Assembly: GCF_900101475.1 (NCBI RefSeq)
Contig: NZ_FMZV01000004.1
Span: 186,001-250,000, forward strand
DNA from: Ruegeria marina
Lineage (GTDB): Bacteria; Pseudomonadota; Alphaproteobacteria; Rhodobacterales; Rhodobacteraceae
DNA: 64,000 bases
Direction of reading: 5' to 3'
Below are positions 1 to 64,000 of the stretch, in pieces. Numbering within the stretch: position 1 is the stretch's first letter; each line of letters begins with the position of its first letter. The notes under the pieces were generated by a model. It searched no databases. It was not told the DNA's origin and saw nothing but the letters and a program-made list of their open reading frames with translations. The position numbers were made by a program, and so were the translations under genes.

Positions 1-973
1 AGACCCTGCGCAGAACAGACGAGGCGCTGCGATCGTGGCCTTGATCTCGGCTGTCGTCGTCATGGCCGGGTCGCTGTGGTTCTATTCCAGCCTCGGCGCG
101 CCGGGCTACGGCGACCTGCCGCTGCAGCTCCGGCTCGAGATCGCCGAACAGAACCGCGCCGAACGCCCGGCCCAGGCCGATGCAGAGGCGCGCATGCCCG
201 CACAGGCGCAACCGCAGATCGAACCCGGCTACGCCGAACTGCTGCAAAAACTGCGCGACACCGTGGCCCGGCGCCCCGACGATGTTCAGGGGCACATGCT
301 GCTGGCCCAGCACGAAGCCAACACCGGCAACCTGCGCGCCGCCTACATCGCCAAGGGCCGGGTCATCGAGTTGTTGCAAGGCGACGTGGCGGCGGAAGAT
401 TACTCGGAACAGGCGGAACTGATGATCATGGCCGCCGGCGGCTATGTCTCGCCCGAGGCCGAAGCGGTTCTGCGCCAGGCCTTGCAGCGCAACCCGGAAT
501 ATGGTCCGGCGCGCTACTATTGGGGCGTCATGCTGCTTCAGATCGGGCGTCCGGATCAGGCCTTCGAAATCTGGTCGCGCACGCTTGCGGCCGCGCCCGA
601 AGATGCGGCCTGGGCCGAGGCGATCCGGACCCGGATCGGCGAGGTGGCGATGCGGGCCGGTGTCGAATACACCCCGCCGCCCGTGGCCGCCCTGCCCGGC
701 CCGAGCCAGCAGGACATGGAGGCCGCCTCGGACATGGATGCCGACAGCCGCAACGAGATGATCCGAGGCATGGTCGAGCGCCTTTCCGAACGGCTGGCGA
801 CAGAAGGCGGCACCCCGCAGGAATGGGCCCGCCTGATCGGCGCGCTGACCGTCCTGGGTGACACGGAACGGGCCGGCACCATCCTGGCAGAGGCGCGTCA
901 GGTCTACGCGGACAACGCCGAGGCGCGCGGTCTGATCGAAAGTGCCGCACGGCAGGCGGGACTGGGCGAATGA
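1..973 (+). CDS. ccmI: Cytochrome c biogenesis protein CcmI, 5'-truncated
   Basis: The frame is open from base 2 to the TGA at 971-973, giving 323 visible residues; the gene starts left of the window. A hydrophobic segment near the beginning (AVVVMAGSLWFY) is followed by a periplasmic-type helical region with TPR-like repeats (about residues 80-210), including the pair LQRNPEYGPARYYWGVML and AFEIWSRTL. CcmI is the membrane-anchored TPR chaperone that hands apocytochrome c to the heme ligation machinery at the periplasmic face. The 3' end overlaps ruvX by 4 bases (ATGA), so the two are translationally coupled. A GTG at 35 could be mistaken for a start, but the upstream residues continue the family's pre-TM region. 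Family call is by overall pattern and order (ccmI-ruvX-DUF1289). Confidence 0.85.
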   Translation, partial: DPAQNRRGAAIVALISAVVVMAGSLWFYSSLGAPGYGDLPLQLRLEIAEQNRAERPAQADAEARMPAQAQPQIEPGYAELLQKLRDTVARRPDDVQGHMLLAQHEANTGNLRAAYIAKGRVIELLQGDVAAEDYSEQAELMIMAAGGYVSPEAEAVLRQALQRNPEYGPARYYWGVMLLQIGRPDQAFEIWSRTLAAAPEDAAWAEAIRTRIGEVAMRAGVEYTPPPVAALPGPSQQDMEAASDMDADSRNEMIRGMVERLSERLATEGGTPQEWARLIGALTVLGDTERAGTILAEARQVYADNAEARGLIESAARQAGLGE

Positions 974-1434
974 TCTTCGACCGGATCGAAGAATTCTCGG
1001 ACACGCTGCCCGCGTTCGGCGCGCTGGCCGGGCTGGACCTTGGCGAGCGCACGATCGGCGTTGCGGTGTCGGACACGATGCGCGGCGTCGCCTCGCCGCT
1101 GGAGACCATCCGGCGGCGAAAGTTCTCGACCGATGCCACGGATTTGCTGGCCATTATCCAGAAGCGACAGATCGCCGGCCTGATCCTTGGGCTGCCGCGC
1201 AACATGGATGGCAGCGAGGGGCCGCGCTGCCAGTCGACCCGTGCCTTTGCCCGCAACCTGTCGCGCCTGACCGAGCTGCCGATCACCTTCTGGGACGAAC
1301 GCCTGAGCACGGTTGCGGCAGAAAAGGCACTGCTTGAGGCGGATACGACACGAAAACGTCGCTCCGAGGTTATCGACCACGTGGCGGCGGGCTATATCCT
1401 GCAAGGCGCGCTGGATCGTCTGCGCAATCTTTAG
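970..1434 (+). CDS. ruvX: Holliday junction resolvase-like RuvX/YqgF
   Basis: 154 residues, normal for the YqgF/RuvX family. The RNase H-like fold is recognisable by GLDLGERTIGVAVSD near the N-terminus (first acidic catalytic residue), LGLPRNMDG in the middle, WDERLST (second acidic residue) and IDHVAAGYIL near the C-terminus (third acidic residue). In Escherichia coli the protein acts as a putative pre-16S rRNA nuclease; a Holliday-junction role is claimed in other bacteria. The start overlaps the ccmI stop (ATGA), the usual arrangement in Rhodobacterales, and the next gene follows after 12 bases, so the three form one operon. Confidence 0.95.
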   Translation: MIFDRIEEFSDTLPAFGALAGLDLGERTIGVAVSDTMRGVASPLETIRRRKFSTDATDLLAIIQKRQIAGLILGLPRNMDGSEGPRCQSTRAFARNLSRLTELPITFWDERLSTVAAEKALLEADTTRKRRSEVIDHVAAGYILQGALDRLRNL

Positions 1435-1446
1435 GAGCCTCAGCCG

Positions 1447-1677
1447 ATGACCGACACGGTCTGGAAACGCAACGAGATCGAGTCGCCCTGCATCCGCATC
1501 TGCTTGGTGCACCCGACCGAGCGAATCTGTACCGGCTGTTATCGCACCATTGACGAGATTTCACGCTGGTCGCGCATGGACAGCGAAGAGCGCGCCCGGA
1601 TCATGGCCGAACTGCCGTCCCGCGCCCCCAACCTGACCAAGCGCCGCGGCGGCCGCGCCGCACGGCTGCGGGGCTGA
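1447..1677 (+). CDS. DUF1289 small cysteine-rich protein
   Basis: 76 residues. The DUF1289 signature is clear: paired cysteines in CIRIC and CTGCYR, then the conserved IDEISRWSRM, followed by a basic C-terminal tail. The four cysteines suggest a small metal-binding protein; the family has no established function known to me. A GGAG lies at the ruvX stop, correctly spaced for the ATG. The gene closes the ccmI-ruvX operon. The following 93 bases hold no gene. Confidence 0.85.
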   Translation: MTDTVWKRNEIESPCIRICLVHPTERICTGCYRTIDEISRWSRMDSEERARIMAELPSRAPNLTKRRGGRAARLRG

Positions 1678-1770
1678 CGCCCTGTTTTGCCTTTCCTGCG
1701 GAAGGACCAAGCCTTCGGCGGGAGCATTTGCGGAAAAGATGAACCCGGAGCCGATGCATTCTAGCGGCGG

Positions 1771-2556
1771 TCAAGGCGCCTCGATCCAGACGGGGACGCC
1801 GCCGGGCATCAGGGGGCGGAAATAGGCGATCATGCGCCCGTCCGGCCCGGCCTGCGCGTCCAGCGCCCAGGGGGCTACACCATGCAGGCAATGGCGATGC
1901 AGCAGGTAGGCCTCGCCGGGGACCGCATGCAGCCGCAGCATGGGACATGTCTCGAACACCTCGCGCCGCGCCGCCTGATAGGCATCGGTGACGTCAACCT
2001 GGTGCCAGTCTTCGGGCGGGTATCCTTCCAGGGCCCGGGCCAGCGCAGGGCCGAGGATGCGATGGCTGCCCTCCCACAGGATCATGGGTGCGGCCCCGGC
2101 ATCGGCGGCAGTCAGCGGCAGGCCCAGGATCCAGGCATGCGGTTCGTCCAAATGGCGGCGGCGGTCAGGGCCCGAGGGTTTCAACCCGTCCACATGCGCC
2201 GCGCCACGATTGAGACGATAGCGAAAGCCGGCCTCGCCTTCGCCCCGGCGCGGGCGGGGATAGCCGGAATAAGTGACCGAAACCTGTGCCTTGTGCAGCG
2301 GCAATGCGCGCAGATGGCGCGCTATGAAGTTCATCGCCTGCCCGGCCAGCGGCGGCCCGTCGCCCACCCGGCCCGCGCTGTCATTGTCGAGCGCATCGAC
2401 GCCGACAAACCAGGTGCCCTCACAATCGAGCCAATGTGCAAAAGCGGGGTCCGCAACTGCCCGGCGCGCAGCGGGCAGCGCATGGGCGACCCATTCGGCC
2501 AGTACCGGGTCGAACGGAAACCGCACCCAGCCGCGAGAGAGGAACTCCTCTACCAC
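1771..2556 (-). CDS. Phytanoyl-CoA dioxygenase (PhyH)-like Fe(II)/2-oxoglutarate oxygenase
   Basis: The GTG at 2556 gives 261 residues and overlaps the stop of the upstream permease gene by 7 bases, which is why I chose it over a longer open frame that only shadows the permease. The likely iron ligands are H and D in AAHVDGLKP and the distal H in LHRHCLHGVAPW; the following GRMIAYFRP carries an Arg suited to 2-oxoglutarate. This layout is typical of the PhyH/double-stranded beta-helix oxygenases. The substrate is unknown. Coupling to a TauE/SafE permease suggests a shared substrate or product, possibly an organosulfur compound, but that is inference. Confidence 0.7.
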   Translation of the reverse strand: MVEEFLSRGWVRFPFDPVLAEWVAHALPAARRAVADPAFAHWLDCEGTWFVGVDALDNDSAGRVGDGPPLAGQAMNFIARHLRALPLHKAQVSVTYSGYPRPRRGEGEAGFRYRLNRGAAHVDGLKPSGPDRRRHLDEPHAWILGLPLTAADAGAAPMILWEGSHRILGPALARALEGYPPEDWHQVDVTDAYQAARREVFETCPMLRLHAVPGEAYLLHRHCLHGVAPWALDAQAGPDGRMIAYFRPLMPGGVPVWIEAP

Positions 2557-3374
2557 CCGAGCGCCTTGCGCAGCATGTTGAGCGCCACCAGCGTCAGGAA
2601 CACGGCAAAGACGCGCTTGAGCGGTTTGGGGTCCATTGCATGGGCCAGCCTGACCCCCAAGGGCGTGGTGATCAGCGTCATGCAGATGACGACGCCAAAG
2701 GCCACCAGATTGACCGCCCCCACCGTCAGCGGCGGCCGCTGGGCCGGGTCGATCTGCAGAAACAGGAAGCCCAGCACCGAGGGAACCGCAATGATCACCC
2801 CGAACCCGGCGGCAGTCGCCACGGCGCGGTGAATGGGCGTATTGTAAAGGCTCATCAGCGGCACGCCGAAACTGCCGCCGCCGATCCCCATCAGAACGGA
2901 GAGAAAGCCCACGATCGGCGACATGATCACGCGGCGCACTCCGCCCGGCATCGCATCGCCCAACCGCCAATGCGCGCGGCCCAGCCCCAGATATGCACCG
3001 ATCACGATGCCCAGCACGCCGAACAGCGCCTGAAGCGCGACCGACCGCAGCGAGGCCGCCACCAGGACCCCCAGAACCGCGCCCACCGCGATTCCCGGCC
3101 CCCAGCCGCGCAGGATCACCCAATCCACAGCGCCCTTCTTGTTGTGGCTCAGGACCGACCGCAGCGAAGTCACGATGATCGTGGCCAGCGAAGTCGCCAG
3201 GCACATCTGCATCAATTGCGGGCCGCCATACCCAAGGGTCTGGAAGGCGTAGAAGAACGCGGGCACCAGCACGATGCCGCCTCCGACGCCCAAAAGCCCG
3301 GCCAGCACGCCGGCAAATGCGCCGATGACGACCAGAAGGGCCAGCATCTGCATCAGGAGGGTGGTATCGGGCAT
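2550..3374 (-). CDS. TauE/SafE family permease (first of three)
   Basis: 274 residues from the ATG at 3374. The family hallmark GVGGGIVLVPAFF lies in the first repeat and a matching VLMGIGGGSFGVPLMS in the second, giving two homologous halves with roughly eight hydrophobic segments. TauE/SafE proteins are inner-membrane exporters or carriers for sulfite, sulfoacetate and related small anions. The open frame extends 29 codons upstream, but those residues are hydrophilic and not family-like. Downstream the PhyH-like gene overlaps it, so they are one transcription unit. The substrate is not determined by sequence. Confidence 0.88.
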   Translation of the reverse strand: MPDTTLLMQMLALLVVIGAFAGVLAGLLGVGGGIVLVPAFFYAFQTLGYGGPQLMQMCLATSLATIIVTSLRSVLSHNKKGAVDWVILRGWGPGIAVGAVLGVLVAASLRSVALQALFGVLGIVIGAYLGLGRAHWRLGDAMPGGVRRVIMSPIVGFLSVLMGIGGGSFGVPLMSLYNTPIHRAVATAAGFGVIIAVPSVLGFLFLQIDPAQRPPLTVGAVNLVAFGVVICMTLITTPLGVRLAHAMDPKPLKRVFAVFLTLVALNMLRKALGW

Positions 3375-3463
3375 GCTCGGAACTCCGCCATTGGTCCCGG
3401 CATGGGTACACCGGAGATGCGCTGGGGAAAAGCGGCCATTCGGGCTCAAGTGCCCTGTCACGC

Positions 3464-3492
3464 AAAAAGGGCGGGGATTGCCCCGCCCTTTT
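3464..3492 (-). terminator. Rho-independent terminator of the alanine symporter gene
   Basis: A GGGCGGGG/CCCCGCCC stem with a four-base loop is flanked by A5 on the left and T4 on the right. It lies about 20 bases beyond the symporter stop on the minus strand, where the A5 reads as a T tract. It separates the symporter from the TauE-PhyH unit and could also act on the plus strand. Confidence 0.85.
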
Positions 3493-3511
3493 CGTCCGGA
3501 CCATCTGTGGA

Positions 3512-5056
3512 TCAGCCGAATTTCCTGATCTGGCCGGATTTCAGGCGCGAGAGGTACGAGGTCATCTCGCGCTTGACGATCGGCATCAGGAAATAGAGCG
3601 CGATGATGTTCACCACCGCCATCGCAAAGATCGCCGCATCCGAGAAGTCGATGACCGGGCCGAGGCTGGCGGCCGCGCCGATCACGACAAAGACGCAGAA
3701 CAGCAGCTTGAACACCATCTCGGTGGTCTTGCCTTCGCCGAACAGGAAGGTCCAGGCCTTCAGCCCGTAGTAGGACCAGCTGATCATCGTGGAGAAGGCG
3801 AACAGGATCACCGCGACGGCCAGGATGTACTTGAACCCGCCAAAGGCCGAGGAGAAGGCCGCCGAGGTCAGCGCCACGCCCTTGTTGCCATCCACGGTCT
3901 GGATGGTCGAGGCACCGGCATCGAGCAGGTAAAGGCCGGTCGTCGGGTCCTGGATCAGCTGGCCGGTGATGATGATCACCAGCGCGGTCATGGTACAGAT
4001 CACCACGGTGTCGATGAACGGTTCAAGCAGCGACACGAAGCCTTCGGTGATCGGCTCCTTGGTCCGGACGGCCGAGTGTGCAATGGCTGCCGAACCCACG
4101 CCCGCCTCGTTGGAGAAGGCGGCGCGCTTGAAGCCCTGGATCAGCGCTCCGACCATCCCGCCGGCGACACCCGCGCCGGTAAAGGCGCCAGCGAAGATCT
4201 GGCCAAAGGCCCAGCCGATCTTGTCGAAGTTCATCACCAGGATGAACAGCGCCGTACCGACATAGAGGATACCCATGAACGGCACGACCTTTTCCGTCAC
4301 CCGGGCGATGGATTTCAGGCCGCCGACGATGACGGCAAAGACCACGCCGGCAAAGATCAGCCCGGTGATCCAGCCGGGATAGTCGCCCACCACATTGGTG
4401 ATCTGCGCATGCGCCTGGTTGGCCTGGAACATGTTGCCGCCGCCGAAGGCGCCGAGGATGCAGAAGATCGAGAACAGCACGGCCATGAACTTGCCCGCCG
4501 GAAGACCACGCTCGGCAAAGCCCTTGGTCATGTAATACATCGGGCCACCCGAAACGGTGCCATCGGCATATTCGTTACGGTACTTCACACCCAGCGTGCA
4601 TTCGGTGAATTTCGACGCCATGCCCATCAGGCCGGCCAGGATCATCCAGAAGGTCGCGCCCGGCCCGCCGATGCCAACGGCAACCGCCACGCCCGCGATA
4701 TTGCCAAGACCCACGGTGCCGGACAGCGCGGTGGCAAGCGCCTGGAAATGGCTGACCTCGCCGGCATCTTTCGGGTCCGAATAGTCCCCCCGCACCAGCG
4801 CTATGGAATGCGGAAAGGCGCGGAACTGGATGAATCCGAAGTAAAAGGTAAAGACCGTCGCCGCGACCACCAGCCAGGCCACGATCCAGGGAAAGCTGGT
4901 TCCGGGAAACGGGCTGAAGATGAAATTGACGAACCAGCCGGTCGAGCTTGCAAATATCTCGTTGACCTTCTCGTCGATGGACTGGGCAAGTGCCGGAGCT
5001 GCCGACATCATCGCCGCCGGCGCGGCAAGTGCCACTGCTTTGGAAAGATTTTTCAT
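3512..5056 (-). CDS. Sodium/alanine (glycine) symporter, AGCS family
   Basis: 514 residues from the ATG at 5056. The N-terminus looks like a cleavable signal (ALAAPAAMMSAAPALAQ), followed by about 11 membrane segments. The AGCS signature GTVGLGNIAGVAVAVGIGGP and the following LMGMASKFTECTLGVKYR are intact, as is FKRAAFSNEAGVGSAAIAHS in the second half. AGCS carriers import alanine or glycine with sodium. The gene is 22 bases downstream of a universal stress protein gene and opposite an Lrp-family regulator, which makes amino-acid-responsive control likely. It ends at a strong hairpin terminator. Confidence 0.92.
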   Translation of the reverse strand: MKNLSKAVALAAPAAMMSAAPALAQSIDEKVNEIFASSTGWFVNFIFSPFPGTSFPWIVAWLVVAATVFTFYFGFIQFRAFPHSIALVRGDYSDPKDAGEVSHFQALATALSGTVGLGNIAGVAVAVGIGGPGATFWMILAGLMGMASKFTECTLGVKYRNEYADGTVSGGPMYYMTKGFAERGLPAGKFMAVLFSIFCILGAFGGGNMFQANQAHAQITNVVGDYPGWITGLIFAGVVFAVIVGGLKSIARVTEKVVPFMGILYVGTALFILVMNFDKIGWAFGQIFAGAFTGAGVAGGMVGALIQGFKRAAFSNEAGVGSAAIAHSAVRTKEPITEGFVSLLEPFIDTVVICTMTALVIIITGQLIQDPTTGLYLLDAGASTIQTVDGNKGVALTSAAFSSAFGGFKYILAVAVILFAFSTMISWSYYGLKAWTFLFGEGKTTEMVFKLLFCVFVVIGAAASLGPVIDFSDAAIFAMAVVNIIALYFLMPIVKREMTSYLSRLKSGQIRKFG

Positions 5057-5078
5057 GGGATCCTCGATACCTGGAAGT

Positions 5079-5513
5079 TTACGGCACGATGGTGCAAGGG
5101 ACAGGCGCGCATTGCGCCAGCGTACCGGCAACCGATCCGAACACGCGCGCGGCCAGGCTGCTTTCGCCCTTGCGCGCGACAAAGATCTGCGCCGCGCCAT
5201 TGTCTGTCGCAATCTCGCAGAGCGTGTCGGCCACGTGACCGTAGCGGATTACGGTTTCCAAGGGGACGCCCTTGCCCGACAACTGGCTTTTCAACGGGGC
5301 CATCAGGTGGCTTTCCGCACGTGCCAGTTCTTCGCCCCGGCGCTTGTGACGCTCCTCCAGCTCGGTCGGGGTGAGAAAAGAATAGGGCGACCATTCAAGC
5401 ACATGGGCCACGATAATCGTGGCGCCAACGGCCGCGGCACGCTCCATCGCGAAATCCAGTGCGCGCCGGGACGCCGCGCTGCCGTCATAGCCGACGACGA
5501 ATTTGGTTGTCAT
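5079..5513 (-). CDS. Universal stress protein (UspA family)
   Basis: 144 residues, single-domain Usp. The N-terminal TKFVVGYDGS (acidic residue used in ATP-binding Usp proteins) and the C-terminal GSVAGTLAQCAPVPCTIVP are typical. The usual G-2X-G-9X-G-S/T glycine loop is only partly present (RKGESSLAARVFGS lacks the second glycine), so nucleotide binding is uncertain. The start is fixed by the site GGAGGAAGAC just before the ATG. It is first in a two-gene unit with the alanine symporter; Usp genes often accompany transporters and may tune them. Confidence 0.88.
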   Translation of the reverse strand: MTTKFVVGYDGSAASRRALDFAMERAAAVGATIIVAHVLEWSPYSFLTPTELEERHKRRGEELARAESHLMAPLKSQLSGKGVPLETVIRYGHVADTLCEIATDNGAAQIFVARKGESSLAARVFGSVAGTLAQCAPVPCTIVP

Positions 5514-5635
5514 GTCTTCCTCCCTGGAAATGCTCTGCGTCCAAATGACGCCACGTAAAAATACGTACCACATAAAAAAAATGTTACGAAACTTCCTGTC
5601 GTTTCGGAAAAAATTCGGAAATGGTGTCTTATTTT

Positions 5636-5647
5636 CTGAAATTTCAG
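5636..5647. promoter_or_regulatory. Perfect 12-bp palindrome upstream of the Lrp-family gene
   Basis: CTGAAATTTCAG sits 12 bases before the regulator's ATG, inside an AT-rich island (about 5560-5660) that contrasts with the GC-rich surroundings. Nearby are two TTCGGAAA direct repeats (about 5604-5622). AT-rich palindromes next to an Lrp/AsnC gene are often its own operator, and the same gap holds the promoter of the divergent usp-symporter unit. No binding has been shown; this is inference from position. Confidence 0.4.
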
Positions 5648-5659
5648 GAAAAATTTCGA

Positions 5660-6115
5660 ATGGACGACCTGGATAGAAAAATCGTCACGATCCTACAGCA
5701 GGACAGTCAGGTATCCATGGCGGCCTTGTCCGATCGCATCGGGCTGTCGCTATCGGCCTGCCACCGGCGCGTCAAGCTGCTCGAATCCGCCGGTGTGATC
5801 CGCAACTACGCGGCGCAGATCGACCGGGCAGCGGTAGGGCTCGATGTCCAGGTGTTCATCGAAGTGAAGCTGAATTCGCAGCGGCGCGAGGATCTTGAAG
5901 CCTTTGAAAAGGCGGTGGCGCTGATGCCCGAGATTCTCGAATGTCACATGATCACGGGCGAGTTCGATTTCCTGATGCGCGTCTGTGTCCGCTCGCCTGC
6001 GGATTACGAGGCGCTCTACCGGTCCCGCCTGTCGACCATTCCGGCGGTCAGCCAGATGAAGACCATGCTCAGCCTCTGGACAAACAAGGAGTTCCGCGGC
6101 TTTCACCTTGGCTAG
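5660..6115 (+). CDS. Lrp/AsnC family transcriptional regulator
   Basis: 151 residues, standard length. The N-terminal winged helix begins DDLDRKIVTILQQDSQ and contains LSDRIGLSLSACHRRVKLLE, the recognition helix region. The C-terminal RAM (ACT-like) domain contains ECHMITGEFDFLMRVCV. Such regulators sense amino acids and control their transport or metabolism. It is transcribed away from the usp-alanine symporter unit, so those are the likely targets besides itself. The ATG at 5660 begins exactly at the family N-terminus; an in-frame start 39 bases earlier would add unrelated residues. Its stop is 2 bases from that of dusA, which converges on it. Confidence 0.93.
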   Translation: MDDLDRKIVTILQQDSQVSMAALSDRIGLSLSACHRRVKLLESAGVIRNYAAQIDRAAVGLDVQVFIEVKLNSQRREDLEAFEKAVALMPEILECHMITGEFDFLMRVCVRSPADYEALYRSRLSTIPAVSQMKTMLSLWTNKEFRGFHLG

Positions 6116-6117
6116 GA

Positions 6118-7152
6118 TCAGCCGGCCTGACGCTCCGGCATCTCGACGATCTGCGCCAGCGCCGCCTCGACCAGTTCCGGTCCGGCTCCCTTGTGCACGG
6201 CGCCCTCGGACAGCATCCGCCGCCAGCTCCGGGCACCGGGCCGGCCTGCAAACGCGCCCAGCATATGCCGCGTGATCTGATGCAAGCGGCCACCGGATGC
6301 CAGATGCGCCTCGATATATGGCAACATGGCGCGCACCGCCTCGACCGGGTCGCTGGCGGCCCCGGTTCCAAAGATCATCGGGTCGGCGCCACACAGGATA
6401 TCGGCCGGTTGGTGATAGGCCGCCCGCCCGATCATAACCCCGTCGAGTCCCGCATCGAGATGTGCGCGGGCTTCATCCAGAGACGTGATGCCGCCGTTGA
6501 TCGAGATGTGCAGATCGGGAAACCGCGCCTTCATCCGATGCACCAGATCATAGTCGAGTGGCGGGATATCCCGGTTTTCCTTGGGGCTGAGACCCTGCAA
6601 CCAGGCCTTGCGCGCATGAATGGTCACGCGCCGGCATCCCGCCCGCGCGATATGGTCCAGGAAATCCGGCAGCACGACCTCGGGGTCCTGATCATCCACC
6701 CCGATCCTGCATTTGACGGTCACCTCCACGTCCACCGCCTCGCGCATGGCCAGGACACAATCCGCAACCAGGCGCGGATGCGTCATCAGAACGGCGCCGA
6801 ACGTGCCCGACTGCACCCGATCCGACGGACAGCCGCAATTCAGGTTGATCTCGTCATAGCCCGCATCCGCGCCGAGACGGGCGGCCTGCGCCAGTTCGCG
6901 CGGGTCCGACCCGCCCAGTTGCAGCGCCACGGGATGCTCGGCGGCATCATGATCCAGCAAATGCACCGCCCCGCCCCGCACCAGTGCGGGTGCCGTCACC
7001 ATCTCGGTATACAGCAGCGTCTCGCGGCTCAGCAGGCGGTGGAAGTACCGGCAATGCTGGTCCGTCCAATCCATCATCGGGGCCACGCTGAGACGCGCTG
7101 CTCTTTGTGGGTCTGTCTTCAATGCGTTCGCTCCGTGTTCCGACCGAGTCAC
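6118..7152 (-). CDS. dusA: tRNA-dihydrouridine(20/20a) synthase DusA
   Basis: 344 residues from the GTG at 7152, matching DusA length. The N-terminal RLSVAPMMDWTDQHCRYFHR is diagnostic of DusA. The FMN-barrel residues follow: NLNCGCPSDRVQSGTFGAVL with the catalytic Cys, KCRIGVDD, HARKAWLQGLSPKENR and ISINGGI. The enzyme reduces uridine 20/20a in the tRNA D-loop with NADPH and FMN. The open frame reaches an ATG at 7233, but those extra 27 residues are not family-like; GTG at 7152 has AAGG upstream at usable spacing, so the start is moderately certain. It converges on the Lrp gene with a 2-base gap. The 253 bases beyond its start hold no gene. Confidence 0.93.
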   Translation of the reverse strand: MTRSEHGANALKTDPQRAARLSVAPMMDWTDQHCRYFHRLLSRETLLYTEMVTAPALVRGGAVHLLDHDAAEHPVALQLGGSDPRELAQAARLGADAGYDEINLNCGCPSDRVQSGTFGAVLMTHPRLVADCVLAMREAVDVEVTVKCRIGVDDQDPEVVLPDFLDHIARAGCRRVTIHARKAWLQGLSPKENRDIPPLDYDLVHRMKARFPDLHISINGGITSLDEARAHLDAGLDGVMIGRAAYHQPADILCGADPMIFGTGAASDPVEAVRAMLPYIEAHLASGGRLHQITRHMLGAFAGRPGARSWRRMLSEGAVHKGAGPELVEAALAQIVEMPERQAG

Positions 7153-7405
7153 GTCGATCGGCCTTGCTTCACTATCCTTTTTTGATGCCGGACAACATGT
7201 GAAACTCGAATCTGGTCTGGCACCGTCTAGCACAGATGAACCGTGAGGACATCGCCTGTTCCGGTTGCTTCGTCCGGTGACGCCTCCCCCGTTCGTGACC
7301 GCCCGGACCGAATGCCTGATCCAAAGTCACGCGCCACAATCTGAACCTATGGGCGGTGCGTGCGTTCCGCAGGGTGGCGGCCATGTCCGAGCCTGCGCGC
7401 GTCCG

Positions 7406-8155
7406 CTACCAGCCACCGCTGACCGAACGGAAGACAAGGTTCAGGCCCAGTCCAGCAAAGGTGATCAGCAGCGCCTTGCGAAAGACCTCCGGATCGACTC
7501 GCCGACGCAATCCTTCGCCCAGAGTGAACCCCGCAAGCGTGGGCAGGACGAGAATTGCCGACATCACCGTACTCTGACCATCGGCATGGCCCAAGGCAAG
7601 ATAACCCATCAGCATGGGAACGGAGCCAACCGAGACCAGGAAGCCGGTAGCCTGCACGAACTCCTGCGGAGAGACCCGCCGGGCGAAAAGATACATGGCC
7701 AGCGGCACCCAACCCGCCGACAGGCCCGCCACGACCCCGGTCAAAAGGGCGGCGGCGGTCTCCACCCGTCCTGAGCCGGCTTGCGGTATCTCGGGCACCA
7801 GCTTCCACCACCCGGTCGCCGCGAAGACGATCACGACCGAACCCAGAACAAAGCCCAGCACCCGGTCCCCGGTATCGCGGCTGAGCCACAGGGTGATCGC
7901 AACGGAGAGGGCGAGAAGGATTGCAAACCGCCAATGCCGGCGGATGACAGAGGCAACCGGACCACCACGGATCATCTGCCAGAGATTGCTGACCAGCATC
8001 GGAACCAGGATCAGGCTCACAGCGGCACGCGGTTCCAGAGCGAGCGTCAGAAGTGCCATCGCAACCGTCGGCAATCCCAATCCGATGAAGCCCTTGATGC
8101 TGCCGGCCAGGAACAGAACCGCCGCCCCGATCACCAGAGTTTCGGTGTCACCCAT
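7406..8155 (-). CDS. TauE/SafE family permease (second of three)
   Basis: 249 residues with about eight hydrophobic segments in two halves. The first half shows GSIKGFIGLGLPTVAMALLTL, a form of the family motif in which GVGGG is replaced by GLGLP; the second half has LTGVVAGLSAGWVPLAMYLF. This is the shorter TauE/SafE subgroup found widely in proteobacteria. Substrate unknown. It stands alone between dusA and the nitroreductase gene, 79 bases downstream of the latter's stop, so co-transcription with it is possible. The ATG at 8155 has GAGGA directly adjacent, closer than ideal. Confidence 0.85.
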   Translation of the reverse strand: MGDTETLVIGAAVLFLAGSIKGFIGLGLPTVAMALLTLALEPRAAVSLILVPMLVSNLWQMIRGGPVASVIRRHWRFAILLALSVAITLWLSRDTGDRVLGFVLGSVVIVFAATGWWKLVPEIPQAGSGRVETAAALLTGVVAGLSAGWVPLAMYLFARRVSPQEFVQATGFLVSVGSVPMLMGYLALGHADGQSTVMSAILVLPTLAGFTLGEGLRRRVDPEVFRKALLITFAGLGLNLVFRSVSGGW

Positions 8156-8234
8156 TCCTCAGCCGCCATTTTTCGCAACATTTCGACGGATCCAGAAACA
8201 CGGCCCACTATACACAAGTCAAGGCCGCGCCCGG

Positions 8235-9107
8235 TCACTCATCGCGCGTATCGGGATCAATTCGAAACCCCTTGACCCGAATGAATTCGGCAAAATCCGC
8301 CCGTTCGGGCACCGCATACTGGCGTGTCTTGTCGTCGGACCAGGTATAGGGATCGGCGCGGCCGAAACGCTCCTGCGCGCGTTGCCGCATGCCCCGTGTC
8401 TGCCCAGCCCGGCGCTGGTCATATTCGGCAATGGTCGCTTCGGGCTCGCCTTCGGAATAGCAATTTTCGTGAAAGGTCGCGGCAAGTGGCAGGCGCATGC
8501 TGAGGCGCGGTTGCGGGAACTCTGGCCAACCCACCGCAAGCGCTGCGACGGGAAACACATGTCCGGGCAGGCCCAGCACCGCGCTCACCTCATCTGCCGC
8601 GTTCCGGATGGTGCTGATCGGGCAGCACCCCAAACCCAGCGCCTCGGCCCCGGACACGCAGGCCGACAGCGCAATCGCCGCATCGACGCTGGCATTGAAG
8701 AATGCGTCGAGATGGTCGTTGGCAAAGGGTCGCCCCTGCATCTGGTGCAACTGACGCTGGCGGCGGTTGTTGGCACAGAACACAAGCAGTTCCGGGGCTC
8801 CGGCGATCCAGTCCTGCGCGCCGGCCAGCGCCTTGACCCTCGACGCCTGCGGCCCGCGCACCCAGATGATGTCGCGCTGTTGCAGGTCGCTCTTGCTGGG
8901 CGACGACAGAGCAATCGCCCCGAGGAGCCGCATCATGGCCTCGGGCACGGGCCGATCGGCGTAATGCCGGCACGACCCGCGCGACAGCATCGCATATGCC
9001 GCATCTGCCGCCGCCGGGGCAAGATCCAGCGCTGTCATGTCGATCCGGTCGCCGAACCGCGCCTCGATCACTGCGGCCAGCCTGGAACTCGATGTCTCGT
9101 CGCCCAT
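8235..9107 (-). CDS. Nitroreductase family FMN enzyme
   Basis: 290 residues. The FMN-binding N-terminal signature SRGSCRHYADRPVPEAMMRLL and the later GAEALGLGCCPISTIRN (family pattern EALGLG) identify the NfsA/NfsB-like fold. These enzymes use NAD(P)H to reduce nitroaromatics, quinones or flavins. The C-terminal 50 residues (RMRQRAQERFGRADPYTWSD type) resemble the NfsA-like branch. The gene reads leftward from an AT-rich promoter gap (9108-9203) that separates it from a relic cluster on the other strand. Confidence 0.85.
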   Translation of the reverse strand: MGDETSSSRLAAVIEARFGDRIDMTALDLAPAAADAAYAMLSRGSCRHYADRPVPEAMMRLLGAIALSSPSKSDLQQRDIIWVRGPQASRVKALAGAQDWIAGAPELLVFCANNRRQRQLHQMQGRPFANDHLDAFFNASVDAAIALSACVSGAEALGLGCCPISTIRNAADEVSAVLGLPGHVFPVAALAVGWPEFPQPRLSMRLPLAATFHENCYSEGEPEATIAEYDQRRAGQTRGMRQRAQERFGRADPYTWSDDKTRQYAVPERADFAEFIRVKGFRIDPDTRDE

Positions 9108-9203
9108 GTGTAACTTTTCCTTACAAATCTTGAAATCATAATTGTTTTTTGTTTGCTTAGCTTCCGAAGCTATTGGAATCCATCACCAGCGGATATCGAA
9201 AAC

Positions 9204-9762
9204 ATGGGGAACCTGTCTGCAATAACCCTTTCGGTCACCATCCAGCGCGGCACCGCAGAGGCCGTCCAGCTCCAGACCTGAGATGTGCCCGCCCAGGACA
9301 GCCAGACGGTGCTGGACGTGGTAAGCTGGATTCAACACAACACAGAGCCGACACTTGCCTATCGTTTCGCCCGCCGGGTGGGCATGTGCGGCAGTTGCGC
9401 GATGATGGTGGACTGTGTCCCGCGCCGGACCTGCCGCACCCATGTTCAGACCGCGCAAAGGGGGGCCAGCTGACAATCGGACCGCTTCGGAACCTGCCCC
9501 TGATCCGCGACCTCGTCGTGGACATGGACCCGTTCTTCGCAAAATGGACAAGGGCTGGCGGGCATCATCACCCTACTCGCGACAGAACCGCCCCCACCGC
9601 ACAGACGGACCCACAGACCACGTCTCCGGCTCGGGCGGCTGCCAGTCCTGCCATTCCATTGGAAGCTGCACGGCGCATAGCCCCAACGGTCTCGACCCGA
9701 CGGCGGCCATTGCCGGGCTGAGACGGGCCGCGGCCCGGCGCGCGCTGCGGGGACGCAGCTGA
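9204..9762 (+). pseudogene. Relic of a fumarate reductase/succinate dehydrogenase iron-sulfur subunit
   Basis: Three pieces of a FrdB/SdhB-like protein are readable. Frame 1 from the ATG at 9204 is stopped by TGA at 9279-9281, then continues in the same frame with QTVLDVVSWIQHNTEPTLAY and VGMCGSCAMMVD, the [2Fe-2S] domain. A frameshift at the G6 run near 9464 moves to a second frame with PLRNLPLIRDLVVDMDPFF. A third frame ends with CHSIGSCTAHSPNGLDPTAA, the C-terminal cluster domain, in which the last expected Cys is Ser (CTAHS for CTAHC). The middle is shortened. It cannot make a working subunit. The final TGA overlaps the next ATG, so the ancestral operon spacing is preserved. Confidence 0.85.
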
Positions 9763-10100
9763 TGCCGGACATGCGCCTCTACCTGCTCCAGCGGATCACC
9801 GCAGTTCTGATGGCGCCTTTCGTGCTGTTGCATCCGGGCGTCATGGTCCGGGCCATCCATGGTGGTCCGAGCGCCGCCGAGATACTCTCGCGGACCCATG
9901 GTTCCGACCTCTGGTTCCTGTTCTACCGCGGTTTCGTGCTGATCGCCGGTTTTCATGGCGCCATCGGCCTGCGGGTCATCCTGCCCGAATGGCTTGGCCT
10001 GCGCGGCGGGGCCCTCGTGCTGCCGCCGCTTGTCATCGCCGCCCTCCTGATCGCCACCGGGCTGCACGCGGTCGTTGCCGTGACCGGAGTCCGCTCATGA
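9762..10100 (+). CDS. Succinate dehydrogenase-like membrane anchor subunit, probably non-functional relic
   Basis: 112 residues with three hydrophobic segments: LLQRITAVLMAPFVLLHPGV, FLFYRGFVLIAGFHGAIGLR and PLVIAALLIATGLHAVVAV. The spacing and the His residues fit a heme-b/quinone anchor of the SdhC/SdhD type found beside FrdAB-like genes. The frame itself is intact, but both neighbours in the ancestral operon are broken, and odd substitutions (a Pro after the first-helix His) suggest drift. The start overlaps the stop of the iron-sulfur relic and its stop overlaps the next ATG, so coupling is still visible. I list it as a CDS because nothing in it is broken. Confidence 0.6.
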   Translation: MPDMRLYLLQRITAVLMAPFVLLHPGVMVRAIHGGPSAAEILSRTHGSDLWFLFYRGFVLIAGFHGAIGLRVILPEWLGLRGGALVLPPLVIAALLIATGLHAVVAVTGVRS

Positions 10101-10315
10101 GGTCGCACCCGCCCTGGCTTGCCTTTCTCACCCATCGCCTGTCCGGACTGGCGCTGGCGCTTTTCCTGCCGGTGCATTTCCGCGTCCTGGCCCTGGCGTT
10201 GACTGCCCCGGACAAGTTCGACCGTTACCTGAGCCTTGCCGAATATCCGCTTGTGAAACTGTCGGAATTCGCCCTTGTATTTCTTCTCGCCCTGCATGCG
10301 TTCGGAGGTCTGCGG
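10097..10315 (+). pseudogene. Truncated second Sdh membrane anchor (cytochrome b556-like)
   Basis: The ATG at 10097 begins a typical SdhC-like N-terminus (PPWLAFLTHRLSGLALALFL, then HFRVLALALTAPDKFDRYL) with two hydrophobic segments. It stops being SdhC-like after LLALHAFGGLR, where a third helix should follow; instead the frame runs straight into flavoprotein sequence. The join lies at about 10315-10360. The truncation is therefore a deletion that removed the third helix and the N-terminal FAD domain of the next gene while keeping the frame. Confidence 0.75.
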
Positions 10316-10925
10316 CCGATGGAGCAGGTGCTGGCCCAGAATGTCGAGCAGATGCAGGAACATCGGGCAGTCGGTCTGGTGCCGTCGCGGGACGGGTCGG
10401 CGTTGGCGAGTGTTCTGATGATCGACATGCGGCGCGGTCTCTTTCGGCTGGTCCGCGCCCGGGCGGTATTGATGGCCACGGGCCGCGAGCCGACCATGTA
10501 CCGCTATCATACGCCCTCGGGCGACAAGAGCATGAACGGGCTCGCGACGGCCCTGCGCGGCGCCGGCGGGCGTTTGCTGAACCCTGCCGGTCAACGCTTC
10601 ATGTTCGACTATGACGCCAAGGGCGAACGCGCCACGCGCGATGTGGTCAGCCGTGGCATCTATGCCGTGTGCGCCAGTTTTCCTGGAATGGTCAAGCGCT
10701 GAGCAGATTGCGGTTTCGACCTTGCCAAAGAAAAGGTCGAGGTGGTGCCGACCGCGCATTACTTCATGGGCGGAGTGGTGGTTGATGTCGACACCCGCAC
10801 CGCGCTTGAGGGTCGCTGTGTCGCGGGCGAGGACACCCGCCGCTCGCATGGCTCGAACCGGCTGGGCGGCAACGGCGTGGCCAATTCCACGGTGTTCGGC
10901 GGTATCGCCGGCGCGGTGACCGCCA
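10316..10925 (+). pseudogene. Fragmented fumarate reductase-like flavoprotein subunit fused in frame to the anchor relic
   Basis: The recognisable pieces are ARAVLMATGREPTMYRYHTP and DKSMNGLATALR, then GAGGRLLNPAGQRFMFDYDA and ERATRDVVSRGIYA, then GMVKR, and finally ADCGFDLAKEKVEVVPTAHY, EGRCVAGEDT and GSNRLGGNGVANSTVFGGIA. This is the FrdA/SdhA order, but the FAD dinucleotide-binding N-terminus, the substrate-site segment with the His-Pro-Thr-Gly motif, and most of the capping region are gone. A TGA at 10700-10702 replaces the Cys expected in KRCADCGFD. All pieces remain in one frame. It is dead by sequence. Confidence 0.85.
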
Positions 10926-11341
10926 CCGCCTCGTTCCACTTTGCCAAATGGCTGCCGGAATGGATGGCCCGCACCGGCGCGAAACTGATCGTCGGCAAGG
11001 GAGGCATGTCACCAAAGGACTACAAGGAACATTTCGTGCCCAACGGCGCGGTCTATCTATCGACGGTGGGTTACGGCACCGGCGCACTGCTGGGCCGCGA
11101 GGTCGAGCGCGTCGAGGCGGTGCACTGGCCTGCCGAACTGGGGATGGCGCAGGCAATGCGGGTGATCCGCTGCAATCGCATGGGTCCGTTCATCGTTGCC
11201 TCGGATCTCGACGGCACCTGCCTTTTCGAACGTGCGAACGCAAGGATCGCGGGCAATATCGAACATCTCTACGAAGGGACAAGACCGGCGGTGATGAAAC
11301 GCTCTGGTGAAACCGACGACCGGTCGGACGAAGTGATCTGA
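10926..11341 (+). pseudogene. C-terminal part of a class-I fumarase / tartrate dehydratase beta subunit, fused to the flavoprotein relic
   Basis: After FGGIAGAV the frame changes family: HFAKWLPEWMARTGAKLIVG, KGGMSPKDYKEHFVPNGAVY, EAVHWPAELGMAQAM and GPFIVASDLDG are the C-terminal domain of FumA/TtdB-type hydrolyases. The GKGG loop and the aromatic-rich AVHW..ELGM region are intact, but the N-terminal half of the subunit is missing. It stays in the frame that began at 10097. The alpha subunit with the [4Fe-4S] cluster is not in the window. The stop TGA overlaps the next ATG by one base. Confidence 0.8.
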
Positions 11342-11403
11342 TGCGCGGAGCCGATGTCGTCGCGCAGGTGCTGGCCAGGGCCGGAACCAGGGCCGTATTC
11401 CCT
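11341..11403 (+). pseudogene. N-terminal stub of a thiamine-diphosphate enzyme
   Basis: About 20 codons from the ATG at 11341 read MRGADVVAQVLARAGTRAVF, the usual beginning of acetolactate-synthase-like TPP enzymes (GADVVAQVL..AG...VF). The frame then turns into Arg/Pro-rich sequence with no family resemblance, so the rest of the gene has been deleted. It is the last visible member of the decayed cluster and lies just before the convergent TauE gene. Short length limits certainty. Confidence 0.5.
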
Positions 11404-11515
11404 GGCCGCGCCCGTGTTCTGACCGGTCGGCTTCGCCTTCATCTTTACGCAAGTGCTCCGGCGGAGTCGCCCGACGGGCGACGGGGGCGGTGCCGCCGAC
11501 CGGCCCCCCGCCGCC

Positions 11516-12274
11516 TTATCCCGCCAGCGCGTCCCGCAGCAGCATGCCAATGCCCAGGCAGAGGCACAGCAGGATCAGCAAGCGCTGGAACTGGGCGTCG
11601 GTGATCCGGTGGAACACGAAGATCCCGGCCTGCGCCGCCACGATACCTGCTGGCAGGACAACGGCGAAGGCTTCCAGCGTCTCGCGGCCATAGGCCCCTT
11701 TCAGCGCCAGACCGCAGATCGCGAACAGCAGGATCACCAGGTTGAAACTTTGCAGGACGGCGCGCGTCTCGCCGCGGGGCCAGCCGCGCATCGACAGCCA
11801 GATGACCGGCACCAGGCCCGACAGGGATGCCAGCCCCCCCATCACGCCGCCCACAAAACCGGCCGACCGGTCGATCCAGCGATGCGGCCGCTCCAGCCGC
11901 GGCAGCGCCTTTCGAAAACCGAAGTAGCCGCCATAGAGCACCAGAGACACGGCAATCAGGCGCCGCAACAGGTCGGCGTCCACCCGACCCAGCAGCAAAA
12001 GGCCCAATGGCACGCCCGCCAGGCCCGGCAGGATGAACCGCAAAACCCTGCGCAGGTCGGCCCGGATCTCGCCGCGCACCACCCACATGCCCTGGATCCC
12101 GGCGAGCACCGCAAGAAGCGCGGCCAGCGCCACCGCTGTTTCGGGATCGAACTTCAGCAGGAAGAAGGTCAGCGCGAAAAGCGCGGTCCCCATGCCGGAC
12201 AAGCCGTTCACGAAGCCGCCGGCGCACCCGCCAAGCGCCAGGAAGACGACCGTTTCCATGTTCACGCGCGGCAT
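11516..12274 (-). CDS. TauE/SafE family permease (third), beside sulfopyruvate decarboxylase
   Basis: 252 residues, about eight hydrophobic segments in two halves. The first-half motif reads GGFVNGLSGMGTALFALTFFL and the second half has GFVGGVMGGLASLSGLVPVI. It is last in a leftward group behind the sulfopyruvate decarboxylase pair (61-base gap) and a TRAP transporter. In sulfonate degraders, a TauE/SafE protein exports the sulfite released from the carbon skeleton, so that role fits here, though no sulfite-releasing enzyme is in the window. Starts at 12274, a GTG three codons on, and an ATG two codons later are all possible. Confidence 0.85.
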   Translation of the reverse strand: MPRVNMETVVFLALGGCAGGFVNGLSGMGTALFALTFFLLKFDPETAVALAALLAVLAGIQGMWVVRGEIRADLRRVLRFILPGLAGVPLGLLLLGRVDADLLRRLIAVSLVLYGGYFGFRKALPRLERPHRWIDRSAGFVGGVMGGLASLSGLVPVIWLSMRGWPRGETRAVLQSFNLVILLFAICGLALKGAYGRETLEAFAVVLPAGIVAAQAGIFVFHRITDAQFQRLLILLCLCLGIGMLLRDALAG

Positions 12275-12334
12275 CCTTTCAGTCAGTCCCGGTCGTCGCG
12301 GTTGCGGCGCGGGCGGTTCCCGCCCGCTGCCGTC

Positions 12335-12895
12335 TCAGCCTCCGGCGGCCACGGCCTTCATGAACCGGTCGCGGATGACAACCGGATCCATCGTGATCAC
12401 CGGCATCTTGCGGTTTCCGCTGTCGCATTTGGCGACGATCACCGTCATCTGCCGTGCCTCCAGCGCCTCGGTCAACACCCGGCCCGTGTCCTCGGCCGCG
12501 CATTCGATCACCCGTTCGCAACCCGCCGCCCGCGCCATCGCCGCCAGAGAGGTCTTGCGGCCGGCATAGGTGGGCTGGTCTCCGGTCGAACCGTAAGAGC
12601 CGTTGTCCACGATCAGCAGGATGTAATTGTCGGCGACATTGTTGGCGATGGTCGGCAGCGTGCCGAGATTGGTCAGCACCGACCCGTCTCCGTCGATCAC
12701 GATCACCGGCTTGGGCTGCGCCAGCGCCAGCCCCAGTCCGATCGACGAGGCCAGCCCCATCGTGCCCAACATGTAGAAATTGCTGGGCTGGTCGTCGATG
12801 GCATGCAGCTCCTGGCTAGGAATGCCGATGTTGCAGATCACCAGGTGGTCGCGCAGGATCGGGGCGATTTCGGTCAGGATGTCATATCGGATCAT
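12335..12895 (-). CDS. comE: Sulfopyruvate decarboxylase beta subunit (TPP-binding)
   Basis: 186 residues from the ATG at 12895, which overlaps the alpha-subunit stop. This is the C-terminal half of a TPP enzyme: GTMGLASSIGLGLALAQPKP and the diphosphate/Mg motif beginning VIDGDGSVLTNLG and ending VDNGSYGS. The split alpha/beta layout is that of sulfopyruvate decarboxylase (ComDE), which turns 3-sulfopyruvate into sulfoacetaldehyde. The homologous phosphonopyruvate decarboxylase is normally one chain, so I prefer the sulfonate reading; the substrate is still inference. A start 20 codons upstream is open but overlaps alpha deeply and is not family-like. Confidence 0.82.
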   Translation of the reverse strand: MIRYDILTEIAPILRDHLVICNIGIPSQELHAIDDQPSNFYMLGTMGLASSIGLGLALAQPKPVIVIDGDGSVLTNLGTLPTIANNVADNYILLIVDNGSYGSTGDQPTYAGRKTSLAAMARAAGCERVIECAAEDTGRVLTEALEARQMTVIVAKCDSGNRKMPVITMDPVVIRDRFMKAVAAGG

Positions 12896-13398
12896 TGATC
12901 GCCGTAGCCTCCCCAGAAGCTGGCATCCGTCAGGATTGCCACGGGCTTGTTGCACATGAATGTATATTTCAGGATCTGGTCCAGTTCCTCGACATCCGCC
13001 TGGCGATGAAAGTGATAGGTCGGAATGTTGAGCTGGGCCAGAAGCGCCTTGGTATGCACCGCCATCTCGACCTGGCAGGCCACGGGTTCACGCAACTCGC
13101 CGCGATACGAGATCAGCATCGGCAGCGGCAACCGGTAATACTGGATCAGCGTGGCCAGCGTGTTGATGGTGACGCCGATGGCGGTGTTCTGCATGATGAT
13201 GCAAGGGCGCTTGCCGCCCATCCATGCACCAGCGCACAGCCCCATGCCCTCGTCCTCCTTGTTCGAGGGCACATGATGGATACCGGGCCGCGCATCGACC
13301 TCTGCAATCACGCCGGCCAGTTGCTTGCAGGGCACCGTTGTCACGAACTCGATCCCGTTCGCTTGCAGGTCGTCCACGATCCTTGCGTCTATCGACAC
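12892..13398 (-). CDS. comD: Sulfopyruvate decarboxylase alpha subunit
   Basis: 168 residues, the N-terminal (PYR) half of a TPP decarboxylase. It has VTTVPCKQLAGVIAEV, then HVPSNKEDEGMGLCAGAWMG, where the Glu of NKEDEG is the residue expected to activate TPP, and QNTAIGVTINTLATLIQYY. Together with the overlapping beta subunit it forms one active site. In Roseobacters such pairs belong to 3-sulfolactate or DHPS breakdown. The TRAP transporter genes upstream (140-base gap) are the natural partner for uptake. Sulfoacetaldehyde acetyltransferase and the dehydrogenases of that pathway are not in this window. Confidence 0.82.
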   Translation of the reverse strand: MSIDARIVDDLQANGIEFVTTVPCKQLAGVIAEVDARPGIHHVPSNKEDEGMGLCAGAWMGGKRPCIIMQNTAIGVTINTLATLIQYYRLPLPMLISYRGELREPVACQVEMAVHTKALLAQLNIPTYHFHRQADVEELDQILKYTFMCNKPVAILTDASFWGGYGDQ

Positions 13399-13538
13399 GT
13401 CATCCTCCGGTTCAGGGCGCCGCGCGCCGGTCTGCGACGCACGGTAGATGATGTCGCGGGCAGCACAAGGGCCGCCCGCCCGCAGTCAGTCCGATTTCAA
13501 ACCCGCAATGCCGTGTTTCGGATTTTCGACAAATGCCC

Positions 13539-14942
13539 CTAACCCGCAAGCGACGGCAACCACAGGACGATGCCGGGGAACGCCACCAGAAGCGCGATGG
13601 TCACCGCGTCCGCGACAAAGAACGGCGCCACCCCCCGAAACACGTCCTGCACGCTCAGGTCGGGGCGTACGCCCGCCACCACGAAACAGTTGAGCCCGAT
13701 GGGCGGCGTGATCAGACAGAACTCGGCCATCTTGACCACGAGGATGCCGAACCAGATCGCGCACATGGTCCCCGACATGCCAAAGGCGCTGTCGGCGGCG
13801 CTGACCGTCTCCCCGCCATTCAGCGCCATGACAGCCGGATAGACCACCGGCAGGGTCAGCAGCAGCATTCCGATCGCGTCCATGAACATGCCCAGCACCG
13901 CATAGGCCAAGAGGATGCAGATCAGGATCAGCATCGGCGACATGTGAAGCGAGGTGATCCAGTCCGCGAAGGCCCCTGGCAGGTCGGCAAAGCCAAGAAA
14001 GCGGACATAGATCAGGACGCCCCAGATGATCGTGAAGATCATCACCGTCAGCTTGGCAGTCTCAAGCAGCGCCGACTTCAACTCGACCCAGCGCATGCCC
14101 CTGTAGACCGCCATCAGGAACACGATGAAGGCGCCGATCGCCCCGCCCTCGGTCGGCGTGCCCCAGGCATCGCCGAAAGGGTTGTAGACAAAGAAGATGA
14201 TGATCACCACCACCGCCACGATAGGCAGTGCCGGCGGCAGCGAAACGAAACGCTCCTTCCAGGTGAACCCGCCAATGGGCGGACCGACCCGTTTCCAGAT
14301 CATGGCGATGCCGACGATGATCAGCGTGTAGACCAGGGCCGAAAAAGCGCCCGGGATGAACCCGGCCAAGAGCAGCTTGCCCACGTCCTGTTCGACGATG
14401 ATCGCGTAGATGACCAGGATCGCCGAGGGCGGGATCAGCGACGCCAGCGTGCCCGCAGCGGCAACCACCCCGGCGGCGAATTTCTTGTTATACCCGTTCT
14501 CGACCATCTCCGGAATGGCGATCCGGGCGAATACGGCCGAGGTCGCGACCGAGGCCCCCGACACGGCTGCAAACCCCGCCGTGGCAAACACGGTGGCAAC
14601 CGCCAACCCGCCCGGCACCCAGGCGATCCAGCGCTTGGCCGCTTCGAACAGCGCCTTGGTCAGGCCGGCGTAATAGGCAAGATAGCCGATCAGGATGAAG
14701 GTCGGGATCAGGCTCAGCGCCTGGCTTGCCACCTTGGAATGCGGGACCTGCCCGGCGGTCTTGGTCGCCACCGTCAGCGCCCAGCCGAACTGTGCCGGAT
14801 CATAGCCCTTCTTTGCCCAGAATATCCAGATCAGCCCGACAAGCCCGGCCATCGCCGCGGCAAAGGCCACGCGCATGCCCAGAACCACCATGACGAGCAG
14901 GCCAAGCGAGACAATGATGCCGATGTCGATGGTTTCCATCAC
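13539..14942 (-). CDS. dctM: TRAP transporter large permease DctM
   Basis: 467 residues, about 12-13 membrane segments. Typical DctM stretches include ATAGFAAVSGASVATSAVFA, ASLIPPSAILVIYAIIVEQD and PTEGGAIGAFIVF. It is the sodium-driven channel subunit of a TRAP transporter. Its ATG overlaps the dctQ stop by 4 bases. Together with dctP and dctQ it probably imports the acid handled by the ComDE-like decarboxylase. The stop is followed by a 140-base gap before comD, enough for a separate promoter. Confidence 0.93.
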   Translation of the reverse strand: MMETIDIGIIVSLGLLVMVVLGMRVAFAAAMAGLVGLIWIFWAKKGYDPAQFGWALTVATKTAGQVPHSKVASQALSLIPTFILIGYLAYYAGLTKALFEAAKRWIAWVPGGLAVATVFATAGFAAVSGASVATSAVFARIAIPEMVENGYNKKFAAGVVAAAGTLASLIPPSAILVIYAIIVEQDVGKLLLAGFIPGAFSALVYTLIIVGIAMIWKRVGPPIGGFTWKERFVSLPPALPIVAVVVIIIFFVYNPFGDAWGTPTEGGAIGAFIVFLMAVYRGMRWVELKSALLETAKLTVMIFTIIWGVLIYVRFLGFADLPGAFADWITSLHMSPMLILICILLAYAVLGMFMDAIGMLLLTLPVVYPAVMALNGGETVSAADSAFGMSGTMCAIWFGILVVKMAEFCLITPPIGLNCFVVAGVRPDLSVQDVFRGVAPFFVADAVTIALLVAFPGIVLWLPSLAG

Positions 14943-15574
14943 GTATCCTCCCGGCCGGTAACCGCCTCGGCCTCGCGGGCGGCGATGGTTGCGGCATCTT
15001 CGATCAGCGGCACCGCAACCGGATTGTCCGTGCCCAGCAGGATTGCCCGGCCATAGGCCCAGAGTTGCAGGACCAGCCTGAGCGCAAGCACGGAAAAGGC
15101 CAGCGGCACGACCAGTTTGGCCGGCCAGATCGGCAGCTTGATGTCGATTGTGCTATCCCGGCTCCAGAGCGGCGCGGCGAAATCGAAGCTGCGCTGGAAA
15201 TGCGCCCAAGACCCCCAGATCAGCAGCAGCACCAGAAGCAGCACCAGCAGGGTGGTCACGAACTCTGCGATCCACAGCCAGCGGCCCCTCAGCCTGCTCA
15301 CCAGGATATCCATCCGGATATGAACGCCGTCGCGCTGCGCATAGCTTACCGCCATGATCGCGATCAGAGGCATGGTGATCTCGATCCAGTCGACATAGCC
15401 GCGCACCGGGCTGTTGAGGATGTTGCGCCCGCCCACCGAATAGACAGCCAGGATCATCAGGGCGAACACGGACAGCCCGCTGACAAGGCCGAACATCGTC
15501 TCCAACCTGTATAACCCCCGATCCAGCCGGCTCAGCAGACTGTCATCGGCAAGCACCGAGGCTTTGATCGCCAT
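14939..15574 (-). CDS. dctQ: TRAP transporter small permease DctQ
   Basis: 211 residues with four hydrophobic segments, as usual for DctQ: VSGLSVFALMILAVYSVGG, EITMPLIAIMAVSYAQRD, FVTTLLVLLLVLLLIWGSW and LVVPLAFSVLALRLVLQLW. The family residues around VHIRMDILVSRL follow the second helix. It scaffolds DctM and docks the binding protein. A strong hairpin (15611-15634) separates it from dctP. Its 3' end overlaps dctM (ATGA). Confidence 0.9.
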   Translation of the reverse strand: MAIKASVLADDSLLSRLDRGLYRLETMFGLVSGLSVFALMILAVYSVGGRNILNSPVRGYVDWIEITMPLIAIMAVSYAQRDGVHIRMDILVSRLRGRWLWIAEFVTTLLVLLLVLLLIWGSWAHFQRSFDFAAPLWSRDSTIDIKLPIWPAKLVVPLAFSVLALRLVLQLWAYGRAILLGTDNPVAVPLIEDAATIAAREAEAVTGREDT

Positions 15575-15610
15575 GGCCCTGCTCCCTCATTGGATTTTGA
15601 ATGAAAAGGC

Positions 15611-15634
15611 GGCGCACCCCGGCCCGGGTGCGCC
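15611..15634 (-). other. Hairpin between dctP and dctQ
   Basis: GGCGCACCC and GGGTGCGCC form a perfect 9-bp stem with a 6-base loop, 14 bases beyond the dctP stop and 36 bases before the dctQ start. There is no T tract on the minus strand, so it is more likely an mRNA-stabilising or attenuating stem than a full terminator. Such stems let the binding protein be made in excess over the permeases. Confidence 0.6.
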
Positions 15635-15647
15635 CCACGTCCGGGCC

Positions 15648-16652
15648 TCAGCGGCCCAGCGTGCTGATCACGAGATCATAGAGTTCCTGTGCGGGCAGGC
15701 CGCGCGCAGTGTTGTCCTCGATCCACTTCGCCGCCACCGGGCCCGCGGCCTTCTCGCGAAACTCGGCCAGACGCTCCTCATTGTAGCTGATCCGCTCGAC
15801 TCCCTTTTCCTCGAGCAGCGGCCACCATTTCTTCATCGTCTGGTTTTCATAGAAGTCGATGTAGTACTCCATCGCCTCGTCGACCGAACCCAGCAGCGCG
15901 TCGCGCTCCGCGTCGCTGAGCGCGTTCAACGCATCGGTATTGACAACCACCGGGCAGTTCACCGTGCCGGGGTTCAGGTTGTCACTCCACCACTTCGCCA
16001 CTTCCATCACGCCAAAGGACATGTGCGCGTGCGGCGCAAATGCGATCGACTTGACGATGCCGGAGTCGAGCGCCTGGCGCGCCTCCTCCGAGGTGACCGA
16101 GGTCGGCACCGCTCCGATCAGGCTCAGCGCCTCGCCGATGCCGCCGGTGGCGCGCACGGTCAGGCCGTCGAAATCCTTGAGTGTGCGCGGCGGCTCGCCC
16201 ACGCCCGCGATGTTGTATTGCGGCAGCGGCGAAGGCATCAGCAGCGTCGCGTTCCAGCGCGCCAGATCGGCGGCAGTGGCCGGATGCTCATAGACCGCCT
16301 GCGAAACCTTCCATTCCTCTTCCAGCGTACTGACACCCAGAAACGGCAATTCCAGAACCGTGATCGAGGGGTTTTTGTCCGCATGGTAACCGGCGCAGAA
16401 CTGCGCCATCTCGAAAGCGCCGATCGAGATACCGTCAAGGTTCTCGGTATTCTTGCTCAGACCGCCATAGCTGATGTTCATGGTGAAACTGCCGCCGGTC
16501 TTTTCGCTCACGAGTTCGGCCAGCTTCTCGATATGCTCGGTAAAGGCCCGACGCTTGCCCCAGACCGACACGTTCCATTCGGTTGCGCCTGCTTCAGCGG
16601 CGAACGAAACGGCCACGGCGGCCACGACCGCGCCGCTCAACATCTTGTTCAT
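15648..16652 (-). CDS. dctP: TRAP transporter substrate-binding protein DctP
   Basis: 334 residues from the ATG at 16652, with GGGAGAGAC upstream. A signal peptide (MNKMLSGAVVAAVAVSFAAE, cleavage likely after AGA) precedes a DctP-family body: RAFTEHIEKLAELVSEKTGG, MAQFCAGYHADK, and LKDFDGLTVRATGGIGEAL, where the conserved Arg that salt-bridges the substrate carboxylate sits in GLTVRATGG. It delivers an organic acid to DctQM. The exact ligand is not predictable; the decarboxylase downstream suggests a sulfonated C3 acid or a 2-oxo acid. Confidence 0.9.
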   Translation of the reverse strand: MNKMLSGAVVAAVAVSFAAEAGATEWNVSVWGKRRAFTEHIEKLAELVSEKTGGSFTMNISYGGLSKNTENLDGISIGAFEMAQFCAGYHADKNPSITVLELPFLGVSTLEEEWKVSQAVYEHPATAADLARWNATLLMPSPLPQYNIAGVGEPPRTLKDFDGLTVRATGGIGEALSLIGAVPTSVTSEEARQALDSGIVKSIAFAPHAHMSFGVMEVAKWWSDNLNPGTVNCPVVVNTDALNALSDAERDALLGSVDEAMEYYIDFYENQTMKKWWPLLEEKGVERISYNEERLAEFREKAAGPVAAKWIEDNTARGLPAQELYDLVISTLGR

Positions 16653-17115
16653 GAAGTCTCTCCCTTTGTGGCGGCCTTGTTCGACCGCTCGCGGACAAGC
16701 TAGCGCCAACAGTGACGCATGCCAAGCCCGCCGAACACCGACTCGGCCGGTATCGCAAACGCATAAAGATTGCGGATTGAAGGCGGGCCCCGAAACATTA
16801 TGTCACACCCGCGAACCCGAATTGCCTCGGTCGGTTTCCGGCGCAGCCGCCCCAAAACGGAAAGCCCACATCGCGAGATATTGACAAGATGGCTGCCGTT
16901 TTCATTGAGATATTTGACCTGTTCAGGCGCTATCATTTACAACTTCTCGGTATGCGAAAAAATACTTTACAGACAATCCTTTGAAATCCAGTAATTTATT
17001 TCATTGTTTTCAATTTCAACTATGATCTGCGCAGGGTCGGAAGCGGATCGACAACACCAGGTTCTCCGGGTGATATCGGTCACAGTGAAATTTCTCAGAG
17101 GGAGGAACCTCATCC
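16653..17115. other. Divergent intergenic region between dctP and acs
   Basis: 463 bases without a convincing gene. It becomes AT-rich from about 16,920 to 17,030, which is unusual here and fits promoter DNA for acs. A TTGACA is at 16881-16886 and a TATGAT at 17021-17026, but they are not a matched -35/-10 pair, so I do not assign a promoter. GGGAGGAAC before the acs ATG is the ribosome site. Confidence 0.5.
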
Positions 17116-19080
<1,965 letters not shown>

Positions 19081-19084
19081 GGGG

Positions 19085-19774
19085 ATGGACATGGACGCTG
19101 CCGTGATGACCACCCCCGCCGTTCTAATCCTTCTCGGCCCTCCGGGCGCCGGGAAGGGCACCCAGGCCCGGATGCTGGAAGAGAAGTTCGGCCTTGTTCA
19201 GCTTTCCACCGGCGATCTGCTGCGCGCCGCCGTGGCTGCCGGCACCCCTGCCGGACAGCAGGCCAAGGCAGTGATGGAGGCGGGCGACCTGGTCTCGGAC
19301 GAGATCGTCATCGCCATCCTGCGCGACCGCCTGGCCGAACCCGACTGCGCGCGCGGCGTGATCCTCGACGGCTTTCCCCGCACCACGGTGCAGGCCAAGG
19401 CGCTGGATGCACTACTGGTCGAAAGCGGCCAGTGCATCAACGCCGCCATCAGCCTCGAGGTCGAAGACGCCGAGATGGTGACCCGCATCTCGGGTCGCTA
19501 TACCTGCGCCGGCTGCGGCGAAGGCTATCACGACACGTTCAAGAAACCCGTGCAGGAGGGCCGCTGCGACAAGTGCGGCGGCACCGAAATGAAGCGCCGT
19601 GCCGATGACAACGCCGAAACAGTCGCCAGCCGGCTAGAAGCGTATCATGCACAGACCGCACCGCTGATCGCCTATTACGACGGGCATGGCGTGTTGCAAC
19701 GTATCGACGCCATGGGCGGGATCGACGAGATCGCCCAGGGCCTCGCTGCCATCGTCAAGGGGGCGATGAGCTAG
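19085..19774 (+). CDS. adk: Adenylate kinase with zinc-type LID
   Basis: 229 residues. P-loop LLGPPGAGKGTQA, the AMP-binding STGDLLRAAV, and VILDGFPRTTVQA are clear. The LID carries four Cys in CAGCGEGYH and CDKCGG, a zinc-binding form more typical of Gram-positive enzymes but also found in alphaproteobacteria. It regenerates ADP from AMP plus ATP. Its placement 4 bases after acs fits removal of the AMP made there. Roseobacter genomes usually have another adk in the ribosomal protein region, so this may be a dedicated second copy; that cannot be checked here. An ATG at 19091, better spaced from AAGGGG, is an alternative start. Confidence 0.95.
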   Translation: MDMDAAVMTTPAVLILLGPPGAGKGTQARMLEEKFGLVQLSTGDLLRAAVAAGTPAGQQAKAVMEAGDLVSDEIVIAILRDRLAEPDCARGVILDGFPRTTVQAKALDALLVESGQCINAAISLEVEDAEMVTRISGRYTCAGCGEGYHDTFKKPVQEGRCDKCGGTEMKRRADDNAETVASRLEAYHAQTAPLIAYYDGHGVLQRIDAMGGIDEIAQGLAAIVKGAMS

Positions 19775-19948
19775 GCGAGAGAGTCCGGCGCGCGGCCTGC
19801 GCCGCCGCCAGTCCCCCGGAAGTGAATGCCGACGCACCGCCTTGGCGGAACGGCGGATTTGTGCCTGACGCCCTGGCGGCAGGAAATGGAGCGAGACCGC
19901 CCGGACCGCAGCCGGGCGCCTCAGGAGGAAGCAAGGAGGAACCGCGAC

Positions 19949-20233
19949 ATGGCGGACCAAACCACCACCTCTGCACAGGACACCGACGCCCAGAAGGGCT
20001 ATTGGCAGGTCAATGTGCGGATCATTCTCATCAGCCTCGCGATCTGGGCGCTGGTGTCTTTCGGGTTCGGCATCGTGCTGCGCCCGATGCTGAGCGGGAT
20101 TGCCGTCGGCGGCACCGATCTTGGCTTCTGGTTCGCCCAGCAAGGCTCGATCCTGGTGTTCCTGGCGCTGATCTTTTTCTACGCCTGGCGCATGAACAAG
20201 CTCGACGCCGAATACGGCGTGAACGAGGAGTAA
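19949..20233 (+). CDS. DUF4212 small subunit of a sodium/solute symporter
   Basis: 94 residues from the ATG at 19949, preceded by AAGGAGGA. Two hydrophobic helices (IILISLAIWALVSFGFGIVL and GSILVFLALIFFYAWRMNKL) with the family motif GYWQVNVRIILISLAIW and a C-terminal LDAEYGV. DUF4212 proteins always precede a VC_2705-type SSS symporter and are thought to be its small subunit. The symporter gene follows after 6 bases. An open frame upstream of 19949 adds residues unlike the family. Confidence 0.93.
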   Translation: MADQTTTSAQDTDAQKGYWQVNVRIILISLAIWALVSFGFGIVLRPMLSGIAVGGTDLGFWFAQQGSILVFLALIFFYAWRMNKLDAEYGVNEE

Positions 20234-20239
20234 GCCCCC

Positions 20240-22024
20240 ATGGACCAGTTTACCATCAACCTGCTGTTCGTAGGCGCATCCTTTGCGCTCTACATCGGCA
20301 TCGCGATCTGGGCCCGCGCGGGCTCCACGGCGGAATTCTATGCCGCCGGTCGTGGCGTTCACCCGGTCACCAACGGCATGGCCACCGCCGCCGACTGGAT
20401 GTCGGCCGCATCCTTCATCTCGATGGCCGGTCTCATCGCCTTTGTCGGCTATGACAACTCGACCTTCCTGATGGGCTGGACCGGCGGCTACGTGCTGCTG
20501 GCGCTGCTGCTTGCCCCCTACCTGCGCAAGTTCGGCAAGTTCACCGTGTCGGAATTCATCGGTGACCGTTTCTACAGCCCGACCGCGCGCCTTGTGGCCG
20601 TGATCTGTCTGATCGTCGCTTCGGTGACCTACGTGATCGGGCAGATGACCGGTGTGGGCGTGGCCTTCGGCCGCTTCCTCGAAGTGTCGAACACCACCGG
20701 CCTGCTGATCGGCGCCGTGGTCGTGTTCGCCTATGCGGTGTTCGGCGGCATGAAGGGCGTGACCTATACCCAGGTCGCCCAGTATGTCGTTCTGATCATG
20801 GCCTATACCATCCCGGCCGTGTTCATCTCGCTGCAACTGACCGGCAACCCGATCCCGGGCCTGGGCCTGTTCGGCGACCATACCGCAAGCGGCGAGCCGC
20901 TGCTGGCCAAGCTGGACGCGATCCTGCGCGAGCTGGGCTTTGCCGAATACACCATCCACAACGGCGACACGTTCAACATGGTGCTCTTCACCCTGTCGCT
21001 GATGATCGGCACCGCCGGTCTGCCCCACGTCATCATGCGCTTCTTCACCGTTCCCAAGGTGTCGGACGCGCGCTGGTCGGCAGGCTGGGCACTGGTGTTC
21101 ATCGCGCTTCTGTACCTGACCGCTCCGGCCGTCGGCGCAATGGCGCGGCTCAACATCACCGACATGATGTGGCCCAATGGCACCGATGCCGAAGCCGTCT
21201 CGCTCGAGCAGATCGAAACCGATCCGCGCTATGACTGGATGGCAACCTGGGAAAAGACCGGCCTGTTGGGCTGGGAAGACAAGAACGGCGACGGCAAGAT
21301 CCAGTACTACAACGACAAGTCCGAGGCCATGCAGGCCAAGGCTGCCGAAAAGGGCTGGGCCGGTAACGAGCTGACCAAGTTCAACAACGACATCCTGGTT
21401 CTGGCCAACCCCGAAATCGCCAACCTGCCCGGCTGGGTGATCGGTCTCGTGGCCGCCGGCGGTCTTGCCGCCGCGCTCTCCACCGCCGCCGGTCTGTTGC
21501 TGGCCATTTCCTCGGCCGTCAGCCATGACCTGATCAAGGGCTCGATCAATCCCTCGATCTCGGAAAAGGGCGAGCTTCTCTCGGCCCGGATCGCCATGGC
21601 CGTCTCGATCGCCGTCGCCACCTATCTGGGTCTGAACCCGCCGGGCTTTGCCGCACAGACAGTGGCGCTTGCCTTTGGCCTCGCCGCGGCCTCGATCTTC
21701 CCGGCGCTGATGATGGGGATCTTCTCGAAGAAGATCAACAACACCGGCGCGGTGGCAGGCATGCTGGCCGGTCTGATCGTGACCCTGATCTACATCTTCC
21801 TGCACAAGGGCTGGTTCTTCATCCCAGACACCAACTCCTTCACCGATGCCGACCCGCTGCTGGGCACGGTCAAGTCGACCTCGTTCGGCGCAATCGGTGC
21901 GGCGGTCAACTTTGCAGTCGCCTATGTGGTGGCCGGCATGACCAAGGAAACCCCGCAGGAGATCAAGGACCTGGTCGAAAGCGTGCGCATTCCCCGAGGC
22001 GCAGGCGCAGCTCAGGATCACTGA
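20240..22024 (+). CDS. Sodium:solute symporter, VC_2705/ActP-like (acetate type)
   Basis: 594 residues, about 13 membrane helices of the SSS (LeuT-fold) family. Signature stretches: EFYAAGRGVHPVTNGMATAA, ADWMSAASFISMAGLIAF, GLPHVIMRFFTVPKVSDAR and AGGLAAALSTAAGLLLAISS. Between helices, about residues 315-385, is a long hydrophilic insert with GWEDKNGDGKIQYYND, an EF-hand-like loop characteristic of this subgroup. Context beside acs makes acetate or a similar monocarboxylate the likely substrate. It is followed by a strong terminator. Confidence 0.93.
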   Translation: MDQFTINLLFVGASFALYIGIAIWARAGSTAEFYAAGRGVHPVTNGMATAADWMSAASFISMAGLIAFVGYDNSTFLMGWTGGYVLLALLLAPYLRKFGKFTVSEFIGDRFYSPTARLVAVICLIVASVTYVIGQMTGVGVAFGRFLEVSNTTGLLIGAVVVFAYAVFGGMKGVTYTQVAQYVVLIMAYTIPAVFISLQLTGNPIPGLGLFGDHTASGEPLLAKLDAILRELGFAEYTIHNGDTFNMVLFTLSLMIGTAGLPHVIMRFFTVPKVSDARWSAGWALVFIALLYLTAPAVGAMARLNITDMMWPNGTDAEAVSLEQIETDPRYDWMATWEKTGLLGWEDKNGDGKIQYYNDKSEAMQAKAAEKGWAGNELTKFNNDILVLANPEIANLPGWVIGLVAAGGLAAALSTAAGLLLAISSAVSHDLIKGSINPSISEKGELLSARIAMAVSIAVATYLGLNPPGFAAQTVALAFGLAAASIFPALMMGIFSKKINNTGAVAGMLAGLIVTLIYIFLHKGWFFIPDTNSFTDADPLLGTVKSTSFGAIGAAVNFAVAYVVAGMTKETPQEIKDLVESVRIPRGAGAAQDH

Positions 22025-22078
22025 GTTGACGGGCGGCCCATCTTCTCTCCCTCTTTCGGGCCGCCCTTACTGACCACG

Positions 22079-22112
22079 GTCCCGCCAGGCCTTGCCCTGG
22101 CGGGACTTTTTT
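22079..22112 (+). terminator. Strong rho-independent terminator after the symporter
   Basis: GTCCCGCCAGG pairs with CCTGGCGGGAC across a short loop and is followed by T6. It lies 55 bases past the symporter stop. A second hairpin (GGGCGGCCC at 22031-22039 with GGGCCGCCC at 22058-22066) precedes it. The cNMP-CBS-DUF294 gene starts 18 bases later, so that gene must rely on read-through or on a promoter inside this stretch. Confidence 0.9.
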
Positions 22113-22129
22113 CGACAAACTGGTGCCCC

Positions 22130-23953
22130 ATGCCCCTTTCGCCCGAACAGATCACCCGGTTCCTGAAATCCGTTCATCCCTATGACGCGTTGCCCCTTGC
22201 CGAACTGACCCGCATCGCGACGCGCATCGACGCCTGGGAAGTGGAGCGCGATTTCGCCGTCTACGATCTGGGCGAGCCCCTGCCGGGCCTCTTCATCGTC
22301 TACGAGGGCCAGATCGAGATCCGCGACGAGAACGGCGTCGTGGTCTCGCACCTGGGTCTGCGCAATTCCTTCGGCGAACGCGGGCTGCTGCGCGATGGCC
22401 GCGCCGTGACCTCGGCCCGGGCCGATGCCCATTCCGTGCTACTGGTCCTGCCCGCCGACCTGTTCGCCGAGCTGATGGCGGACCACCCGCCGGTGGCAAG
22501 ATTCTTCACCCGCGCGCGGGCCCCGCGCCCGCAGGCCCAAAGCCTGGCAACCAGCCGGGTCGAAACCCTGATGACGCGCGATCCCGCGACCTGCACGCCG
22601 GACGCCCCGGTGCAGGAGGCCGCCCGACTTATGCGCAGCCGCTCGATCTCCTCGCTCTGCGTCTGCGAGGGCGACGCACTGGTCGGCATCCTCACCCAGC
22701 GCGATCTCTCGGGCAAAGTGGTAGCCGAAGCGCGGGACGCGAGCACCCCGGTGGCCCAGGTGATGACCCCTGCCCCGCTGACTCTGGCGCCCTCGGCCAT
22801 CGGCTCGGACGTGCTGCATGCGATGATGGAGCGCCACATCGGCCATATCCCCATCGTCGAGGCCGGCCGGCTCGTGGGCATGGTCACGCAGACCGACCTG
22901 ACCCGGTTCCAGGCGGTGAATTCCGCCGAACTGGTCAGCCGCATCGCGCGCGCCCCGAGCGCCGCCGAAATGGCCGAGGTCACCGCAGAGATCCCGCGCC
23001 TGCTGGTGCAACTGGTGGCGGGCGGCAACCGGCACGAGGTCGTCACGCGGCTGATCACCGATATCGCAGACACCGCCACCCGCCGCCTGCTTGCGCTTGC
23101 CGAAGAAAAGCTCGGCCCGCCGCCGGTCCCCTATCTCTGGCTCGCCTGCGGCAGCCAGGGCCGGCAGGAACAGACCGGCGTGTCGGACCAGGACAATTGC
23201 CTGATGCTGGACGACAGCGTGGCCGACGACCAGATGCCCTACTTCCAGGCGCTGGCGAAATATGTCTGCGACGGGCTCAATACCTGCGGCTATGTCTACT
23301 GTCCGGGCCAGATGATGGCCACCAACCCGCGCTGGTGCCAGCCGGTGCGGGTCTGGCGTGAATACTTCCGCGGCTGGATCGCCAAACCCAATCCCGAGGC
23401 ACAGATGCTGGCCAGCGTGATGTTCGACCTGCGCCCGATCGGCGGGCATCAGGCGCTGTTCACCGATCTCCAGGCCGAGACGCTGCGCGCGGCGCGGGCC
23501 AATTCGATATTCGTGGCGCACATGATCTCGAACTCGCTGAAACATACTCCGCCGCTGGGCCTGCTGCGCGGCTTCGCCACCATCCGCTCGGGCGAGCATC
23601 GCAACACGCTCGACCTGAAACACAACGGGGTCGTGCCGGTGGTCGATCTGGGCCGCATCTATGCGCTTCAGGGCGAGTTGACCGAGGTCGGCACCCGGGC
23701 CCGGCTGGAGGCGGCAGAGGCGGCGGGCGTGCTCAGCCCTTCGGGCGCGCGCGACCTCATGGACGCCTATGACCTGATCGCCGAAACCCGGCTTGAGCAT
23801 CAGGCCACACTGGTGCGGCGCGGCGAGGCGCCCGACAACTATCTGGCCCCCACATCGCTCTCCGATTTTGAGCGAAGTCATCTGCGCGACGCCTTCGTGG
23901 TGGTAAAGACGATGCAATCGGCCGTAGGACACGGCAAGGGAATGCTGAGCTGA
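22130..23953 (+). CDS. cNMP-binding / CBS-pair / DUF294 nucleotidyltransferase-like signalling protein
   Basis: 607 residues. Domain order: cyclic-nucleotide-binding fold (about 15-115, with GLFIVYEGQIEI and FGERGLL), two CBS domains (about 145-265, VETLMTRDPATCTPDAPVQE and DLSGKVVAEARD), a DUF294 nucleotidyltransferase-like domain (about 300-430, ACGSQGRQEQTGVSDQDNCL with the GS and D-x-D metal residues), and a helical substrate-binding domain (about 450-600). The NTase core resembles GlnD uridylyltransferase, so a nucleotidylation role is plausible but its target is unknown. It regularly sits next to acetate-type symporters and an exonuclease like that at 24556, suggesting control of uptake or of acetate metabolism. 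Confidence 0.92.
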   Translation: MPLSPEQITRFLKSVHPYDALPLAELTRIATRIDAWEVERDFAVYDLGEPLPGLFIVYEGQIEIRDENGVVVSHLGLRNSFGERGLLRDGRAVTSARADAHSVLLVLPADLFAELMADHPPVARFFTRARAPRPQAQSLATSRVETLMTRDPATCTPDAPVQEAARLMRSRSISSLCVCEGDALVGILTQRDLSGKVVAEARDASTPVAQVMTPAPLTLAPSAIGSDVLHAMMERHIGHIPIVEAGRLVGMVTQTDLTRFQAVNSAELVSRIARAPSAAEMAEVTAEIPRLLVQLVAGGNRHEVVTRLITDIADTATRRLLALAEEKLGPPPVPYLWLACGSQGRQEQTGVSDQDNCLMLDDSVADDQMPYFQALAKYVCDGLNTCGYVYCPGQMMATNPRWCQPVRVWREYFRGWIAKPNPEAQMLASVMFDLRPIGGHQALFTDLQAETLRAARANSIFVAHMISNSLKHTPPLGLLRGFATIRSGEHRNTLDLKHNGVVPVVDLGRIYALQGELTEVGTRARLEAAEAAGVLSPSGARDLMDAYDLIAETRLEHQATLVRRGEAPDNYLAPTSLSDFERSHLRDAFVVVKTMQSAVGHGKGMLS

Positions 23954-23968
23954 CCACCGGGCGGGCCG

Positions 23969-23989
23969 AGATTTTTCGTCGAAAAATCT
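23969..23989. repeat. AT-armed palindrome, copy 1
   Basis: A perfect 21-base inverted repeat, AGATTTTTCG-T-CGAAAAATCT, 16 bases after the DUF294 gene stop. A GC-rich half-stem (CCTGC...GGCAGG) follows directly. It shares the core TTCGWCGAA with five other copies in the window. Confidence 0.85.
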
Positions 23990-24035
23990 TTGCCTGCATC
24001 TGGCGGCAGGTCGGAAAAGCGGGAGGAGCCGAGCG

Positions 24036-24554
24036 ATGTTTCTGGAACTTGTAGGCACATTGGTGGCCGGGCTTGCCATCGCCGGTGTGGTCATGGCGCT
24101 GAACCGGTTCACCGGCGGCCGCCTGCCGCGGTGGCTGGCACCGGTCGCGGCCGGCTGCGGCATGATCGGTGTGACCATTGCCAGCGAATACGGCTGGTAC
24201 ACGCGTACCCGCGCCAACCTGCCGGAAACAATGCGGATCGTCGAAGAGGTCGAGAGCCGGGCCCTCTACCGGCCGTGGACCTATGTCGCGCCCTTCGTCG
24301 GCCGGTTCGCCGCCATTGATGCGGGCTCGGTCCGGACCAACCCCTCGCAGCCCGGACAGCGCCTCGTGGATCTCTACTTCTTCGGGCGCTGGGCCCCGGT
24401 GACGAAACTGCCGGTGCTGGTCGATTGCGACGGACACCGCCGCGCGAGTCTGGCCGGCGGCGCCGAATTCGCCGCCGATGGCAGCGTCGCAGAGGCCGAC
24501 TGGCGCCGCCCGCCGCCGGACGATCCCGTCATTCTGGCCACCTGCGAGGCGTGA
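24036..24554 (+). CDS. Hypothetical membrane protein in the acetate/DUF294 group
   Basis: 172 residues, no family I recognise with certainty. Two N-terminal hydrophobic segments (VGTLVAGLAIAGVVMALNRF and WLAPVAAGCGMIGVTIASEY) are followed by an extracytoplasmic-looking domain with YGWYTRTRANLPETMRIVEE, RPWTYVAPFVGRF and a C-terminal CDGHRR. The start at 24036 has GGAGGAG upstream. It lies between the DUF294 gene and the exonuclease gene (1-base gap to the latter) and is part of the same rightward unit, so it may be an accessory of that module. Confidence 0.75.
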   Translation: MFLELVGTLVAGLAIAGVVMALNRFTGGRLPRWLAPVAAGCGMIGVTIASEYGWYTRTRANLPETMRIVEEVESRALYRPWTYVAPFVGRFAAIDAGSVRTNPSQPGQRLVDLYFFGRWAPVTKLPVLVDCDGHRRASLAGGAEFAADGSVAEADWRRPPPDDPVILATCEA

Positions 24555-24555
24555 C

Positions 24556-25968
24556 ATGCTGACCGGACTGAGCCTGCGGCTGCGCATCTTTCTCTTCTTC
24601 TGCCTGCTGGCGGCGGGCGGGCTGGCGGTCGTGCTGGGCGCGCTCTGGCTGGCCTATGTCCGCACCGGCAATCCCAATCTGATGGATGCCTTCGTGCTGG
24701 CGGCGTTGATGGCAGGATTCGGGCTGGTGGCGCTGGTGGCGGGCATCTGGCTCCTTTTCGACGAGAATGTCGCCAAACCGATCGAGCGCCTGTCGTCCAG
24801 CATGCGCGTCCGCGCCCATGCCGGTGCCGAGGGTAGTCTCGATCTGCACGCTGCGCGCTATCTGGGCGACCTGGCCCCCGCCGCCGCCGGACTGGCGGGC
24901 CAGCTCAACGCCTCCGCCATGGATACAGCCGCCGCCGTTGCCGCCGAGACCGCGCATCTTTCTGCCGAAAAGGAGCGGCTGACCGCGCTCCTCACCGAGA
25001 TCCCGGTCGCCATGCTGCTGGCCAATCCGCGTCACCAGATCGTGCTCTATGACGGTCAGGCCGCCGGGGTCCTCGCCCAGATCGCACACCCGCGCCTCAA
25101 TGCCTCGCTGTTCGACTATTTTCAGCGTGACAGTCTCGAACGCGCCTATGCCCGGCTGGTCAAGACAGGACTGGAAGTGTCCTGCACCCTGTCCGGCGCC
25201 GACGGTGCGCAGACCTATCAGGCGCGCATGAAACCGCTGGGCAACGCGCCCGGTTACATGCTGATCCTCGACGAGGCCAGCGCCCGCATCGCACCGGAAG
25301 CCCCCCGCCCCCTGGTATACGACTTCGACCTGTTGAACCAGGTTGCGGACGCCGCAGTGGACGACATGGACCTGAACGCGCTCAACTTTGCGGTGTTCGA
25401 CACGGAGACTACGGGACTGTTGCCCCACAAGGACGAGATCGTGCAGATCGGCGCCGTGCGGGTGGTCAAGGGCCGCATCGTACCGGGCGAAAGGCTCGAC
25501 CTGCTGGTCGATCCGGGGCGGCCAATTCCCCCGGCCTCCACCAGGGTGCACGGCGTGTCCGATGCGATGGTCCGGGGCGCGCCCGACATCGTGGCGGCGG
25601 CCCGGCAGTTTCACCACTTTTCCCGCGACTCGGTGATCGTCGCGCATAACGCCCCCTTCGACATGGCCTTTCTGCGCCGTCACGCCAAACGCTGCGAACT
25701 GGAGTGGCAACATCCGATTCTCGACACCGTGCTGCTGTCGGCGGTCCTGTTCGGGGCAAGCGAGACGCATACGCTGGATGCGCTCTGCGACCGCCTGGGG
25801 GTCACCATTCCGGCGGAATTGCGTCATACGGCCCTTGGGGACGCGCAGGCCACCGCCGAGGTGCTCTGCCGCATGCTTCCGATGCTGCGGGCTCGAGGTT
25901 TCAACCGGTTCGGCGAAGTCATCCGCGAAACCCGAAAGCACGGTCGCCTGCTCGAAGACCTGAATTGA
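24556..25968 (+). CDS. Membrane-anchored DEDDh 3'-5' exonuclease (DNA polymerase III epsilon-like)
   Basis: 470 residues from the ATG at 24556. Two hydrophobic helices (IFLFFCLLAAGGLAVVLGAL and DAFVLAALMAGFGLVALVAG) are followed by a HAMP/PAS-like sensor region (about 70-260) and a C-terminal exonuclease. The exonuclease has all acidic motifs: VFDTETTGLLP, VIVAHNAPFDMAFLRRH and HTALGDAQATAEVL (His-Asp). This combination of membrane anchor, sensor-like linker and DnaQ-type nuclease is odd for DNA replication; it is better seen as a signalling or RNA-degrading partner of the neighbouring DUF294 protein. The substrate is unknown. Confidence 0.9.
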   Translation: MLTGLSLRLRIFLFFCLLAAGGLAVVLGALWLAYVRTGNPNLMDAFVLAALMAGFGLVALVAGIWLLFDENVAKPIERLSSSMRVRAHAGAEGSLDLHAARYLGDLAPAAAGLAGQLNASAMDTAAAVAAETAHLSAEKERLTALLTEIPVAMLLANPRHQIVLYDGQAAGVLAQIAHPRLNASLFDYFQRDSLERAYARLVKTGLEVSCTLSGADGAQTYQARMKPLGNAPGYMLILDEASARIAPEAPRPLVYDFDLLNQVADAAVDDMDLNALNFAVFDTETTGLLPHKDEIVQIGAVRVVKGRIVPGERLDLLVDPGRPIPPASTRVHGVSDAMVRGAPDIVAAARQFHHFSRDSVIVAHNAPFDMAFLRRHAKRCELEWQHPILDTVLLSAVLFGASETHTLDALCDRLGVTIPAELRHTALGDAQATAEVLCRMLPMLRARGFNRFGEVIRETRKHGRLLEDLN

Positions 25969-26153
25969 AGGAAATGTGCCTGTCTGCCGTACTCTTGCGC
26001 AATTGAAACATTGAAAACACACATTTCCGCGCTCTCTTGTGCTGCATGGATACCAAGGCACCCTTTCCCGGCCGCTCCGGCTCTTCCGTAGCCGGCATGG
26101 ACAATCTTCGCCCGTCATGGCACGTGGGGGCGCAGACCAGAGCCGAGACCGAC

Positions 26154-26654
26154 ATGACCGAGACCAGTTTCATCCCGGGGCCCGAGACCATCCGCGCATT
26201 CCGCGATGCGCTGGGGTGTTTTGGCACCGGCGTGACGGTCATCACCACCTTCTCCAACAAGGGACCTGCGGCCATCACGGCCAATTCCTTTGCCTCTGTT
26301 TCCCTGGAGCCCGCTCTCGTGCTTTGGTGCCTGGCCAACGCTTCGAACCGCTACGAGACCTTTGCGAACGCACGGCATTACGCAATTCACGTCATGGCTG
26401 AGGATCAGCATGAACTGGCGCAGGGATTTGCCCGCGACGGGCTGGATTTCAGCCATGCGGATTGGACAATCGGCCTCAACGGCATTCCCACTCTGCGCCG
26501 GGCGCTCGCCCGTTTCGATTGCCGCCTGGCAGCACGCCACCCGGCCGGCGACCACCAGATCCTGGTGGGCGAAGTGCTGAGCGCAACCCACCGTCCCGGC
26601 AAGGGTCTGATGTTCAAGCGCGGACAATACGGCGGTTTCACCGACCTGGTCTGA
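26154..26654 (+). CDS. Flavin reductase family protein (HpaC-like)
   Basis: 166 residues from the ATG at 26154. The DIM6/NTAB-type flavin reductase fold is shown by CFGTGVTVITTF, AITANSFASVSLEPALVLWC (residues that contact FMN) and YAIHVMAEDQHELAQGFA, and by HQILVGEVL near the end. Such proteins supply reduced flavin to a monooxygenase partner. No monooxygenase is adjacent, so its partner is elsewhere. Upstream open frame is ignored because it is not family-like. It stands alone, converging on the RTX gene. Confidence 0.9.
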   Translation: MTETSFIPGPETIRAFRDALGCFGTGVTVITTFSNKGPAAITANSFASVSLEPALVLWCLANASNRYETFANARHYAIHVMAEDQHELAQGFARDGLDFSHADWTIGLNGIPTLRRALARFDCRLAARHPAGDHQILVGEVLSATHRPGKGLMFKRGQYGGFTDLV

Positions 26655-26678
26655 CCCCGGCGCCGCCCCGGCAGCGCA

Positions 26679-28184
26679 TCATGGCACCAAGATGAAGTTA
26701 TCCTCCTCCAGGCTGGGCAACTGGATGTCGATCAGAATAACCTGATCGCCCGGAGAGCCGATCACCACGTTGTTTCCGTCCTGAACCATGATGGACTGGA
26801 TAAAGGCAAAGTTGCCGCCGAAGACCGACAGGTTCAGCACATCGTCCACGGGTGAGAAGAAGAAGACCGAGTTCTCGCCGCTCTCATGCCAGATCGTGTC
26901 CTGCCCCGGGCCGCCGTAGATCTGATTGTTGCCGGGTCCTCCAAGGATCAGGTCGTTGCCGGCCGCCCCGAAGATGATGTCGTCACCAGCGCCGCCCAAC
27001 AGTGTATCGTTGCCCAAACCGCCAAATAGCTGGTCATCGCCGCCCGCGCCATCCAGACTGTCGTCGCCTATGCCGCCGCCCAGCGTATCAGACCCCAAAT
27101 CACCGCCGCCCAGCAAAGTGTCATTGCCCGAAGATCCCCAAAGCTCGTCGTTTCCACCTTCGCCGTTCAGGCTGTCGTTCCCCAGAAAGCCGCCGATGGT
27201 GTCGTTCCCCTCGCCGCCGCCCGCTGTATCGCTACCGTCGCCCCCCCATAGCTGGTCATTGCCGTCGCCGCCCTCGATGATGTCATCCCCGGCGCCACCG
27301 CCAGCGGTATCGGCGCCCTCGCCGCCCTGGATGGTATCGTTGTCGCCGGCACCCCAAAGCGCGTCATTGCCTCCGTCGCCACTGATCAGGTCGTTGCCGT
27401 CGGTGCCGCCGATCAGGTCATCGCCGTCGCCGCCCTCGATCGTGTCATCACCCGCAGCCCCGAAGATCAGATCGTTATCCGCGCCCCCGAAAAGCTGGTC
27501 ATTACCCGGGCCGCCGCCCAGAAGATCCTCACCGGGGCCGCCGCTGATCTGATCGTCGCCTGGGCCGCCGAACAACAGATCGCCACCGTTCTCGCCCAGC
27601 AACGAGTCATTGCCCAGGCCGCCCGAACCGGTGTCGTTGCCGGGACCACCGTTGATCAGGTCTGCCCCTCCTTCCCCGAGGATATTGTCGTTGCCGCCCA
27701 GACCGGCGAGCAAATCATCACTGTCGAACCCCCGTATGACATCGGGCCCGTCGCTACCGTTGGCACTCAGAAAGTTGCCCGCAACCAGCGGAAAGATCGC
27801 GTTGAAGAAATCGGGATAGTTCGTTCGCGTCGGCTCGCCGCTGCCCATCGCTGTCAGGTTGCGCAGATGATTCAACGACAGCGGCGAGGGAAAGTCGATC
27901 TGGACCGTATTGAAATCTTCGTCCACGAAAACAGCGGAATAGATGGGCCTATCGACAGTTGGCGACGGATTTGGGTTGCCCTGGTCGGAAAAGAAGAACG
28001 AGACGGAACCGCCATTGAGCAACGGAATGTTGTTGGGACTGGCAGGGCCTAGTTCGGAAAAGGTAACGCTTTCCAGTTGCTCCAAAATCAGAAAGCCTTC
28101 CACAAATGCGCCATCCCGAATAATCGTTAGCAACACCTGCTGAACGGTCAAACCTTGAACGCCGAAGTCGCCGTTGATGCGCAT
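26679..28184 (-). CDS. RTX-type calcium-binding repeat protein, probably secreted by type I system
   Basis: 501 residues. After an N-terminal domain of about 145 residues that I do not recognise, roughly 30 tandem nonapeptides follow (about residues 150-440) of the pattern GGxGxDxLx, for example [21 protein letters not shown] and GNDTLLGGA. These form calcium-filled parallel beta-rolls. The C-terminus ([10 protein letters not shown]) has the acidic-hydrophobic tail common in type I secretion substrates, and there is no Sec signal. The DNA is an imperfect 27-bp tandem repeat. No T1SS genes lie nearby. AGGAAGGA precedes the ATG. Function may be surface adhesion or matrix; this is inference. Confidence 0.88.
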
Positions 28185-28565
28185 GTTGTATCCTTCCTAC
28201 AGAACAAAATCCAAAGTGCAATGCTGTCAAACATCCTAACACGGCGGGTCGGTTCTGCGAAGGCAGTCATTGAACGGGATGAGGCGCACCGCCAGCGGAT
28301 CCAGTTCGACTTCTTGCGGGGCGATGGTGCGATAGCTTTCGCGCCCCCTGCATCGGTCAGTTCACGCCACGGTCAACAGGGTGCCGCTGGACGTGGTCAT
28401 CGCCCAGTTCTGCCATATGGTCGAACTCGGCCCACGCCACGTCCAGCGGCACCGCGGGGGCGGCCCGCCGTCGCGGCCCATGGCCGCCATGGCGCCGGTC
28501 CGGTCGAACGGCGCCTCACCCCCGAGAGGACGATACCCTGATCGGCGGCGGAAAGGCGGGGCGGC
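28185..28565. other. Intergenic region between the RTX gene and the Mrp gene
   Basis: 381 bases. The first 70 bases are AT-rich and hold the RTX promoter region and its ribosome site. From 28,260 on, open frames exist but encode Arg/Pro/Ala-rich, low-information residues with no family likeness. The notable content is a long inverted repeat (28380-28453). Confidence 0.6.
28380..28453. repeat. Perfect 17-bp inverted repeat with 40-base loop
   Basis: GGTGCCGCTGGACGTGG at 28380-28396 is exactly complementary to CCACGTCCAGCGGCACC at 28437-28453. Both lie in a gene-free stretch. It has no T tract and is far (over 100 bases) from the nearest stop codon, so it is not a standard terminator. It could be a duplication scar, an mRNA structure or a regulatory hairpin. 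Confidence 0.8.
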
Positions 28566-29627
28566 TCAGGCCTGCCCCTTGGCGATCAAGTCGCGTGCAA
28601 TCCGGCGGAAGGCTTCGGCCTGCGGGCTCTCGGGCTTGCTGACAACGATCGGCACCCCGCCATCGGCAGCGACCCGGATATCGAGATGCAGCGGGATTTC
28701 CCCCAGCAGCGGCACGCCCAGCTTTTCCGCCTCCGCCGCAACGCCACCATGGCCAAAGACATGCTCCTCGTGCCCGCAGTTCGAACAGATATGGGTCGAC
28801 ATGTTCTCGATCATGCCCAGGATCGGCGTCTTGAGCTGGCGGAACATGTCGATCCCCTTGCGGGCGTCGATCAGCGCCACGTCCTGCGGCGTCGACACAA
28901 TGATGGCCCCATCGACCGCGAATTTCTGGCTCAGCGTCAGTTGCACGTCGCCGGTGCCCGGCGGCAAGTCGACGATCAGCACGTCAAGCCCGCCCCACTG
29001 CACCTGGTTCATCATCTGTTGCAGCGCGCCCATCAGCATCGGGCCCCGCCAGACCACCGCCTGCCCCTCGTTGGTCATCAGCCCCATCGACATCATGGTG
29101 ACGCCATGGTTGCGCAGCGGCAGGATGGTCTTGCCGTCCGGACTGGCGGGCCGACCCGAAACGCCCAGCATGCGCGGCTGCGACGGACCATAGACGTCGG
29201 CATCCAGAAGACCCACGCGCCGCCCCTCGGCAGCCAGCGCACAGGCGAGGTTGGCCGAGACGGTGGACTTGCCCACCCCGCCCTTGCCAGAGGCCACCGC
29301 CACGATACGGTCCACTCCGGGCACCGGCTGCGGCCCCTGGGGCGCCGCCTTGGGGCGCGGTTTCAGATCGGGCGGCGCCTTGTCGGAATGCGCGGTCATC
29401 AACGCCGAGACCTTCGCGACCCCTGCGACCATCTGCGCGGCCTTTTCGGCAGCGCTTTGTACGGGCTTGTACATTTCAGCCAGTTTCGGGTCGATTTCGA
29501 GTACGAAACGGACATTTTCGCCCTCGACATTCAGCGCCCGGACGATACCCGCGCTGACAATGTCCTGCCCCGAGACCGGGTCGGTGATCTTCTTGAGATT
29601 GGCCAGAACGGCGTCGCGCAGGCTCAT
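28566..29627 (-). CDS. apbC: Mrp/NBP35-family Fe-S carrier ATPase (ApbC)
   Basis: 353 residues. An N-terminal DUF59-like domain (about 1-75, ITDPVSGQDIVSAGIVRALN) precedes the deviant P-loop VASGKGGVGKSTVSANLACA, the DADVYGPSQPRMLG loop, DLPPGTGDVQLTLSQ and the two-Cys ICSNCGHEEHVFG motif that binds a bridging [4Fe-4S] cluster. The protein loads Fe-S clusters on target enzymes. It overlaps the upstream small DUF6494-like gene by 4 bases (ATGA). Confidence 0.96.
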   Translation of the reverse strand: MSLRDAVLANLKKITDPVSGQDIVSAGIVRALNVEGENVRFVLEIDPKLAEMYKPVQSAAEKAAQMVAGVAKVSALMTAHSDKAPPDLKPRPKAAPQGPQPVPGVDRIVAVASGKGGVGKSTVSANLACALAAEGRRVGLLDADVYGPSQPRMLGVSGRPASPDGKTILPLRNHGVTMMSMGLMTNEGQAVVWRGPMLMGALQQMMNQVQWGGLDVLIVDLPPGTGDVQLTLSQKFAVDGAIIVSTPQDVALIDARKGIDMFRQLKTPILGMIENMSTHICSNCGHEEHVFGHGGVAAEAEKLGVPLLGEIPLHLDIRVAADGGVPIVVSKPESPQAEAFRRIARDLIAKGQA

Positions 29628-29821
29628 GCGTCACCATCCCGGATCACGCCGGTCACCTCGTGGGTGACCTCCAGACCCTCTACGGTCAGCACGATGTTTG
29701 CCTTGAACTGCCCGCCCTCGGGCATTCCCGCCTTGCGGAGTCCTTCCTCGATCGCCTGCTGGCTGGTGACACCTACGTGCTTGAGAAACTTGCGCATCGA
29801 CATGTTGTAATCGCCGCTCAT
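29624..29821 (-). CDS. Small conserved protein, DUF6494-like
   Basis: 65 residues, with the family core MSMRKFLKHVGVTSQQAIEE and a beta-rich C-terminal part (FKANIVLTVEGLEVTHEVTG). DUF6494 is my assignment from the NMSMRKFLK..GVTSQ pattern; the function is not known to me. It is coupled to apbC by a 4-base overlap, so a role in Fe-S handling is possible. An alternative start at MSMRK would give 59 residues. Confidence 0.8.
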   Translation of the reverse strand: MSGDYNMSMRKFLKHVGVTSQQAIEEGLRKAGMPEGGQFKANIVLTVEGLEVTHEVTGVIRDGDA

Positions 29822-29849
29822 CGCCCCGGTTCTCCTTGTGTTTCATATT

Positions 29850-30128
29850 TCATCTGACGCCAACTACCCGTCGCCGCCGGGCGTGGTGCATGCGGGTCGC
29901 CCTCTTGTGCCTGAGCCGCATCGCCTTGGCCAGCCCCGCCGCGCACAGGAGGCACCAGGTTTCGGCAGCCCTGCCGAGATTGCACCATCGGCTTTCCCGA
30001 AACATATGCTGCCCTGCTTCGCACTCAAGACCGGAAATCGCGTCTTCCAGGACCCAGCCAACCCGACAGTACGGCCGACAAAAGCCGATCACGTGCCGGT
30101 TTTCCGGCGCGGCGATACGCTTGGCCAT
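29850..30128 (-). CDS. Doubtful hypothetical protein (minus strand)
   Basis: 92 residues, six Cys, basic C-terminus; the N-terminal half (HVIGFCRPYCRVGWVLEDAI) reads like real protein and its third codon positions are GC-rich as in the neighbours. There is no strong ribosome site before the ATG at 30128, and no family is recognised. It overlaps a plus-strand open frame (30006-30299), and only one of the two can be real. If real it would precede the apbC unit. Confidence 0.3.
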   Translation of the reverse strand: MAKRIAAPENRHVIGFCRPYCRVGWVLEDAISGLECEAGQHMFRESRWCNLGRAAETWCLLCAAGLAKAMRLRHKRATRMHHARRRRVVGVR

Positions 30129-30299
30129 GTTCCAATCGAGTTATGGACCGGCGAGACCATCAATTTGCTTTTCGACCTCGGCCCGGACCATTACATTCCG
30201 GGCTCGAAGATGCCGATGCAGAGGATCACAGGCGCGCAAGATCGTACCGGCCTGATTTCTCATCTGCGCCCGGCCACCCATGCGGAGGACCAGAAATGA
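30006..30299 (+). CDS. Doubtful hypothetical protein ahead of the small membrane peptide
   Basis: 97 residues from the ATG at 30006. The second half (VFRRGDTLGHVPIELWTGET, then NLLFDLGPDHYIPGS) looks protein-like, and its TGA overlaps the ATG of the next small gene (ATGA), which argues for coupling. Against it, third-position GC is lower than usual and no family is recognised. It overlaps the minus-strand frame at 29850-30128. Confidence 0.3.
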   Translation: MLPCFALKTGNRVFQDPANPTVRPTKADHVPVFRRGDTLGHVPIELWTGETINLLFDLGPDHYIPGSKMPMQRITGAQDRTGLISHLRPATHAEDQK

Positions 30300-30421
30300 A
30301 GGCGTTTGCAAGCGCTGTTGCCATGATGATCGTCGTGACCGTCGCCGCGCCCGTGGCGCTGGATGAAATCGGATTTTCTGCTGCCGACCGAAGCACCGGC
30401 CGCGACGTGCGCCTCGACTGA
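30296..30421 (+). CDS. Small predicted membrane or secreted peptide
   Basis: 41 residues, starting after GGAGG at good spacing. It is a signal or transmembrane helix (MKAFASAVAMMIVVTVAAPV) followed by IGFSAADRSTGRDVRLD. I recall similar short Roseobacter peptides ending in GFSAADR...VRL, but no named family. Its TGA directly abuts the ATG of the HTH-PBP regulator (TGAATG), so both are likely translated together. Confidence 0.6.
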   Translation: MKAFASAVAMMIVVTVAAPVALDEIGFSAADRSTGRDVRLD

Positions 30422-31294
30422 ATGCCCGAGTACCTGACCACCCGGGAATTGGCCGACCTGCTCCGGATCGGAGAGCGCAAGGCCTACGACCTCGCGTCCT
30501 CGGGCGAGATCCCGCATGTGCGCGCCATGGGCAAGCTGCTGTTCCCGCGCGCCGAGATCCAGGCCTGGCTGAACGCCTCGCATGCCGGTCCGCAAGTGGC
30601 CGAGCCCGCCTTGCCGCCCATTTTAGCGGGCAGCCATGACCCGCTGCTCGACTGGGCGCTGCGCGAAAGCGGCTCGGGGCTTGCGACCTATTACGACGGA
30701 TCGTTCGATGGGCTGGACAGGCTCAAGGCGCGAACGGCCCAGGCCGCGGCCCTGCATATCCGCGAGGCAGACGGGTTCAACGTGAATACCCTGGCCGAGA
30801 CCATGGGCGAGGCGCCGGTCGTCCTGATCGAGATCGCCCGCCGCACACGCGGCCTGTTGCTGGCGCCGGGCGTGACGGGAATTGCCGATTTCGGAGATAT
30901 TGGAGGACGCCGGGTCGCGCTGCGACAGGACAGCGCCGCCAGCCAGCATTTGTTCTGCGCCGAACTGTCGGCCAAAGGTTTGGGCCTTGACGCCCTCACC
31001 CCTCTCGAAAATCGCGCCCGCACCGAAGAGGACCTTGCCGTGCTGCTCCAGACCGGCAAGGCCGAAGTGGGGTTCGGCCTTGGCGCGCTGGCCGCACCCC
31101 ATGGGCTGACGTTCATCCCGACCCATGAGGAGCGGTTTGATCTCGCCATCTGGCGACGGGCGGCTTTTGATCCACCGATGCAGCAGTTGATGCGCTTCCT
31201 GCGGTCGCCTGATTTCGCGGCGCGGGCCGCCGAGATGGGCGGTTACGACATTTCCGGCCTGGGCACCGTCCACCGGAACGGCGCGACCGGCTGA
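30422..31294 (+). CDS. HTH (excisionase-type) regulator with PBP-like ligand domain, tungstate/molybdate context
   Basis: 290 residues. The N-terminus is a MerR/excisionase-type winged helix (YLTTRELADLLRIGERKAYD then GKLLFPRAEIQAWL). The rest is a periplasmic-binding-protein-like domain (PF12727 type): HDPLLDWALRESGSGLATYY, GLDRLKARTAQAAALHIREA, EIARRTRGLLLAPGV and GFGLGALAAPHGLTFIP. Such fusions are cytoplasmic one-component regulators that sense an oxyanion-type ligand. It converges on tupABC, so tungstate (or molybdate) is the likely signal. It has no recognised name. Confidence 0.85.
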   Translation: MPEYLTTRELADLLRIGERKAYDLASSGEIPHVRAMGKLLFPRAEIQAWLNASHAGPQVAEPALPPILAGSHDPLLDWALRESGSGLATYYDGSFDGLDRLKARTAQAAALHIREADGFNVNTLAETMGEAPVVLIEIARRTRGLLLAPGVTGIADFGDIGGRRVALRQDSAASQHLFCAELSAKGLGLDALTPLENRARTEEDLAVLLQTGKAEVGFGLGALAAPHGLTFIPTHEERFDLAIWRRAAFDPPMQQLMRFLRSPDFAARAAEMGGYDISGLGTVHRNGATG

Positions 31295-31339
31295 CGCCGG
31301 TCCCACCTTTCATTTCGTGCCATGCGCCCGGTCAGTGCA

Positions 31340-31360
31340 AGATTTTTCGACGAAAAATCT
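31340..31360. repeat. AT-armed palindrome, copy 2
   Basis: AGATTTTTCG-A-CGAAAAATCT, a perfect 21-base inverted repeat, extended by GTGC on the left and GCAC on the right. It sits between the converging ends of the regulator gene and tupA, where a shared terminator would be expected. Confidence 0.85.
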
Positions 31361-31365
31361 CGCAC

Positions 31366-32178
31366 TCACCTGGCGTTGGGAAAGAACAGCTGCTGGCCGT
31401 CGAGCGTGTAGGACGCAATCGCGGCCTGACCATCCGGGCCAATCAGCCAATCAATGAATTTCTGCCCGGCTTCCGCCTTGACGCCGGGATGTTTCTCGGG
31501 GTTCACCAGGATCACGCCGTACTGGTTGAAAAGCCGGTCGTCGCCTTCGACCATGACCTCAAGATCCCCCTTGTTGGCGAATGCGATCCATGTCGCGCGG
31601 TCGGTCAACGCATAGGCGCCCATGCCGGCGGCCAGGTTCAGCGTCGCGCCCATGCCCGAGCCCGTCTCGCGGTACCAGCCGCCCGAGGCGGCGGCGACAT
31701 CCACACCGGCGCTCTGCCAATGGCGCAACTCTGCCTTGTGGGTGCCGCTGTCATCCCCGCGCGAGGCAAAAGGCGCCTGCGCCGAGGCGATCGCACTCAG
31801 CGCCGCAACCACATCCGCGCCCCCCTTGATGCCCGCCGGGTCCGCCACGGGACCGACCAGCACGAAATCGTTGTACATCACGTCGAACCGCTGAACGCCC
31901 CAGCCTTCGGCAACAAATTTCTCCTCAGCCGCCTTGGCGTGCACCAGCAGAACGTCACCGTCACCGTTGGTCGCGTTCTTGATCGCCTGTCCGGTGCCAA
32001 CCGCGACGACCCGCACCTCGATCCCGCTCTCCGCCTCGAATGCAGGCAGGATGTGATCCAGCAGGCCCGAGTTCTGCGTGGATGTGGTGGATTGCACCAC
32101 GATGAAATCCTCGGCCGCCTGCGCGGCGCCCGCCATTGCCAGCGCCAAGGCGCCCGCCCTGATCCAGGTTACGAACAT
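31366..32178 (-). CDS. tupA: Tungstate ABC transporter, substrate-binding protein
   Basis: 270 residues. A signal peptide (AGALALAMAGAAQAAE) is followed by FIVVQSTTSTQNSGLLDHIL; the TTTS-type motif is the hallmark of TupA and forms the oxyanion site. Other typical parts are VRVVAVGTGQAIKNATNGDG, RGDDSGTHKAELRHW and YALTDRATW. It binds tungstate in the periplasm for TupBC. It is third in the tupB-tupC-tupA unit, 18 bases after tupC. Confidence 0.93.
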   Translation of the reverse strand: MFVTWIRAGALALAMAGAAQAAEDFIVVQSTTSTQNSGLLDHILPAFEAESGIEVRVVAVGTGQAIKNATNGDGDVLLVHAKAAEEKFVAEGWGVQRFDVMYNDFVLVGPVADPAGIKGGADVVAALSAIASAQAPFASRGDDSGTHKAELRHWQSAGVDVAAASGGWYRETGSGMGATLNLAAGMGAYALTDRATWIAFANKGDLEVMVEGDDRLFNQYGVILVNPEKHPGVKAEAGQKFIDWLIGPDGQAAIASYTLDGQQLFFPNAR

Positions 32179-32196
32179 GTATCCTCTCCGTTTCTT

Positions 32197-32931
32197 TCAG
32201 AAAATCAGGTCGCCGGCGAGAAAGCGCCGGACGGTCCCATGGGTTGCATTGTCAAATACGTGCAGCGCATCGCCATGCTCGGCGATGCGCCCGCCGATCA
32301 TCACCACGACATCCCGCGCCAGCCGGCGGGCCTGGCCGATGTCATGAGTGACCATCACGATGCGCACGCCCTTGGCGCTGGCCTGCTTCACCAGCGCCTC
32401 GATGGCCTGGGTCGCGCCGGGGTCAAGAGCGCTGGTCGGTTCGTCCAGGAACAGCACATCGGGCTCTGTCGCGAGCGCCCGGAGGATCGCAAGCCGCTGC
32501 GCCTCTCCGCCCGACAGCGACCGCGCCCATTGCCGTTCCCGCCCGCTCAAGCCGCCTGTTTCCAGCAATTCGGCGATCCGTTCCCGCCGCACCGCGCGGG
32601 GCAAACCCTGTCGCCGCAGCACGAAATCAAGATTGGCCGCAACCGAGCGGCGCAACAGGACCGGACGCTGGAATACCATTGCCTGGCGCATTCTCTGCCT
32701 GCCGTCCAAGGGTATTCCATCCTGCCGTACCTGACCCGCGTCGGCGCGGATCAACCCATGCAGGCAGCGCAACAGCAAGCTTTTGCCCGCGCCATTCGGG
32801 CCAAGGATCACCGTCGGTCCGGGGCCGCCAAGCCGCAGGTGCGGGATGTCCAGCAGATGCTTGGTGCCGCGCACCAGCCGCAACCCTGTCGCTTCGATCA
32901 GCACGCCGGTATCGTTGCAGAGATCACGCAT
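32197..32931 (-). CDS. tupC: Tungstate ABC transporter, ATP-binding protein
   Basis: 244 residues. Walker A LGPNGAGKSLLL, signature SLSGGEAQRLAILRAL, Walker B VLFLDEPTSALDP and the switch His in MVTHDIGQARRLA are intact. A Q-loop is present (MVFQRPVLLRRS). The start overlaps the tupB stop by 8 bases. It powers uptake through TupB. Tungstate import usually serves tungsten or molybdenum formate dehydrogenases, which are not in this window. Confidence 0.92.
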   Translation of the reverse strand: MRDLCNDTGVLIEATGLRLVRGTKHLLDIPHLRLGGPGPTVILGPNGAGKSLLLRCLHGLIRADAGQVRQDGIPLDGRQRMRQAMVFQRPVLLRRSVAANLDFVLRRQGLPRAVRRERIAELLETGGLSGRERQWARSLSGGEAQRLAILRALATEPDVLFLDEPTSALDPGATQAIEALVKQASAKGVRIVMVTHDIGQARRLARDVVVMIGGRIAEHGDALHVFDNATHGTVRRFLAGDLIF

Positions 32932-33640
32932 TCCGCATGGCCTCCCGAACCTCGGCGCGTTGCCCCAGAAGGCTGACCAGCGCGTTTACGGTGACCGCAA
33001 TGGCGATCAGCACCGCACCCAGCGCCAGCGCCAGCGCCAAGTTTCCCTTGGAAGTTTCCAGTGCAATCGTCGTGGTCATCACCCGCGTGACATGGTTGAT
33101 GTTGCCACCCACGATAATCACGGCGCCCACCTCGGCAATCGCGCGGCCGAACCCGGCCAGAAGCGCGGTCAGCAGCGCGATCCGCCCGTCCCAAAGCAGA
33201 ACCGGCACCGTGGCAAAGCGCGACAGCCCGAGGCTGCGCATCTGCTCGGCATATTCGGCATCCAACATCTCGATCACCTGCCGGCTCAACGCGGCAATGA
33301 TCGGAGTGACCAGCACCACCTGCGCGATGATCATTGCAGTCGGCGTATAAAGAAGTTGCAGGACGCCCAACGGGCCGGATCGGGACAGCATCAGATAGAC
33401 CAGAAGTCCGACCACCACCGGTGGCAGGCCCATCAGCGCGTTGACCAGAACCACCAGCGCCCCGCGCCCGGGAAATCTCCCGACCGCCAGCGCCGCGCCC
33501 AGGGGCATGCCGATGACAGCCGCAAAAAACACCGCGAACAGGGAAACCCGAAGAGATAGCAGGACAATAGCCAGCAATTCAGCGTCGCCCGCCAGGATAA
33601 GCGCGAATGCATCCCTGAATTCTTGCGCAAACTCCTGCAT
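32924..33640 (-). CDS. tupB: Tungstate ABC transporter, permease
   Basis: 238 residues from the ATG at 33640, five to six membrane helices. The EAA-type loop AEYAEQMRSLGLSRFATVPV and the following GFGRAIAEVGAVIIVGGNI are characteristic of TupB/ModB-like permeases. An upstream in-frame start at 33700 would add 20 non-hydrophobic residues and is less likely. It is first of the three tup genes; the promoter should lie between 33641 and 33742. Confidence 0.92.
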   Translation of the reverse strand: MQEFAQEFRDAFALILAGDAELLAIVLLSLRVSLFAVFFAAVIGMPLGAALAVGRFPGRGALVVLVNALMGLPPVVVGLLVYLMLSRSGPLGVLQLLYTPTAMIIAQVVLVTPIIAALSRQVIEMLDAEYAEQMRSLGLSRFATVPVLLWDGRIALLTALLAGFGRAIAEVGAVIIVGGNINHVTRVMTTTIALETSKGNLALALALGAVLIAIAVTVNALVSLLGQRAEVREAMRNA

Positions 33641-33742
33641 TTTATTCCAGATTCTCACCGATGCGCATGAATTGCCCCATTCTGCACCATTTCTTAGCAC
33701 GGTTCGCTCATGCTTCCAGCGCCAAAGCGACTGTTCTTGACG

Positions 33743-33768
33743 AAAAAACGCGGCCCGGGGGCCGCGTT
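33743..33768 (-). terminator. Rho-independent terminator of the pyrimidine ABC transporter genes
   Basis: AACGCGGCCC and GGGCCGCGTT form a stem around a short G loop; on the minus strand it is followed by T6. It lies 35 bases past the binding-protein stop and insulates the tup operon from the ABC operon. Confidence 0.9.
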
Positions 33769-33803
33769 CAGTTCCTTTGAAGCAATGGCTGCCTTGGCAG
33801 CGA

Positions 33804-34790
33804 TCAGTTCAACGCCGCGTCGGTGATCTCATGCGTCCAGGCGCCTTCAGGCTTCTTGGTGATCACCGGATCCGACCCGCCGGCCAGCAGGGTGTTCACC
33901 GTGCGGTCGAAATCGTCCGGGTCCAGGGCGCCGTTCGACCCGGCGGTCAGCTTGGCGATCTCGCCCATCATGCGGACCTGATGCGCCTCGGTCTGGGCGC
34001 CGGTGGCATCATTGTCGAGCACGATTCCCGCAGCCTCTTCGGGGTTGGCCTCGGCATATTTCCAGCCCTTCATCGACGCCCGCACGAACCTGGTCATCTT
34101 GTCCTTGAAGGCCGGATCCTTGAGGTTGTCCTCGAGCACATAGATGCCGTCCTCCAACGTGGCGACGCCCATGTCCTCGTACTTGAAGGTCACCAACTCG
34201 TCCTCGCCGACACCGGCATCCAGCACCTGACCGAATTCGTTGTAGGTCATCGTCGAGATGCAGTCGGCCTGGCGTTGCAGCAACGGATCGACGTTGAAAC
34301 CCTGTTTCAGCACCGTCACCCCGTCAGGACCGCCATCGGTGCTGATGCCTTCCTGGCTCATCCACGACAGGAACGGGTATTCATTGCCGAAGAACCACAC
34401 GCCGATGGTCTTGCCCTTGAAATCCTGCGGGCCGGTGATACCGGTATCCTTCCAGCAGGTCAGCATCAGGCCCGAGGATTTGAAAGGCTGCGCGATGTTC
34501 ACCACCGGCAGGCCCTTTTCCCGTGCCGCCAGCGCCGAGGGCATCCAGTTCAGCATGGCATCGGCGCCACCACCGGCCAGCACCTGCGGCGGCGCGATAT
34601 CGGGTCCACCGGGCAGGATGGTCACATCCAGCCCTTCCTCGTCGTAATAGCCTTTGTCGAGCGCCACGTAATAGCCGGCGAACTGCGCCTGGGTCACCCA
34701 TTGCAGTTGCAGCTTGACCTCGTCCGCAGCCAGCGCCGGACCCGCCGCCAGCGCCAGAGCCAGGGCCGCGCCATTCATCAGTTTCTTCAT
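33804..34790 (-). CDS. ABC transporter substrate-binding protein, NMT1/THI5-like (pyrimidine type)
   Basis: 328 residues with a signal peptide (ALALALAAGPALAADE). The NMT1/THI5 fold is shown by VKLQLQWVTQAQFAGYYVAL, YYDEEGLDVTILPGGPDIAP and NMA-like GKTIGVWFFGNEYPFL. Relatives bind hydroxymethylpyrimidine or other pyrimidines. It is last of four ABC genes (ATPase, two permeases, binding protein) lying beside dihydropyrimidinase and related genes, so uracil, thymine or a dihydro-derivative is the likely cargo. Exact ligand not predictable. Confidence 0.87.
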   Translation of the reverse strand: MKKLMNGAALALALAAGPALAADEVKLQLQWVTQAQFAGYYVALDKGYYDEEGLDVTILPGGPDIAPPQVLAGGGADAMLNWMPSALAAREKGLPVVNIAQPFKSSGLMLTCWKDTGITGPQDFKGKTIGVWFFGNEYPFLSWMSQEGISTDGGPDGVTVLKQGFNVDPLLQRQADCISTMTYNEFGQVLDAGVGEDELVTFKYEDMGVATLEDGIYVLEDNLKDPAFKDKMTRFVRASMKGWKYAEANPEEAAGIVLDNDATGAQTEAHQVRMMGEIAKLTAGSNGALDPDDFDRTVNTLLAGGSDPVITKKPEGAWTHEITDAALN

Positions 34791-34867
34791 CTTTTTACTC
34801 CTTGTTGGTCTTGTGTTTTCCGGTCCTGCCCCGGTTTGCCCCGGGATCTGTGATATCTTGGGTCAGG

Positions 34868-35716
34868 CTACCTTCGCTGTGAAGGATGCCAGAAGGTGAC
34901 ATATCGCTCGATCAAGGCCACCGCTCCATAGAACAGCGTGCCGGCCAGGGCGGCCACCACGATTTCAGCCCAGACCATGTCGAGCGCCAGTTGCCCGACG
35001 CTCGTCGAAATGCGGAACCCCATGCCCAGTGTGGGCGAACCGAAGAATTCCGCCACGATCGCGCCGATCAGGGCCAGCGTGGTCGAGATCTTGAGCCCGT
35101 TGAAGATGAACGGCATCGCCGCCGGCAGGCGCAGCTTGAAGAACGCCTGCCAATAGCTGGCGGCGTAGGTCTCCATCAGGTCGCGCTGCATGGCGGTCGT
35201 CTCGCGCAGGCCCGCCACCGTGTTGACGAGCATCGGAAAGAACACCATCACCACCACGACCGCCGCCTTGGACTGCCAGTCGAACCCGAACCACATGACC
35301 AGGATCGGCGCGGTGCCGACGATCGGCAGGGCTGCCACGAAATTGCCCACCGGCAACAGGCCCAGACGCAGAAACTCGGACCGGTCGACCGCCACCGCCA
35401 TCAGGAAGGCCGCACCGCAGCCGATGAGATAACCGCTGAGCGCCCCCTTGACGAAGGTCTGCACGAAATCGGCCCAGAGGATCGGAATGCTGTCCGCGAA
35501 CCGGACCACGATCAGCGAGGGCGCGGGCAGGATGACCAGCGGCACGTTCAACCCGCGCACCACCAGTTCCCACATGACCAGGACGGTCGCGCCAAAGATC
35601 AAGGGAATGGCAAGCCGCACGGCAGACGTGCCGGAATGCGGCCCCTCGGCCAGCCGTGTGTTGAGCCACCAGCCCGCCCCCCAGAGCACAAGAGCAAGGA
35701 CAACCAACACCATCAC
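34868..35716 (-). CDS. ABC transporter permease, second (pyrimidine type)
   Basis: 282 residues, about seven hydrophobic segments. The EAA loop is MQRDLMETYAASYWQAFFKL with LRLPAAMPFIFNGLKISTTL following, typical of SsuC/TauC/NMT1-system permeases. Its start overlaps the upstream permease stop by 4 bases. It forms a heterodimeric channel with the gene product at 35713-36627. Confidence 0.9.
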   Translation of the reverse strand: MMVLVVLALVLWGAGWWLNTRLAEGPHSGTSAVRLAIPLIFGATVLVMWELVVRGLNVPLVILPAPSLIVVRFADSIPILWADFVQTFVKGALSGYLIGCGAAFLMAVAVDRSEFLRLGLLPVGNFVAALPIVGTAPILVMWFGFDWQSKAAVVVVMVFFPMLVNTVAGLRETTAMQRDLMETYAASYWQAFFKLRLPAAMPFIFNGLKISTTLALIGAIVAEFFGSPTLGMGFRISTSVGQLALDMVWAEIVVAALAGTLFYGAVALIERYVTFWHPSQRR

Positions 35717-36627
35717 GCCATCCCCATCCGCTTCAGCACCATCTTTTCGATCAGGCCCAGAAGCCCGACAAGACAGGCCGCGAGGATTGCCGCGCCAAAG
35801 AGCGCCGACCAGATCTGGACCGTCTGGCCATAATAGCTGCCGGCCAGCAGGCGCGCGCCCAGGCCGGCCACCGCGCCGGTCGGCAATTCCCCCACGATGG
35901 CGCCTACCAGCGAGGCCGCGATGCCGATCTTGAGCGAGGCGAAGAGATAGGGCATCGACGCAGGCAGGCGCAGTTTCCAGAAGGTCTGACCCTTCGAGGC
36001 ATTATAGGTGCGCAGAAGGTCAAGCTGCATCGCATCTGGGCTGCGCAACCCCTTGACCATGCCCACGACCACCGAGAAGAAGCTCAGATAGGCGGATATG
36101 ACCGCCTTGGGGATGATCCCCTGCACGCCTACCGAATAGAGCACGACGATGATCATCGGGGCCAGGGCGATGATCGGTATGGTCTGACTTACGATCGCCC
36201 AGGGCATCACCGACATGTCCATCACGCGGCTGTGGACGATGCCCACCGCCAGCAGCACGCCCAGCCCTGTTCCGATGGCAAAGCCCAATAGCGTTGCGCT
36301 GAGCGTCACCCAGCCATGATAGACCAGGCTGCGTTTCGAGGTGATCTTCTTGTCGATCGTGGTTTCCCAAAGCTCGACCGCCACCTGATGCGGCGCGGGC
36401 AGGCGCGGACGTTCCTGCGCCCAGGTCGCCGGGATCGCAAAGCCGTTGCGCAGCGCCAGTGACACCCCGCCCATCTCGCGCCGCGCCGCCGCTTCGGGCG
36501 GCGACACCTGCGCCCCCGCGCGCTCGGCCTCGACCAGCACACCCTGCATGTTCATCGGGATGCAGGCGAGATACCACAACCCCACGATCGCCGCGACCAC
36601 GGCCAGTACGGCGAGTACCTGCCTCAT
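35713..36627 (-). CDS. ABC transporter permease, first (pyrimidine type)
   Basis: 304 residues from the ATG at 36627. One N-terminal helix (VLAVLAVVAAIVGLWYLACI) is followed by an unusually long extracytoplasmic loop (about residues 25-90) before the core five-helix permease. The EAA loop LDLLRTYNASKGQTFWKLRL is clear. It pairs with the next permease. In-frame residues before 36627 are encoded by the palindromic repeat and are not part of the protein. Confidence 0.9.
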   Translation of the reverse strand: MRQVLAVLAVVAAIVGLWYLACIPMNMQGVLVEAERAGAQVSPPEAAARREMGGVSLALRNGFAIPATWAQERPRLPAPHQVAVELWETTIDKKITSKRSLVYHGWVTLSATLLGFAIGTGLGVLLAVGIVHSRVMDMSVMPWAIVSQTIPIIALAPMIIVVLYSVGVQGIIPKAVISAYLSFFSVVVGMVKGLRSPDAMQLDLLRTYNASKGQTFWKLRLPASMPYLFASLKIGIAASLVGAIVGELPTGAVAGLGARLLAGSYYGQTVQIWSALFGAAILAACLVGLLGLIEKMVLKRMGMA

Positions 36628-36659
36628 GACACCGCTCCGCCCCGTTGACGCAGGGGCCA

Positions 36660-36680
36660 AGAAAATTCGTCGAATTTTCT
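36660..36680. repeat. AT-armed palindrome, copy 3
   Basis: AGAAAATTCG-T-CGAATTTTCT, a perfect 21-base inverted repeat, between the ATPase stop and the first permease start of the ABC operon, about 30 bases downstream of the ATPase gene. Confidence 0.85.
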
Positions 36681-36711
36681 TGTGCCCCATGCTGCAGCGG
36701 TTTTTCCAGAC

Positions 36712-37515
36712 TCAATCATCGGAATGCCCCGCCCTGAGCCCCTCGCGCACCCGATGCGCAACCTCGATGAACGCCTTGCTGTCGCGGATGCCGAGCGGCC
36801 GTTCCCTGGGCAGCGGGCTTTCGATCACATCGGTGATCCGGCCCGGGCGCGGGCTCATCACCACGATCCTGGTCGACAGGTACACCGCCTCGGGGATCGA
36901 ATGGGTGACAAAGCCGATGGTCTTGCCGGTCCGCGCCCAGAGCGCGAGCAACTGCTCGTTCAGGTGGTCGCGGACGATCTCGTCCAGCGCCCCGAAAGGT
37001 TCGTCCATCAGCAGGATGTCGGCATCAAAGGCCAGCGCCCGCGCAATGCTCGCCCGCTGCTGCATCCCGCCGGACAACTGCCACGGGTACTTCCCACCAA
37101 AACCTGCAAGATCAACAAGATCCAGGACCTTCCTTACGCGGTCCTCCTGTTCCTCGCGCGTATATCCCATGATTTCCAGCGGCAGCTTGATGTTCCTTGC
37201 GATGGTCCGCCAGGGATAGAGTCCCGCCGCCTGGAAAACATAGCCATAGGCCCGATTGCGCCGCGCCTCGTCCGGCGTCATCCCGTTGACGCTCAGGCTC
37301 CCGCCCGTAGGCTGCTCCAGCGCAGCGATACACCGCAGGAACGTCGTCTTGCCGCAGCCCGACGGCCCGATGAAGCTGACGAAATCGCCCTTTTCGATCT
37401 CGAGGTTCACGTTCTTGAGCGCATGAACCGGTCCATCGCTGGTCTGAAACGTCAGGTTCAGCCCCCTGGCCGAAACCACGCTTGACATCTCCGGCCGCTC
37501 CCCTGTCCCATTCAT
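36712..37515 (-). CDS. ABC transporter ATP-binding protein (pyrimidine type)
   Basis: 267 residues. Walker A IGPSGCGKTTFLRC, Q-loop YVFQAAGLYPWRT, signature LSGGMQQRASIARAL, Walker B ILLMDEPFGALDE and switch GFVTHSIPEAVYLS are intact; the type is SsuB/TauB. Starts at 37515 and 37488 are both possible. It is first in the four-gene ABC unit and its start is only 33 bases from that of the divergent cupin gene, so they share a very short promoter region. Confidence 0.93.
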   Translation of the reverse strand: MNGTGERPEMSSVVSARGLNLTFQTSDGPVHALKNVNLEIEKGDFVSFIGPSGCGKTTFLRCIAALEQPTGGSLSVNGMTPDEARRNRAYGYVFQAAGLYPWRTIARNIKLPLEIMGYTREEQEDRVRKVLDLVDLAGFGGKYPWQLSGGMQQRASIARALAFDADILLMDEPFGALDEIVRDHLNEQLLALWARTGKTIGFVTHSIPEAVYLSTRIVVMSPRPGRITDVIESPLPRERPLGIRDSKAFIEVAHRVREGLRAGHSDD

Positions 37516-37547
37516 GTTGTCATTGTCCTTGTGGAGACCCCAGACCA

Positions 37548-37961
37548 ATGTCCGATCAGATGCCAGACTCCTGTCAAAAGCTCCGCCTTGGCGAAACCTA
37601 TTCCGGCAAGCAGGGGTTCGATTACTTTCAGGGTATCGCGCGCGAGACCACCGGCGCGCAAGCCATTTGCATGCACATGCTGCGCATCCCGCCGGGCGGC
37701 CGGGCCAGGGCTCACCTGCACGCCGACCACGAGACCGCGATCTACGTGATCGAGGGGTCGGCGGTCATGTACTGGGGGCCTGCCCTCGAACACCGGATGG
37801 AAACCCAGGCCGGCGATCTGGTCTACATCCCGGCAGGCGTTCCACACCTGCCGATCAACACCGGCACGACCGAGGCGGTCGCCATCCTCGCCCGCACCGA
37901 CCCGCACGAGCAGGAGAGCGTGGTCCTCCTGCCCGAACTTGACGCGCTGGTGCCCGAATAG
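37548..37961 (+). CDS. Cupin-domain protein
   Basis: 137 residues from the ATG at 37548, with GGAG upstream. A single cupin barrel: ARAHLHADHETAIYVIEGSA (first metal motif, two His and a Glu) and DLVYIPAGVPHLPINTGTTE (second motif His). The metal-binding residues are complete. Small stand-alone cupins can be isomerases, dioxygenases or ligand sensors; no function is clear. It is the only plus-strand gene inside the pyrimidine region, its stop 5 bases from that of dihydropyrimidinase. Confidence 0.85.
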   Translation: MSDQMPDSCQKLRLGETYSGKQGFDYFQGIARETTGAQAICMHMLRIPPGGRARAHLHADHETAIYVIEGSAVMYWGPALEHRMETQAGDLVYIPAGVPHLPINTGTTEAVAILARTDPHEQESVVLLPELDALVPE

Positions 37962-37966
37962 GCGCA

Positions 37967-39421
37967 TCACACCCCCGTCGCCGGAATGCCGCTGCGCTGC
38001 ACCGGACGCGGTGCGGTCAGCTCCTTCCAGGTGGAAAGCGCCCTGTTCACCGTGGCGTTCGCCTCGCGGGCCACGAACTTGCCGTGCCCCTCCTGAGTGC
38101 GGATCTCGCCATCATGCACCGCCACCTGGCCGCGCGTCAGCGTGAAGCGCGGCAGGCCCTTGACCTGCTTGCCTTCGAACACGTTGTAATCGATCGCCGA
38201 CTGCTGGCTGCCGGCACTGATCGTCTTGGTCTTTTCCGGGTCCCAGACCACCAGGTCTGCATCCGCCCCGACCAGAACCGCACCTTTTTTCGGATAGCAA
38301 TTCAATATCTTGGCGATGTTTGTTGACGTGACTGCAACGAATTCGTTCGGAGTCAGCCGGCCGGTCGCCACGCCATGGGTCCACAGCATCGGCATCCGGT
38401 CCTCCAGCCCGCCGGTTCCGTTGGGGATCTTGGAGAAATCGCCGACGCCATAGCGCTTCTGCTCGGTGGTAAAGGCGCAGTGATCGGTCGCCACCACACT
38501 CAGCGAACCCGATTGCAGCCCCGCCCACAGGCTGTCCTGGTGCTGCTTGTTGCGGAAGGGCGGCGACATCACCCGCCGCGCGGCATGATCCCAGTCGGGG
38601 TGGAAATACTCGCTCTCGTCCAGCGTCAGATGCTGGATCAGCGGCTCGCCCCAGACCCGTTTTCCCTGCATGCGAGCGCGCCGGATCGCCTCATGCGCCT
38701 CCTCGCACGAGGTATGCACGACATAGAGCGGCACGCCCGCCATGTCGGCGATCATGATCGCCCGGTTGGTGGCCTCGCCCTCGACCTGCGGCGGGCGGGA
38801 ATAGGCATGCGCCTCGGGGCCGGCATTGCCCTGGGCCAGCAGTTTCGCGGTCAGCTCCGCCACCACGTCGCCGTTTTCGGCATGCACCATGGCAACCCCG
38901 CCCAGTTCGGCAAGGCGCTGGAAACTGGCGAACATCTCGTCATCGTTCACCATCAGCGCGCCCTTGTAGGCCATGAAATGCTTGAAAGTGGTGATACCCC
39001 GGCTCTCGATCACGGTCTTCATGTCGTTGAAGACCTGCTCGCCCCACCAGGTCACCGCCATGTGAAAGGAATAGTCGCAATTGGCCCGCGTCGACTTGTT
39101 GTCCCAGCGCTTCAGGGCATCCATCAGCCCCTCGCCCTGGTTGGGCAGGGCAAAATCCACCACCATCGTGGTGCCGCCGGCCAGCGCGGCGCGGGTGCCG
39201 CTCTCGAAATCGTCGGAACTGTAGGTGCCCATGAAGGGCATCTCCAGATGCGTATGCGGGTCGATTCCGCCCGGCATCACGTAGCATCCGGTCGCATCCA
39301 GTTCCTTGTCGCCCTTCAGCCCCTGCCCGATCTCGGTGATCACGCCCCCCTCGACACGCACATCCGCCTTGTAGGTCAGATCCGCCGTGACAACCGTTCC
39401 GTTCCTGATGACCGTCGACAT
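37967..39421 (-). CDS. hydA: Dihydropyrimidinase (D-hydantoinase)
   Basis: 484 residues from the ATG at 39421. The amidohydrolase metal site is present: GGIDPHTHLEMPFMGT (His-x-His), the Lys to be carboxylated in FKHFMAYKGALMV, HAENGD, VHTSCEEAH and the Asp in VATDHCAFT. It opens dihydrouracil/dihydrothymine to N-carbamoyl-beta-amino acids, the second step of the reductive pathway. PreA/PreT do the first and the amidohydrolase at 39865 the third. It is last in the leftward unit that starts at the RutR operator. Confidence 0.95.
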   Translation of the reverse strand: MSTVIRNGTVVTADLTYKADVRVEGGVITEIGQGLKGDKELDATGCYVMPGGIDPHTHLEMPFMGTYSSDDFESGTRAALAGGTTMVVDFALPNQGEGLMDALKRWDNKSTRANCDYSFHMAVTWWGEQVFNDMKTVIESRGITTFKHFMAYKGALMVNDDEMFASFQRLAELGGVAMVHAENGDVVAELTAKLLAQGNAGPEAHAYSRPPQVEGEATNRAIMIADMAGVPLYVVHTSCEEAHEAIRRARMQGKRVWGEPLIQHLTLDESEYFHPDWDHAARRVMSPPFRNKQHQDSLWAGLQSGSLSVVATDHCAFTTEQKRYGVGDFSKIPNGTGGLEDRMPMLWTHGVATGRLTPNEFVAVTSTNIAKILNCYPKKGAVLVGADADLVVWDPEKTKTISAGSQQSAIDYNVFEGKQVKGLPRFTLTRGQVAVHDGEIRTQEGHGKFVAREANATVNRALSTWKELTAPRPVQRSGIPATGV

Positions 39422-39443
39422 CCTGCTTACTCCCTGTTTATCC

Positions 39444-39833
39444 CTAGACCGACCCGAAACAGCCGATCGCATCGCCATGCACCCCGATATCGACGGGGCC
39501 GAATCTGGTTTCCGTCACCAGCGAGAATGCCTCGGCGTTCGGCACCCAGACCACCCGGTAATCCCCGTTGCTGCGCGTCACCGCCCAGCACACCATCGAG
39601 ACCCCGCCAGAAAACTTCACCTCGATCTCCTCGGGTTCGATCAGCGCCGCGCGAAACTCCGCCAGCGTCGCGCGGTGCCACTCGGCCGGCAACGGCTGCC
39701 CCCAGCCTACGGTGCGCGCGCCCACCTCGGGGTCATAGTCCCGCAACTCCGCCGCGATCAGCGCCTTGATCCGGTCGATATGGTGCAGATCGGCGATCAC
39801 CCGCGCAGGTCCTGTTCCTTCATCTTTTTCCAA
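39444..39833 (-). CDS. Conserved hypothetical protein within the pyrimidine operon
   Basis: 129 residues, no recognised family and no signal peptide or membrane helix. Visible features are DLHHIDRIKALIAAELRDYD at the N-terminus and a beta-rich middle (KFSGGVSMVCWAVTRSNGDY, RVVWVPNAEAFSL). It is 31 bases after the ureidopropionase-like gene and 22 before dihydropyrimidinase, and is therefore co-transcribed with them. It could be an accessory of the pathway. The start at 39833 is weakly supported. Confidence 0.75.
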   Translation of the reverse strand: MEKDEGTGPARVIADLHHIDRIKALIAAELRDYDPEVGARTVGWGQPLPAEWHRATLAEFRAALIEPEEIEVKFSGGVSMVCWAVTRSNGDYRVVWVPNAEAFSLVTETRFGPVDIGVHGDAIGCFGSV

Positions 39834-39864
39834 TTACTCCGGGGATCCGGGGCAGCGCCCCCGG

Positions 39865-41115
39865 CTATTCCACGATCTCCGCCGTCTCCACGACCGCATG
39901 GAACAGCACATCCGCCCCGGCAGCCGCCCAGTCCTTGCTGATCTCCTCGGCCTCGTTGTGGCTCAACCCGTCGACACAGGGGCACATGACCATGGCCGTC
40001 GGTGCCACCCGGTTGATCCAGCAGGCGTCATGCCCGGCACCCGAGATGATGTTCATGTGGCTGTACCCCAGCCGTTCGGCCGCGTTGCGGATCGCCGTCA
40101 CGCAGCCCTCGTCGAACTTCACCGGATCGAAGCCGCCCACCTTCTCGAACGCGATTTCCAGCCCCATCGCGTCGGCGATCTTCTGGCCCTCGACCCGTAG
40201 CCGCGCCTCCATGTCCTCGATCACCGACAGGTCCGGGCTGCGGAAATCGACCGTGAACACGACCCTGCCGGGGATCACGTTGCGCGAGTTGGGGTAGACG
40301 TCGATATGGCCCGCCGCCCCCACCGCGTGCGGCGCATGGCTCAGCGCGATCTCGTCCACCTTTTCCAGCACCCGCGCCATGCCCAGCCCCGCGTTGCGCC
40401 GCATCGGCATCGGCGTCGAGCCGGTATGCGCATCCTTGCCGGTGATCGTCACCTGGGTCCAGCTCAGCCCCTGGCCATGGGTGACGACACCGATATCCTT
40501 GCCCTCGGCCTCCAGGATCGGCCCCTGTTCGATGTGCAACTCGAAAAACGCATGCATCTTGCGCGCGCCCACCTCTTCCTCGCCACGCCAGCCGATCCGC
40601 GCCAGCTCGTCGCCAAATCTCTTGCCCTCGGCATCACTACGGGCATAGGCCCAGTCCTGTGTATGCATGCCGGCGAACACGCCAGAACTCAGCATCGCCG
40701 GGGCAAAGCGCGTGCCCTCCTCGTTGGTCCAGTTGGTGACGACGATCGGATGCCGGGTCCGTATCCCCAGGTCGTTCAGGGTGCGGATCACCTCCAGACC
40801 ACCCAGCACGCCAAGCACCCCGTCATATTTGCCGCCGGTGGGCTGGGTATCCAGATGCGAGCCCACATAGACCGGCAGAGCCTCCGGGTCGGTGCCCGGG
40901 CGCATGGCGAACATGTTGCCCATCTGGTCGAGACCCATGGAACAACCTGCCGCCTCGCACCATGTCCGGAACAGGGCGCGGCCCTCGCCATCCGCATCCG
41001 TCAGGGTCTGGCGGTTGTTGCCGCCCGCGACACCGGGGCCGATCCTGGCCATCTCCATCAGGCTGTCCCACAACCGGTCACCATTGATTCTGAGATTCTG
41101 TGCCGGTGCCGCCAT
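39865..41115 (-). CDS. Zn-dependent hydrolase: beta-ureidopropionase / N-carbamoyl-beta-alanine amidohydrolase type
   Basis: 416 residues from the ATG at 41115, with GGGGAAGG upstream. M20/allantoate amidohydrolase family: metal residues in VGSHLDTQPTGGKYDGVLGV, TNWTNEEGTRFAPAMLSSGV (Glu-Glu), HIEQGPILEAEG and the final CVDGLSHNEAEEIS. In this setting it should cleave N-carbamoyl-beta-alanine to beta-alanine, CO2 and ammonia, the third step. Its promoter contains a perfect RutR operator 45 bases upstream. Related enzymes act on allantoate or carbamoyl amino acids, so the context decides. Confidence 0.9.
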   Translation of the reverse strand: MAAPAQNLRINGDRLWDSLMEMARIGPGVAGGNNRQTLTDADGEGRALFRTWCEAAGCSMGLDQMGNMFAMRPGTDPEALPVYVGSHLDTQPTGGKYDGVLGVLGGLEVIRTLNDLGIRTRHPIVVTNWTNEEGTRFAPAMLSSGVFAGMHTQDWAYARSDAEGKRFGDELARIGWRGEEEVGARKMHAFFELHIEQGPILEAEGKDIGVVTHGQGLSWTQVTITGKDAHTGSTPMPMRRNAGLGMARVLEKVDEIALSHAPHAVGAAGHIDVYPNSRNVIPGRVVFTVDFRSPDLSVIEDMEARLRVEGQKIADAMGLEIAFEKVGGFDPVKFDEGCVTAIRNAAERLGYSHMNIISGAGHDACWINRVAPTAMVMCPCVDGLSHNEAEEISKDWAAAGADVLFHAVVETAEIVE

Positions 41116-41160
41116 TCGCCTTCCCCTGTTGTCCGCTTTTCCTGCAATTTTCATTCTGAT

Positions 41161-41176
41161 TTGACCAACTGGTCAA
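41161..41176. promoter_or_regulatory. RutR operator (perfect)
   Basis: TTGACCA-AC-TGGTCAA matches exactly the RutR consensus TTGACCAnnTGGTCAA and is a perfect inverted repeat. It lies between the divergent amidohydrolase gene (start 41115) and rutR (start 41277), so it can control both. This is the strongest single proof that the cluster answers to uracil. Confidence 0.92.
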
Positions 41177-41276
41177 ACTCACGCTATCACGGGTTCACCA
41201 CCAGTCAAGAATTTGCCGAACCTGACCCAAAGAAACCGCCTGAATTCCGGGCAACCGTAGGAAAAAGCAGCACCGC

Positions 41277-41894
41277 ATGCCGCAGGACCGTGCCCCGACC
41301 CGCATCCAGAAAAGGAACCGAGCCGCAATTCTCGAAGCGGCACTCAATGTGTTCTCGGCAAATGGTTTCCGCGGCGCCACGGTCGACCAGATCGCCGCCG
41401 AAGCGGGTCTGAGCAAGCCCAACCTGCTCTATTACTTCCCTTCCAAGGAGGCGATGCACGAAGCGCTGCTGGCCGAGCTTCTGGACACATGGCTCGATCC
41501 GCTGCGCGCACTCGACGACAGCGGCGAGCCCTTGGAGGAACTGCTCGCCTATGTTCATCGCAAGCTGGAGATGAGCCGCGACTATCCCCGGGAAAGCCGG
41601 CTTTTCGCCAACGAGATCGTACAGGGCGCGCCGCGTATTCATCAGGCGCTGAGCGAGGACCTGAAAGCGCTTGTCGACGACAAGGTGGCGCTGCTGCGCG
41701 CCTGGATGGATGCGGGCCGCATCGCCCCTGTTCACCCCTATCACCTCATATTCTCGATCTGGTCGCTGACCCAGCACTACGCGGATTTCGACGTGCAGGT
41801 GCGCGCCGTGCTGGGCGACGAAGACCCGTTCGACGGCGCCGACCTGTTTCTCGACACCCTTTACCGGCGCTTGCTCAGCCCGCGTCCGGATTAG
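41277..41894 (+). CDS. rutR: TetR-family pyrimidine regulator RutR
   Basis: 205 residues. HTH: AALNVFSANGFRGATVDQIA then GLSKPNLLYYFPSKEAMHEA, with NLLYYFPSKEAL near identical to E. coli RutR. The ligand half (KLEMSRDYPRESRLFANEI, then LIFSIWSLTQHYADFDVQV) keeps the Trp, Gln and Tyr region of the uracil pocket. RutR represses pyrimidine genes and releases DNA when uracil or thymine binds. Its own operator is at 41161. The 3' end overlaps the convergent MFS gene by 20 bases. Confidence 0.93.
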   Translation: MPQDRAPTRIQKRNRAAILEAALNVFSANGFRGATVDQIAAEAGLSKPNLLYYFPSKEAMHEALLAELLDTWLDPLRALDDSGEPLEELLAYVHRKLEMSRDYPRESRLFANEIVQGAPRIHQALSEDLKALVDDKVALLRAWMDAGRIAPVHPYHLIFSIWSLTQHYADFDVQVRAVLGDEDPFDGADLFLDTLYRRLLSPRPD

Positions 41895-43164
41895 TCGACG
41901 CAGGCGCATCCTCGACGGAAGCCGCCTCCTCGTCCATCTCTCCGCTTGCGAGGGCCGCTGTTTCAGGCGTCATTGCACGGGCAGCAGGCGCGGGAACGAA
42001 GCTCGCCTTGTCGGCCTCATCCACAGGAGCACGCAGCAGGATGCGAAGGCCGGCGAAGAGGATCAGCAGCACATGCGCCCCGGCGGATGTCATGAACAGG
42101 CCGGCACCGCCGAGGGTTTCCATGCCGAAACCCGCCAGAAGCGGACCAACGATGGATCCGACACCATAAAGCATCAACAATCCGCCACTGACCTGGATCG
42201 CCTGATCCGCTGCGGCATGATCGTTCGCATGTGCGATGATGATCGGATACATGGCGTAAATGGCCGCGCCGAAAAACGCCGACAACACCAGGTTCAGCGC
42301 CCGGCTTTCAGGCGACAGGGCGATGAAGACGAGATCTGCCGCCAGCGCGGCAGCCGCCACCCCGATCAGGACTGCGCGCCGGTCCAAACGGTCGGACAGC
42401 CAGCCGATGGGGATCTGCGACACCGCGCCAGCCAGAACCGGCAGGCTGGCAAACAGCGCCACAGCGGTGATCGCCAGTCCGATCCCGTCCGCATAGACCG
42501 CAGACAGCGTGCCGAAGGCGCTGTTCGATACGCCCACGCACAGCACCCCGATAACCGCCACGGGCGAGTTGCGCCAAAGCGCGCGCAAATCGAGACGGAC
42601 ACTGACCAGAGGTTTCGGCAAGGCCTTGGACGACATCGCCGTCGGCATCAACGCCAGGCAATAGAAGATCGCCGGTAGCACAAAATAAAGATACCCCGAG
42701 GTATCGCCGAGGGTCAGAACAAGTTGCCCCGCCGTCGAAGCGCCCAGGTTGACCATCGTGTAGAGGCCGAAGATACGGCCGCGCGTGCTCGGCTCCGCGC
42801 GTTCACTCAGCCAGCTCTCGACAATCATCGCCGCGCCGGCAAAGCAGAAGCCCGACATCGCGCGCAACGGAATCCATGTCCAGGGGGTCAGCAGCAGGAG
42901 CGACAACAGGACAGCGACGGCGGCAAATCCCGACATGACGCCGAAGGCGCGTACGTGACCAACCTTGCCCACCAAACGTGGCGTGTAAATGCAACCCGCG
43001 ACATATCCCAGCGCCCAACCGGTTCCAAGCAGACCCAGCGACGCCGCGCTGAACCCTTCCTGCGCCCCGCGGATCGGCAGAATCAGGCTGTTCATGCCGC
43101 CGGCAAACAGAAGAAGCGCCGATCCAAGCAGCAAGGCACTTACAGGAAGAAGCTGACGTACCAT
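41875..43164 (-). CDS. MFS transporter (YcaD-like)
   Basis: 429 residues, 12 membrane segments; loop motif GYVAGCIYTPRLVGKVGHVR after helix 2 and the second half motif GAVSQIPIGWLSDRLDRRAV. It resembles the YcaD/MFS-1 drug or metabolite carriers. The C-terminal 40 residues are acidic and Ala-rich. It overlaps rutR tail to tail and has no RutR-type operator at its start (43165-43282), so a link to pyrimidine use is doubtful. Confidence 0.88.
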   Translation of the reverse strand: MVRQLLPVSALLLGSALLLFAGGMNSLILPIRGAQEGFSAASLGLLGTGWALGYVAGCIYTPRLVGKVGHVRAFGVMSGFAAVAVLLSLLLLTPWTWIPLRAMSGFCFAGAAMIVESWLSERAEPSTRGRIFGLYTMVNLGASTAGQLVLTLGDTSGYLYFVLPAIFYCLALMPTAMSSKALPKPLVSVRLDLRALWRNSPVAVIGVLCVGVSNSAFGTLSAVYADGIGLAITAVALFASLPVLAGAVSQIPIGWLSDRLDRRAVLIGVAAAALAADLVFIALSPESRALNLVLSAFFGAAIYAMYPIIIAHANDHAAADQAIQVSGGLLMLYGVGSIVGPLLAGFGMETLGGAGLFMTSAGAHVLLILFAGLRILLRAPVDEADKASFVPAPAARAMTPETAALASGEMDEEAASVEDAPASTNPDAG

Positions 43165-43282
43165 ATTGTTCCGCCGACAAATGACCCTACCCCGGGCTTA
43201 ACCGCGCAAAGCTTCGGACGCAAGGCGCGGGTTTCGAGACAGCCTTCAACCTTTGTTAACCAAAGACTGCTGAACTGTGCGC

Positions 43283-43513
43283 ATGCAGACCATCAACAAC
43301 ACCGACCACGCCCAACGCTGGCTTGACCAGATGTTCGCCACCCGCGCCGCCCAACGCGGCGCGGTCGTGCGCCGTTCTATGTCCTGGGTCGAACGCGAAG
43401 TGGGGCGGGACAGGTTTCTTGCGGAAATGCGCCGCCGCAACTACCACGTGATCGAAACGGCGGATCAGTTCGTCGTGATCTGCCACAACGGCCCGATCCG
43501 CCTGCTGTTCTGA
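43283..43513 (+). CDS. Small conserved hypothetical protein
   Basis: 76 residues from the ATG at 43283 (a GTG two codons upstream is possible). Residues like QRGAVVRRSMSWVEREVGRD and RRRNYHVIETADQFVVICHN are strongly patterned, as in a small folded domain, and I recall similar Roseobacter proteins sometimes labelled as phosphoribosylanthranilate isomerase, which the length rules out. Function unknown. Two AT-armed palindromes follow, the first overlapping the stop. Confidence 0.75.
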   Translation: MQTINNTDHAQRWLDQMFATRAAQRGAVVRRSMSWVEREVGRDRFLAEMRRRNYHVIETADQFVVICHNGPIRLLF

Positions 43514-43534
43514 GAAAATTCAACGAATTTTCTC
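43512..43534. repeat. AT-armed palindrome, copy 4
   Basis: GAGAAAATTC-AAC-GAATTTTCTC, 10-bp arms with a 3-base centre, overlapping the stop codon region of the small hypothetical gene. It is the only copy with a 3-base centre. Confidence 0.85.
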
Positions 43535-43540
43535 AACTCT

Positions 43541-43561
43541 AGATTTTTCGTCGAAAAATCT
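43541..43561. repeat. AT-armed palindrome, copy 5
   Basis: AGATTTTTCG-T-CGAAAAATCT, identical to copy 1. It lies 7 bases beyond the preA stop on the minus strand, 6 bases after copy 4. The pair fills the 54-base gap between two convergent genes. Confidence 0.85.
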
Positions 43562-43567
43562 TGTGCT

Positions 43568-44872
43568 TCACTCTGCCGCCCGGGCCATCGGGTTGTTCGG
43601 GTGCGTGGTCCAGCTGGCGTATTCCTCCTGAACCACGCGACCAGTGCGGGGATCGGTCGTCCCCGGTTGCAGCCGTTCCATGGTGATGCATGCCTCGACC
43701 GGACAGACATCGACACAGAGGTTGCAGGCGACGCATTCGGCATCGTTGACCTCGAAGACTCGCCCCTCTTTCATCCAGATCGCCTGATGGCTGGTATCCT
43801 CGCAGGCCGCGTAGCAGCGGCCGCACTTGATGCAAGCCTCCTGGTCGATCCTGGCCTTGGCCACATAGTTCAGGTTCAGATACTGCCAATCCGTCACGTT
43901 CGGCACGGCGCGCCCGATGAACGCATCGACGCTCGTGTAGCCTTTCTCGTCCATCCACTGGCTGAGACCCGAGGCCATCTCCTGCACCACGCGGAAGCCA
44001 TAGGTCATCGCGGCTGTGCAGACCTGCACGGTGCCGCAGCCCAGCGCCATGAATTCGGCCGCATCACGCCAGGTGGTCACCCCGCCGATACCGCTGATCG
44101 GCAGCCCCCGGGTTTCCGGGTCGCGGGCGATCTCGGCCACCATGTTCATCGCGATCGGCTTCACCGCGGGCCCGCAATAGCCGCCATGGCTGCCCTTGCC
44201 GTCGATCGAGGGTTCGGGGCTGAAATTGTCCAGGTTCACCGACGTGATGGAACTGATTGTATTGATGAGAGAAACCGCATCCGCCCCACCGTTCTTCGCG
44301 GCCCTGGCAGGATGGCGGATATCGGTAATATTGGGCGTGAGCTTCACGATCACCGGCTTGTCGTAATGGGTCTTGCACCACCGCGTGACCATCTCGATAT
44401 ACTCGGGCACCTGGCCAACCGCCGAGCCCATGCCGCGTTCGCTCATCCCATGCGGGCAGCCGAAATTGAGCTCGATGCCATCGGCGCCTGTCTCGGCTAC
44501 CCGCGGGAGGATCGCTTTCCATGCCGCTTCCTCGCACGGCACCATGATCGACACGATCACGGCGCGGTCGGGATAATCCGCCTTGACCCGTGCGATCTCT
44601 TCAAGATTAATTTCCAGCGGCCGGTCAGTGATCAGTTCGATGTTGTTGAGCCCCAACAGACGCCGGTCGGCCCCGTGGATCGCGCCATAACGGGGGCCGT
44701 TCACGTTCACGATCGGCGGGCCTTCGGCTCCCAGCGTCTTCCACACGACACCGCCCCAACCGGCCTCAAAGGCGCGGCGGACATTGTATTCCTTGTCGGT
44801 CGGCGGCGCCGAGGCCAGCCAGAACGGGTTCGGACTTTCTATTCCCAGAAAGTTTGTCTTCAAATCAGCCAT
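43568..44872 (-). CDS. preA: Dihydropyrimidine dehydrogenase, FMN and Fe-S subunit
   Basis: 434 residues. The FMN barrel (dihydroorotate dehydrogenase-like) has ASAPPTDKEYNVRRAFEAG, LNFGCPHGMSERGMGSAVG with the catalytic Cys, and GIGGVTTWRDAAEF. A C-terminal ferredoxin domain carries CIKCGRCYAACEDTSH and CVACNLCVDVCPVEACITM, two [4Fe-4S] clusters. PreA reduces uracil or thymine to the 5,6-dihydro form with electrons from PreT. It follows preT after 42 bases. Confidence 0.95.
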   Translation of the reverse strand: MADLKTNFLGIESPNPFWLASAPPTDKEYNVRRAFEAGWGGVVWKTLGAEGPPIVNVNGPRYGAIHGADRRLLGLNNIELITDRPLEINLEEIARVKADYPDRAVIVSIMVPCEEAAWKAILPRVAETGADGIELNFGCPHGMSERGMGSAVGQVPEYIEMVTRWCKTHYDKPVIVKLTPNITDIRHPARAAKNGGADAVSLINTISSITSVNLDNFSPEPSIDGKGSHGGYCGPAVKPIAMNMVAEIARDPETRGLPISGIGGVTTWRDAAEFMALGCGTVQVCTAAMTYGFRVVQEMASGLSQWMDEKGYTSVDAFIGRAVPNVTDWQYLNLNYVAKARIDQEACIKCGRCYAACEDTSHQAIWMKEGRVFEVNDAECVACNLCVDVCPVEACITMERLQPGTTDPRTGRVVQEEYASWTTHPNNPMARAAE

Positions 44873-44914
44873 TTATGCGGCCTCCCTGATGTGCTTTCGC
44901 ATCCTTGTTCGGTG

Positions 44915-46249
44915 TCACGCGCTCAGTTGGGCGTGAATATCCATGGCGGCGTCACGGCCTTCGGCCACCGCCGTCACGGTCAGATCGTCGCCGCCCGAGG
45001 CACAATCGCCACCGGCCCAGACACCCGGCACCGAGGTTCGCCCCGGCCCCTCGACACGGATCTTGCGACCCTCCAGCGCCAGCCCCTCCGGCGCGCCCGC
45101 CAGCGACTGCCCGATAGCCTTGAACACCTGGTCGGCGGCCAACCGAATGGTTTCGCCGGTCCCTTTCAATGTCCCGCCCGCGCTGGAGGTGTATTCGAGC
45201 TCGATCTCGACCGCCGAGCCATTGCCATGCACCGCCACAGGCTGAACATTGAACATCAGCTTGACGCCCTTCGAGGCGGCCAGATCCTGCTCGAACCGGC
45301 TGGCGCCCATTTCCTCGCGCGACCGGCGATAGGCGACCGTCACGTTTTCGGCACCCAACAGTTTAGATTGCACGGCCGCGTCGATCGCGGTCATGCCACC
45401 GCCGATCACCACCACGTTGCGCCCGACCGGCAGCGCCGACAGGTCGTCGGCCTGTCGCAATGCGGCGATGAATTCCACCGCGTCGATCACCCCGTCCTTG
45501 TCCTCGCCCGCCGCGCGCAGGGCGTTCACCCCGGCCAGACCGATCGACAGGAACACCGCGTCATAGGCATCGCGCAACCCTTCGAGCGTGATCGTCCTGC
45601 CCAGCGCCGAACTGGTCTCGATGACGATCCCCCCGATCTGGAGCAGCCAGTCCACTTCGGCCGCAGCAAAGTTCTGCGTCGCCTTGTAGGCGGCGATGCC
45701 GAATTCGTTCAACCCGCCGGCTTTCTCGCGCGCCTCGTGGATCACAACGTCATGGCCCAGCATGGCCAGACGATGGGCGCAGGACAGGCCCGCCGGACCC
45801 GCCCCTACCACCGCCACGGTCTTGCCCGTGGGGGCCGCGCGGGTAAACGGGTGTACGCCCCCGCGCATAAGCGTGTCGGTGGCATAGCGCTGCAACCGCC
45901 CGATCTCGACCGGCTTGCCCTCGGCCGCCTCGCGCACGCAGGCCTCCTCGCAGAGCGTCTCGGTCGGACAGACCCGGGCGCACATACCCCCCAGAATGTT
46001 CTGTTCGAAGATCGTACGCGCCGCGGCCTCGGGGTGGCCGGTCTGGATCTGCCGGATGAACATCGGAATGTCGATATCGGTGGGACAGGCCGCCTGGCAC
46101 GGAGCATCATAGCAGAAATAGCACCGATCTGCGGCTACCGCCGCCTCGTGCGGCGCATAGGCCGGGTGCAGATCGTCGAAATTCGCGGCAAGTTCGTCGC
46201 TGGAAAGCCGCCCGGCCACGATGCCGGGAGCCATCTGGCCCTGTGCCAT
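44915..46249 (-). CDS. preT: Dihydropyrimidine dehydrogenase, NAD(P)H-oxidising subunit
   Basis: 444 residues from the ATG at 46249, preceded by GGAGAAGAG. GltD-like: an N-terminal Fe-S region (CYFCYDAPCQAACPTDIDIP, then GGMCARVCPTETLCEEACVR), FAD motif VAVVGAGPAGLSCAHRLAML, NAD(P)H motif VVVIGGGMTAIDAAVQSKLL and a C-terminal GDCASGGDDLTVTAVAEGRD. It feeds electrons to PreA. The open frame runs 22 codons further up but those residues overlap promoter DNA. Two RutR-like half-perfect sites lie 59-91 bases upstream. Confidence 0.95.
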   Translation of the reverse strand: MAQGQMAPGIVAGRLSSDELAANFDDLHPAYAPHEAAVAADRCYFCYDAPCQAACPTDIDIPMFIRQIQTGHPEAAARTIFEQNILGGMCARVCPTETLCEEACVREAAEGKPVEIGRLQRYATDTLMRGGVHPFTRAAPTGKTVAVVGAGPAGLSCAHRLAMLGHDVVIHEAREKAGGLNEFGIAAYKATQNFAAAEVDWLLQIGGIVIETSSALGRTITLEGLRDAYDAVFLSIGLAGVNALRAAGEDKDGVIDAVEFIAALRQADDLSALPVGRNVVVIGGGMTAIDAAVQSKLLGAENVTVAYRRSREEMGASRFEQDLAASKGVKLMFNVQPVAVHGNGSAVEIELEYTSSAGGTLKGTGETIRLAADQVFKAIGQSLAGAPEGLALEGRKIRVEGPGRTSVPGVWAGGDCASGGDDLTVTAVAEGRDAAMDIHAQLSA

Positions 46250-46307
46250 CACTCTTCTCCCTGAAGATATGTTCCTTATTGGGATCCAGAGTGACACATC
46301 ACGAAAT

Positions 46308-46340
46308 TTTATCAACTGGTAAAATTTATCATCCGGTCAA
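46308..46340. promoter_or_regulatory. Two tandem degenerate RutR-like operators upstream of preT
   Basis: TTTATCAACTGGTAAA (46308-46323) and TTTATCATCCGGTCAA (46325-46340) each keep the spacing of TTGACCAnnTGGTCAA with several mismatches. They sit 59-91 bases before the preT ATG. Two weak sites 17 bp apart could bind RutR cooperatively. The match is imperfect, so the assignment is tentative. Confidence 0.6.
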
Positions 46341-46388
46341 AATCCCGAACCTCCGGGCGGAATCGCCAGCCCCCTGCTGCATCGCGCC

Positions 46389-46409
46389 AGAATTTTCGAC
46401 GAAAATTCT
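46389..46409. repeat. AT-armed palindrome, copy 6
   Basis: AGAATTTTCG-A-CGAAAATTCT, a perfect 21-base inverted repeat 20 bases past the stop of the ChrR-like cupin gene. Confidence 0.85.
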
Positions 46410-46429
46410 CGGCGCCCTCCGATCCCGCG

Positions 46430-47062
46430 TCAGACCATTTGCGACAGGTGCCCCGACTTCATCCAGACCCGCACCGGCCCATCCGCCACGCGCAGTGACA
46501 AGGGCTGGCCGGGCGGCAGACGCAGCCAATCCCATTTTCCGAACCGTTCCGAGCCCTCGAGGAATGCCCCCTCCAGCACGAAGATTTCCGTTCCCCCCGG
46601 ATTCTCGCGTTCGATTGCCGCGCCTTCCGACCATGTTTCGATCCGCACTTCCTCGTGGGTATCGACAAACAGGGTCTCGTTATCATGACCAAGCGTCGCG
46701 CGCCGCACTTCGGTCCGGTCCGCCGGATCGAACTGGTGCAGCTTCACCAGGATCGTGGCCCCCGGTTCGGTCGCAGGTCTATGCGACGATTTCGGCGGGT
46801 TGCGCACATAGAAACCTTCGGGAAAGTCGCCCGTCTCATCCTGGAACACCCCGTCCAGGACAAGGTATTCCTCGCCCCCGTCATGCGTATGTGCCGCAAA
46901 GGCGCTGCCGGGCGCGAAACGGACGATGGTCGTCGCCCGCGCCACTTCCGCACCGATCCGGTCCAGCATCTTGCGTTCAACCCCTGCCGCAGGCGACGGC
47001 ACCCACTCGCTTTGATCGAAATGCACGGCCGCCCGCCGGCTGAAATCCGCGTTGATGCGCAT
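46430..47062 (-). CDS. ChrR-like double cupin protein
   Basis: 210 residues from the ATG at 47062. The first barrel contains FAAHTHDGGEEYLVLDGVFQ (HxH...E metal site) and GFYVRNPPKSSHRPATEPGA, the ChrR cupin pattern; the second barrel has TEIFVLEGAFLEGSERFGKW and fewer metal ligands. In ChrR proteins this domain follows an anti-sigma zinc domain, which is absent here, so it is not a full anti-sigma factor. Enzyme or sensor function is unknown. It is a single-gene unit. Confidence 0.82.
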   Translation of the reverse strand: MRINADFSRRAAVHFDQSEWVPSPAAGVERKMLDRIGAEVARATTIVRFAPGSAFAAHTHDGGEEYLVLDGVFQDETGDFPEGFYVRNPPKSSHRPATEPGATILVKLHQFDPADRTEVRRATLGHDNETLFVDTHEEVRIETWSEGAAIERENPGGTEIFVLEGAFLEGSERFGKWDWLRLPPGQPLSLRVADGPVRVWMKSGHLSQMV

Positions 47063-47150
47063 GGTGCAAACTCCTTGTTTTCGCCATCCCGTCTCGATCT
47101 GGGCCGAAGCGCCAAACGGCAAGGCACATTCACGAGAAGATGATCCGCCC

Positions 47151-47699
47151 CTAGGGCATCAGAACCTGAGCCCGGGAAAAACCGGCAGCGTCTTCGCCCA
47201 GATCGTCATAGACCAGTTCGACGTCGATCTGCGCAACTGAGCCGGAGGGGAAGCTTCGAAACGGCAGCCCGTCGCTTTCGGTTATGGCGTTTGGCGCCGC
47301 CGTGTCCCCATGGCAAGCGGGCAGCGGCCAGATTTCGGGCTCGGCTCCGTTAATGCCGATCCTGATCTGCGCCAGACCGCAACGCCAGGACCACAGATGC
47401 GTGACATAGAGCAGATCCTGCCCGTCGTAATCGCGCAGCGCCACCCAGTTGCCGCGCGTGGCGTTCAGAATGGGCCGGACCTCGACTGCGGTGGTGAACC
47501 TGCCCGTCGGCTCCTGTGGCTCGGCCACGAGTTGCGGCGCGGGTGTGAGAAAGGCCGGGGCAGCCGGGGCCGCAGGCGTAGGCGTAGGCGCGAGGAAGCT
47601 CGGAGCTGGCGCCTGGGCAATGGATGCGGACGGCGCATCAGAATTCGCACCCCCCGATTGCGCGGCAGCGGCAACTATGAAGAGCAGAAAATCGAGCAT
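47151..47699 (-). CDS. Hypothetical exported or membrane-tethered protein with Pro/Ala-rich linker
   Basis: 182 residues from the ATG at 47699. A short hydrophobic N-terminus (MLDFLLFIVAAAAQSGG) leads to a Pro/Ala-rich linker (about 20-60) and a C-terminal domain of about 115 residues (YDGQDLLYVTHLWSWRCGLA, QIRIGINGAEPEIWPLPACH) with two Cys that could form a disulfide. No family recognised. The N-terminus may be an uncleaved anchor. No operon partner. Confidence 0.75.
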   Translation of the reverse strand: MLDFLLFIVAAAAQSGGANSDAPSASIAQAPAPSFLAPTPTPAAPAAPAFLTPAPQLVAEPQEPTGRFTTAVEVRPILNATRGNWVALRDYDGQDLLYVTHLWSWRCGLAQIRIGINGAEPEIWPLPACHGDTAAPNAITESDGLPFRSFPSGSVAQIDVELVYDDLGEDAAGFSRAQVLMP

Positions 47700-47837
47700 C
47701 TCGAAAACCTTTCGTAATTCATCCGGCAAAATCCGGGTTTTGAAGCCCGCCGGCGCGGCCTATAGTAACGCAAAAGCCCCCGGCCGCACTCGAAAATCCG
47801 TAGCGGGGGACATGGCGGGCAGGCAACGACAAACGAC

Positions 47838-48824
47838 ATGAGCAAGATATTCAACATCGTCATCGTCGGGCAAAACAACCGCCTGCAATACGAGGCTGTC
47901 CTGTTTGCGGCCTCGCTTCGGCATTCCTCGCCGGGGTTCGGCGGGCGGCTATTCGTGGCGGTGCCTCGGTCCGGACCCAGGTGGACGGACGACCCATCGG
48001 CCCTGAACGAAGACGTTATCGCCATGCTCGACGCGTTGGGGGCGGAAATCCTGCCCTTCGAGAACAGGGTCTTTGGTGAAACCTACCCGTACGGCAACAA
48101 GATCGAGGCGCTTCTGGCCCTGCCAGAGGGCGAACCCTTCGTGTTCTTCGACACGGATACGCTGGTGACCGGCGACCTCGCCGCCGTGCCCTTCGATTTC
48201 TCACGGCCCACCGCGTCACTCAGGCGGGAAGGAACCTGGCCGCAACCGACGCTTTACGGTCCGGGTTATGCCGAGATCTGGCGCGCCCTCTACACCCGGT
48301 TCGGGCTGGACTTCGACAGTTCACTGGATTTCAGCCAGCCCGACGAATACTGGAAGCGGTATCTCTATTTCAACGCGGGCTTCTTCTTTTACGAATGCCC
48401 GCAGAAGTTTGGCCACCGGTTCCTGACCTATGCCCGTTCGATCCGCGATACGCCGCTGCCCGAACTGGCCTGCCAGAGCCTCGACCCCTGGCTCGATCAG
48501 GTAGCGCTGCCGCTGGTGATCCACTCTTTTGGCGGGGGCCGCGACACCTTGCCCGACGGGCTGCTCGATGGTTCGGTCACCTGTCACTATCGCTTGTTTC
48601 CGCTGCTCTACGCGCGTGAGGCCGATCACGTGGTCGACGTGCTGGAGGACGTCTGCGCGCCGAACCGGATCAAGAAGGTTCTCAAGAATTACGAGCCACT
48701 GAAGAAGATCGTCTATCAGGGCAAGGGCGAAAAGATCCGGGCCATGTTCGACCGCGCGGACCTGCCCCACAAGGAACAGGCCATCCGCAACCGGATCAAG
48801 TCGAAAGGGCTGTGGCTCAGGTAA
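47838..48824 (+). CDS. Putative GT-A-type glycosyltransferase-like protein
   Basis: 328 residues. IVIVGQNNRLQYEAVLFAAS at the N-terminus and VFFDTDTLVTGDL (Asp-x-Asp metal/nucleotide-sugar motif) support a GT8-like GT-A fold, with a YFNAGFFFYECPQKFGHRFL stretch that matches the acceptor region. The C-terminal 60 residues are basic. The family is assigned by motif only, and no polysaccharide genes adjoin. Its end overlaps a tiny minus-strand frame next to tRNA-His. Confidence 0.65.
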   Translation: MSKIFNIVIVGQNNRLQYEAVLFAASLRHSSPGFGGRLFVAVPRSGPRWTDDPSALNEDVIAMLDALGAEILPFENRVFGETYPYGNKIEALLALPEGEPFVFFDTDTLVTGDLAAVPFDFSRPTASLRREGTWPQPTLYGPGYAEIWRALYTRFGLDFDSSLDFSQPDEYWKRYLYFNAGFFFYECPQKFGHRFLTYARSIRDTPLPELACQSLDPWLDQVALPLVIHSFGGGRDTLPDGLLDGSVTCHYRLFPLLYAREADHVVDVLEDVCAPNRIKKVLKNYEPLKKIVYQGKGEKIRAMFDRADLPHKEQAIRNRIKSKGLWLR

Positions 48825-48933
48825 CGGCCCGTTTCTTGCCTGGCGGGTTTTCCGGGCCGATGCCGAGCGCCAGCAGAATGACGGCACCGGAGATGGAAGC
48901 GATACGTGCCTGGATATTTTCAGTGATTTTCAT
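48817..48933 (-). CDS. Very small frame starting in the tRNA-His CCA end (doubtful)
   Basis: 38 residues, beginning with an ATG whose A is the last base of the encoded tRNA CCA: MKITENIQARIASISGAVIL then LALGIGPENPPGKKRAVT. It would have one hydrophobic helix and a basic end. No ribosome site is possible because the tRNA occupies that place, and tRNA processing would remove the A of the ATG. It is likely fortuitous, but the sequence is protein-like. Confidence 0.25.
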   Translation of the reverse strand: MKITENIQARIASISGAVILLALGIGPENPPGKKRAVT

Positions 48934-49009
48934 GGTACCGCCTCCCTGGCTTGAACAGGGGACCTCTGGATCCACAATCCAGCGCTCTAACCAACTGAGC
49001 TAAGGCGGC
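48933..49009 (-). tRNA. tRNA-His (GTG anticodon), encoded CCA
   Basis: Read on the minus strand from 49009, it folds as a cloverleaf: acceptor GCCGCCT/AGGCGGT (first pair G-U), D arm GCTC/GAGC, anticodon stem CTGGA/TCCAG with loop TTGTGGA (anticodon GTG), T arm CCCTG/CAGGG with TTCAAGC loop, discriminator A73 and an encoded CCA. The base before G1 is T, so G-1 is not encoded. Lack of G-1 with A73 is a known trait of tRNA-His in a clade of alphaproteobacteria. Confidence 0.95.
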
Positions 49010-49055
49010 ACCGTGAACGGCGATGTACCCAACCGGGTCCGGGATTGCAAGAGGG

Positions 49056-49538
49056 TCAGAGGGTAATTTTCCAGGTCTGCTCGATCAGGTCGACACCAAA
49101 GGAGCGCACCGGCTTGCTATCGACCAAATGCCAGCCCGCAGCGGCATAGAGCGCGCAGGCCGCGCGGTGGCTCTCATGGGTCCAGAGCTGCATGTCGCGG
49201 TATCCGGCCCTGCGCGCAAAATCCATGCAAGTCTCCAGCAGCCGCCTGCCCAAACCCTTGCCGCGCGCTTCGGGCGCCAGCAGGAAAAGGCGCAGCTTCG
49301 CAGTTCCATCGTCCAGCCGCACGCAAAAGATGCTGCCGAGTCGCCGCCCCTGATGTTCTGCGATCCAACCCCGTTCGCAGGCCGGATCATGCCCGGCGAC
49401 GAAGGCATCCAGAATTTCTGCAACCAACGGCGCGAAAGTCGTGTCGAACCCTTCAGCCTCGGCATAGAGTGTGCCGTGACGCTCGACCAGCCAGGCGGCG
49501 TCCTCTGCAACAAACGGGCGCAGGGAAATATTGTCCAT
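49056..49538 (-). CDS. GNAT-family N-acetyltransferase
   Basis: 160 residues from the ATG at 49538. The acetyl-CoA loop LFLLAPEARGKGLGRRLLET (R/Q-x-x-G-x-G/A) and the later CALYAAAGWHLVDS are typical GNAT motifs A and B. The N-terminal IRPF-like NISLRPFVAEDAAWLVERHG also fits. The target is unknown; the subgroup contains acetylating transcriptional-regulator-like proteins and small-molecule enzymes. It lies 47 bases upstream of the tRNA gene on the same strand. The upstream open frame is not part of it. Confidence 0.88.
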   Translation of the reverse strand: MDNISLRPFVAEDAAWLVERHGTLYAEAEGFDTTFAPLVAEILDAFVAGHDPACERGWIAEHQGRRLGSIFCVRLDDGTAKLRLFLLAPEARGKGLGRRLLETCMDFARRAGYRDMQLWTHESHRAACALYAAAGWHLVDSKPVRSFGVDLIEQTWKITL

Positions 49539-49616
49539 GTACCAAGTAACCCCGCAACCACCTTGATTCTCAACCCGCTCCGGTCTAGTCCGGCGAGAGT
49601 TTTCCCGGAGGCACAG

Positions 49617-49808
49617 ATGGGTATCAACACCGAACGCGACATCGAGGCGAACCTTCAGATCGGCCCGACCGATGCAGGCATGGTGCGCCTCTTCATCGAG
49701 GCGAACGGAACCGAGATCCCGATGGACTTTGACCCGGAAGAAGCCGAGGAGATCGCGGACGAGATTCGCGCCGCGGCGCAAGCCGCCCGCAGCATGGGCA
49801 AACGCTGA
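49617..49808 (+). CDS. Small conserved acidic protein (DUF6324-like)
   Basis: 63 residues after a GGAGG site. NTERDIEANLQIGPTDAGMV, then EIPMDFDPEEAEEIADEIR: a short beta segment and an acidic helix. I associate the pattern with the Rhodobacterales family DUF6324, without a known function. It stands between a GNAT gene (divergent) and mmcB (convergent, 8 bases away). Confidence 0.75.
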   Translation: MGINTERDIEANLQIGPTDAGMVRLFIEANGTEIPMDFDPEEAEEIADEIRAAAQAARSMGKR

Positions 49809-49816
49809 GGCCGCGG

Positions 49817-50269
49817 TCAGTCGAAGACAAAAATCCCGTGACCTTCCGGGTCGCGCAACGATAGCAGTCGCCGCGCCGCATGGGTGGCGAATTTCTGGAT
49901 CAGTGCCTTGCGCCGGGCCGGAGCAACTTTCTGTTCGGGCGCCATGCGCAGGATTTCGGCGCCATAGGCATCGGCGATGATCAGCCCCGTACCGGCGGGC
50001 AGCAGATCGGTCGGGAACTCGGTATCGACCGCCCAGAAATAACGGTCGCACCAATCCAGATAGTTGTGCCACTTGCCATCCGACTGGAAGTCCGCACGGC
50101 TCGACTTGCATTCGATCACCCAGATTTCACCCTTCGGGCCCAATCCCATGACATCGACACGCAGGCCACGCGCCGGTACGAATTCCTCGACCGAGACAAA
50201 TCCATGCGCGTTCAGGTGACGCGCCACGCCACGCGCCAGTTTCTGTCCGGGTTGAAGATCCAAAACCAT
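49817..50269 (-). CDS. mmcB: SOS-associated DNA repair protein MmcB
   Basis: 150 residues from the ATG at 50269. The DUF1052/MmcB domain has a restriction-like nuclease core: RVDVMGLGPKGEIWVIECKS, where the D and the E-x-K triad form the active site, followed by RADFQSDGKWHNYLDWCDRY and TGLIIADAYGAEIL. In Caulobacter MmcB is a mitomycin C-induced repair factor. A perfect alphaproteobacterial LexA box lies 13 bases before its ATG, so SOS control is expected here. An upstream extension is open but not family-like. Confidence 0.9.
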   Translation of the reverse strand: MVLDLQPGQKLARGVARHLNAHGFVSVEEFVPARGLRVDVMGLGPKGEIWVIECKSSRADFQSDGKWHNYLDWCDRYFWAVDTEFPTDLLPAGTGLIIADAYGAEILRMAPEQKVAPARRKALIQKFATHAARRLLSLRDPEGHGIFVFD

Positions 50270-50281
50270 GTCGCCAAACGT

Positions 50282-50296
50282 GAACAATAAGTGAAC
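50282..50296 (-). promoter_or_regulatory. LexA (SOS) box
   Basis: On the minus strand it reads GTTC-ACTTATT-GTTC, exactly the alphaproteobacterial LexA consensus GTTC-N7-GTTC. It lies 13 bases before the mmcB ATG, where LexA would block transcription until DNA damage. Confidence 0.9.
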
Positions 50297-50586
50297 AAAA
50301 ATCAAGTCCCATGACCGACTTGGCCCCAGATGCAGCGGCGTGAATACCCACGCGTCACCCGGTCCGGAAATCAACCCGGCGCAATTCAAGCGACCTTCGT
50401 CAATGCACCGGTCTCAATCCTGTCCCTGGCGTTCCGCCTCATTTTTCCCGGCCGTATGTTCCACCGTTCAAGAATCGCATCCGTTCGGACAAGTTTTGCC
50501 TTTGGCTATGACGTACCGGGCCACCGGGTTAGGGTGACATACCGTCATGGACCAACAAGTGTCCCCGAAGCAGAAGGTTCCGAATT
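50297..50586. other. Intergenic region between mmcB and the phosphatase relic
   Basis: With the preceding LexA box this is a 317-base gap (50270-50586). Apart from the LexA box and likely mmcB promoter I see no gene. Open frames crossing it are short and without family likeness. Confidence 0.5.
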
Positions 50587-51074
50587 TTGCGAAAAATCAT
50601 CTCCCTTTTGCTGGCTCTGGTCACCACAAGTTTGCCGGCAACCGCACAACAAGCGGTCTTCCTTGTCAGGCACGGAGAAAAAGAGCTTTCGGGAACCGAC
50701 CCGGCACTGATACCCGAGGGTCGGCATCGCGCCGACAATTGGGCCAGGATGCTCCGGAATGCGAAGCTCGAAGCAATTGTCACGTCCGATGCGTCAGAAT
50801 CTGGGAAACCGGGGGCATAGTTGCCGATGCGCTTGGTCTTCGGACCTATACCTCGCCCGGAGATGACATCGCCGGTTTGATCGACGCCCTCACGTTCGAA
50901 CATGACGAGGACACGGTTCTCGTGGTTGCCCATGCCGAAACCATGCCCCGGATACTGGAAGGCCTTGGCCTTCCGCAAGACATCACGATCGGTCTAAGCG
51001 AATTCGCCAACCTGTTTGTTGTCCTGACACCCTTATCAAACGATCCGCAGGTTCTGCACTTTCTGAGGTTTTGA
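50587..51074 (+). pseudogene. Histidine phosphatase (SixA/PGAM-like) gene with one frameshift
   Basis: The first frame (50587-50820) has a signal peptide (ISLLLALVTTSLPATAQQAV), the catalytic FLVRHGEKELSG (RHG) and EGRHRADNWARML, ending VTSDA before going off at about 50800. The remainder (GGIVADALGLRTYTSPGDDI, TVLVVAHAETMPRILEGLGL with the second catalytic His, VVLTPLSNDPQVLHFLRF) lies in another frame up to 51074. A one-base loss or two-base gain near 50795-50805 would explain it. All catalytic parts are otherwise intact, so recent decay, or a sequencing error, is possible. Confidence 0.8.
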
Positions 51075-51423
51075 TCCCTTGAGGAATGGCCGCTTGGCTT
51101 GCCTCTTGAGCCGTCTGGAGCAGGAAAATCCGCCGGTTCCTTCACCGCCTGCCATCTGATCGCAATGCGAAAATGCACCCGGCATCACCAAGCCTTGCTG
51201 GTTGCGCCGATCCCCCTTGCATGCGGCCTGCGTCGGCCCTACTTATGACGGCGGCGGGTTCTGCCCTTCTCGTGACAGGTAGCATTCCGGTGGCCTTAAA
51301 CATTTCCGAGGGGGCTGGCTCTGTTCAGGTCCTGGCCTGATTAACTGGCACCCACCTGTACAAACAGGTCCTCGGGAATCGAACCGCACGGTCGAAACCT
51401 GGTGGTTCCCGCCGCATCCCCGA
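51075..51423. other. Intergenic region, no gene seen
   Basis: 349 bases. Only a small hairpin ACCTG-TACAAA-CAGGT (51354-51369) and no convincing coding frame. It lies between the phosphatase relic and a small membrane protein gene end. Confidence 0.5.
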
Positions 51424-51735
51424 TCAACGACGGTGTGCCGTTGCTTCCTGCCTGGCCGCGGCGGGGCGCAGATCGGATACCGGGCTGCCGCCACGCGGCC
51501 CATCCTCGGTTTCGGCCAAGCTCATGATCTTCCAGGCGAATTGCACCCCTGCAAACACGATTCCGTTCATGAACCACAGCATGAAGACCGCCAGCAATGC
51601 CGCGTCGGAGCGCATGATCAGCCCCCTGAGCCCGGCGATGTCGAACCATATCAACCCTGCCGTAAACACAGCCGACAGCGCGAACCCAACCAGAACCTGG
51701 GTAATGTAGAGCCGGATCAGCCGGGGCATTGCCAT
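51424..51735 (-). CDS. Small conserved membrane protein
   Basis: 103 residues from the ATG at 51735 with AAGGAGA upstream. Two hydrophobic helices: YITQVLVGFALSAVFTAGLI and AALLAVFMLWFMNGIVFAGV, then a polar tail (RPAAARQEATAHRR). I recall similar short two-helix proteins in Rhodobacterales but no function. It is divergent from the LuxR gene with a 90-base gap that holds a shared control region. Confidence 0.72.
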   Translation of the reverse strand: MAMPRLIRLYITQVLVGFALSAVFTAGLIWFDIAGLRGLIMRSDAALLAVFMLWFMNGIVFAGVQFAWKIMSLAETEDGPRGGSPVSDLRPAAARQEATAHRR

Positions 51736-51786
51736 TCTCCTTGTTGTTGTGATCAAACGTAGCACAAAATGATCCACGAAGCAGTG

Positions 51787-51807
51787 TGTCGCGTAGTCCC
51801 TGCGACA
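51787..51807. promoter_or_regulatory. Inverted repeat in the LuxR/membrane-protein divergent promoter
   Basis: TGTCGC and GCGACA, 9 bases apart, form a 21-base symmetric site 18 bases upstream of the LuxR ATG. Its size is similar to a lux box, but the sequence is not the classical one, so binding by the neighbouring LuxR protein is speculation. Confidence 0.35.
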
Positions 51808-51825
51808 ATATATGCCGGAGATTGA

Positions 51826-52602
51826 ATGCGAAATATTTCGGAGTTTGCGCTCGACCTGCTGGAAAGTCTGTCTCACATATTCGATGACACCGCCCGTTGG
51901 GACCACGTCGTAGGTCGTCTTGAAGGGTTTGGATTTCGTGCCCTGAACATGGGGCATTTCACGCCAAAGACGGGTGTTTTGCACTGGGCGCGCAGTTCGA
52001 TGTCGCCGCAATGGCTGAAGGTCTATGCCGAAGGCGGTTACTCGGACGCGGATCTGGTTCTGGCCCAAACGATCCAGGGGCCCGAGTGTCTGTACATCAA
52101 CTTGGGCGTGCGCATGCAGCAATCCAATTCGGCCACCGCTACGGCACTCTACACAGGAATGGTCGAATATGGTTACCAGCATACGTTCAGCCTCGTGGTC
52201 CCCTGCCCCGGCAACCGGGCGGCGCTGGTGGCCCTGTTTTCTGACCGATCCGAGGCCGAAGAATGGATGACCGAACAAACCACCGGCATGCGTATCCTGG
52301 CCACCGTGATTGGAACCAACCTGGGTCCCGGCAGCGAAGACGGCCAACACCCCGGTCATGATCTGGCACCGGTCCTGGGAACGACCGCCCCCCTGTCGCG
52401 GCGAGAACAGGAAGTTCTGTACCTGCTTGCCGAAGGCATGCGAAACGAGCAGATATCAACAGCTCTGGGCATCAGCGAGATCACGGTACGCACGCATTTG
52501 AAATCTGCCCGTGACAAGCTGCGCGCGCCAACCCGCGAAGCCGCTCTTGTGCGTGCGGTGCAGATGGGTCTTCTGACTGATCCCACCTATCGGAAGAGAT
52601 AG
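51826..52602 (+). CDS. LuxR-family regulator with autoinducer-type domain (solo)
   Basis: 258 residues. N-terminal autoinducer-binding-like domain (about 10-170): FGFRALNMGHFTP and QWLKVYAEGGYSDADLVLAQ keep the W, Y and D of the ligand site, but the Pro after the Asp is Leu and the next conserved Trp is not seen, so the pocket may bind something other than a standard acyl-homoserine lactone. C-terminal HTH: LSRREQEVLYLLAEGMRNEQ and ISEITVRTHLKSARDKL, with the conserved Glu, Leu and Gly. No luxI gene is nearby; it is therefore a solo. Confidence 0.9.
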   Translation: MRNISEFALDLLESLSHIFDDTARWDHVVGRLEGFGFRALNMGHFTPKTGVLHWARSSMSPQWLKVYAEGGYSDADLVLAQTIQGPECLYINLGVRMQQSNSATATALYTGMVEYGYQHTFSLVVPCPGNRAALVALFSDRSEAEEWMTEQTTGMRILATVIGTNLGPGSEDGQHPGHDLAPVLGTTAPLSRREQEVLYLLAEGMRNEQISTALGISEITVRTHLKSARDKLRAPTREAALVRAVQMGLLTDPTYRKR

Positions 52603-52698
52603 GTTTATTCGAAGATCGCGATCAGCTAGCGTTTGCGGGCAGGGCTCCAATCGTGAGTGGTGGCGCCTTGGCTATTTCAGCTTGGAATTTCAGAATTG

Positions 52699-52735
52699 AA
52701 GACGCGGCGCCATCTGCAGATGCGCCGCGTCTTTT
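52699..52735 (+). terminator. Hairpin terminator between LuxR gene and nusB
   Basis: AAGACGCGGCGC pairs with GCGCCGCGTCTT around a CATCTGCAGAT loop, followed by T's. It is about 97 bases past the LuxR stop and 35 past the nusB stop (opposite strand). The T run supports plus-strand use; on the minus strand the tail TTCAATTC is weaker. Confidence 0.75.
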
Positions 52736-52769
52736 TGGGAGGTTCTTGTTCCCCGAAAACCGGTGTCGT

Positions 52770-53225
52770 TCAGAATGCCTCGGGCCGGGCTTCACGCGCC
52801 ATGTGATCCAGTACCGCGTTGACGAAACTGGTCTCGCGCCCTTCGGGAAAGAACGCCCGGGCGATATCCACGAATTCGGTGATCACCACCTTGGGCGGGG
52901 TGTCGCTTTGGGTCAGTTCAGTGCCCGCCGCGCGGAACAGCGCCCTGAGCGTCGGGTCGATGCGAGAGATCGGCCATTTCGCCACCAGCGCCCGGTCGGT
53001 CATCTGGTCGACCAGCGCCTGGTTGTTCACCGCGCCATCCACCAGCTTGCGGAACAGATCCGTGTCGCCTTCGGCCATCTCCTCGCCGTCGTAAACGGCG
53101 CCGAACCGGTGATCCAGAAACTCCGCCACCACCGCCTCGACGGTCTGGCTGGAATGCTCCATCTGGAACAGCGCCTGCACGGCGTAGAGCCGGGCCGCCG
53201 ATTTCATCTTCCGTTTCTTGTTCAT
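52770..53225 (-). CDS. nusB: Transcription antitermination factor NusB
   Basis: 151 residues. ARLYAVQALFQMEHSSQTVE is the first helix with the conserved QALFQ-type motif; WPISRIDPTLRALFRAAGTE and VVITEFVDIARAFFPEGRET complete the NusB fold. With NusE (S10) it binds boxA in rRNA leaders. The ATG overlaps the ribH stop by 4 bases, so it is last in the rib operon, as usual in Rhodobacterales. Confidence 0.95.
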   Translation of the reverse strand: MNKKRKMKSAARLYAVQALFQMEHSSQTVEAVVAEFLDHRFGAVYDGEEMAEGDTDLFRKLVDGAVNNQALVDQMTDRALVAKWPISRIDPTLRALFRAAGTELTQSDTPPKVVITEFVDIARAFFPEGRETSFVNAVLDHMAREARPEAF

Positions 53226-53773
53226 GCGGTCGGGGTTCCGTTGCCTTTGTCAGCCAGTTGGATCGACTCGGACAGCGGCTTGAACCCCACGCCCTTGGTC
53301 GAAGCGCCCCACTTACGGCCGAGCGCGATCAGATGCAAGGCCGCGGCGGCGGCCCCTCCGCCCTTGTTCATGGCGGCCGGGTCGGCGCGCACCTCGGCCT
53401 GCGGGCGGTTCTCGACGGTCAGAATACCGTTGCCGATACAGGCGCCCTGCAATCCCATCAGCTGGATCGCACGGCTCGAGTCGTTGCAGACCGTGTCGTA
53501 ATGGGTGGTCTCGCCCCGGATCACGCAGCCCAGCGCCACGTAACCGTCAAAATTGCACATCCGGTCGGCCATGGCGATGGCGATCGGCACCTCCAGCGCA
53601 CCGGGTACCTCGACCAGTTCCCAGGTGCCGCCCACGGCCTCGATCTCGGCCTTGGCGCCAGCGACCAGGTTGTCGGCGATGTCCTTGTAATAGGGCGCTA
53701 CCACGATCAGCAGTTTCACCGGCTTGTCAAACGCGGGGCGCGGCAGGATGTAATGGGTTTCATGTCCGGCCAT
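53222..53773 (-). CDS. ribH: 6,7-dimethyl-8-ribityllumazine synthase
   Basis: 183 residues. LLIVVAPYYKDIADNLVAGA, VEVPGALEVPIAIAMADRMC and VALGCVIRGETTHYDTVCND (catalytic His) identify lumazine synthase; GNGILTVENRPQAEVRADPA follows. It condenses the ribityl-aminouracil and dihydroxybutanone phosphate. It starts 1 base after the ribB stop. The C-terminal 20 residues are an extension beyond the usual length (about 155). Confidence 0.95.
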   Translation of the reverse strand: MAGHETHYILPRPAFDKPVKLLIVVAPYYKDIADNLVAGAKAEIEAVGGTWELVEVPGALEVPIAIAMADRMCNFDGYVALGCVIRGETTHYDTVCNDSSRAIQLMGLQGACIGNGILTVENRPQAEVRADPAAMNKGGGAAAAALHLIALGRKWGASTKGVGFKPLSESIQLADKGNGTPTA

Positions 53774-53774
53774 G

Positions 53775-54896
53775 TCAGGCGTCCTTCAGTATGGGGAGGG
53801 TGCCGACGATGGAGAGGCCATAGGCGTCGAGCCCGAGATATTTGGTTTGCGGCGAGTCGGTGAGCAGGATCAGCTCGTGCAGGCCCATCTTGGACAGGAT
53901 CTGGGCGCCAAGGCCGGTCTGCTTGATGGTGCGCACGCCGTCCTCGTCGCTGGCATAAAGCGCGTTGCGCGGCTGCCGGAACAGGCAGACGACGCCGCGC
54001 CCTTCGGCCGCGATCTTCTCCATCGCGCGGGGCAGTTCCTGGGTCGGCTTGGGGCCAAGGCCCAGCACGTCCGAGGCCTCGTGCAGCGCATGGGTGCGGG
54101 TCAGCACCGGCTCGGGCGTCGAGATGTCACCCTTGACTAGCACGACATGTTCGATGCCGTGGGTCTGGTCGGTGAAGATGCGCATTTCCCAGTCGCCGCC
54201 GAATTCGGATTTCACCGTGCTGCGCGCGGTTTCGACCACGAGGTTGTCGTTGCGCGCGCGATAGGCGATCAGGTCGCTGATGGTGCCGATCTTCAACCCG
54301 TGTTTCGCGGCGAACTCGACCAGATCGGGCAGGCGCGCCATGGTACCGTCGTCCTTCATGATCTCGCAGATTACGCCCGACGGGTTCAGTCCGGCGAGCC
54401 GCGAGATGTCGACCACCGCCTCGGTATGGCCCGCGCGCACCAGCACGCCGCCCCGCCGGGCGCGCAGCGGGAAGATATGGCCGGGGGTGGCCAGGCGCGC
54501 CATCGTGTTCTGCTCGTTGATCGCGGTCGCGACCGTCAGCGCCCGGTCGGCGGCGGAAATTCCGGTCGACACGCCCTCGCGCGCCTCGATCGACACGGTA
54601 AAGGCGGTCTCGTGCCGCGACGAGTTGTTCACCGCCATCATCGGCAGACCCAGCCTCTCGATCCGCTCGGCCGTCATCGGCAGGCAGATCAGCCCGCGCC
54701 CGTGGGTGGCCATGAAGTTGATCGCAGCGGCATCGGCGAATTCGGCGGCGATGCACAGGTCGCCCTCGTTCTCGCGATCCTCGTGATCGACCAGGATATA
54801 CATCCGGCCCTTGCGCGCCTCCTCGATGATCTCCTCGATCGGGCTGATCGCCTCGCGCAGGCGGGCCTCGACGGGTCCGGGCGTTTCAAAGCTCAT
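53775..54896 (-). CDS. ribB: 3,4-dihydroxy-2-butanone 4-phosphate synthase with degenerate GTP cyclohydrolase II domain
   Basis: 373 residues. The RibB half is complete: [60 protein letters not shown] and [20 protein letters not shown]. The C-terminal half has the RibA fold ([35 protein letters not shown]-like) but lacks all three zinc Cys (where CLTGD..RCDCG should be it reads [13 protein letters not shown]) and the RQEGRG motif. So it can make dihydroxybutanone phosphate but not open GTP. Such RibB-RibX-type hybrids are known. It is 321 bases downstream of the next gene. Confidence 0.93.
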
Positions 54897-55217
54897 GGGG
54901 CGGCCTTTCAGCTGTCTTGGTCTGTTTGCGCAGATAGACCACCCGGCGCGCGAATGCCAGTACACAAACGGCAGACAGGGCGCCGGACGCGGCGTTGCGC
55001 GCGCCCGCGCGGGGGCGTTGTGGGCGCCTGCGGCGCCCGGAACGGCTCCGCGCCCGGCCCAACGCCTGGGGACGCATCCGCGATGCGGCGCCAGGGGGCG
55101 GGAGCGCTGGCTTGACCCACTGGCGGGCAAGAGGGGGCGCTGCCCCCGTCGCGCTCTGCGCGACTCCCCCGGAGTATTTCGAACCAGAAAGAAGCAGCAC
55201 GACGCGGCGGCAGCCGG
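54897..55217. other. Intergenic region rich in hairpins, between ribB and the unknown rib-operon gene
   Basis: 321 bases, no gene. It carries GC-rich stems (see the repeat at 55022-55175). It also has a very GC-rich stretch (54,990-55,120). It interrupts the otherwise tight rib operon, so ribB probably has its own promoter here or depends on read-through. Confidence 0.6.
55022..55175. repeat. Cluster of short GC-rich hairpins (REP-like element)
   Basis: Four perfect stems: GGGCGCC-TGC-GGCGCCC (55022-55038), GGGGGC-GCT-GCCCCC (55133-55147), TCGCGC-TCT-GCGCGA (55149-55163) and ACTCC-CCC-GGAGT (55163-55175), ending in GGAGTATTTCGAA. The last three are consecutive. I recall similar 'GCTGCCCCC...CCCCCGGAGTATTT' elements as common intergenic repeats in Rhodobacterales. 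Only one copy is in this window. Confidence 0.8.
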
Positions 55218-55790
55218 TCAGCCCGCCTGGTGGCGGAAGTATTCGGCCGAAGGCAGATAGCCCGCGGCGCGGCCGGCGGCGACCCATTCAGCCTCGAGCG
55301 GCGCATCGCCGATCACCAGCACCGCGGACCCGGGCAGGCGCTGTCCCTGGATCAGCCCCCGCACCCGCGCGCGCATCTCGCTCCAGCTGTCGGTCAACCG
55401 TGGCGCCCGGGCGGCATCCTCCAGCGCCCGGTTCGCAGTCAGCACGATCTCGGGCGCGGCCGGAGGGTGCACCAGCGCCAGCCGACGGGCATTGCGGACA
55501 GCCGAGACCGTGCGGGACTCCGCCGCGGGAATCTCCCCGCCCGAACCGAAGATTCGCAGCGCGTTGGACGAGAACAACAGGCCGAGGATGTCCTGCCCGG
55601 AATACTGCCGCACCCTGGCATAGGTACGGTAGTCCATTCCCAGTTCGGCGGCCCGGCTCATGCGCATCTTGAGCACCAGCATCGGAATCGCATTGGGCAT
55701 CAGCGCCTTTTGCGCCTGCCGCCAGGCATGGGTGCGCCAGACCTGCCCCGGCTCCATCGACGGCCCGCCGTTGTGCCCGATCCCGGCCAT
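55218..55790 (-). CDS. Conserved hypothetical protein of the riboflavin operon
   Basis: 190 residues, starting MAGIGHNGGPSMEPGQVWRT, a pattern I recall from Rhodobacterales proteins at this position between ribE and ribB. The middle has a helical segment (ALMPNAIPMLVLKMRMSRAA, ELGMDYRTYARVRQYSGQDI) and the end WVAAGRAAGYLPSAEYFRHQ. No signal peptide, no known motif. Gap to ribE is 4 bases, so co-transcription is certain. A role in flavin supply or transport is guesswork. Confidence 0.78.
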   Translation of the reverse strand: MAGIGHNGGPSMEPGQVWRTHAWRQAQKALMPNAIPMLVLKMRMSRAAELGMDYRTYARVRQYSGQDILGLLFSSNALRIFGSGGEIPAAESRTVSAVRNARRLALVHPPAAPEIVLTANRALEDAARAPRLTDSWSEMRARVRGLIQGQRLPGSAVLVIGDAPLEAEWVAAGRAAGYLPSAEYFRHQAG

Positions 55791-55794
55791 GCCC

Positions 55795-56382
55795 CTAGCC
55801 CGCCTCGGCCAGCCGCGCCACGTAGCGCGCCAGAGTGTCGATCTCGAGGTTCACGAGGTCACCGGTGTGCACATCGCCCCAGGTCGTCGCCTCCTTGGTA
55901 TGCGGGATCAGGTTGATGCCGAATTCATCGCCCTCGACCTCGTTCACCGTCAGCGAGGTGCCGTTCAGCGCCACCGACCCCTTGGGCGCGATGAACCGCG
56001 CCAGCGCGTGCGGGGCGCGGAACCGGACCCGCGTGCTGTCGCCCTCCTGCGTGACCGAGACCACCTCGGCCACGCCATCGACATGGCCAGAAACGATATG
56101 CCCGCCCAATTCGTCGCCCACCTTCAGCGCCCGCTCGAGGTTCAGCCGCTTGCCGACCGTCCAGCCGCCGAGGTTGGTCTTCGATACGGTCTCGGCGCTC
56201 ACCTCGACATCGTACCAGTCCTCGCCCAGCGCGATCACCGTCAGGCAGACGCCGTCGCTGGCGATCGAGGCGCCGATGTCGATGCGCGCGGTGTCATAAG
56301 CGGTGCGGATGCGCGCCCGCAGGTCGCCGCGCTGCTCCAGTTCGACCACGGTGCCGATGTCGGTCACGATGCCGGTGAACAT
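55795..56382 (-). CDS. ribE: Riboflavin synthase alpha chain
   Basis: 195 residues, two similar barrels. MFTGIVTDIGTVVELEQRGD is the signature start; SVASDGVCLT-like SIASDGVCLTVI (first ligand loop), GGHIVSGHVDGVAEVV and KGSVALNGTSLTVNEV (second loop) follow. It dismutates two lumazines to riboflavin. It is first of the leftward rib group here (ribE, unknown, ribB, ribH, nusB); no ribD is in the window. Divergent from kpsS with a 174-base gap. Confidence 0.95.
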   Translation of the reverse strand: MFTGIVTDIGTVVELEQRGDLRARIRTAYDTARIDIGASIASDGVCLTVIALGEDWYDVEVSAETVSKTNLGGWTVGKRLNLERALKVGDELGGHIVSGHVDGVAEVVSVTQEGDSTRVRFRAPHALARFIAPKGSVALNGTSLTVNEVEGDEFGINLIPHTKEATTWGDVHTGDLVNLEIDTLARYVARLAEAG

Positions 56383-56556
56383 GTTCCTTACCCTCGCGCT
56401 TGCAATTCAGTTTCTGACGTAACGCCGTGTTTCCCGGCGGACAAGCCCCGATGCTTGCCCGCCTGCCCGGAGCGGGTCATAGTTTGGCCCGATTGATCTT
56501 GCAGGATAGCCGGAATGCCGCACGCTTGGGCAGGTGCAAAGGTAAAGGGACCGCAG

Positions 56557-57849
56557 ATGCCGAACCAGACCCAGACCAGGCGGGTCTTCCTGTTCCTGCA
56601 AGGGCCGCACGGGCCGTTCTTCGACGCGCTCGGCCGCATGCTGCGCGCTGCCGGGGCTGAGGTCTGGCGCGTCGGCTTCAACTCGGGCGACCGGGCCTTC
56701 TGGTTCCATACCCGGAGCTATATTCCCTACAAGGGCGCGCATGAGGACTGGCCAGTGGCGCTGGCCGATCTGCTGGAGACCCGGGCCGTGACCGACATCG
56801 TGCTTTACGGCGACACCCGCCCCATCCATGCTGCCGCCGTTGTCGCCGCGCGTCAGCGGGGGCTTGGCATTCACGTGTTCGAGGAAGGCTACCTGCGCCC
56901 CTACTGGGTCACTTACGAACGCGGCGGCTCGAACGGCAATTCGCGGCTGATGGACATGAGCATCGAGGACATGCGCGCGGCGCTGGCGCTGTCGGACATG
57001 GAGACGCCGCTGCCGCCTGCCCATTGGGGCGACATGCGCCAGCACATCTTCTATGGCGCGCTCTACCACTGGTTCGTCATGTTCACCAACCAGGGTTATC
57101 GCCGTTTCAGGCCCCATCGCGACCTGCCGGTAACCAAGGAATTCCTGCTCTACCTGCAACGGCTCTTGCTGATGCCGGCGCTGGCGGTCGAACGGATGAT
57201 CGCCACTGCCCGCATCCGCAACGGCGGCTTTCCCTATCACCTGGCGCTATTGCAACTGGAACATGACAGCTCGTTCCGGATGCACTCGCCCTTTGCCTCG
57301 ATGACCGATTTCCTGGCCGAGATCTTCGAGGGTTTCGCCACAGGTGCCCCGCGGCATCACCACCTGGTGGTCAAGGCGCACCCGCTCGAGAACGGCCGGG
57401 TGCCGCTGCGGCGCGAGGTCCGGCGGCTCGCCCGCCAGCACGGGTTGGAGGGCCGGGTGCATTACGTGCGCGGCGGCAAGCTGGCGCAGCTTCTGAACGA
57501 CGCGCGCAGCGCCGTCACCGTGAATTCGACCGCCGGCCAGCAGGTGCTGTGGCGCGGCATTCCGCTCAAGGTCTTTGGCCGCGCGGTCTATGACAAACCC
57601 GAGTTCGTCTCGACCCAGCCGGTGGCCGATTTCTTTGCTGCCGCCGACCGCCCCGACAGCCGCGCCTACAAGGAGTATCGCCGCTACCTGCTTGAGACCA
57701 GCCAGCTGCCCGGCGGCTTCTATTCCCGCAAGGGGCGCCGGCAACTGCTGAGGCAGGTCGTCGACATGATGCTGTCCCGCGACGACCCCTATGATGCGCT
57801 CAAGTCGGGCAAAGCGGCACCAAGGCAACAGTTGCGGGTAGTCAACTGA
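56557..57849 (+). CDS. kpsS: Capsular polysaccharide Kdo-transferase KpsS-like
   Basis: 430 residues from the ATG at 56557. KpsS/LipB signature: RRVFLFLQGPHGPFFDALGR, VGFNSGDRAFWF, VFEEGYLRPYWVTYERGGSN (EEGYLRP motif), HLVVKAHPLENGRVPLRREV (catalytic His) and TVNSTAGQQVLWRGIPLKVF. It adds beta-Kdo to the lipid anchor of group-2-type capsules. The kpsD-like and kpsC genes follow. An upstream start at 56515 would add 14 residues. Confidence 0.93.
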   Translation: MPNQTQTRRVFLFLQGPHGPFFDALGRMLRAAGAEVWRVGFNSGDRAFWFHTRSYIPYKGAHEDWPVALADLLETRAVTDIVLYGDTRPIHAAAVVAARQRGLGIHVFEEGYLRPYWVTYERGGSNGNSRLMDMSIEDMRAALALSDMETPLPPAHWGDMRQHIFYGALYHWFVMFTNQGYRRFRPHRDLPVTKEFLLYLQRLLLMPALAVERMIATARIRNGGFPYHLALLQLEHDSSFRMHSPFASMTDFLAEIFEGFATGAPRHHHLVVKAHPLENGRVPLRREVRRLARQHGLEGRVHYVRGGKLAQLLNDARSAVTVNSTAGQQVLWRGIPLKVFGRAVYDKPEFVSTQPVADFFAAADRPDSRAYKEYRRYLLETSQLPGGFYSRKGRRQLLRQVVDMMLSRDDPYDALKSGKAAPRQQLRVVN

Positions 57850-57943
57850 ACGGCACAACTCCCGGGACTGGATTTTTCATCCGGATTCCGATAGTTTGAG
57901 AAAAAAACCTGAGGCAGAAACATCAGGTCGAGGAGACCGAGCA

Positions 57944-59077
57944 GTGAAAATCCATCCCGTCCGCTGGGCGAAGCCCGTTGCTTTGCTGGCTGCGTTGTCT
58001 GTCGCGGCCGCATGTTCCTTGCCGAAAGTCGGGCCCAACAAGCGGGAAATCTTTGCCGGTTCGGTGCAGAAAGAAGGCGACGCCTTTATCGTTGCCGTCA
58101 ACGACCGTGTCACGCGCGCAACCGCCGTTGTGCCCGCGCTGGGCTTTTCCGACGCATTCAAGAACGCCTCTGCCCTGACCTCGGACACGATCCGACCCGG
58201 CGATGTGCTGGGTCTCACGGTCTGGGAAAACGTCGATGACGGGCTGCTGGCCAGCGAAGGCACCAATGCCACGATTCTCGAAGAGGTCCAGGTCGACAGC
58301 GCCGGCTTCATCTTTGTGCCCTACGCCGGACGGCTGCGCGCCTCGGGCAACACACCCGACCAGTTGCGCGAGGCGATCACCGCCAAGCTCGAGGAACAGA
58401 CCCCCGACCCGCAGGTCCAGGTGCGCCGGCTTGCAGGCGACGGCTCGACCGTATCGCTGACCGGCGCTGTAGGCGGCCAGGGCGTCTATCCGATCGAGCG
58501 TCCGACCCGGACACTGGCGGCCATGCTGGCGCAGGCTGGCGGCATCACCATCCAGCCCGAGATCGCCGAGGTTACCGTGATCCGTGGCAACCAGCAGGGT
58601 AAGGTCTGGTATCAGGACCTGTTCAACCACCCCGAGCTGGACATCGCCCTGCGTGGCGGCGACCGCATCCTGGTCGAGGAGGACACCCGCTCGTTCACCG
58701 CGCTGGGGGCGACCAGCACCCAGGCCCGCGTGCCTTTCGAGACCCAGGACCTCTCCGCGCTTGAGGCGATCGCCCAGGTCGGCGGCCTGATTTCCGCAGC
58801 ATCCGATCCCACCGGCGTGTTCATCTTCCGCAACGAACCGGCCGAGATCGCCGGTCAGGTGCTGGGCCGCGACGACCTGCAAGGCGCACAGCGCATGGTC
58901 TACGTGCTGAACCTTACCGAACCCAACGGCCTGTTCATCGCCCGCGACTTCGTGATCCGGGACGAGGATACGCTCTACGTCACCGAGGCGCCTTATGCCC
59001 AGTGGACCAAGACCATCTCGCTCATTTCCGGCGGCCTGACCCCGCTGGCCAACCTGCAGACGATCGCTGGCGGCTGA
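57944..59077 (+). CDS. Capsule export outer-membrane lipoprotein (Wza/KpsD-like, BexD/CtrA type)
   Basis: 377 residues from the GTG at 57944, with GAGGAGACC upstream. A lipobox (LSVAAAC) gives a lipoprotein. The polysaccharide export domain is shown by TIRPGDVLGLTVWENVDDGL, VDSAGFIFVPYAGRLRASGN, and SLBB-type repeats (TVSLTGAVGGQGVYPIERPT, and the last 100 residues). It forms the channel across the outer membrane for capsule. It lies between kpsS and kpsC with 94 and 3 bases of spacing. The inner-membrane exporter genes are not in the window. Confidence 0.9.
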   Translation: MKIHPVRWAKPVALLAALSVAAACSLPKVGPNKREIFAGSVQKEGDAFIVAVNDRVTRATAVVPALGFSDAFKNASALTSDTIRPGDVLGLTVWENVDDGLLASEGTNATILEEVQVDSAGFIFVPYAGRLRASGNTPDQLREAITAKLEEQTPDPQVQVRRLAGDGSTVSLTGAVGGQGVYPIERPTRTLAAMLAQAGGITIQPEIAEVTVIRGNQQGKVWYQDLFNHPELDIALRGGDRILVEEDTRSFTALGATSTQARVPFETQDLSALEAIAQVGGLISAASDPTGVFIFRNEPAEIAGQVLGRDDLQGAQRMVYVLNLTEPNGLFIARDFVIRDEDTLYVTEAPYAQWTKTISLISGGLTPLANLQTIAGG

Positions 59078-59080
59078 CGC

Positions 59081-61084
59081 ATGTCGCCCAGTGGCATGAA
59101 CCGGGCAGCCGGGGGCGACCGCTCCCGGCTGTTCGTTTATAACGGTGGTTTCCTGACCCAAGCCCGCCTGCGCCGCATCCTGTCGCTGGCCGGATACGAC
59201 ATCCGGCTGGGCCTGCCCGCCGAGGGCGATCTGGTCGGAATCTGGGGCAATAGCCCCACCGCCCATCGCGGGCTTGCGGTTGCCGCGCGGCGCTCGGCGC
59301 CCCTGCTCCGGGTCGAGGATGCGTTCTTGCGCTCGCTCTTTCCCGGCCGGGCGGGAGAACCACCCTTGGGCCTGCTGCTCGACCGGGCGGGGGTGCATTT
59401 CGACCCGGCCACGCCCAGTGACCTGGAACAGATGCTGGCGAGCCACCCGCTGGACGATACCGCGCTGTTGAATCGGGCACGTGACGCCATCGCCCGGATT
59501 CGCGACAGCCATCTGAGCAAGTATGCCGCCACCGACTCCGGCCTGCCGCCGCCCGAACCGGGCTATGTGCTGGTGGTCGATCAGACCCGAGGCGATGCCT
59601 CGGCCACCGCCAGCAAGGGCACGGATGCGCTGTTCCGCGAGATGCTGGTGTTCGCGCAAGAGGAACATCCCGGCGCGCGGGTGCTGATCAAGACCCATCC
59701 CGAAACCGCCGCCGGGTTCCGGCCCGGCTATTACGGTGACAGCGATGTCAACGCGCGCGTCAGCCTCTATGACGCGCCGATCAGCCCCTGGGCGCTGCTC
59801 GACGGCGCTGTCGGCGTCTACACGCTGTCCTCGCAACTGGGGTTCGAGGCGATCCTCGCCGGGCACAAGCCGCGCGTCTTTGGCCAGCCCTTTTACGCGG
59901 GCTGGGGGCTGAGCCTGGACGAACACCCGGTACCGCGCCGGGAACGCCGCCTGACGCGGGCACAGCTTTTTGCCGCCGCGATGATCCGCTATCCCACCTG
60001 GTACGATCCGCACCGCGATTGCCTGTGCGAGCTGGAAACCGTGCTCGACACGCTTGAGGCGGACGTGCGGGCCTGGCGGCAGGACCGCGCCGGCTGGACC
60101 GCGGGCGGCATGCGGCTGTGGAAACGCAAGCCGCTGCGGCAGATGTTCGGGCAATATGGCAAGGTGGCTTTCACCGACACCCCTGCTCCGGACGATCCGC
60201 GCCCGCATATGGTCTGGGCGGCCAAGGCCGACCCCGATCGTCCGGCCGTGCGGGTCGAGGACGGGTTCCTGCGCTCGCGTGGGCTGGGCGCGGAACTGGT
60301 GCCGCCGCTGTCGCTGGTGACCGACGATCTGGGCATCTATTACGATCCGACCCGCCCCAGCCGGATGGAGCGCCTGATCGCCGCGCGCGCAACCCTGCGG
60401 GATGACCAGCGCCGCCGCGCCGAACGGCTGATCGCGCGTCTGACAGAAACGGGCGTCAGCAAGTACAATCTGGGCGGCGCCCTGCCCGACCTGCCACCCG
60501 GGCACCGCATCCTCGTACCCGGACAAGTCGAGGATGACGCGTCGATCCGAACCGGCGCGGGCGAGACACGCACCAACCTGGACCTGCTGCGCGCCGTCCG
60601 CGCCGCAAATCCGCAGGCGGTGATCGTCTACAAGCCGCACCCGGACGTCGAGGCCGGGTTACGCACCGGCCAGATCGAGGCCGAGGGGCTGGCCGATGTG
60701 GTAGCACGCGCGGCCGATCCGGCCACGTTGCTGGGACATGTGAACCAGGTCTGGACCATGACCTCGCTTCTGGGGTTCGAAGCGCTGTTGCGCGGGGTGC
60801 CGGTGACAACGCTCGGCGCGCCGTTCTACGCGGGCTGGGGGCTGACCCGCGATCTGGGCCCGGTGCCCGCCCGCCGCCAGGCCCGGCCGGATCTGGCCGG
60901 GCTGGTACACGCCGCCCTGATCGATTACCCGCGTTATTGGGATCCGCGCACCAGCCGCCCCTGCCCGGTCGAAATGGCCATCGAGCGACTTTCCACGGGA
61001 GAGGTTCCGCACCCCGGAGCCGCCAACCGGTTGCTCAGCAAGCTTCAGGGTCTTTTCGCCACCCATGCCCATTTGTGGCGTTGA
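59081..61084 (+). CDS. kpsC: Capsular polysaccharide Kdo-transferase KpsC-like
   Basis: 667 residues. Two homologous transferase halves, each with a VEDAFLRS/VEDGFLRS motif (first and second copy), a KTHPE / KPHPD catalytic region (HPETAAGFRPGYY and HPDVEAGLRTGQI) and FYAGWGLS / FYAGWGLT with matching IRYPTWYDP and IDYPRYWDP ends. KpsC alternates the two Kdo linkages of the lipid primer. The start is 3 bases after the preceding stop, so it is coupled. Full length and no break seen. Confidence 0.95.
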   Translation: MSPSGMNRAAGGDRSRLFVYNGGFLTQARLRRILSLAGYDIRLGLPAEGDLVGIWGNSPTAHRGLAVAARRSAPLLRVEDAFLRSLFPGRAGEPPLGLLLDRAGVHFDPATPSDLEQMLASHPLDDTALLNRARDAIARIRDSHLSKYAATDSGLPPPEPGYVLVVDQTRGDASATASKGTDALFREMLVFAQEEHPGARVLIKTHPETAAGFRPGYYGDSDVNARVSLYDAPISPWALLDGAVGVYTLSSQLGFEAILAGHKPRVFGQPFYAGWGLSLDEHPVPRRERRLTRAQLFAAAMIRYPTWYDPHRDCLCELETVLDTLEADVRAWRQDRAGWTAGGMRLWKRKPLRQMFGQYGKVAFTDTPAPDDPRPHMVWAAKADPDRPAVRVEDGFLRSRGLGAELVPPLSLVTDDLGIYYDPTRPSRMERLIAARATLRDDQRRRAERLIARLTETGVSKYNLGGALPDLPPGHRILVPGQVEDDASIRTGAGETRTNLDLLRAVRAANPQAVIVYKPHPDVEAGLRTGQIEAEGLADVVARAADPATLLGHVNQVWTMTSLLGFEALLRGVPVTTLGAPFYAGWGLTRDLGPVPARRQARPDLAGLVHAALIDYPRYWDPRTSRPCPVEMAIERLSTGEVPHPGAANRLLSKLQGLFATHAHLWR

Positions 61085-61158
61085 CGCGGCACCACTGCCT
61101 CTGGACGCCACCTCGGGTTTTTCCTATATAAACACTCAGGAAACGGCGAGAGAGACAG

Positions 61159-61521
61159 ATGACCCACGCGACAGAACCCATGGAAGGCGCGCCGTTGATT
61201 GCGCCGTCGACCGTCGATCACCCGCTCTACGACCCGGTGGTCGAGGCCTGCCGCACCGTCTATGACCCTGAGATCCCGGTCAATATCTTCGAACTCGGCT
61301 TGATTTATACCGTCGACATCTCGGTCGAGGGCGATGTCCGCATCATCATGACGCTGACCGCTCCGGGCTGCCCGGTGGCCGGAGAGATGCCAGGATGGGT
61401 GGTCGCCGCAGTCGAGGCCGTTCCCGGCGTCAAGTCGGTCGACGTGGAAATGACCTGGGACCCACCCTGGGGCATGGAAATGATGTCGGACGAGGCGCGA
61501 CTGGAACTGGGCTTCATGTAA
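61159..61521 (+). CDS. sufT: SufT-like Fe-S assembly protein (DUF59/MIP18 family)
   Basis: 120 residues. EACRTVYDPEIPVNIFELGL is the DUF59 motif, with TLTAPGCPVAGEMPGWVVAA (conserved Cys) and VKSVDVEMTWDPPWGMEMMS at the end. SufT helps Fe-S cluster maturation. It has GAGAGAGACAG upstream. In Rhodobacterales this gene is usually the tail of the suf operon together with a sufA-like gene, but here the main suf genes are not in the window, so this pair has been separated from them. Confidence 0.92.
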   Translation: MTHATEPMEGAPLIAPSTVDHPLYDPVVEACRTVYDPEIPVNIFELGLIYTVDISVEGDVRIIMTLTAPGCPVAGEMPGWVVAAVEAVPGVKSVDVEMTWDPPWGMEMMSDEARLELGFM

Positions 61522-61823
61522 AGGCGGCGCCCTGGGTGGCAAATCACGGGAAAAAGTGCCATGCCGACGAGAAATTTCGGATAGCGGTTACAGTGCCGAC
61601 ACAAGACCGTTACAGTTTACCGGCAATTTGCCCGCGCTGGTCTGTTGCTGGTTCCCCATCATCCTCAGCACCCAACCGGCCCGGATCTGCCTTGCCCCAG
61701 GATGCGATCCATGTATGGGGGCCGTTCCTGCCCGGGGACGGCACCCATCCTTTTTCCCAAACCCCTTGAGCCAGTCCCAGCCCGGCCCTAGATTGAAGAT
61801 AACGCGCGACAACGGAGACCCTC
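61522..61823. other. Intergenic region between sufT and the A-type carrier gene
   Basis: 302 bases without a convincing gene. A direct repeat GTTACAGT occurs twice (about 61577 and 61610). GGAGACC just before the next ATG is its ribosome site. Confidence 0.5.
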
Positions 61824-62186
61824 ATGTTCGGCATTCCCGGCAAACAGGCCGTGACGATGACCCCCAGGGCAGCCGCCCAGATTGCCCGCCTGATGGAAAA
61901 GGGCGGCCATTCCGGCTTGCGCATCGGCGTCAAGAAGGGCGGTTGCGCCGGCATGGAATACACCATGGACTATGTCGATCAGGCCGACCCGCATGACGAG
62001 GTGGTGGAACAGGATGGCGCCCGCGTGCTGATCGCACCCATGGCTCAGATGTTCCTCTTCGGGACCGAGATCGACTACGAGGTCTCGCTGCTCGAAGCAG
62101 GGTTCAAGTTCAAGAACCCAAATGTCGTCGATGCCTGCGGCTGTGGCGAGTCGATCAAGTTCGACGAAAGCCTCGGCAAGGCCTGA
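61824..62186 (+). CDS. A-type iron-sulfur carrier protein (HesB/IscA/SufA family)
   Basis: 120 residues. The three Cys are in KKGGCAGMEYTMDYV and NVVDACGCGESIKF (C-G-C), the cluster-binding set of IscA/SufA. AGFKFKNPNVVDACGCGES is typical of SufA. It can pass [2Fe-2S] or [4Fe-4S] clusters to apo-proteins. 302 bases after sufT; likely separately transcribed. Confidence 0.95.
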   Translation: MFGIPGKQAVTMTPRAAAQIARLMEKGGHSGLRIGVKKGGCAGMEYTMDYVDQADPHDEVVEQDGARVLIAPMAQMFLFGTEIDYEVSLLEAGFKFKNPNVVDACGCGESIKFDESLGKA

Positions 62187-62272
62187 GCCCTTTTGCCCCC
62201 GCCAGATTGTCTTGCCGTCATGCCGGTGCTATCCGGTGGGGTGGTTGAACAATTGATGGGCAGGAGGCAGGA

Positions 62273-63022
62273 ATGCGGCGGAAACTGGCGGCAGGCAACT
62301 GGAAGATGAACGGCACCGGCGCCGCGCTGGAGGCGCTCAAGGCCATAGCAAATGCCCATCCCGACCCCGCCGTCGATATCCTGATCTGTCCACCCGCCAC
62401 CCTGCTGTCGCGCGCGGCCGACACTCTTTCTGGCTCCGCCGTGGCCCTTGGCGGGCAGGATTGCCATGCCGAGCCCTCGGGCGCGCACACCGGCGACATC
62501 AGCGCCGCCATGCTGGCCGATGCCGGCGCCAGCGCCGTGATCCTCGGCCACTCCGAACGCCGCGCCGACCATGGCGAGACCGACGCCCGGATATGCGCCA
62601 AGACCCGCGCCGCGATCGACGCCGGCCTTGTCGCCGTGGTCTGCATCGGCGAGACACTGCACCAGCGCGAGGCGGGCCGGACGCTGGAGATCGTCAGCGG
62701 CCAGCTGGCCGGATCGCTGCCCGACGGGATCACGGGCAACGAGGTCGTCGTGGCCTATGAACCGGTCTGGGCCATTGGTACCGGAAAGGTTCCGACGCTC
62801 GAACAGATCGCCGAAGTGCACGAAGCACTGCGTGCCCAACTGCTGGGCCGTTACGGCTCCGAGACCGGCCATGCCATCCGCCTGCTTTATGGCGGTTCGG
62901 TCAAACCCGCAAACGCCGCCGAGATATTTGCCGTCCCCAACGTGGACGGGGCACTGGTCGGTGGCGCCAGCCTGGTTGCCGCCGATTTCTCGCCCATCGT
63001 CAAGGCGCTGGAAAACGCTTGA
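62273..63022 (+). CDS. tpiA: Triosephosphate isomerase
   Basis: 249 residues. [13 protein letters not shown] (N-terminal catalytic Asn and Lys), [14 protein letters not shown] (catalytic His), [15 protein letters not shown] (catalytic Glu and loop 6) and [11 protein letters not shown] are intact. It interconverts DHAP and glyceraldehyde 3-phosphate. It stands alone and ends at a strong terminator. Confidence 0.97.
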
Positions 63023-63042
63023 TCCACGGACCGCAACGCAAG

Positions 63043-63078
63043 ACGCCGGGCAGGTTTCCCCGCCCGGCGTTTTCTTTT
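63043..63078 (+). terminator. Rho-independent terminator of tpiA
   Basis: ACGCCGGGC pairs with GCCCGGCGT, followed by a T-rich run (TTTCTTTT). It begins 20 bases after the tpiA stop and also faces the end of the convergent TRAP permease gene. Confidence 0.9.
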
Positions 63079-63092
63079 GTCTGTTCGCGCCG

Positions 63093-64000
63093 CTACCTGA
63101 TGATGATCTCCGGCCCCATCAGCGAATTGGGCAGGAAGGTCGACAGCGGCGGAATATACGTCACCATGATCAGGAAGACGAAGAGCACCGCCAGGAAGGG
63201 AAGCGCCGCGCGCACCACCGACATCATCGGCATGCCCGCCACGCCCGAAGTGACGAAGAGGTTCAGGCCTACCGGCGGCGTGATCATCCCGATTTCCATG
63301 TTCACCACCATGATGATGCCCAGATGGATCGGGTCGATACCCAGCTCGATGGCGATCGGGAACACCAGCGGCGCCACGATCACAATGAGGCCCGAGGGCT
63401 CCATGAACTGACCGCCGATCAGCAGGATCACGTTCACGATCACCAGGAACATCACCGGGCCGAAACCGGCGTCCAGCATCGCGCCTGCGATATGCTGCGG
63501 GATCTGCTCGTCGGTCAGCACATGTTTGAGGATCAGCGCGTTGGCGATGATGAACATCAGCGTGATGGTCAGCTTGCCCGCCTCGAACAGCGTATGCTTG
63601 GTATCGTGGTGAAAGAAGGCGGTGATCAGCGCCTGCGGCTTGTCCAGCAGGGACAGGGGCCGGGGCTCGGCCGAGCCGTCGGTGACGGCGGCCGCCGAGA
63701 GGCTGCGCGCCTCGCGGGGACGCAGCGGACCGATGTCACGATAGACGAACATGGCGATTATGAAGGCATAGATCGAGGCCACCGCCGCCGCCTCGGTAGG
63801 CGTAAAGATCGCCCCCGTGATCCCCGGAATGCCATAGATCCCGACCATGATGATCACGATCAGCATCAGCCCCCAGAACGCGTCCCGGAACGAGGCGCCA
63901 ACCTCGCCCCAGCCCTGCCACTCGCCCTTGGGCATGCCGCGCATCACCGCCATCACATAGATGGTGATCATCAGCATCAGGCCCGCCATAATACCCGGAA
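63093..64000 (-). CDS. TRAP transporter large permease DctM-type, N-terminal part cut by window
   Basis: The C-terminal 302 residues are visible; the frame runs on past the edge (PGIMAGLML...). Helices and the family stretches PTEAAAVASIYAFIIAMFVY, GGQFMEPSGLIVIVAPLVFP and NMEIGMITPPVGLNLFV are clear. A polar insert of about 50 residues (PREARSLSAAAVTDGSAEPR and on) between helices marks the long-loop DctM subgroup. Its binding protein and small permease would lie to the right of the window. Substrate unknown. Confidence 0.92.
   Translation of the reverse strand, partial: PGIMAGLMLMITIYVMAVMRGMPKGEWQGWGEVGASFRDAFWGLMLIVIIMVGIYGIPGITGAIFTPTEAAAVASIYAFIIAMFVYRDIGPLRPREARSLSAAAVTDGSAEPRPLSLLDKPQALITAFFHHDTKHTLFEAGKLTITLMFIIANALILKHVLTDEQIPQHIAGAMLDAGFGPVMFLVIVNVILLIGGQFMEPSGLIVIVAPLVFPIAIELGIDPIHLGIIMVVNMEIGMITPPVGLNLFVTSGVAGMPMMSVVRAALPFLAVLFVFLIMVTYIPPLSTFLPNSLMGPEIIIR

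Follow-up and report, generated by a model that had tools for sequence, protein, structure and literature searches.

Apart from one thesis, bacterial degradation of 3-sulfopropionate had not been reported before, according to the portion of PMC11489063 available to us. That thesis (J. Mayer, as cited there) describes degradation in Roseovarius nubinhibens ISM via sulfoacrylate and sulfolactate. In the same portion, homotaurine is given as one source of the compound, and Enterococcus gilvus is described as forming it from sulfoquinovose or DHPS. The genes of the operon considered here are not named in the searched literature, which included parts of PMC11489063, PMC4334477, PMC5812351, and PMC10599462, although this is no proof of absence. 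The window analyzed is a stretch of 64,000 nucleotides from Ruegeria marina, in which positions 9204 to 11403 almost certainly represent a nonfunctional operon relic produced by ordinary decay. With a probability of roughly 0.6, we read it as the relic of an operon for a 3-sulfopropionate dehydrogenase and a sulfoacrylate hydratase. The main interest is this candidate assignment, made from sequence, the relic itself being unexceptional; the suggestion in a preliminary description of the locus that a little-described pathway had been eroded here is supported.

Intact clusters of the kind anticipated in that description were found in relatives. The operon is present in most of 80 named loci and is not found in four sister species; its flavoprotein occurs in 33/295 genomes of the family. 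R. nubinhibens ISM carries the operon (locus L063; flavoprotein match, 10001-11761). It is also plasmid borne in Paracoccus, Methylobacterium, Cupriavidus, Pseudomonas, and other hosts; of 17 plasmid matches, 10 records were examined. Genomes bearing the flavoprotein more often contain comE (16/33 versus 51/262 of the others; P = 0.0006) and xsc (28/33 versus 158/262; P = 0.007), both by Fisher tests that ignore kinship; comE is missing from 17/33 and xsc from 5/33 of these genomes.

A sulfite exporter or oxidase gene flanks 54/80 named loci (40/52 among loci longer than 21 kb), with TauE (49), SorA-like (10), and YeiH (7) genes in the flanks. For comparison, the background density of TauE-family genes is 47 in ∼25.8 Mb of six genomes, or ∼0.04 per stretch. 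Among annotated plasmid records, 8/9 have a sulfite exporter or oxidase gene within the stretch, Sulfitobacter sp. S190 being the exception. Sulfolactate-type genes flank the operon in 6/80 named loci and in 4/10 plasmid records, within the stretches fetched. Because of these neighbors, the fumarate/succinate chemistry first proposed for the ancestral operon is probably wrong; the flavoprotein and beta subunit of one intact operon (L033) likewise fall below curated cutoffs. From such gene contexts, it is very likely that the intact operon serves a sulfonate pathway.

One of these contexts is on Paracoccus versutus pTAV3, where a single stretch combines the operon, YeiH, TauE, TctCBA, and HpsN/HpsO/HpsP-like genes with Ldh-family and hydroxyacid dehydrogenases (ComC/SlcC-like) and two UxaA genes (SuyAB-like). 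Over the part compared, P. ferrooxidans is similar. Methylobacterium radiotolerans NYY1 has the operon with TPP enzyme, TauE, an UxaA pair, and an Ldh-family gene, and in L097 the operon lies near HpsN-, SlcD-, and ComDE-like genes. The Ldh-family proteins have L-sulfolactate dehydrogenase as their best NCBIfam model, yet reach only 203.9 and 160.1 of 500 bits, and against the PDB, the P. versutus protein matches piperideine-2-carboxylate reductase (220.8 bits) better than sulfolactate dehydrogenase (142.7 bits). The UxaA pair we take to be SuyAB, by size and order alone; the large UxaA proteins score far below the galactarate dehydratase cutoff, and the small ones have no match. In NT-25, the operon stands beside sulfolactaldehyde reductase-like and GabD-like genes. 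The reductase is just under the sulfolactaldehyde reductase cutoff (324.3 of 348), and the GabD-like protein passes the succinate-semialdehyde dehydrogenase cutoff, with PDB 8c54, presumably the R. leguminosarum SLA dehydrogenase, as its best PDB match.

In the route that we propose, a complex II-like 3-sulfopropionate dehydrogenase would convert 3-sulfopropionate to 3-sulfoacrylate, with electrons passing to the quinone pool, and a class I fumarase-like hydratase would convert 3-sulfoacrylate to 3-sulfolactate. Sulfolactate could then leave by SuyAB, giving pyruvate and sulfite, or by SlcD/SlcC, ComDE, and Xsc, the last yielding acetyl phosphate and sulfite from sulfoacetaldehyde; the sulfite would be exported via TauE/YeiH or oxidized. 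The whole would amount to a sulfonate copy of the succinate-fumarate-malate(-oxaloacetate) sequence. We consider 3-sulfopropionate as the exact substrate, with the product as assigned, reasonably probable. We also lean, if only slightly, toward seeing the operon as a horizontally mobile "sulfo-TCA" module, in which a complex II paralogue with a Cys at the flavin site (perhaps cysteinyl-FAD) would use quinone to oxidize 3-sulfopropionate, and hydration of 3-sulfoacrylate would fall to a fumarase paralogue; the relic would then record the module dying while the downstream enzymes stay.

Alternative chemistries for the same proteins were weighed. Water might be added to the carbon of 3-sulfoacrylate that bears the sulfonate; the resulting bisulfite adduct of malonate semialdehyde would break down to sulfite and malonate semialdehyde, which MmsA would carry on to acetyl-CoA. 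This route would make sulfite directly, accounting for sulfite genes without SuyAB or Xsc, and it suits the 17/33 genomes lacking comE. In Pseudomonas sp. MPC6, the gene immediately following the operon is MmsA-like (TIGR01722, 695.3 bits; cutoff, 448.5), and in Cupriavidus sp. P-10, a 61% relative lies 1.4 kb upstream of the operon on the opposite strand. However, the 80 named loci have no MmsA (55% identity) in their flanks, sulfolactate-type genes adjoin several operons, and the thesis route cited in the portion of PMC11489063 available names sulfolactate. We regard the malonate semialdehyde route as unlikely. A 2-sulfosuccinate substrate, dehydrogenated to sulfofumarate and hydrated at the sulfonate carbon to release sulfite and oxaloacetate, is improbable, even though it would depart least from what complex II and fumarase natively do and would need no further enzymes. 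In its favor, TctABC-type (tricarboxylate) transporters occur in many loci, but TTT transporters also carry sulfolactate (SlcHFG, in the part of PMC5812351 available). It also leaves the sulfolactate-type genes beside operons unexplained, and the literature search for sulfosuccinate gave no lead among the matches listed, each available in part.

The nearest known counterparts of the encoded proteins are complex II and class I fumarase. As in complex II (SdhABCD/FrdABCD, TfrAB), the intact operon has a four-subunit layout with a [2Fe-2S] domain and two short anchors. Its flavoproteins keep the catalytic residues, with H243, R292, H356, and R390 present in 85/85 intact sequences; we assign their catalytic roles partly from recall and partly from alignment with 2b76. 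In contrast to complex II, the L033 flavoprotein reaches 401.5 of 567.3 bits for TIGR01812 and lies under the curated cutoff of the best 25 of 28 SDH/FRD/TfrA/NadB-type models matched. Further differences are Cys53 at the position of the covalent-FAD His (which we take to be FrdA H44) in 85/85 intact flavoproteins, replacement of the TEG-motif Thr (presumably a substrate contact) by Glu, and packing with a hydratase among sulfite and sulfonate neighbors. For the hydratase, likeness to class I fumarase and L-tartrate dehydratase (TtdAB) is seen in the L033 alpha subunit, which passes TIGR00722 (208.6; cutoff, 100.65), whereas the beta subunit misses TIGR00723 (112 of 145.15) and both miss the fumarate hydratase and tartrate dehydratase equivalogs. 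Neither sulfopyruvate decarboxylase nor Xsc is supported as the identity of the TPP enzyme, the L033 protein being under the cutoffs of the best 25 of 51 models. The minimal route leaves the TPP enzyme, SorA-like, NIPSNAP, CoA-transferase, and nitroreductase genes without explanation.

The best family matches of the L033 proteins (TfrA, SdhA/FrdA, and class I fumarase), together with the retained catalytic residues, would also suit an unusual true fumarate reductase or succinate dehydrogenase with a fumarase, acting on carboxylates only and with no tie to sulfonates. Given the flavoprotein's shortfall against its 25 best models and the sulfite and sulfonate neighbors, this is quite improbable. 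Because Cys replaces the flavinylation His in all 85 flavoproteins, the direction of the reaction is not readable from the sequence. The same replacement, and the reductase and GabD-like genes by the operon in NT-25, would fit a pathway running in reverse, from sulfolactate through sulfoacrylate to 3-sulfopropionate as an electron sink. Such a reversal is very improbable, as the flanking sulfite exporters and oxidases suggest a release of sulfite that is absent from the reverse route.

Measured against the intact operons, 2,138 bp (9204-11341) remain of a six-gene operon of 4.8 to 5.05 kb, with the ancestral order FeS subunit, anchor, anchor, flavoprotein, hydro-lyase alpha, and hydro-lyase beta, followed by the TPP enzyme. 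The pieces were initially described as damaged members of one operon, in one orientation and with ancestral overlaps visible, and this is borne out: all Pfam matches to complex II and hydro-lyase pieces share one orientation, the pieces are collinear with the intact operons of relatives (tblastn), and start/stop overlaps persist as TGATG at 9760 and 11339 and ATGA at 10097. DNA blocks of the relic are 69 to 84% identical to an intact operon, L029, and alignment to L029 maps five deletions totaling ∼2.9 kb. Stops fall at 9279, at 9471 and 9501 (past the frame change), and at 10700; a G6 run (9460-9465) marks the frame change in the FeS piece.

All pieces lie on the plus strand. The FeS subunit remnant (9204-9762; Pfam Fer2_3, E = 1.6e-12) begins with the 2Fe-2S domain and ends with a C-terminal piece; it aligns to L033 in three pieces (tblastn), has lost ∼170 bp relative to L029, and carries Arg at the position of one conserved FeS-domain Cys. 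Anchor 1 (SdhD-like, 9762-10100; Sdh_cyt, E = 1.3e-8) is the sole piece with a whole frame and is 52 to 69% identical to the best 15 intact operons listed. Anchor 2 (SdhC-like, 10097-10328; Sdh_cyt, E = 5.6e-10) has lost its last third, the tblastn alignment covering residues 6 to 79 of 113, and a deletion of ∼550 bp relative to L029 reaches from it into the flavoprotein. The flavoprotein remnant (10313-10918; FAD_binding_2, E = 7.5e-8 and 1.1e-7) falls within residues 148 to 410 of 588, with two inner deletions and the stop at 10700, and is without the N-terminal FAD part, the substrate His243, and the C-terminal domain. About 2.0 kb relative to L029 is deleted ahead of the hydro-lyase beta remnant (10910-11341; Fumerase_C, E = 6.9e-9; residues 83 to 225 of 226), which is 76% identical to L033 FumB and 78% identical to L029 in DNA; the alpha subunit is wholly lost. 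The TPP enzyme start (11341-11403, ∼20 codons) has no Pfam or NCBIfam match, but a profile of 20 intact N termini picks it out (E = 0.00035) and matches nothing else under E = 1 in the window translated in six frames. In DNA, 11339-11384 shares 83% identity with the L029 TPP start. The original list of pieces is therefore right for the FeS subunit, two anchors, flavoprotein, beta subunit, and TPP enzyme, although only ∼20 codons remain of the last and the alpha subunit is missing. At three deletion junctions, 12/16, 8/10, and 6/10 bases, picked after the fact, are shared between the two L029 parents; such short matches hint at slipped recombination.

Of the residues invariant in intact operons, the relic has changed 39/300; leaving out the frame-shifted FeS piece gives 23/276. 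For intact genes, the leave-one-out mean is 0.3 to 1.0%. Compared with the most divergent intact row, the relic shows 11/116 versus 10/118 changes in the flavoprotein, 4/70 versus 17/70 in beta, 0/24 versus 4/25 in anchor 1, and 1/19 versus 4/21 in anchor 2. Because the worst intact rows come near to or exceed the relic in substitutions, the case for decay rests on the deletions, stops, and frame change. Damage to each piece, as first claimed, is thus seen in these lesions, with the exception of anchor 1, whose frame is whole and whose invariant residues are unchanged. It is hardly credible that these short frames encode functional small proteins. Anchor 1 is whole, the fused anchor 2-flavoprotein and flavoprotein-FumB frames are open over 201 and 212 codons, and the anchor and beta substitutions fall inside the spread seen among intact rows. 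However, the alpha subunit, the FAD part, the substrate His, and a conserved FeS-domain Cys have been lost, stops and a frame change interrupt the coding sequence, and the same short frames were found in none of 100 relatives or 4 sister species.

Decay between intact genes, as originally proposed, agrees with what surrounds the relic. On the minus strand, divergent from it, is an intact nitroreductase-family gene (8235-9107; PF00881; NfsA-like model, 111.5 of 223 bits); such a gene is divergent from the operon in 15/80 intact loci and at another place in 1 more. Beyond the relic, also on the minus strand, are an intact TauE/SafE exporter (11516-12274; PF01925, E = 4e-33; 47% identity to L033 TauE) and an intact sulfopyruvate decarboxylase (12335-13398; ComE, 12335-12955; ComD, 12892-13398), both subunits over curated cutoffs (TIGR03846, 238.6 bits versus 221.5; TIGR03845, 151.3 bits versus 147.95). 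A TRAP transporter follows (13539-16709, minus strand), with DctM (TIGR00786, 222 bits, under the cutoff of 268.45), DctQ (by position), and DctP (PF03480, E = 4.1e-22). The adjoining "related acid-uptake module" of the preliminary description is related through its sulfopyruvate decarboxylase and TauE genes. A second TauE/SafE gene lies at 7406-8155 (minus strand; PF01925, E = 1.5e-20). The relic was not found in the four sister species; in two of them (G003 and G004), two adjoining TauE genes occupy the same place, ∼100 bp apart, with no nitroreductase and no relic between. The exporter at 11516-12274 is the operon's surviving exporter or the genus counterpart of it. No second working operon copy was found in the genome, the only complex II homologue apart from the relic having 35% identity. 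Composition gives no signal of arrival as a foreign fragment (GC, 65.0% in the relic versus 64.0% in the window). Elsewhere in the genome, xsc is present; no close orthologue of hpsN or slcD was found. The surviving TauE, ComDE, and TRAP neighbors are compatible with the sulfonate reading, under which this lineage would have lost the feeder step through stops, a frameshift, and deletions, while ComDE, TauE, TRAP, and xsc remain.

If the assignment is true, genes for the missing 3-sulfopropionate steps are common in the family and on plasmids, and the relic adds an example of stepwise feeder-pathway loss. The chemistry of the R. nubinhibens 3-sulfopropionate route would need such a dehydrogenase and hydratase, and that strain carries the operon; the route differs in that its genes are unnamed in the available part of PMC11489063 and in that the window holds only a relic. 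To the sulfolactate and DHPS pathways of Ruegeria pomeroyi and R. nubinhibens (hpsKLMNOPQ, slcD, comC, comDE, suyAB, and xsc), the locus is linked by ComDE in the window and xsc in the genome, and such genes adjoin some intact operons. In contrast to the members of those pathways, the relic would be what is left of a feeder into them.

In the source genome (4.99 Mb, 51 contigs, 99.98% complete), the relic lies between a divergent minus-strand gene of the nitroreductase family (8235-9107) and a TauE/SafE exporter gene, also on the minus strand (11516-12274). On its plus strand, the interval carries pieces of an FeS subunit, a pair of anchors, a flavoprotein, the beta subunit of a class I hydro-lyase, and a TPP enzyme; their single orientation, claimed in the preliminary description, is borne out. 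The operon core spans 2138 bp in the relic (9204-11341), versus 4776 and 5050 bp in two intact reference loci (L033 and L029, respectively). Locus L033 encodes an FeS subunit of 242 aa, anchors of 110 and 113 aa, a flavoprotein of 588 aa, and alpha and beta subunits of 320 and 226 aa. Downstream, a short GC-rich element (11436-11501), perhaps a terminator-like repeat, has copies 74 to 88% identical across the source genome and sister species.

The deletions previously suspected were mapped against L029, where aligned DNA blocks place five (net ∼170, 550, 110, 70, and 1990 bp). Lost are part of the FeS subunit, the end of anchor 2 with flavoprotein residues 1 to 147, two inner flavoprotein stretches (one containing His243), and the flavoprotein C terminus with the entire alpha subunit and beta residues 1 to 82. 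Only flavoprotein residues 148 to 229, 263 to 301, and 329 to 410 are still matched in the relic. Stop codons interrupt the frames at 9279, 9471, 9501, and 10700, a G6 run (9460-9465) marks a change of frame, and the TPP gene is reduced to ∼20 codons (11341-11403). Of 300 positions counted as invariant (identical in at least 98% of the 79 to 85 intact rows), the relic is changed at 39 (23/276 without the frame-shifted FeS piece); in leave-one-out comparisons, intact rows are changed on average at 0.3 to 1.0%. By piece, the changes in the relic versus the most divergent intact row were 4/34 versus 3/35, 16/24 versus 3/25, and 3/13 versus 1/13 (FeS pieces 1 to 3), 0/24 versus 4/25 (anchor 1), 1/19 versus 4/21 (anchor 2), 11/116 versus 10/118 (flavoprotein), and 4/70 versus 17/70 (beta). 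Outside the FeS subunit, substitutions alone do not separate the relic from the oddest intact row, because the counts of the latter come close to or exceed those of the relic. What distinguishes the relic from this row is its deletions, its stops, and its change of frame. The relic is ordinary gene decay, and the decay looks recent.

Intact clusters occur in relatives. Of 101 genomes searched at the DNA level, 16 showed any match: the source genome, 7 genomes with short matches, and 8 relatives that carry the operon (truncated at a contig end in one). The flavoprotein occurs in 33/295 family genomes (one copy, in G217, has an internal stop). No intact flavoprotein was found in the five genomes of the genus by protein search (source genome and sister G002) or by DNA searches only (sisters G001, G003, and G004). 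From a scan of named genomes, the best 80 of at least 576 confirmed stretches were retained; by title, these are mostly Rhodobacterales, with some Rhizobiales and Gammaproteobacteria. A contig titled Oceanobacillus sp. HTM 045 (L123) is probably misnamed or contaminated. Several contigs are short, and the 80 loci contain the flavoprotein (80), anchor 2 (79), alpha (78), anchor 1 (78), FeS (77), and beta (74) genes; 15/80 have a divergent nitroreductase gene in the equivalent position. Plasmid records gave 17 matches, including Paracoccus, Methylobacterium, Sulfitobacter, Cupriavidus, and Pseudomonas.

Among the five genomes of the genus, only the source genome has the relic and nitroreductase gene between two TauE genes. 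The corresponding place reads TauE-TauE-TRAP-acs in G003 and G004, with ∼100 bp separating the TauE genes, and ComDE-TRAP-acs in G001 and G002. A 10-kb part of the window contains three TauE/SafE-family genes (2550-3461, 7406-8155, and 11516-12274), the last two being adjacent in two sister species; an RTX calcium-binding repeat gene (PF00353, 26679-28184) is unrelated to the relic. The window ComDE proteins score above curated cutoffs, as does xsc in the source genome, so the organism could still be able to use sulfopyruvate. The source genome yielded no close orthologue of hpsN or slcD: its best HpsN match was 63%, versus 84 to 97% in three sisters (the fourth sister supplied the query), and its best SlcD match was 41%, versus 65 to 77% in four sisters. 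Viewed alongside the relic, this pattern suggests that the routes feeding into sulfolactate were lost and the lower part was retained.

Genes for sulfite handling are frequent beside intact operons. Among the best 80 of at least 576 loci, 49 have TauE-type exporters, 10 have SorA-like sulfite dehydrogenases, and 7 have YeiH exporters, with at least one such gene at 54/80 loci (40/52 for loci of >21 kb); the TauE-family background (47 genes in six genomes, ∼25.8 Mb) predicts ∼0.04 per stretch. Ten of the 17 plasmid records were inspected, nine with gene annotation, and in 8/9 the stretch shows an exporter gene (TauE or sulfate/sulfite type) or one for a sulfite dehydrogenase; the Sulfitobacter sp. 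S190 stretch has none of these. One Sulfitobacter plasmid has a gene annotated as 3-sulfinopropanoyl-CoA desulfinase (L159:23490-23740) ∼9 kb behind the operon.

Sulfolactate-side genes are less common. On Paracoccus versutus pTAV3, the operon is accompanied by YeiH, NIPSNAP, TauE, LysR, an Ldh-family gene and a hydroxyacid dehydrogenase gene (ComC- and SlcC-like), TctCBA, HpsP/HpsO/HpsN-like genes, a UxaA pair, a further sulfate exporter, and a sulfite oxidase. By size and order, we take the UxaA pair to be SuyA- and SuyB-like. The P. ferrooxidans neighborhood resembles pTAV3 over the stretch fetched, and in Methylobacterium radiotolerans NYY1 the operon genes are ordered differently and accompanied by TPP, TauE, UxaA pair, and Ldh-family genes. 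The Ldh-family proteins score far under the sulfolactate dehydrogenase cutoff (for one, the PDB neighbor piperideine-2-carboxylate reductase is nearer), and no sulfolyase model matched the UxaA proteins. Strain NT-25 has TRAP, sulfolactaldehyde-3-reductase-like, and GabD-like genes with the operon, the GabD-like protein scoring above the succinate-semialdehyde dehydrogenase cutoff. Locus L097 has HpsN-, SlcD-, and ComDE-like genes in an order resembling that described for the Ruegeria pomeroyi hps operon and slcD (PMC4334477). At the thresholds used, no sulfolactate-side gene was detected at 74/80 named loci (best 80 of at least 576) or in six plasmid records (L159, L160, L161, L166, L167, and L168). 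Across 295 genomes, the flavoprotein co-occurs with comE (16/33 versus 51/262; P = 0.0006) and xsc (28/33 versus 158/262; P = 0.007) in a test that ignores kinship.

We propose from these gene contents that the intact operon acts on 3-sulfopropionate, the C3-sulfonate whose dehydrogenation and hydration would lead to sulfolactate. The relic is confirmed, and its earlier interpretation in part; fumarate/succinate as the substrate is not supported, and the intact operon is assigned, as a proposal, to 3-sulfopropionate. For homotaurine use by Roseovarius nubinhibens ISM, PMC11489063 gives a thesis-reported route through 3-sulfopropionate, sulfoacrylate, and sulfolactate; this strain carries the operon with TauE, LysR, and TctC and an alpha-beta gap of ∼1.2 kb. 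In the portions of the literature seen, our search found no report naming these genes for 3-sulfopropionate. Alternatively, though improbably, sulfite could be released at the hydratase step: an MmsA-like dehydrogenase gene lies directly behind the operon of Pseudomonas sp. MPC6 (L160:13409-14899), with a 61% relative 1.4 kb from that of Cupriavidus sp. P-10 (L168:6693-8168), hinting at malonate semialdehyde as the product in these two operons. Sulfosuccinate is a very unlikely substrate, explaining less than 3-sulfopropionate does. Plain C4 chemistry, which also explains less, is likewise very unlikely. The 3-sulfopropionate reading accounts only partly for the TPP, SorA-like, NIPSNAP, CoA-transferase, and nitroreductase genes. 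The assignment is directly testable.

The intact flavoproteins keep four catalytic residues in 85/85 rows. The His to which complex II attaches FAD covalently is replaced in them by an invariant Cys53 (85/85; L033:8214-9977 and 84 others), so the direction of the reaction is uncertain. At the position of the Thr in the TEG motif of complex II, they instead carry Glu261, likewise invariant (85/85).
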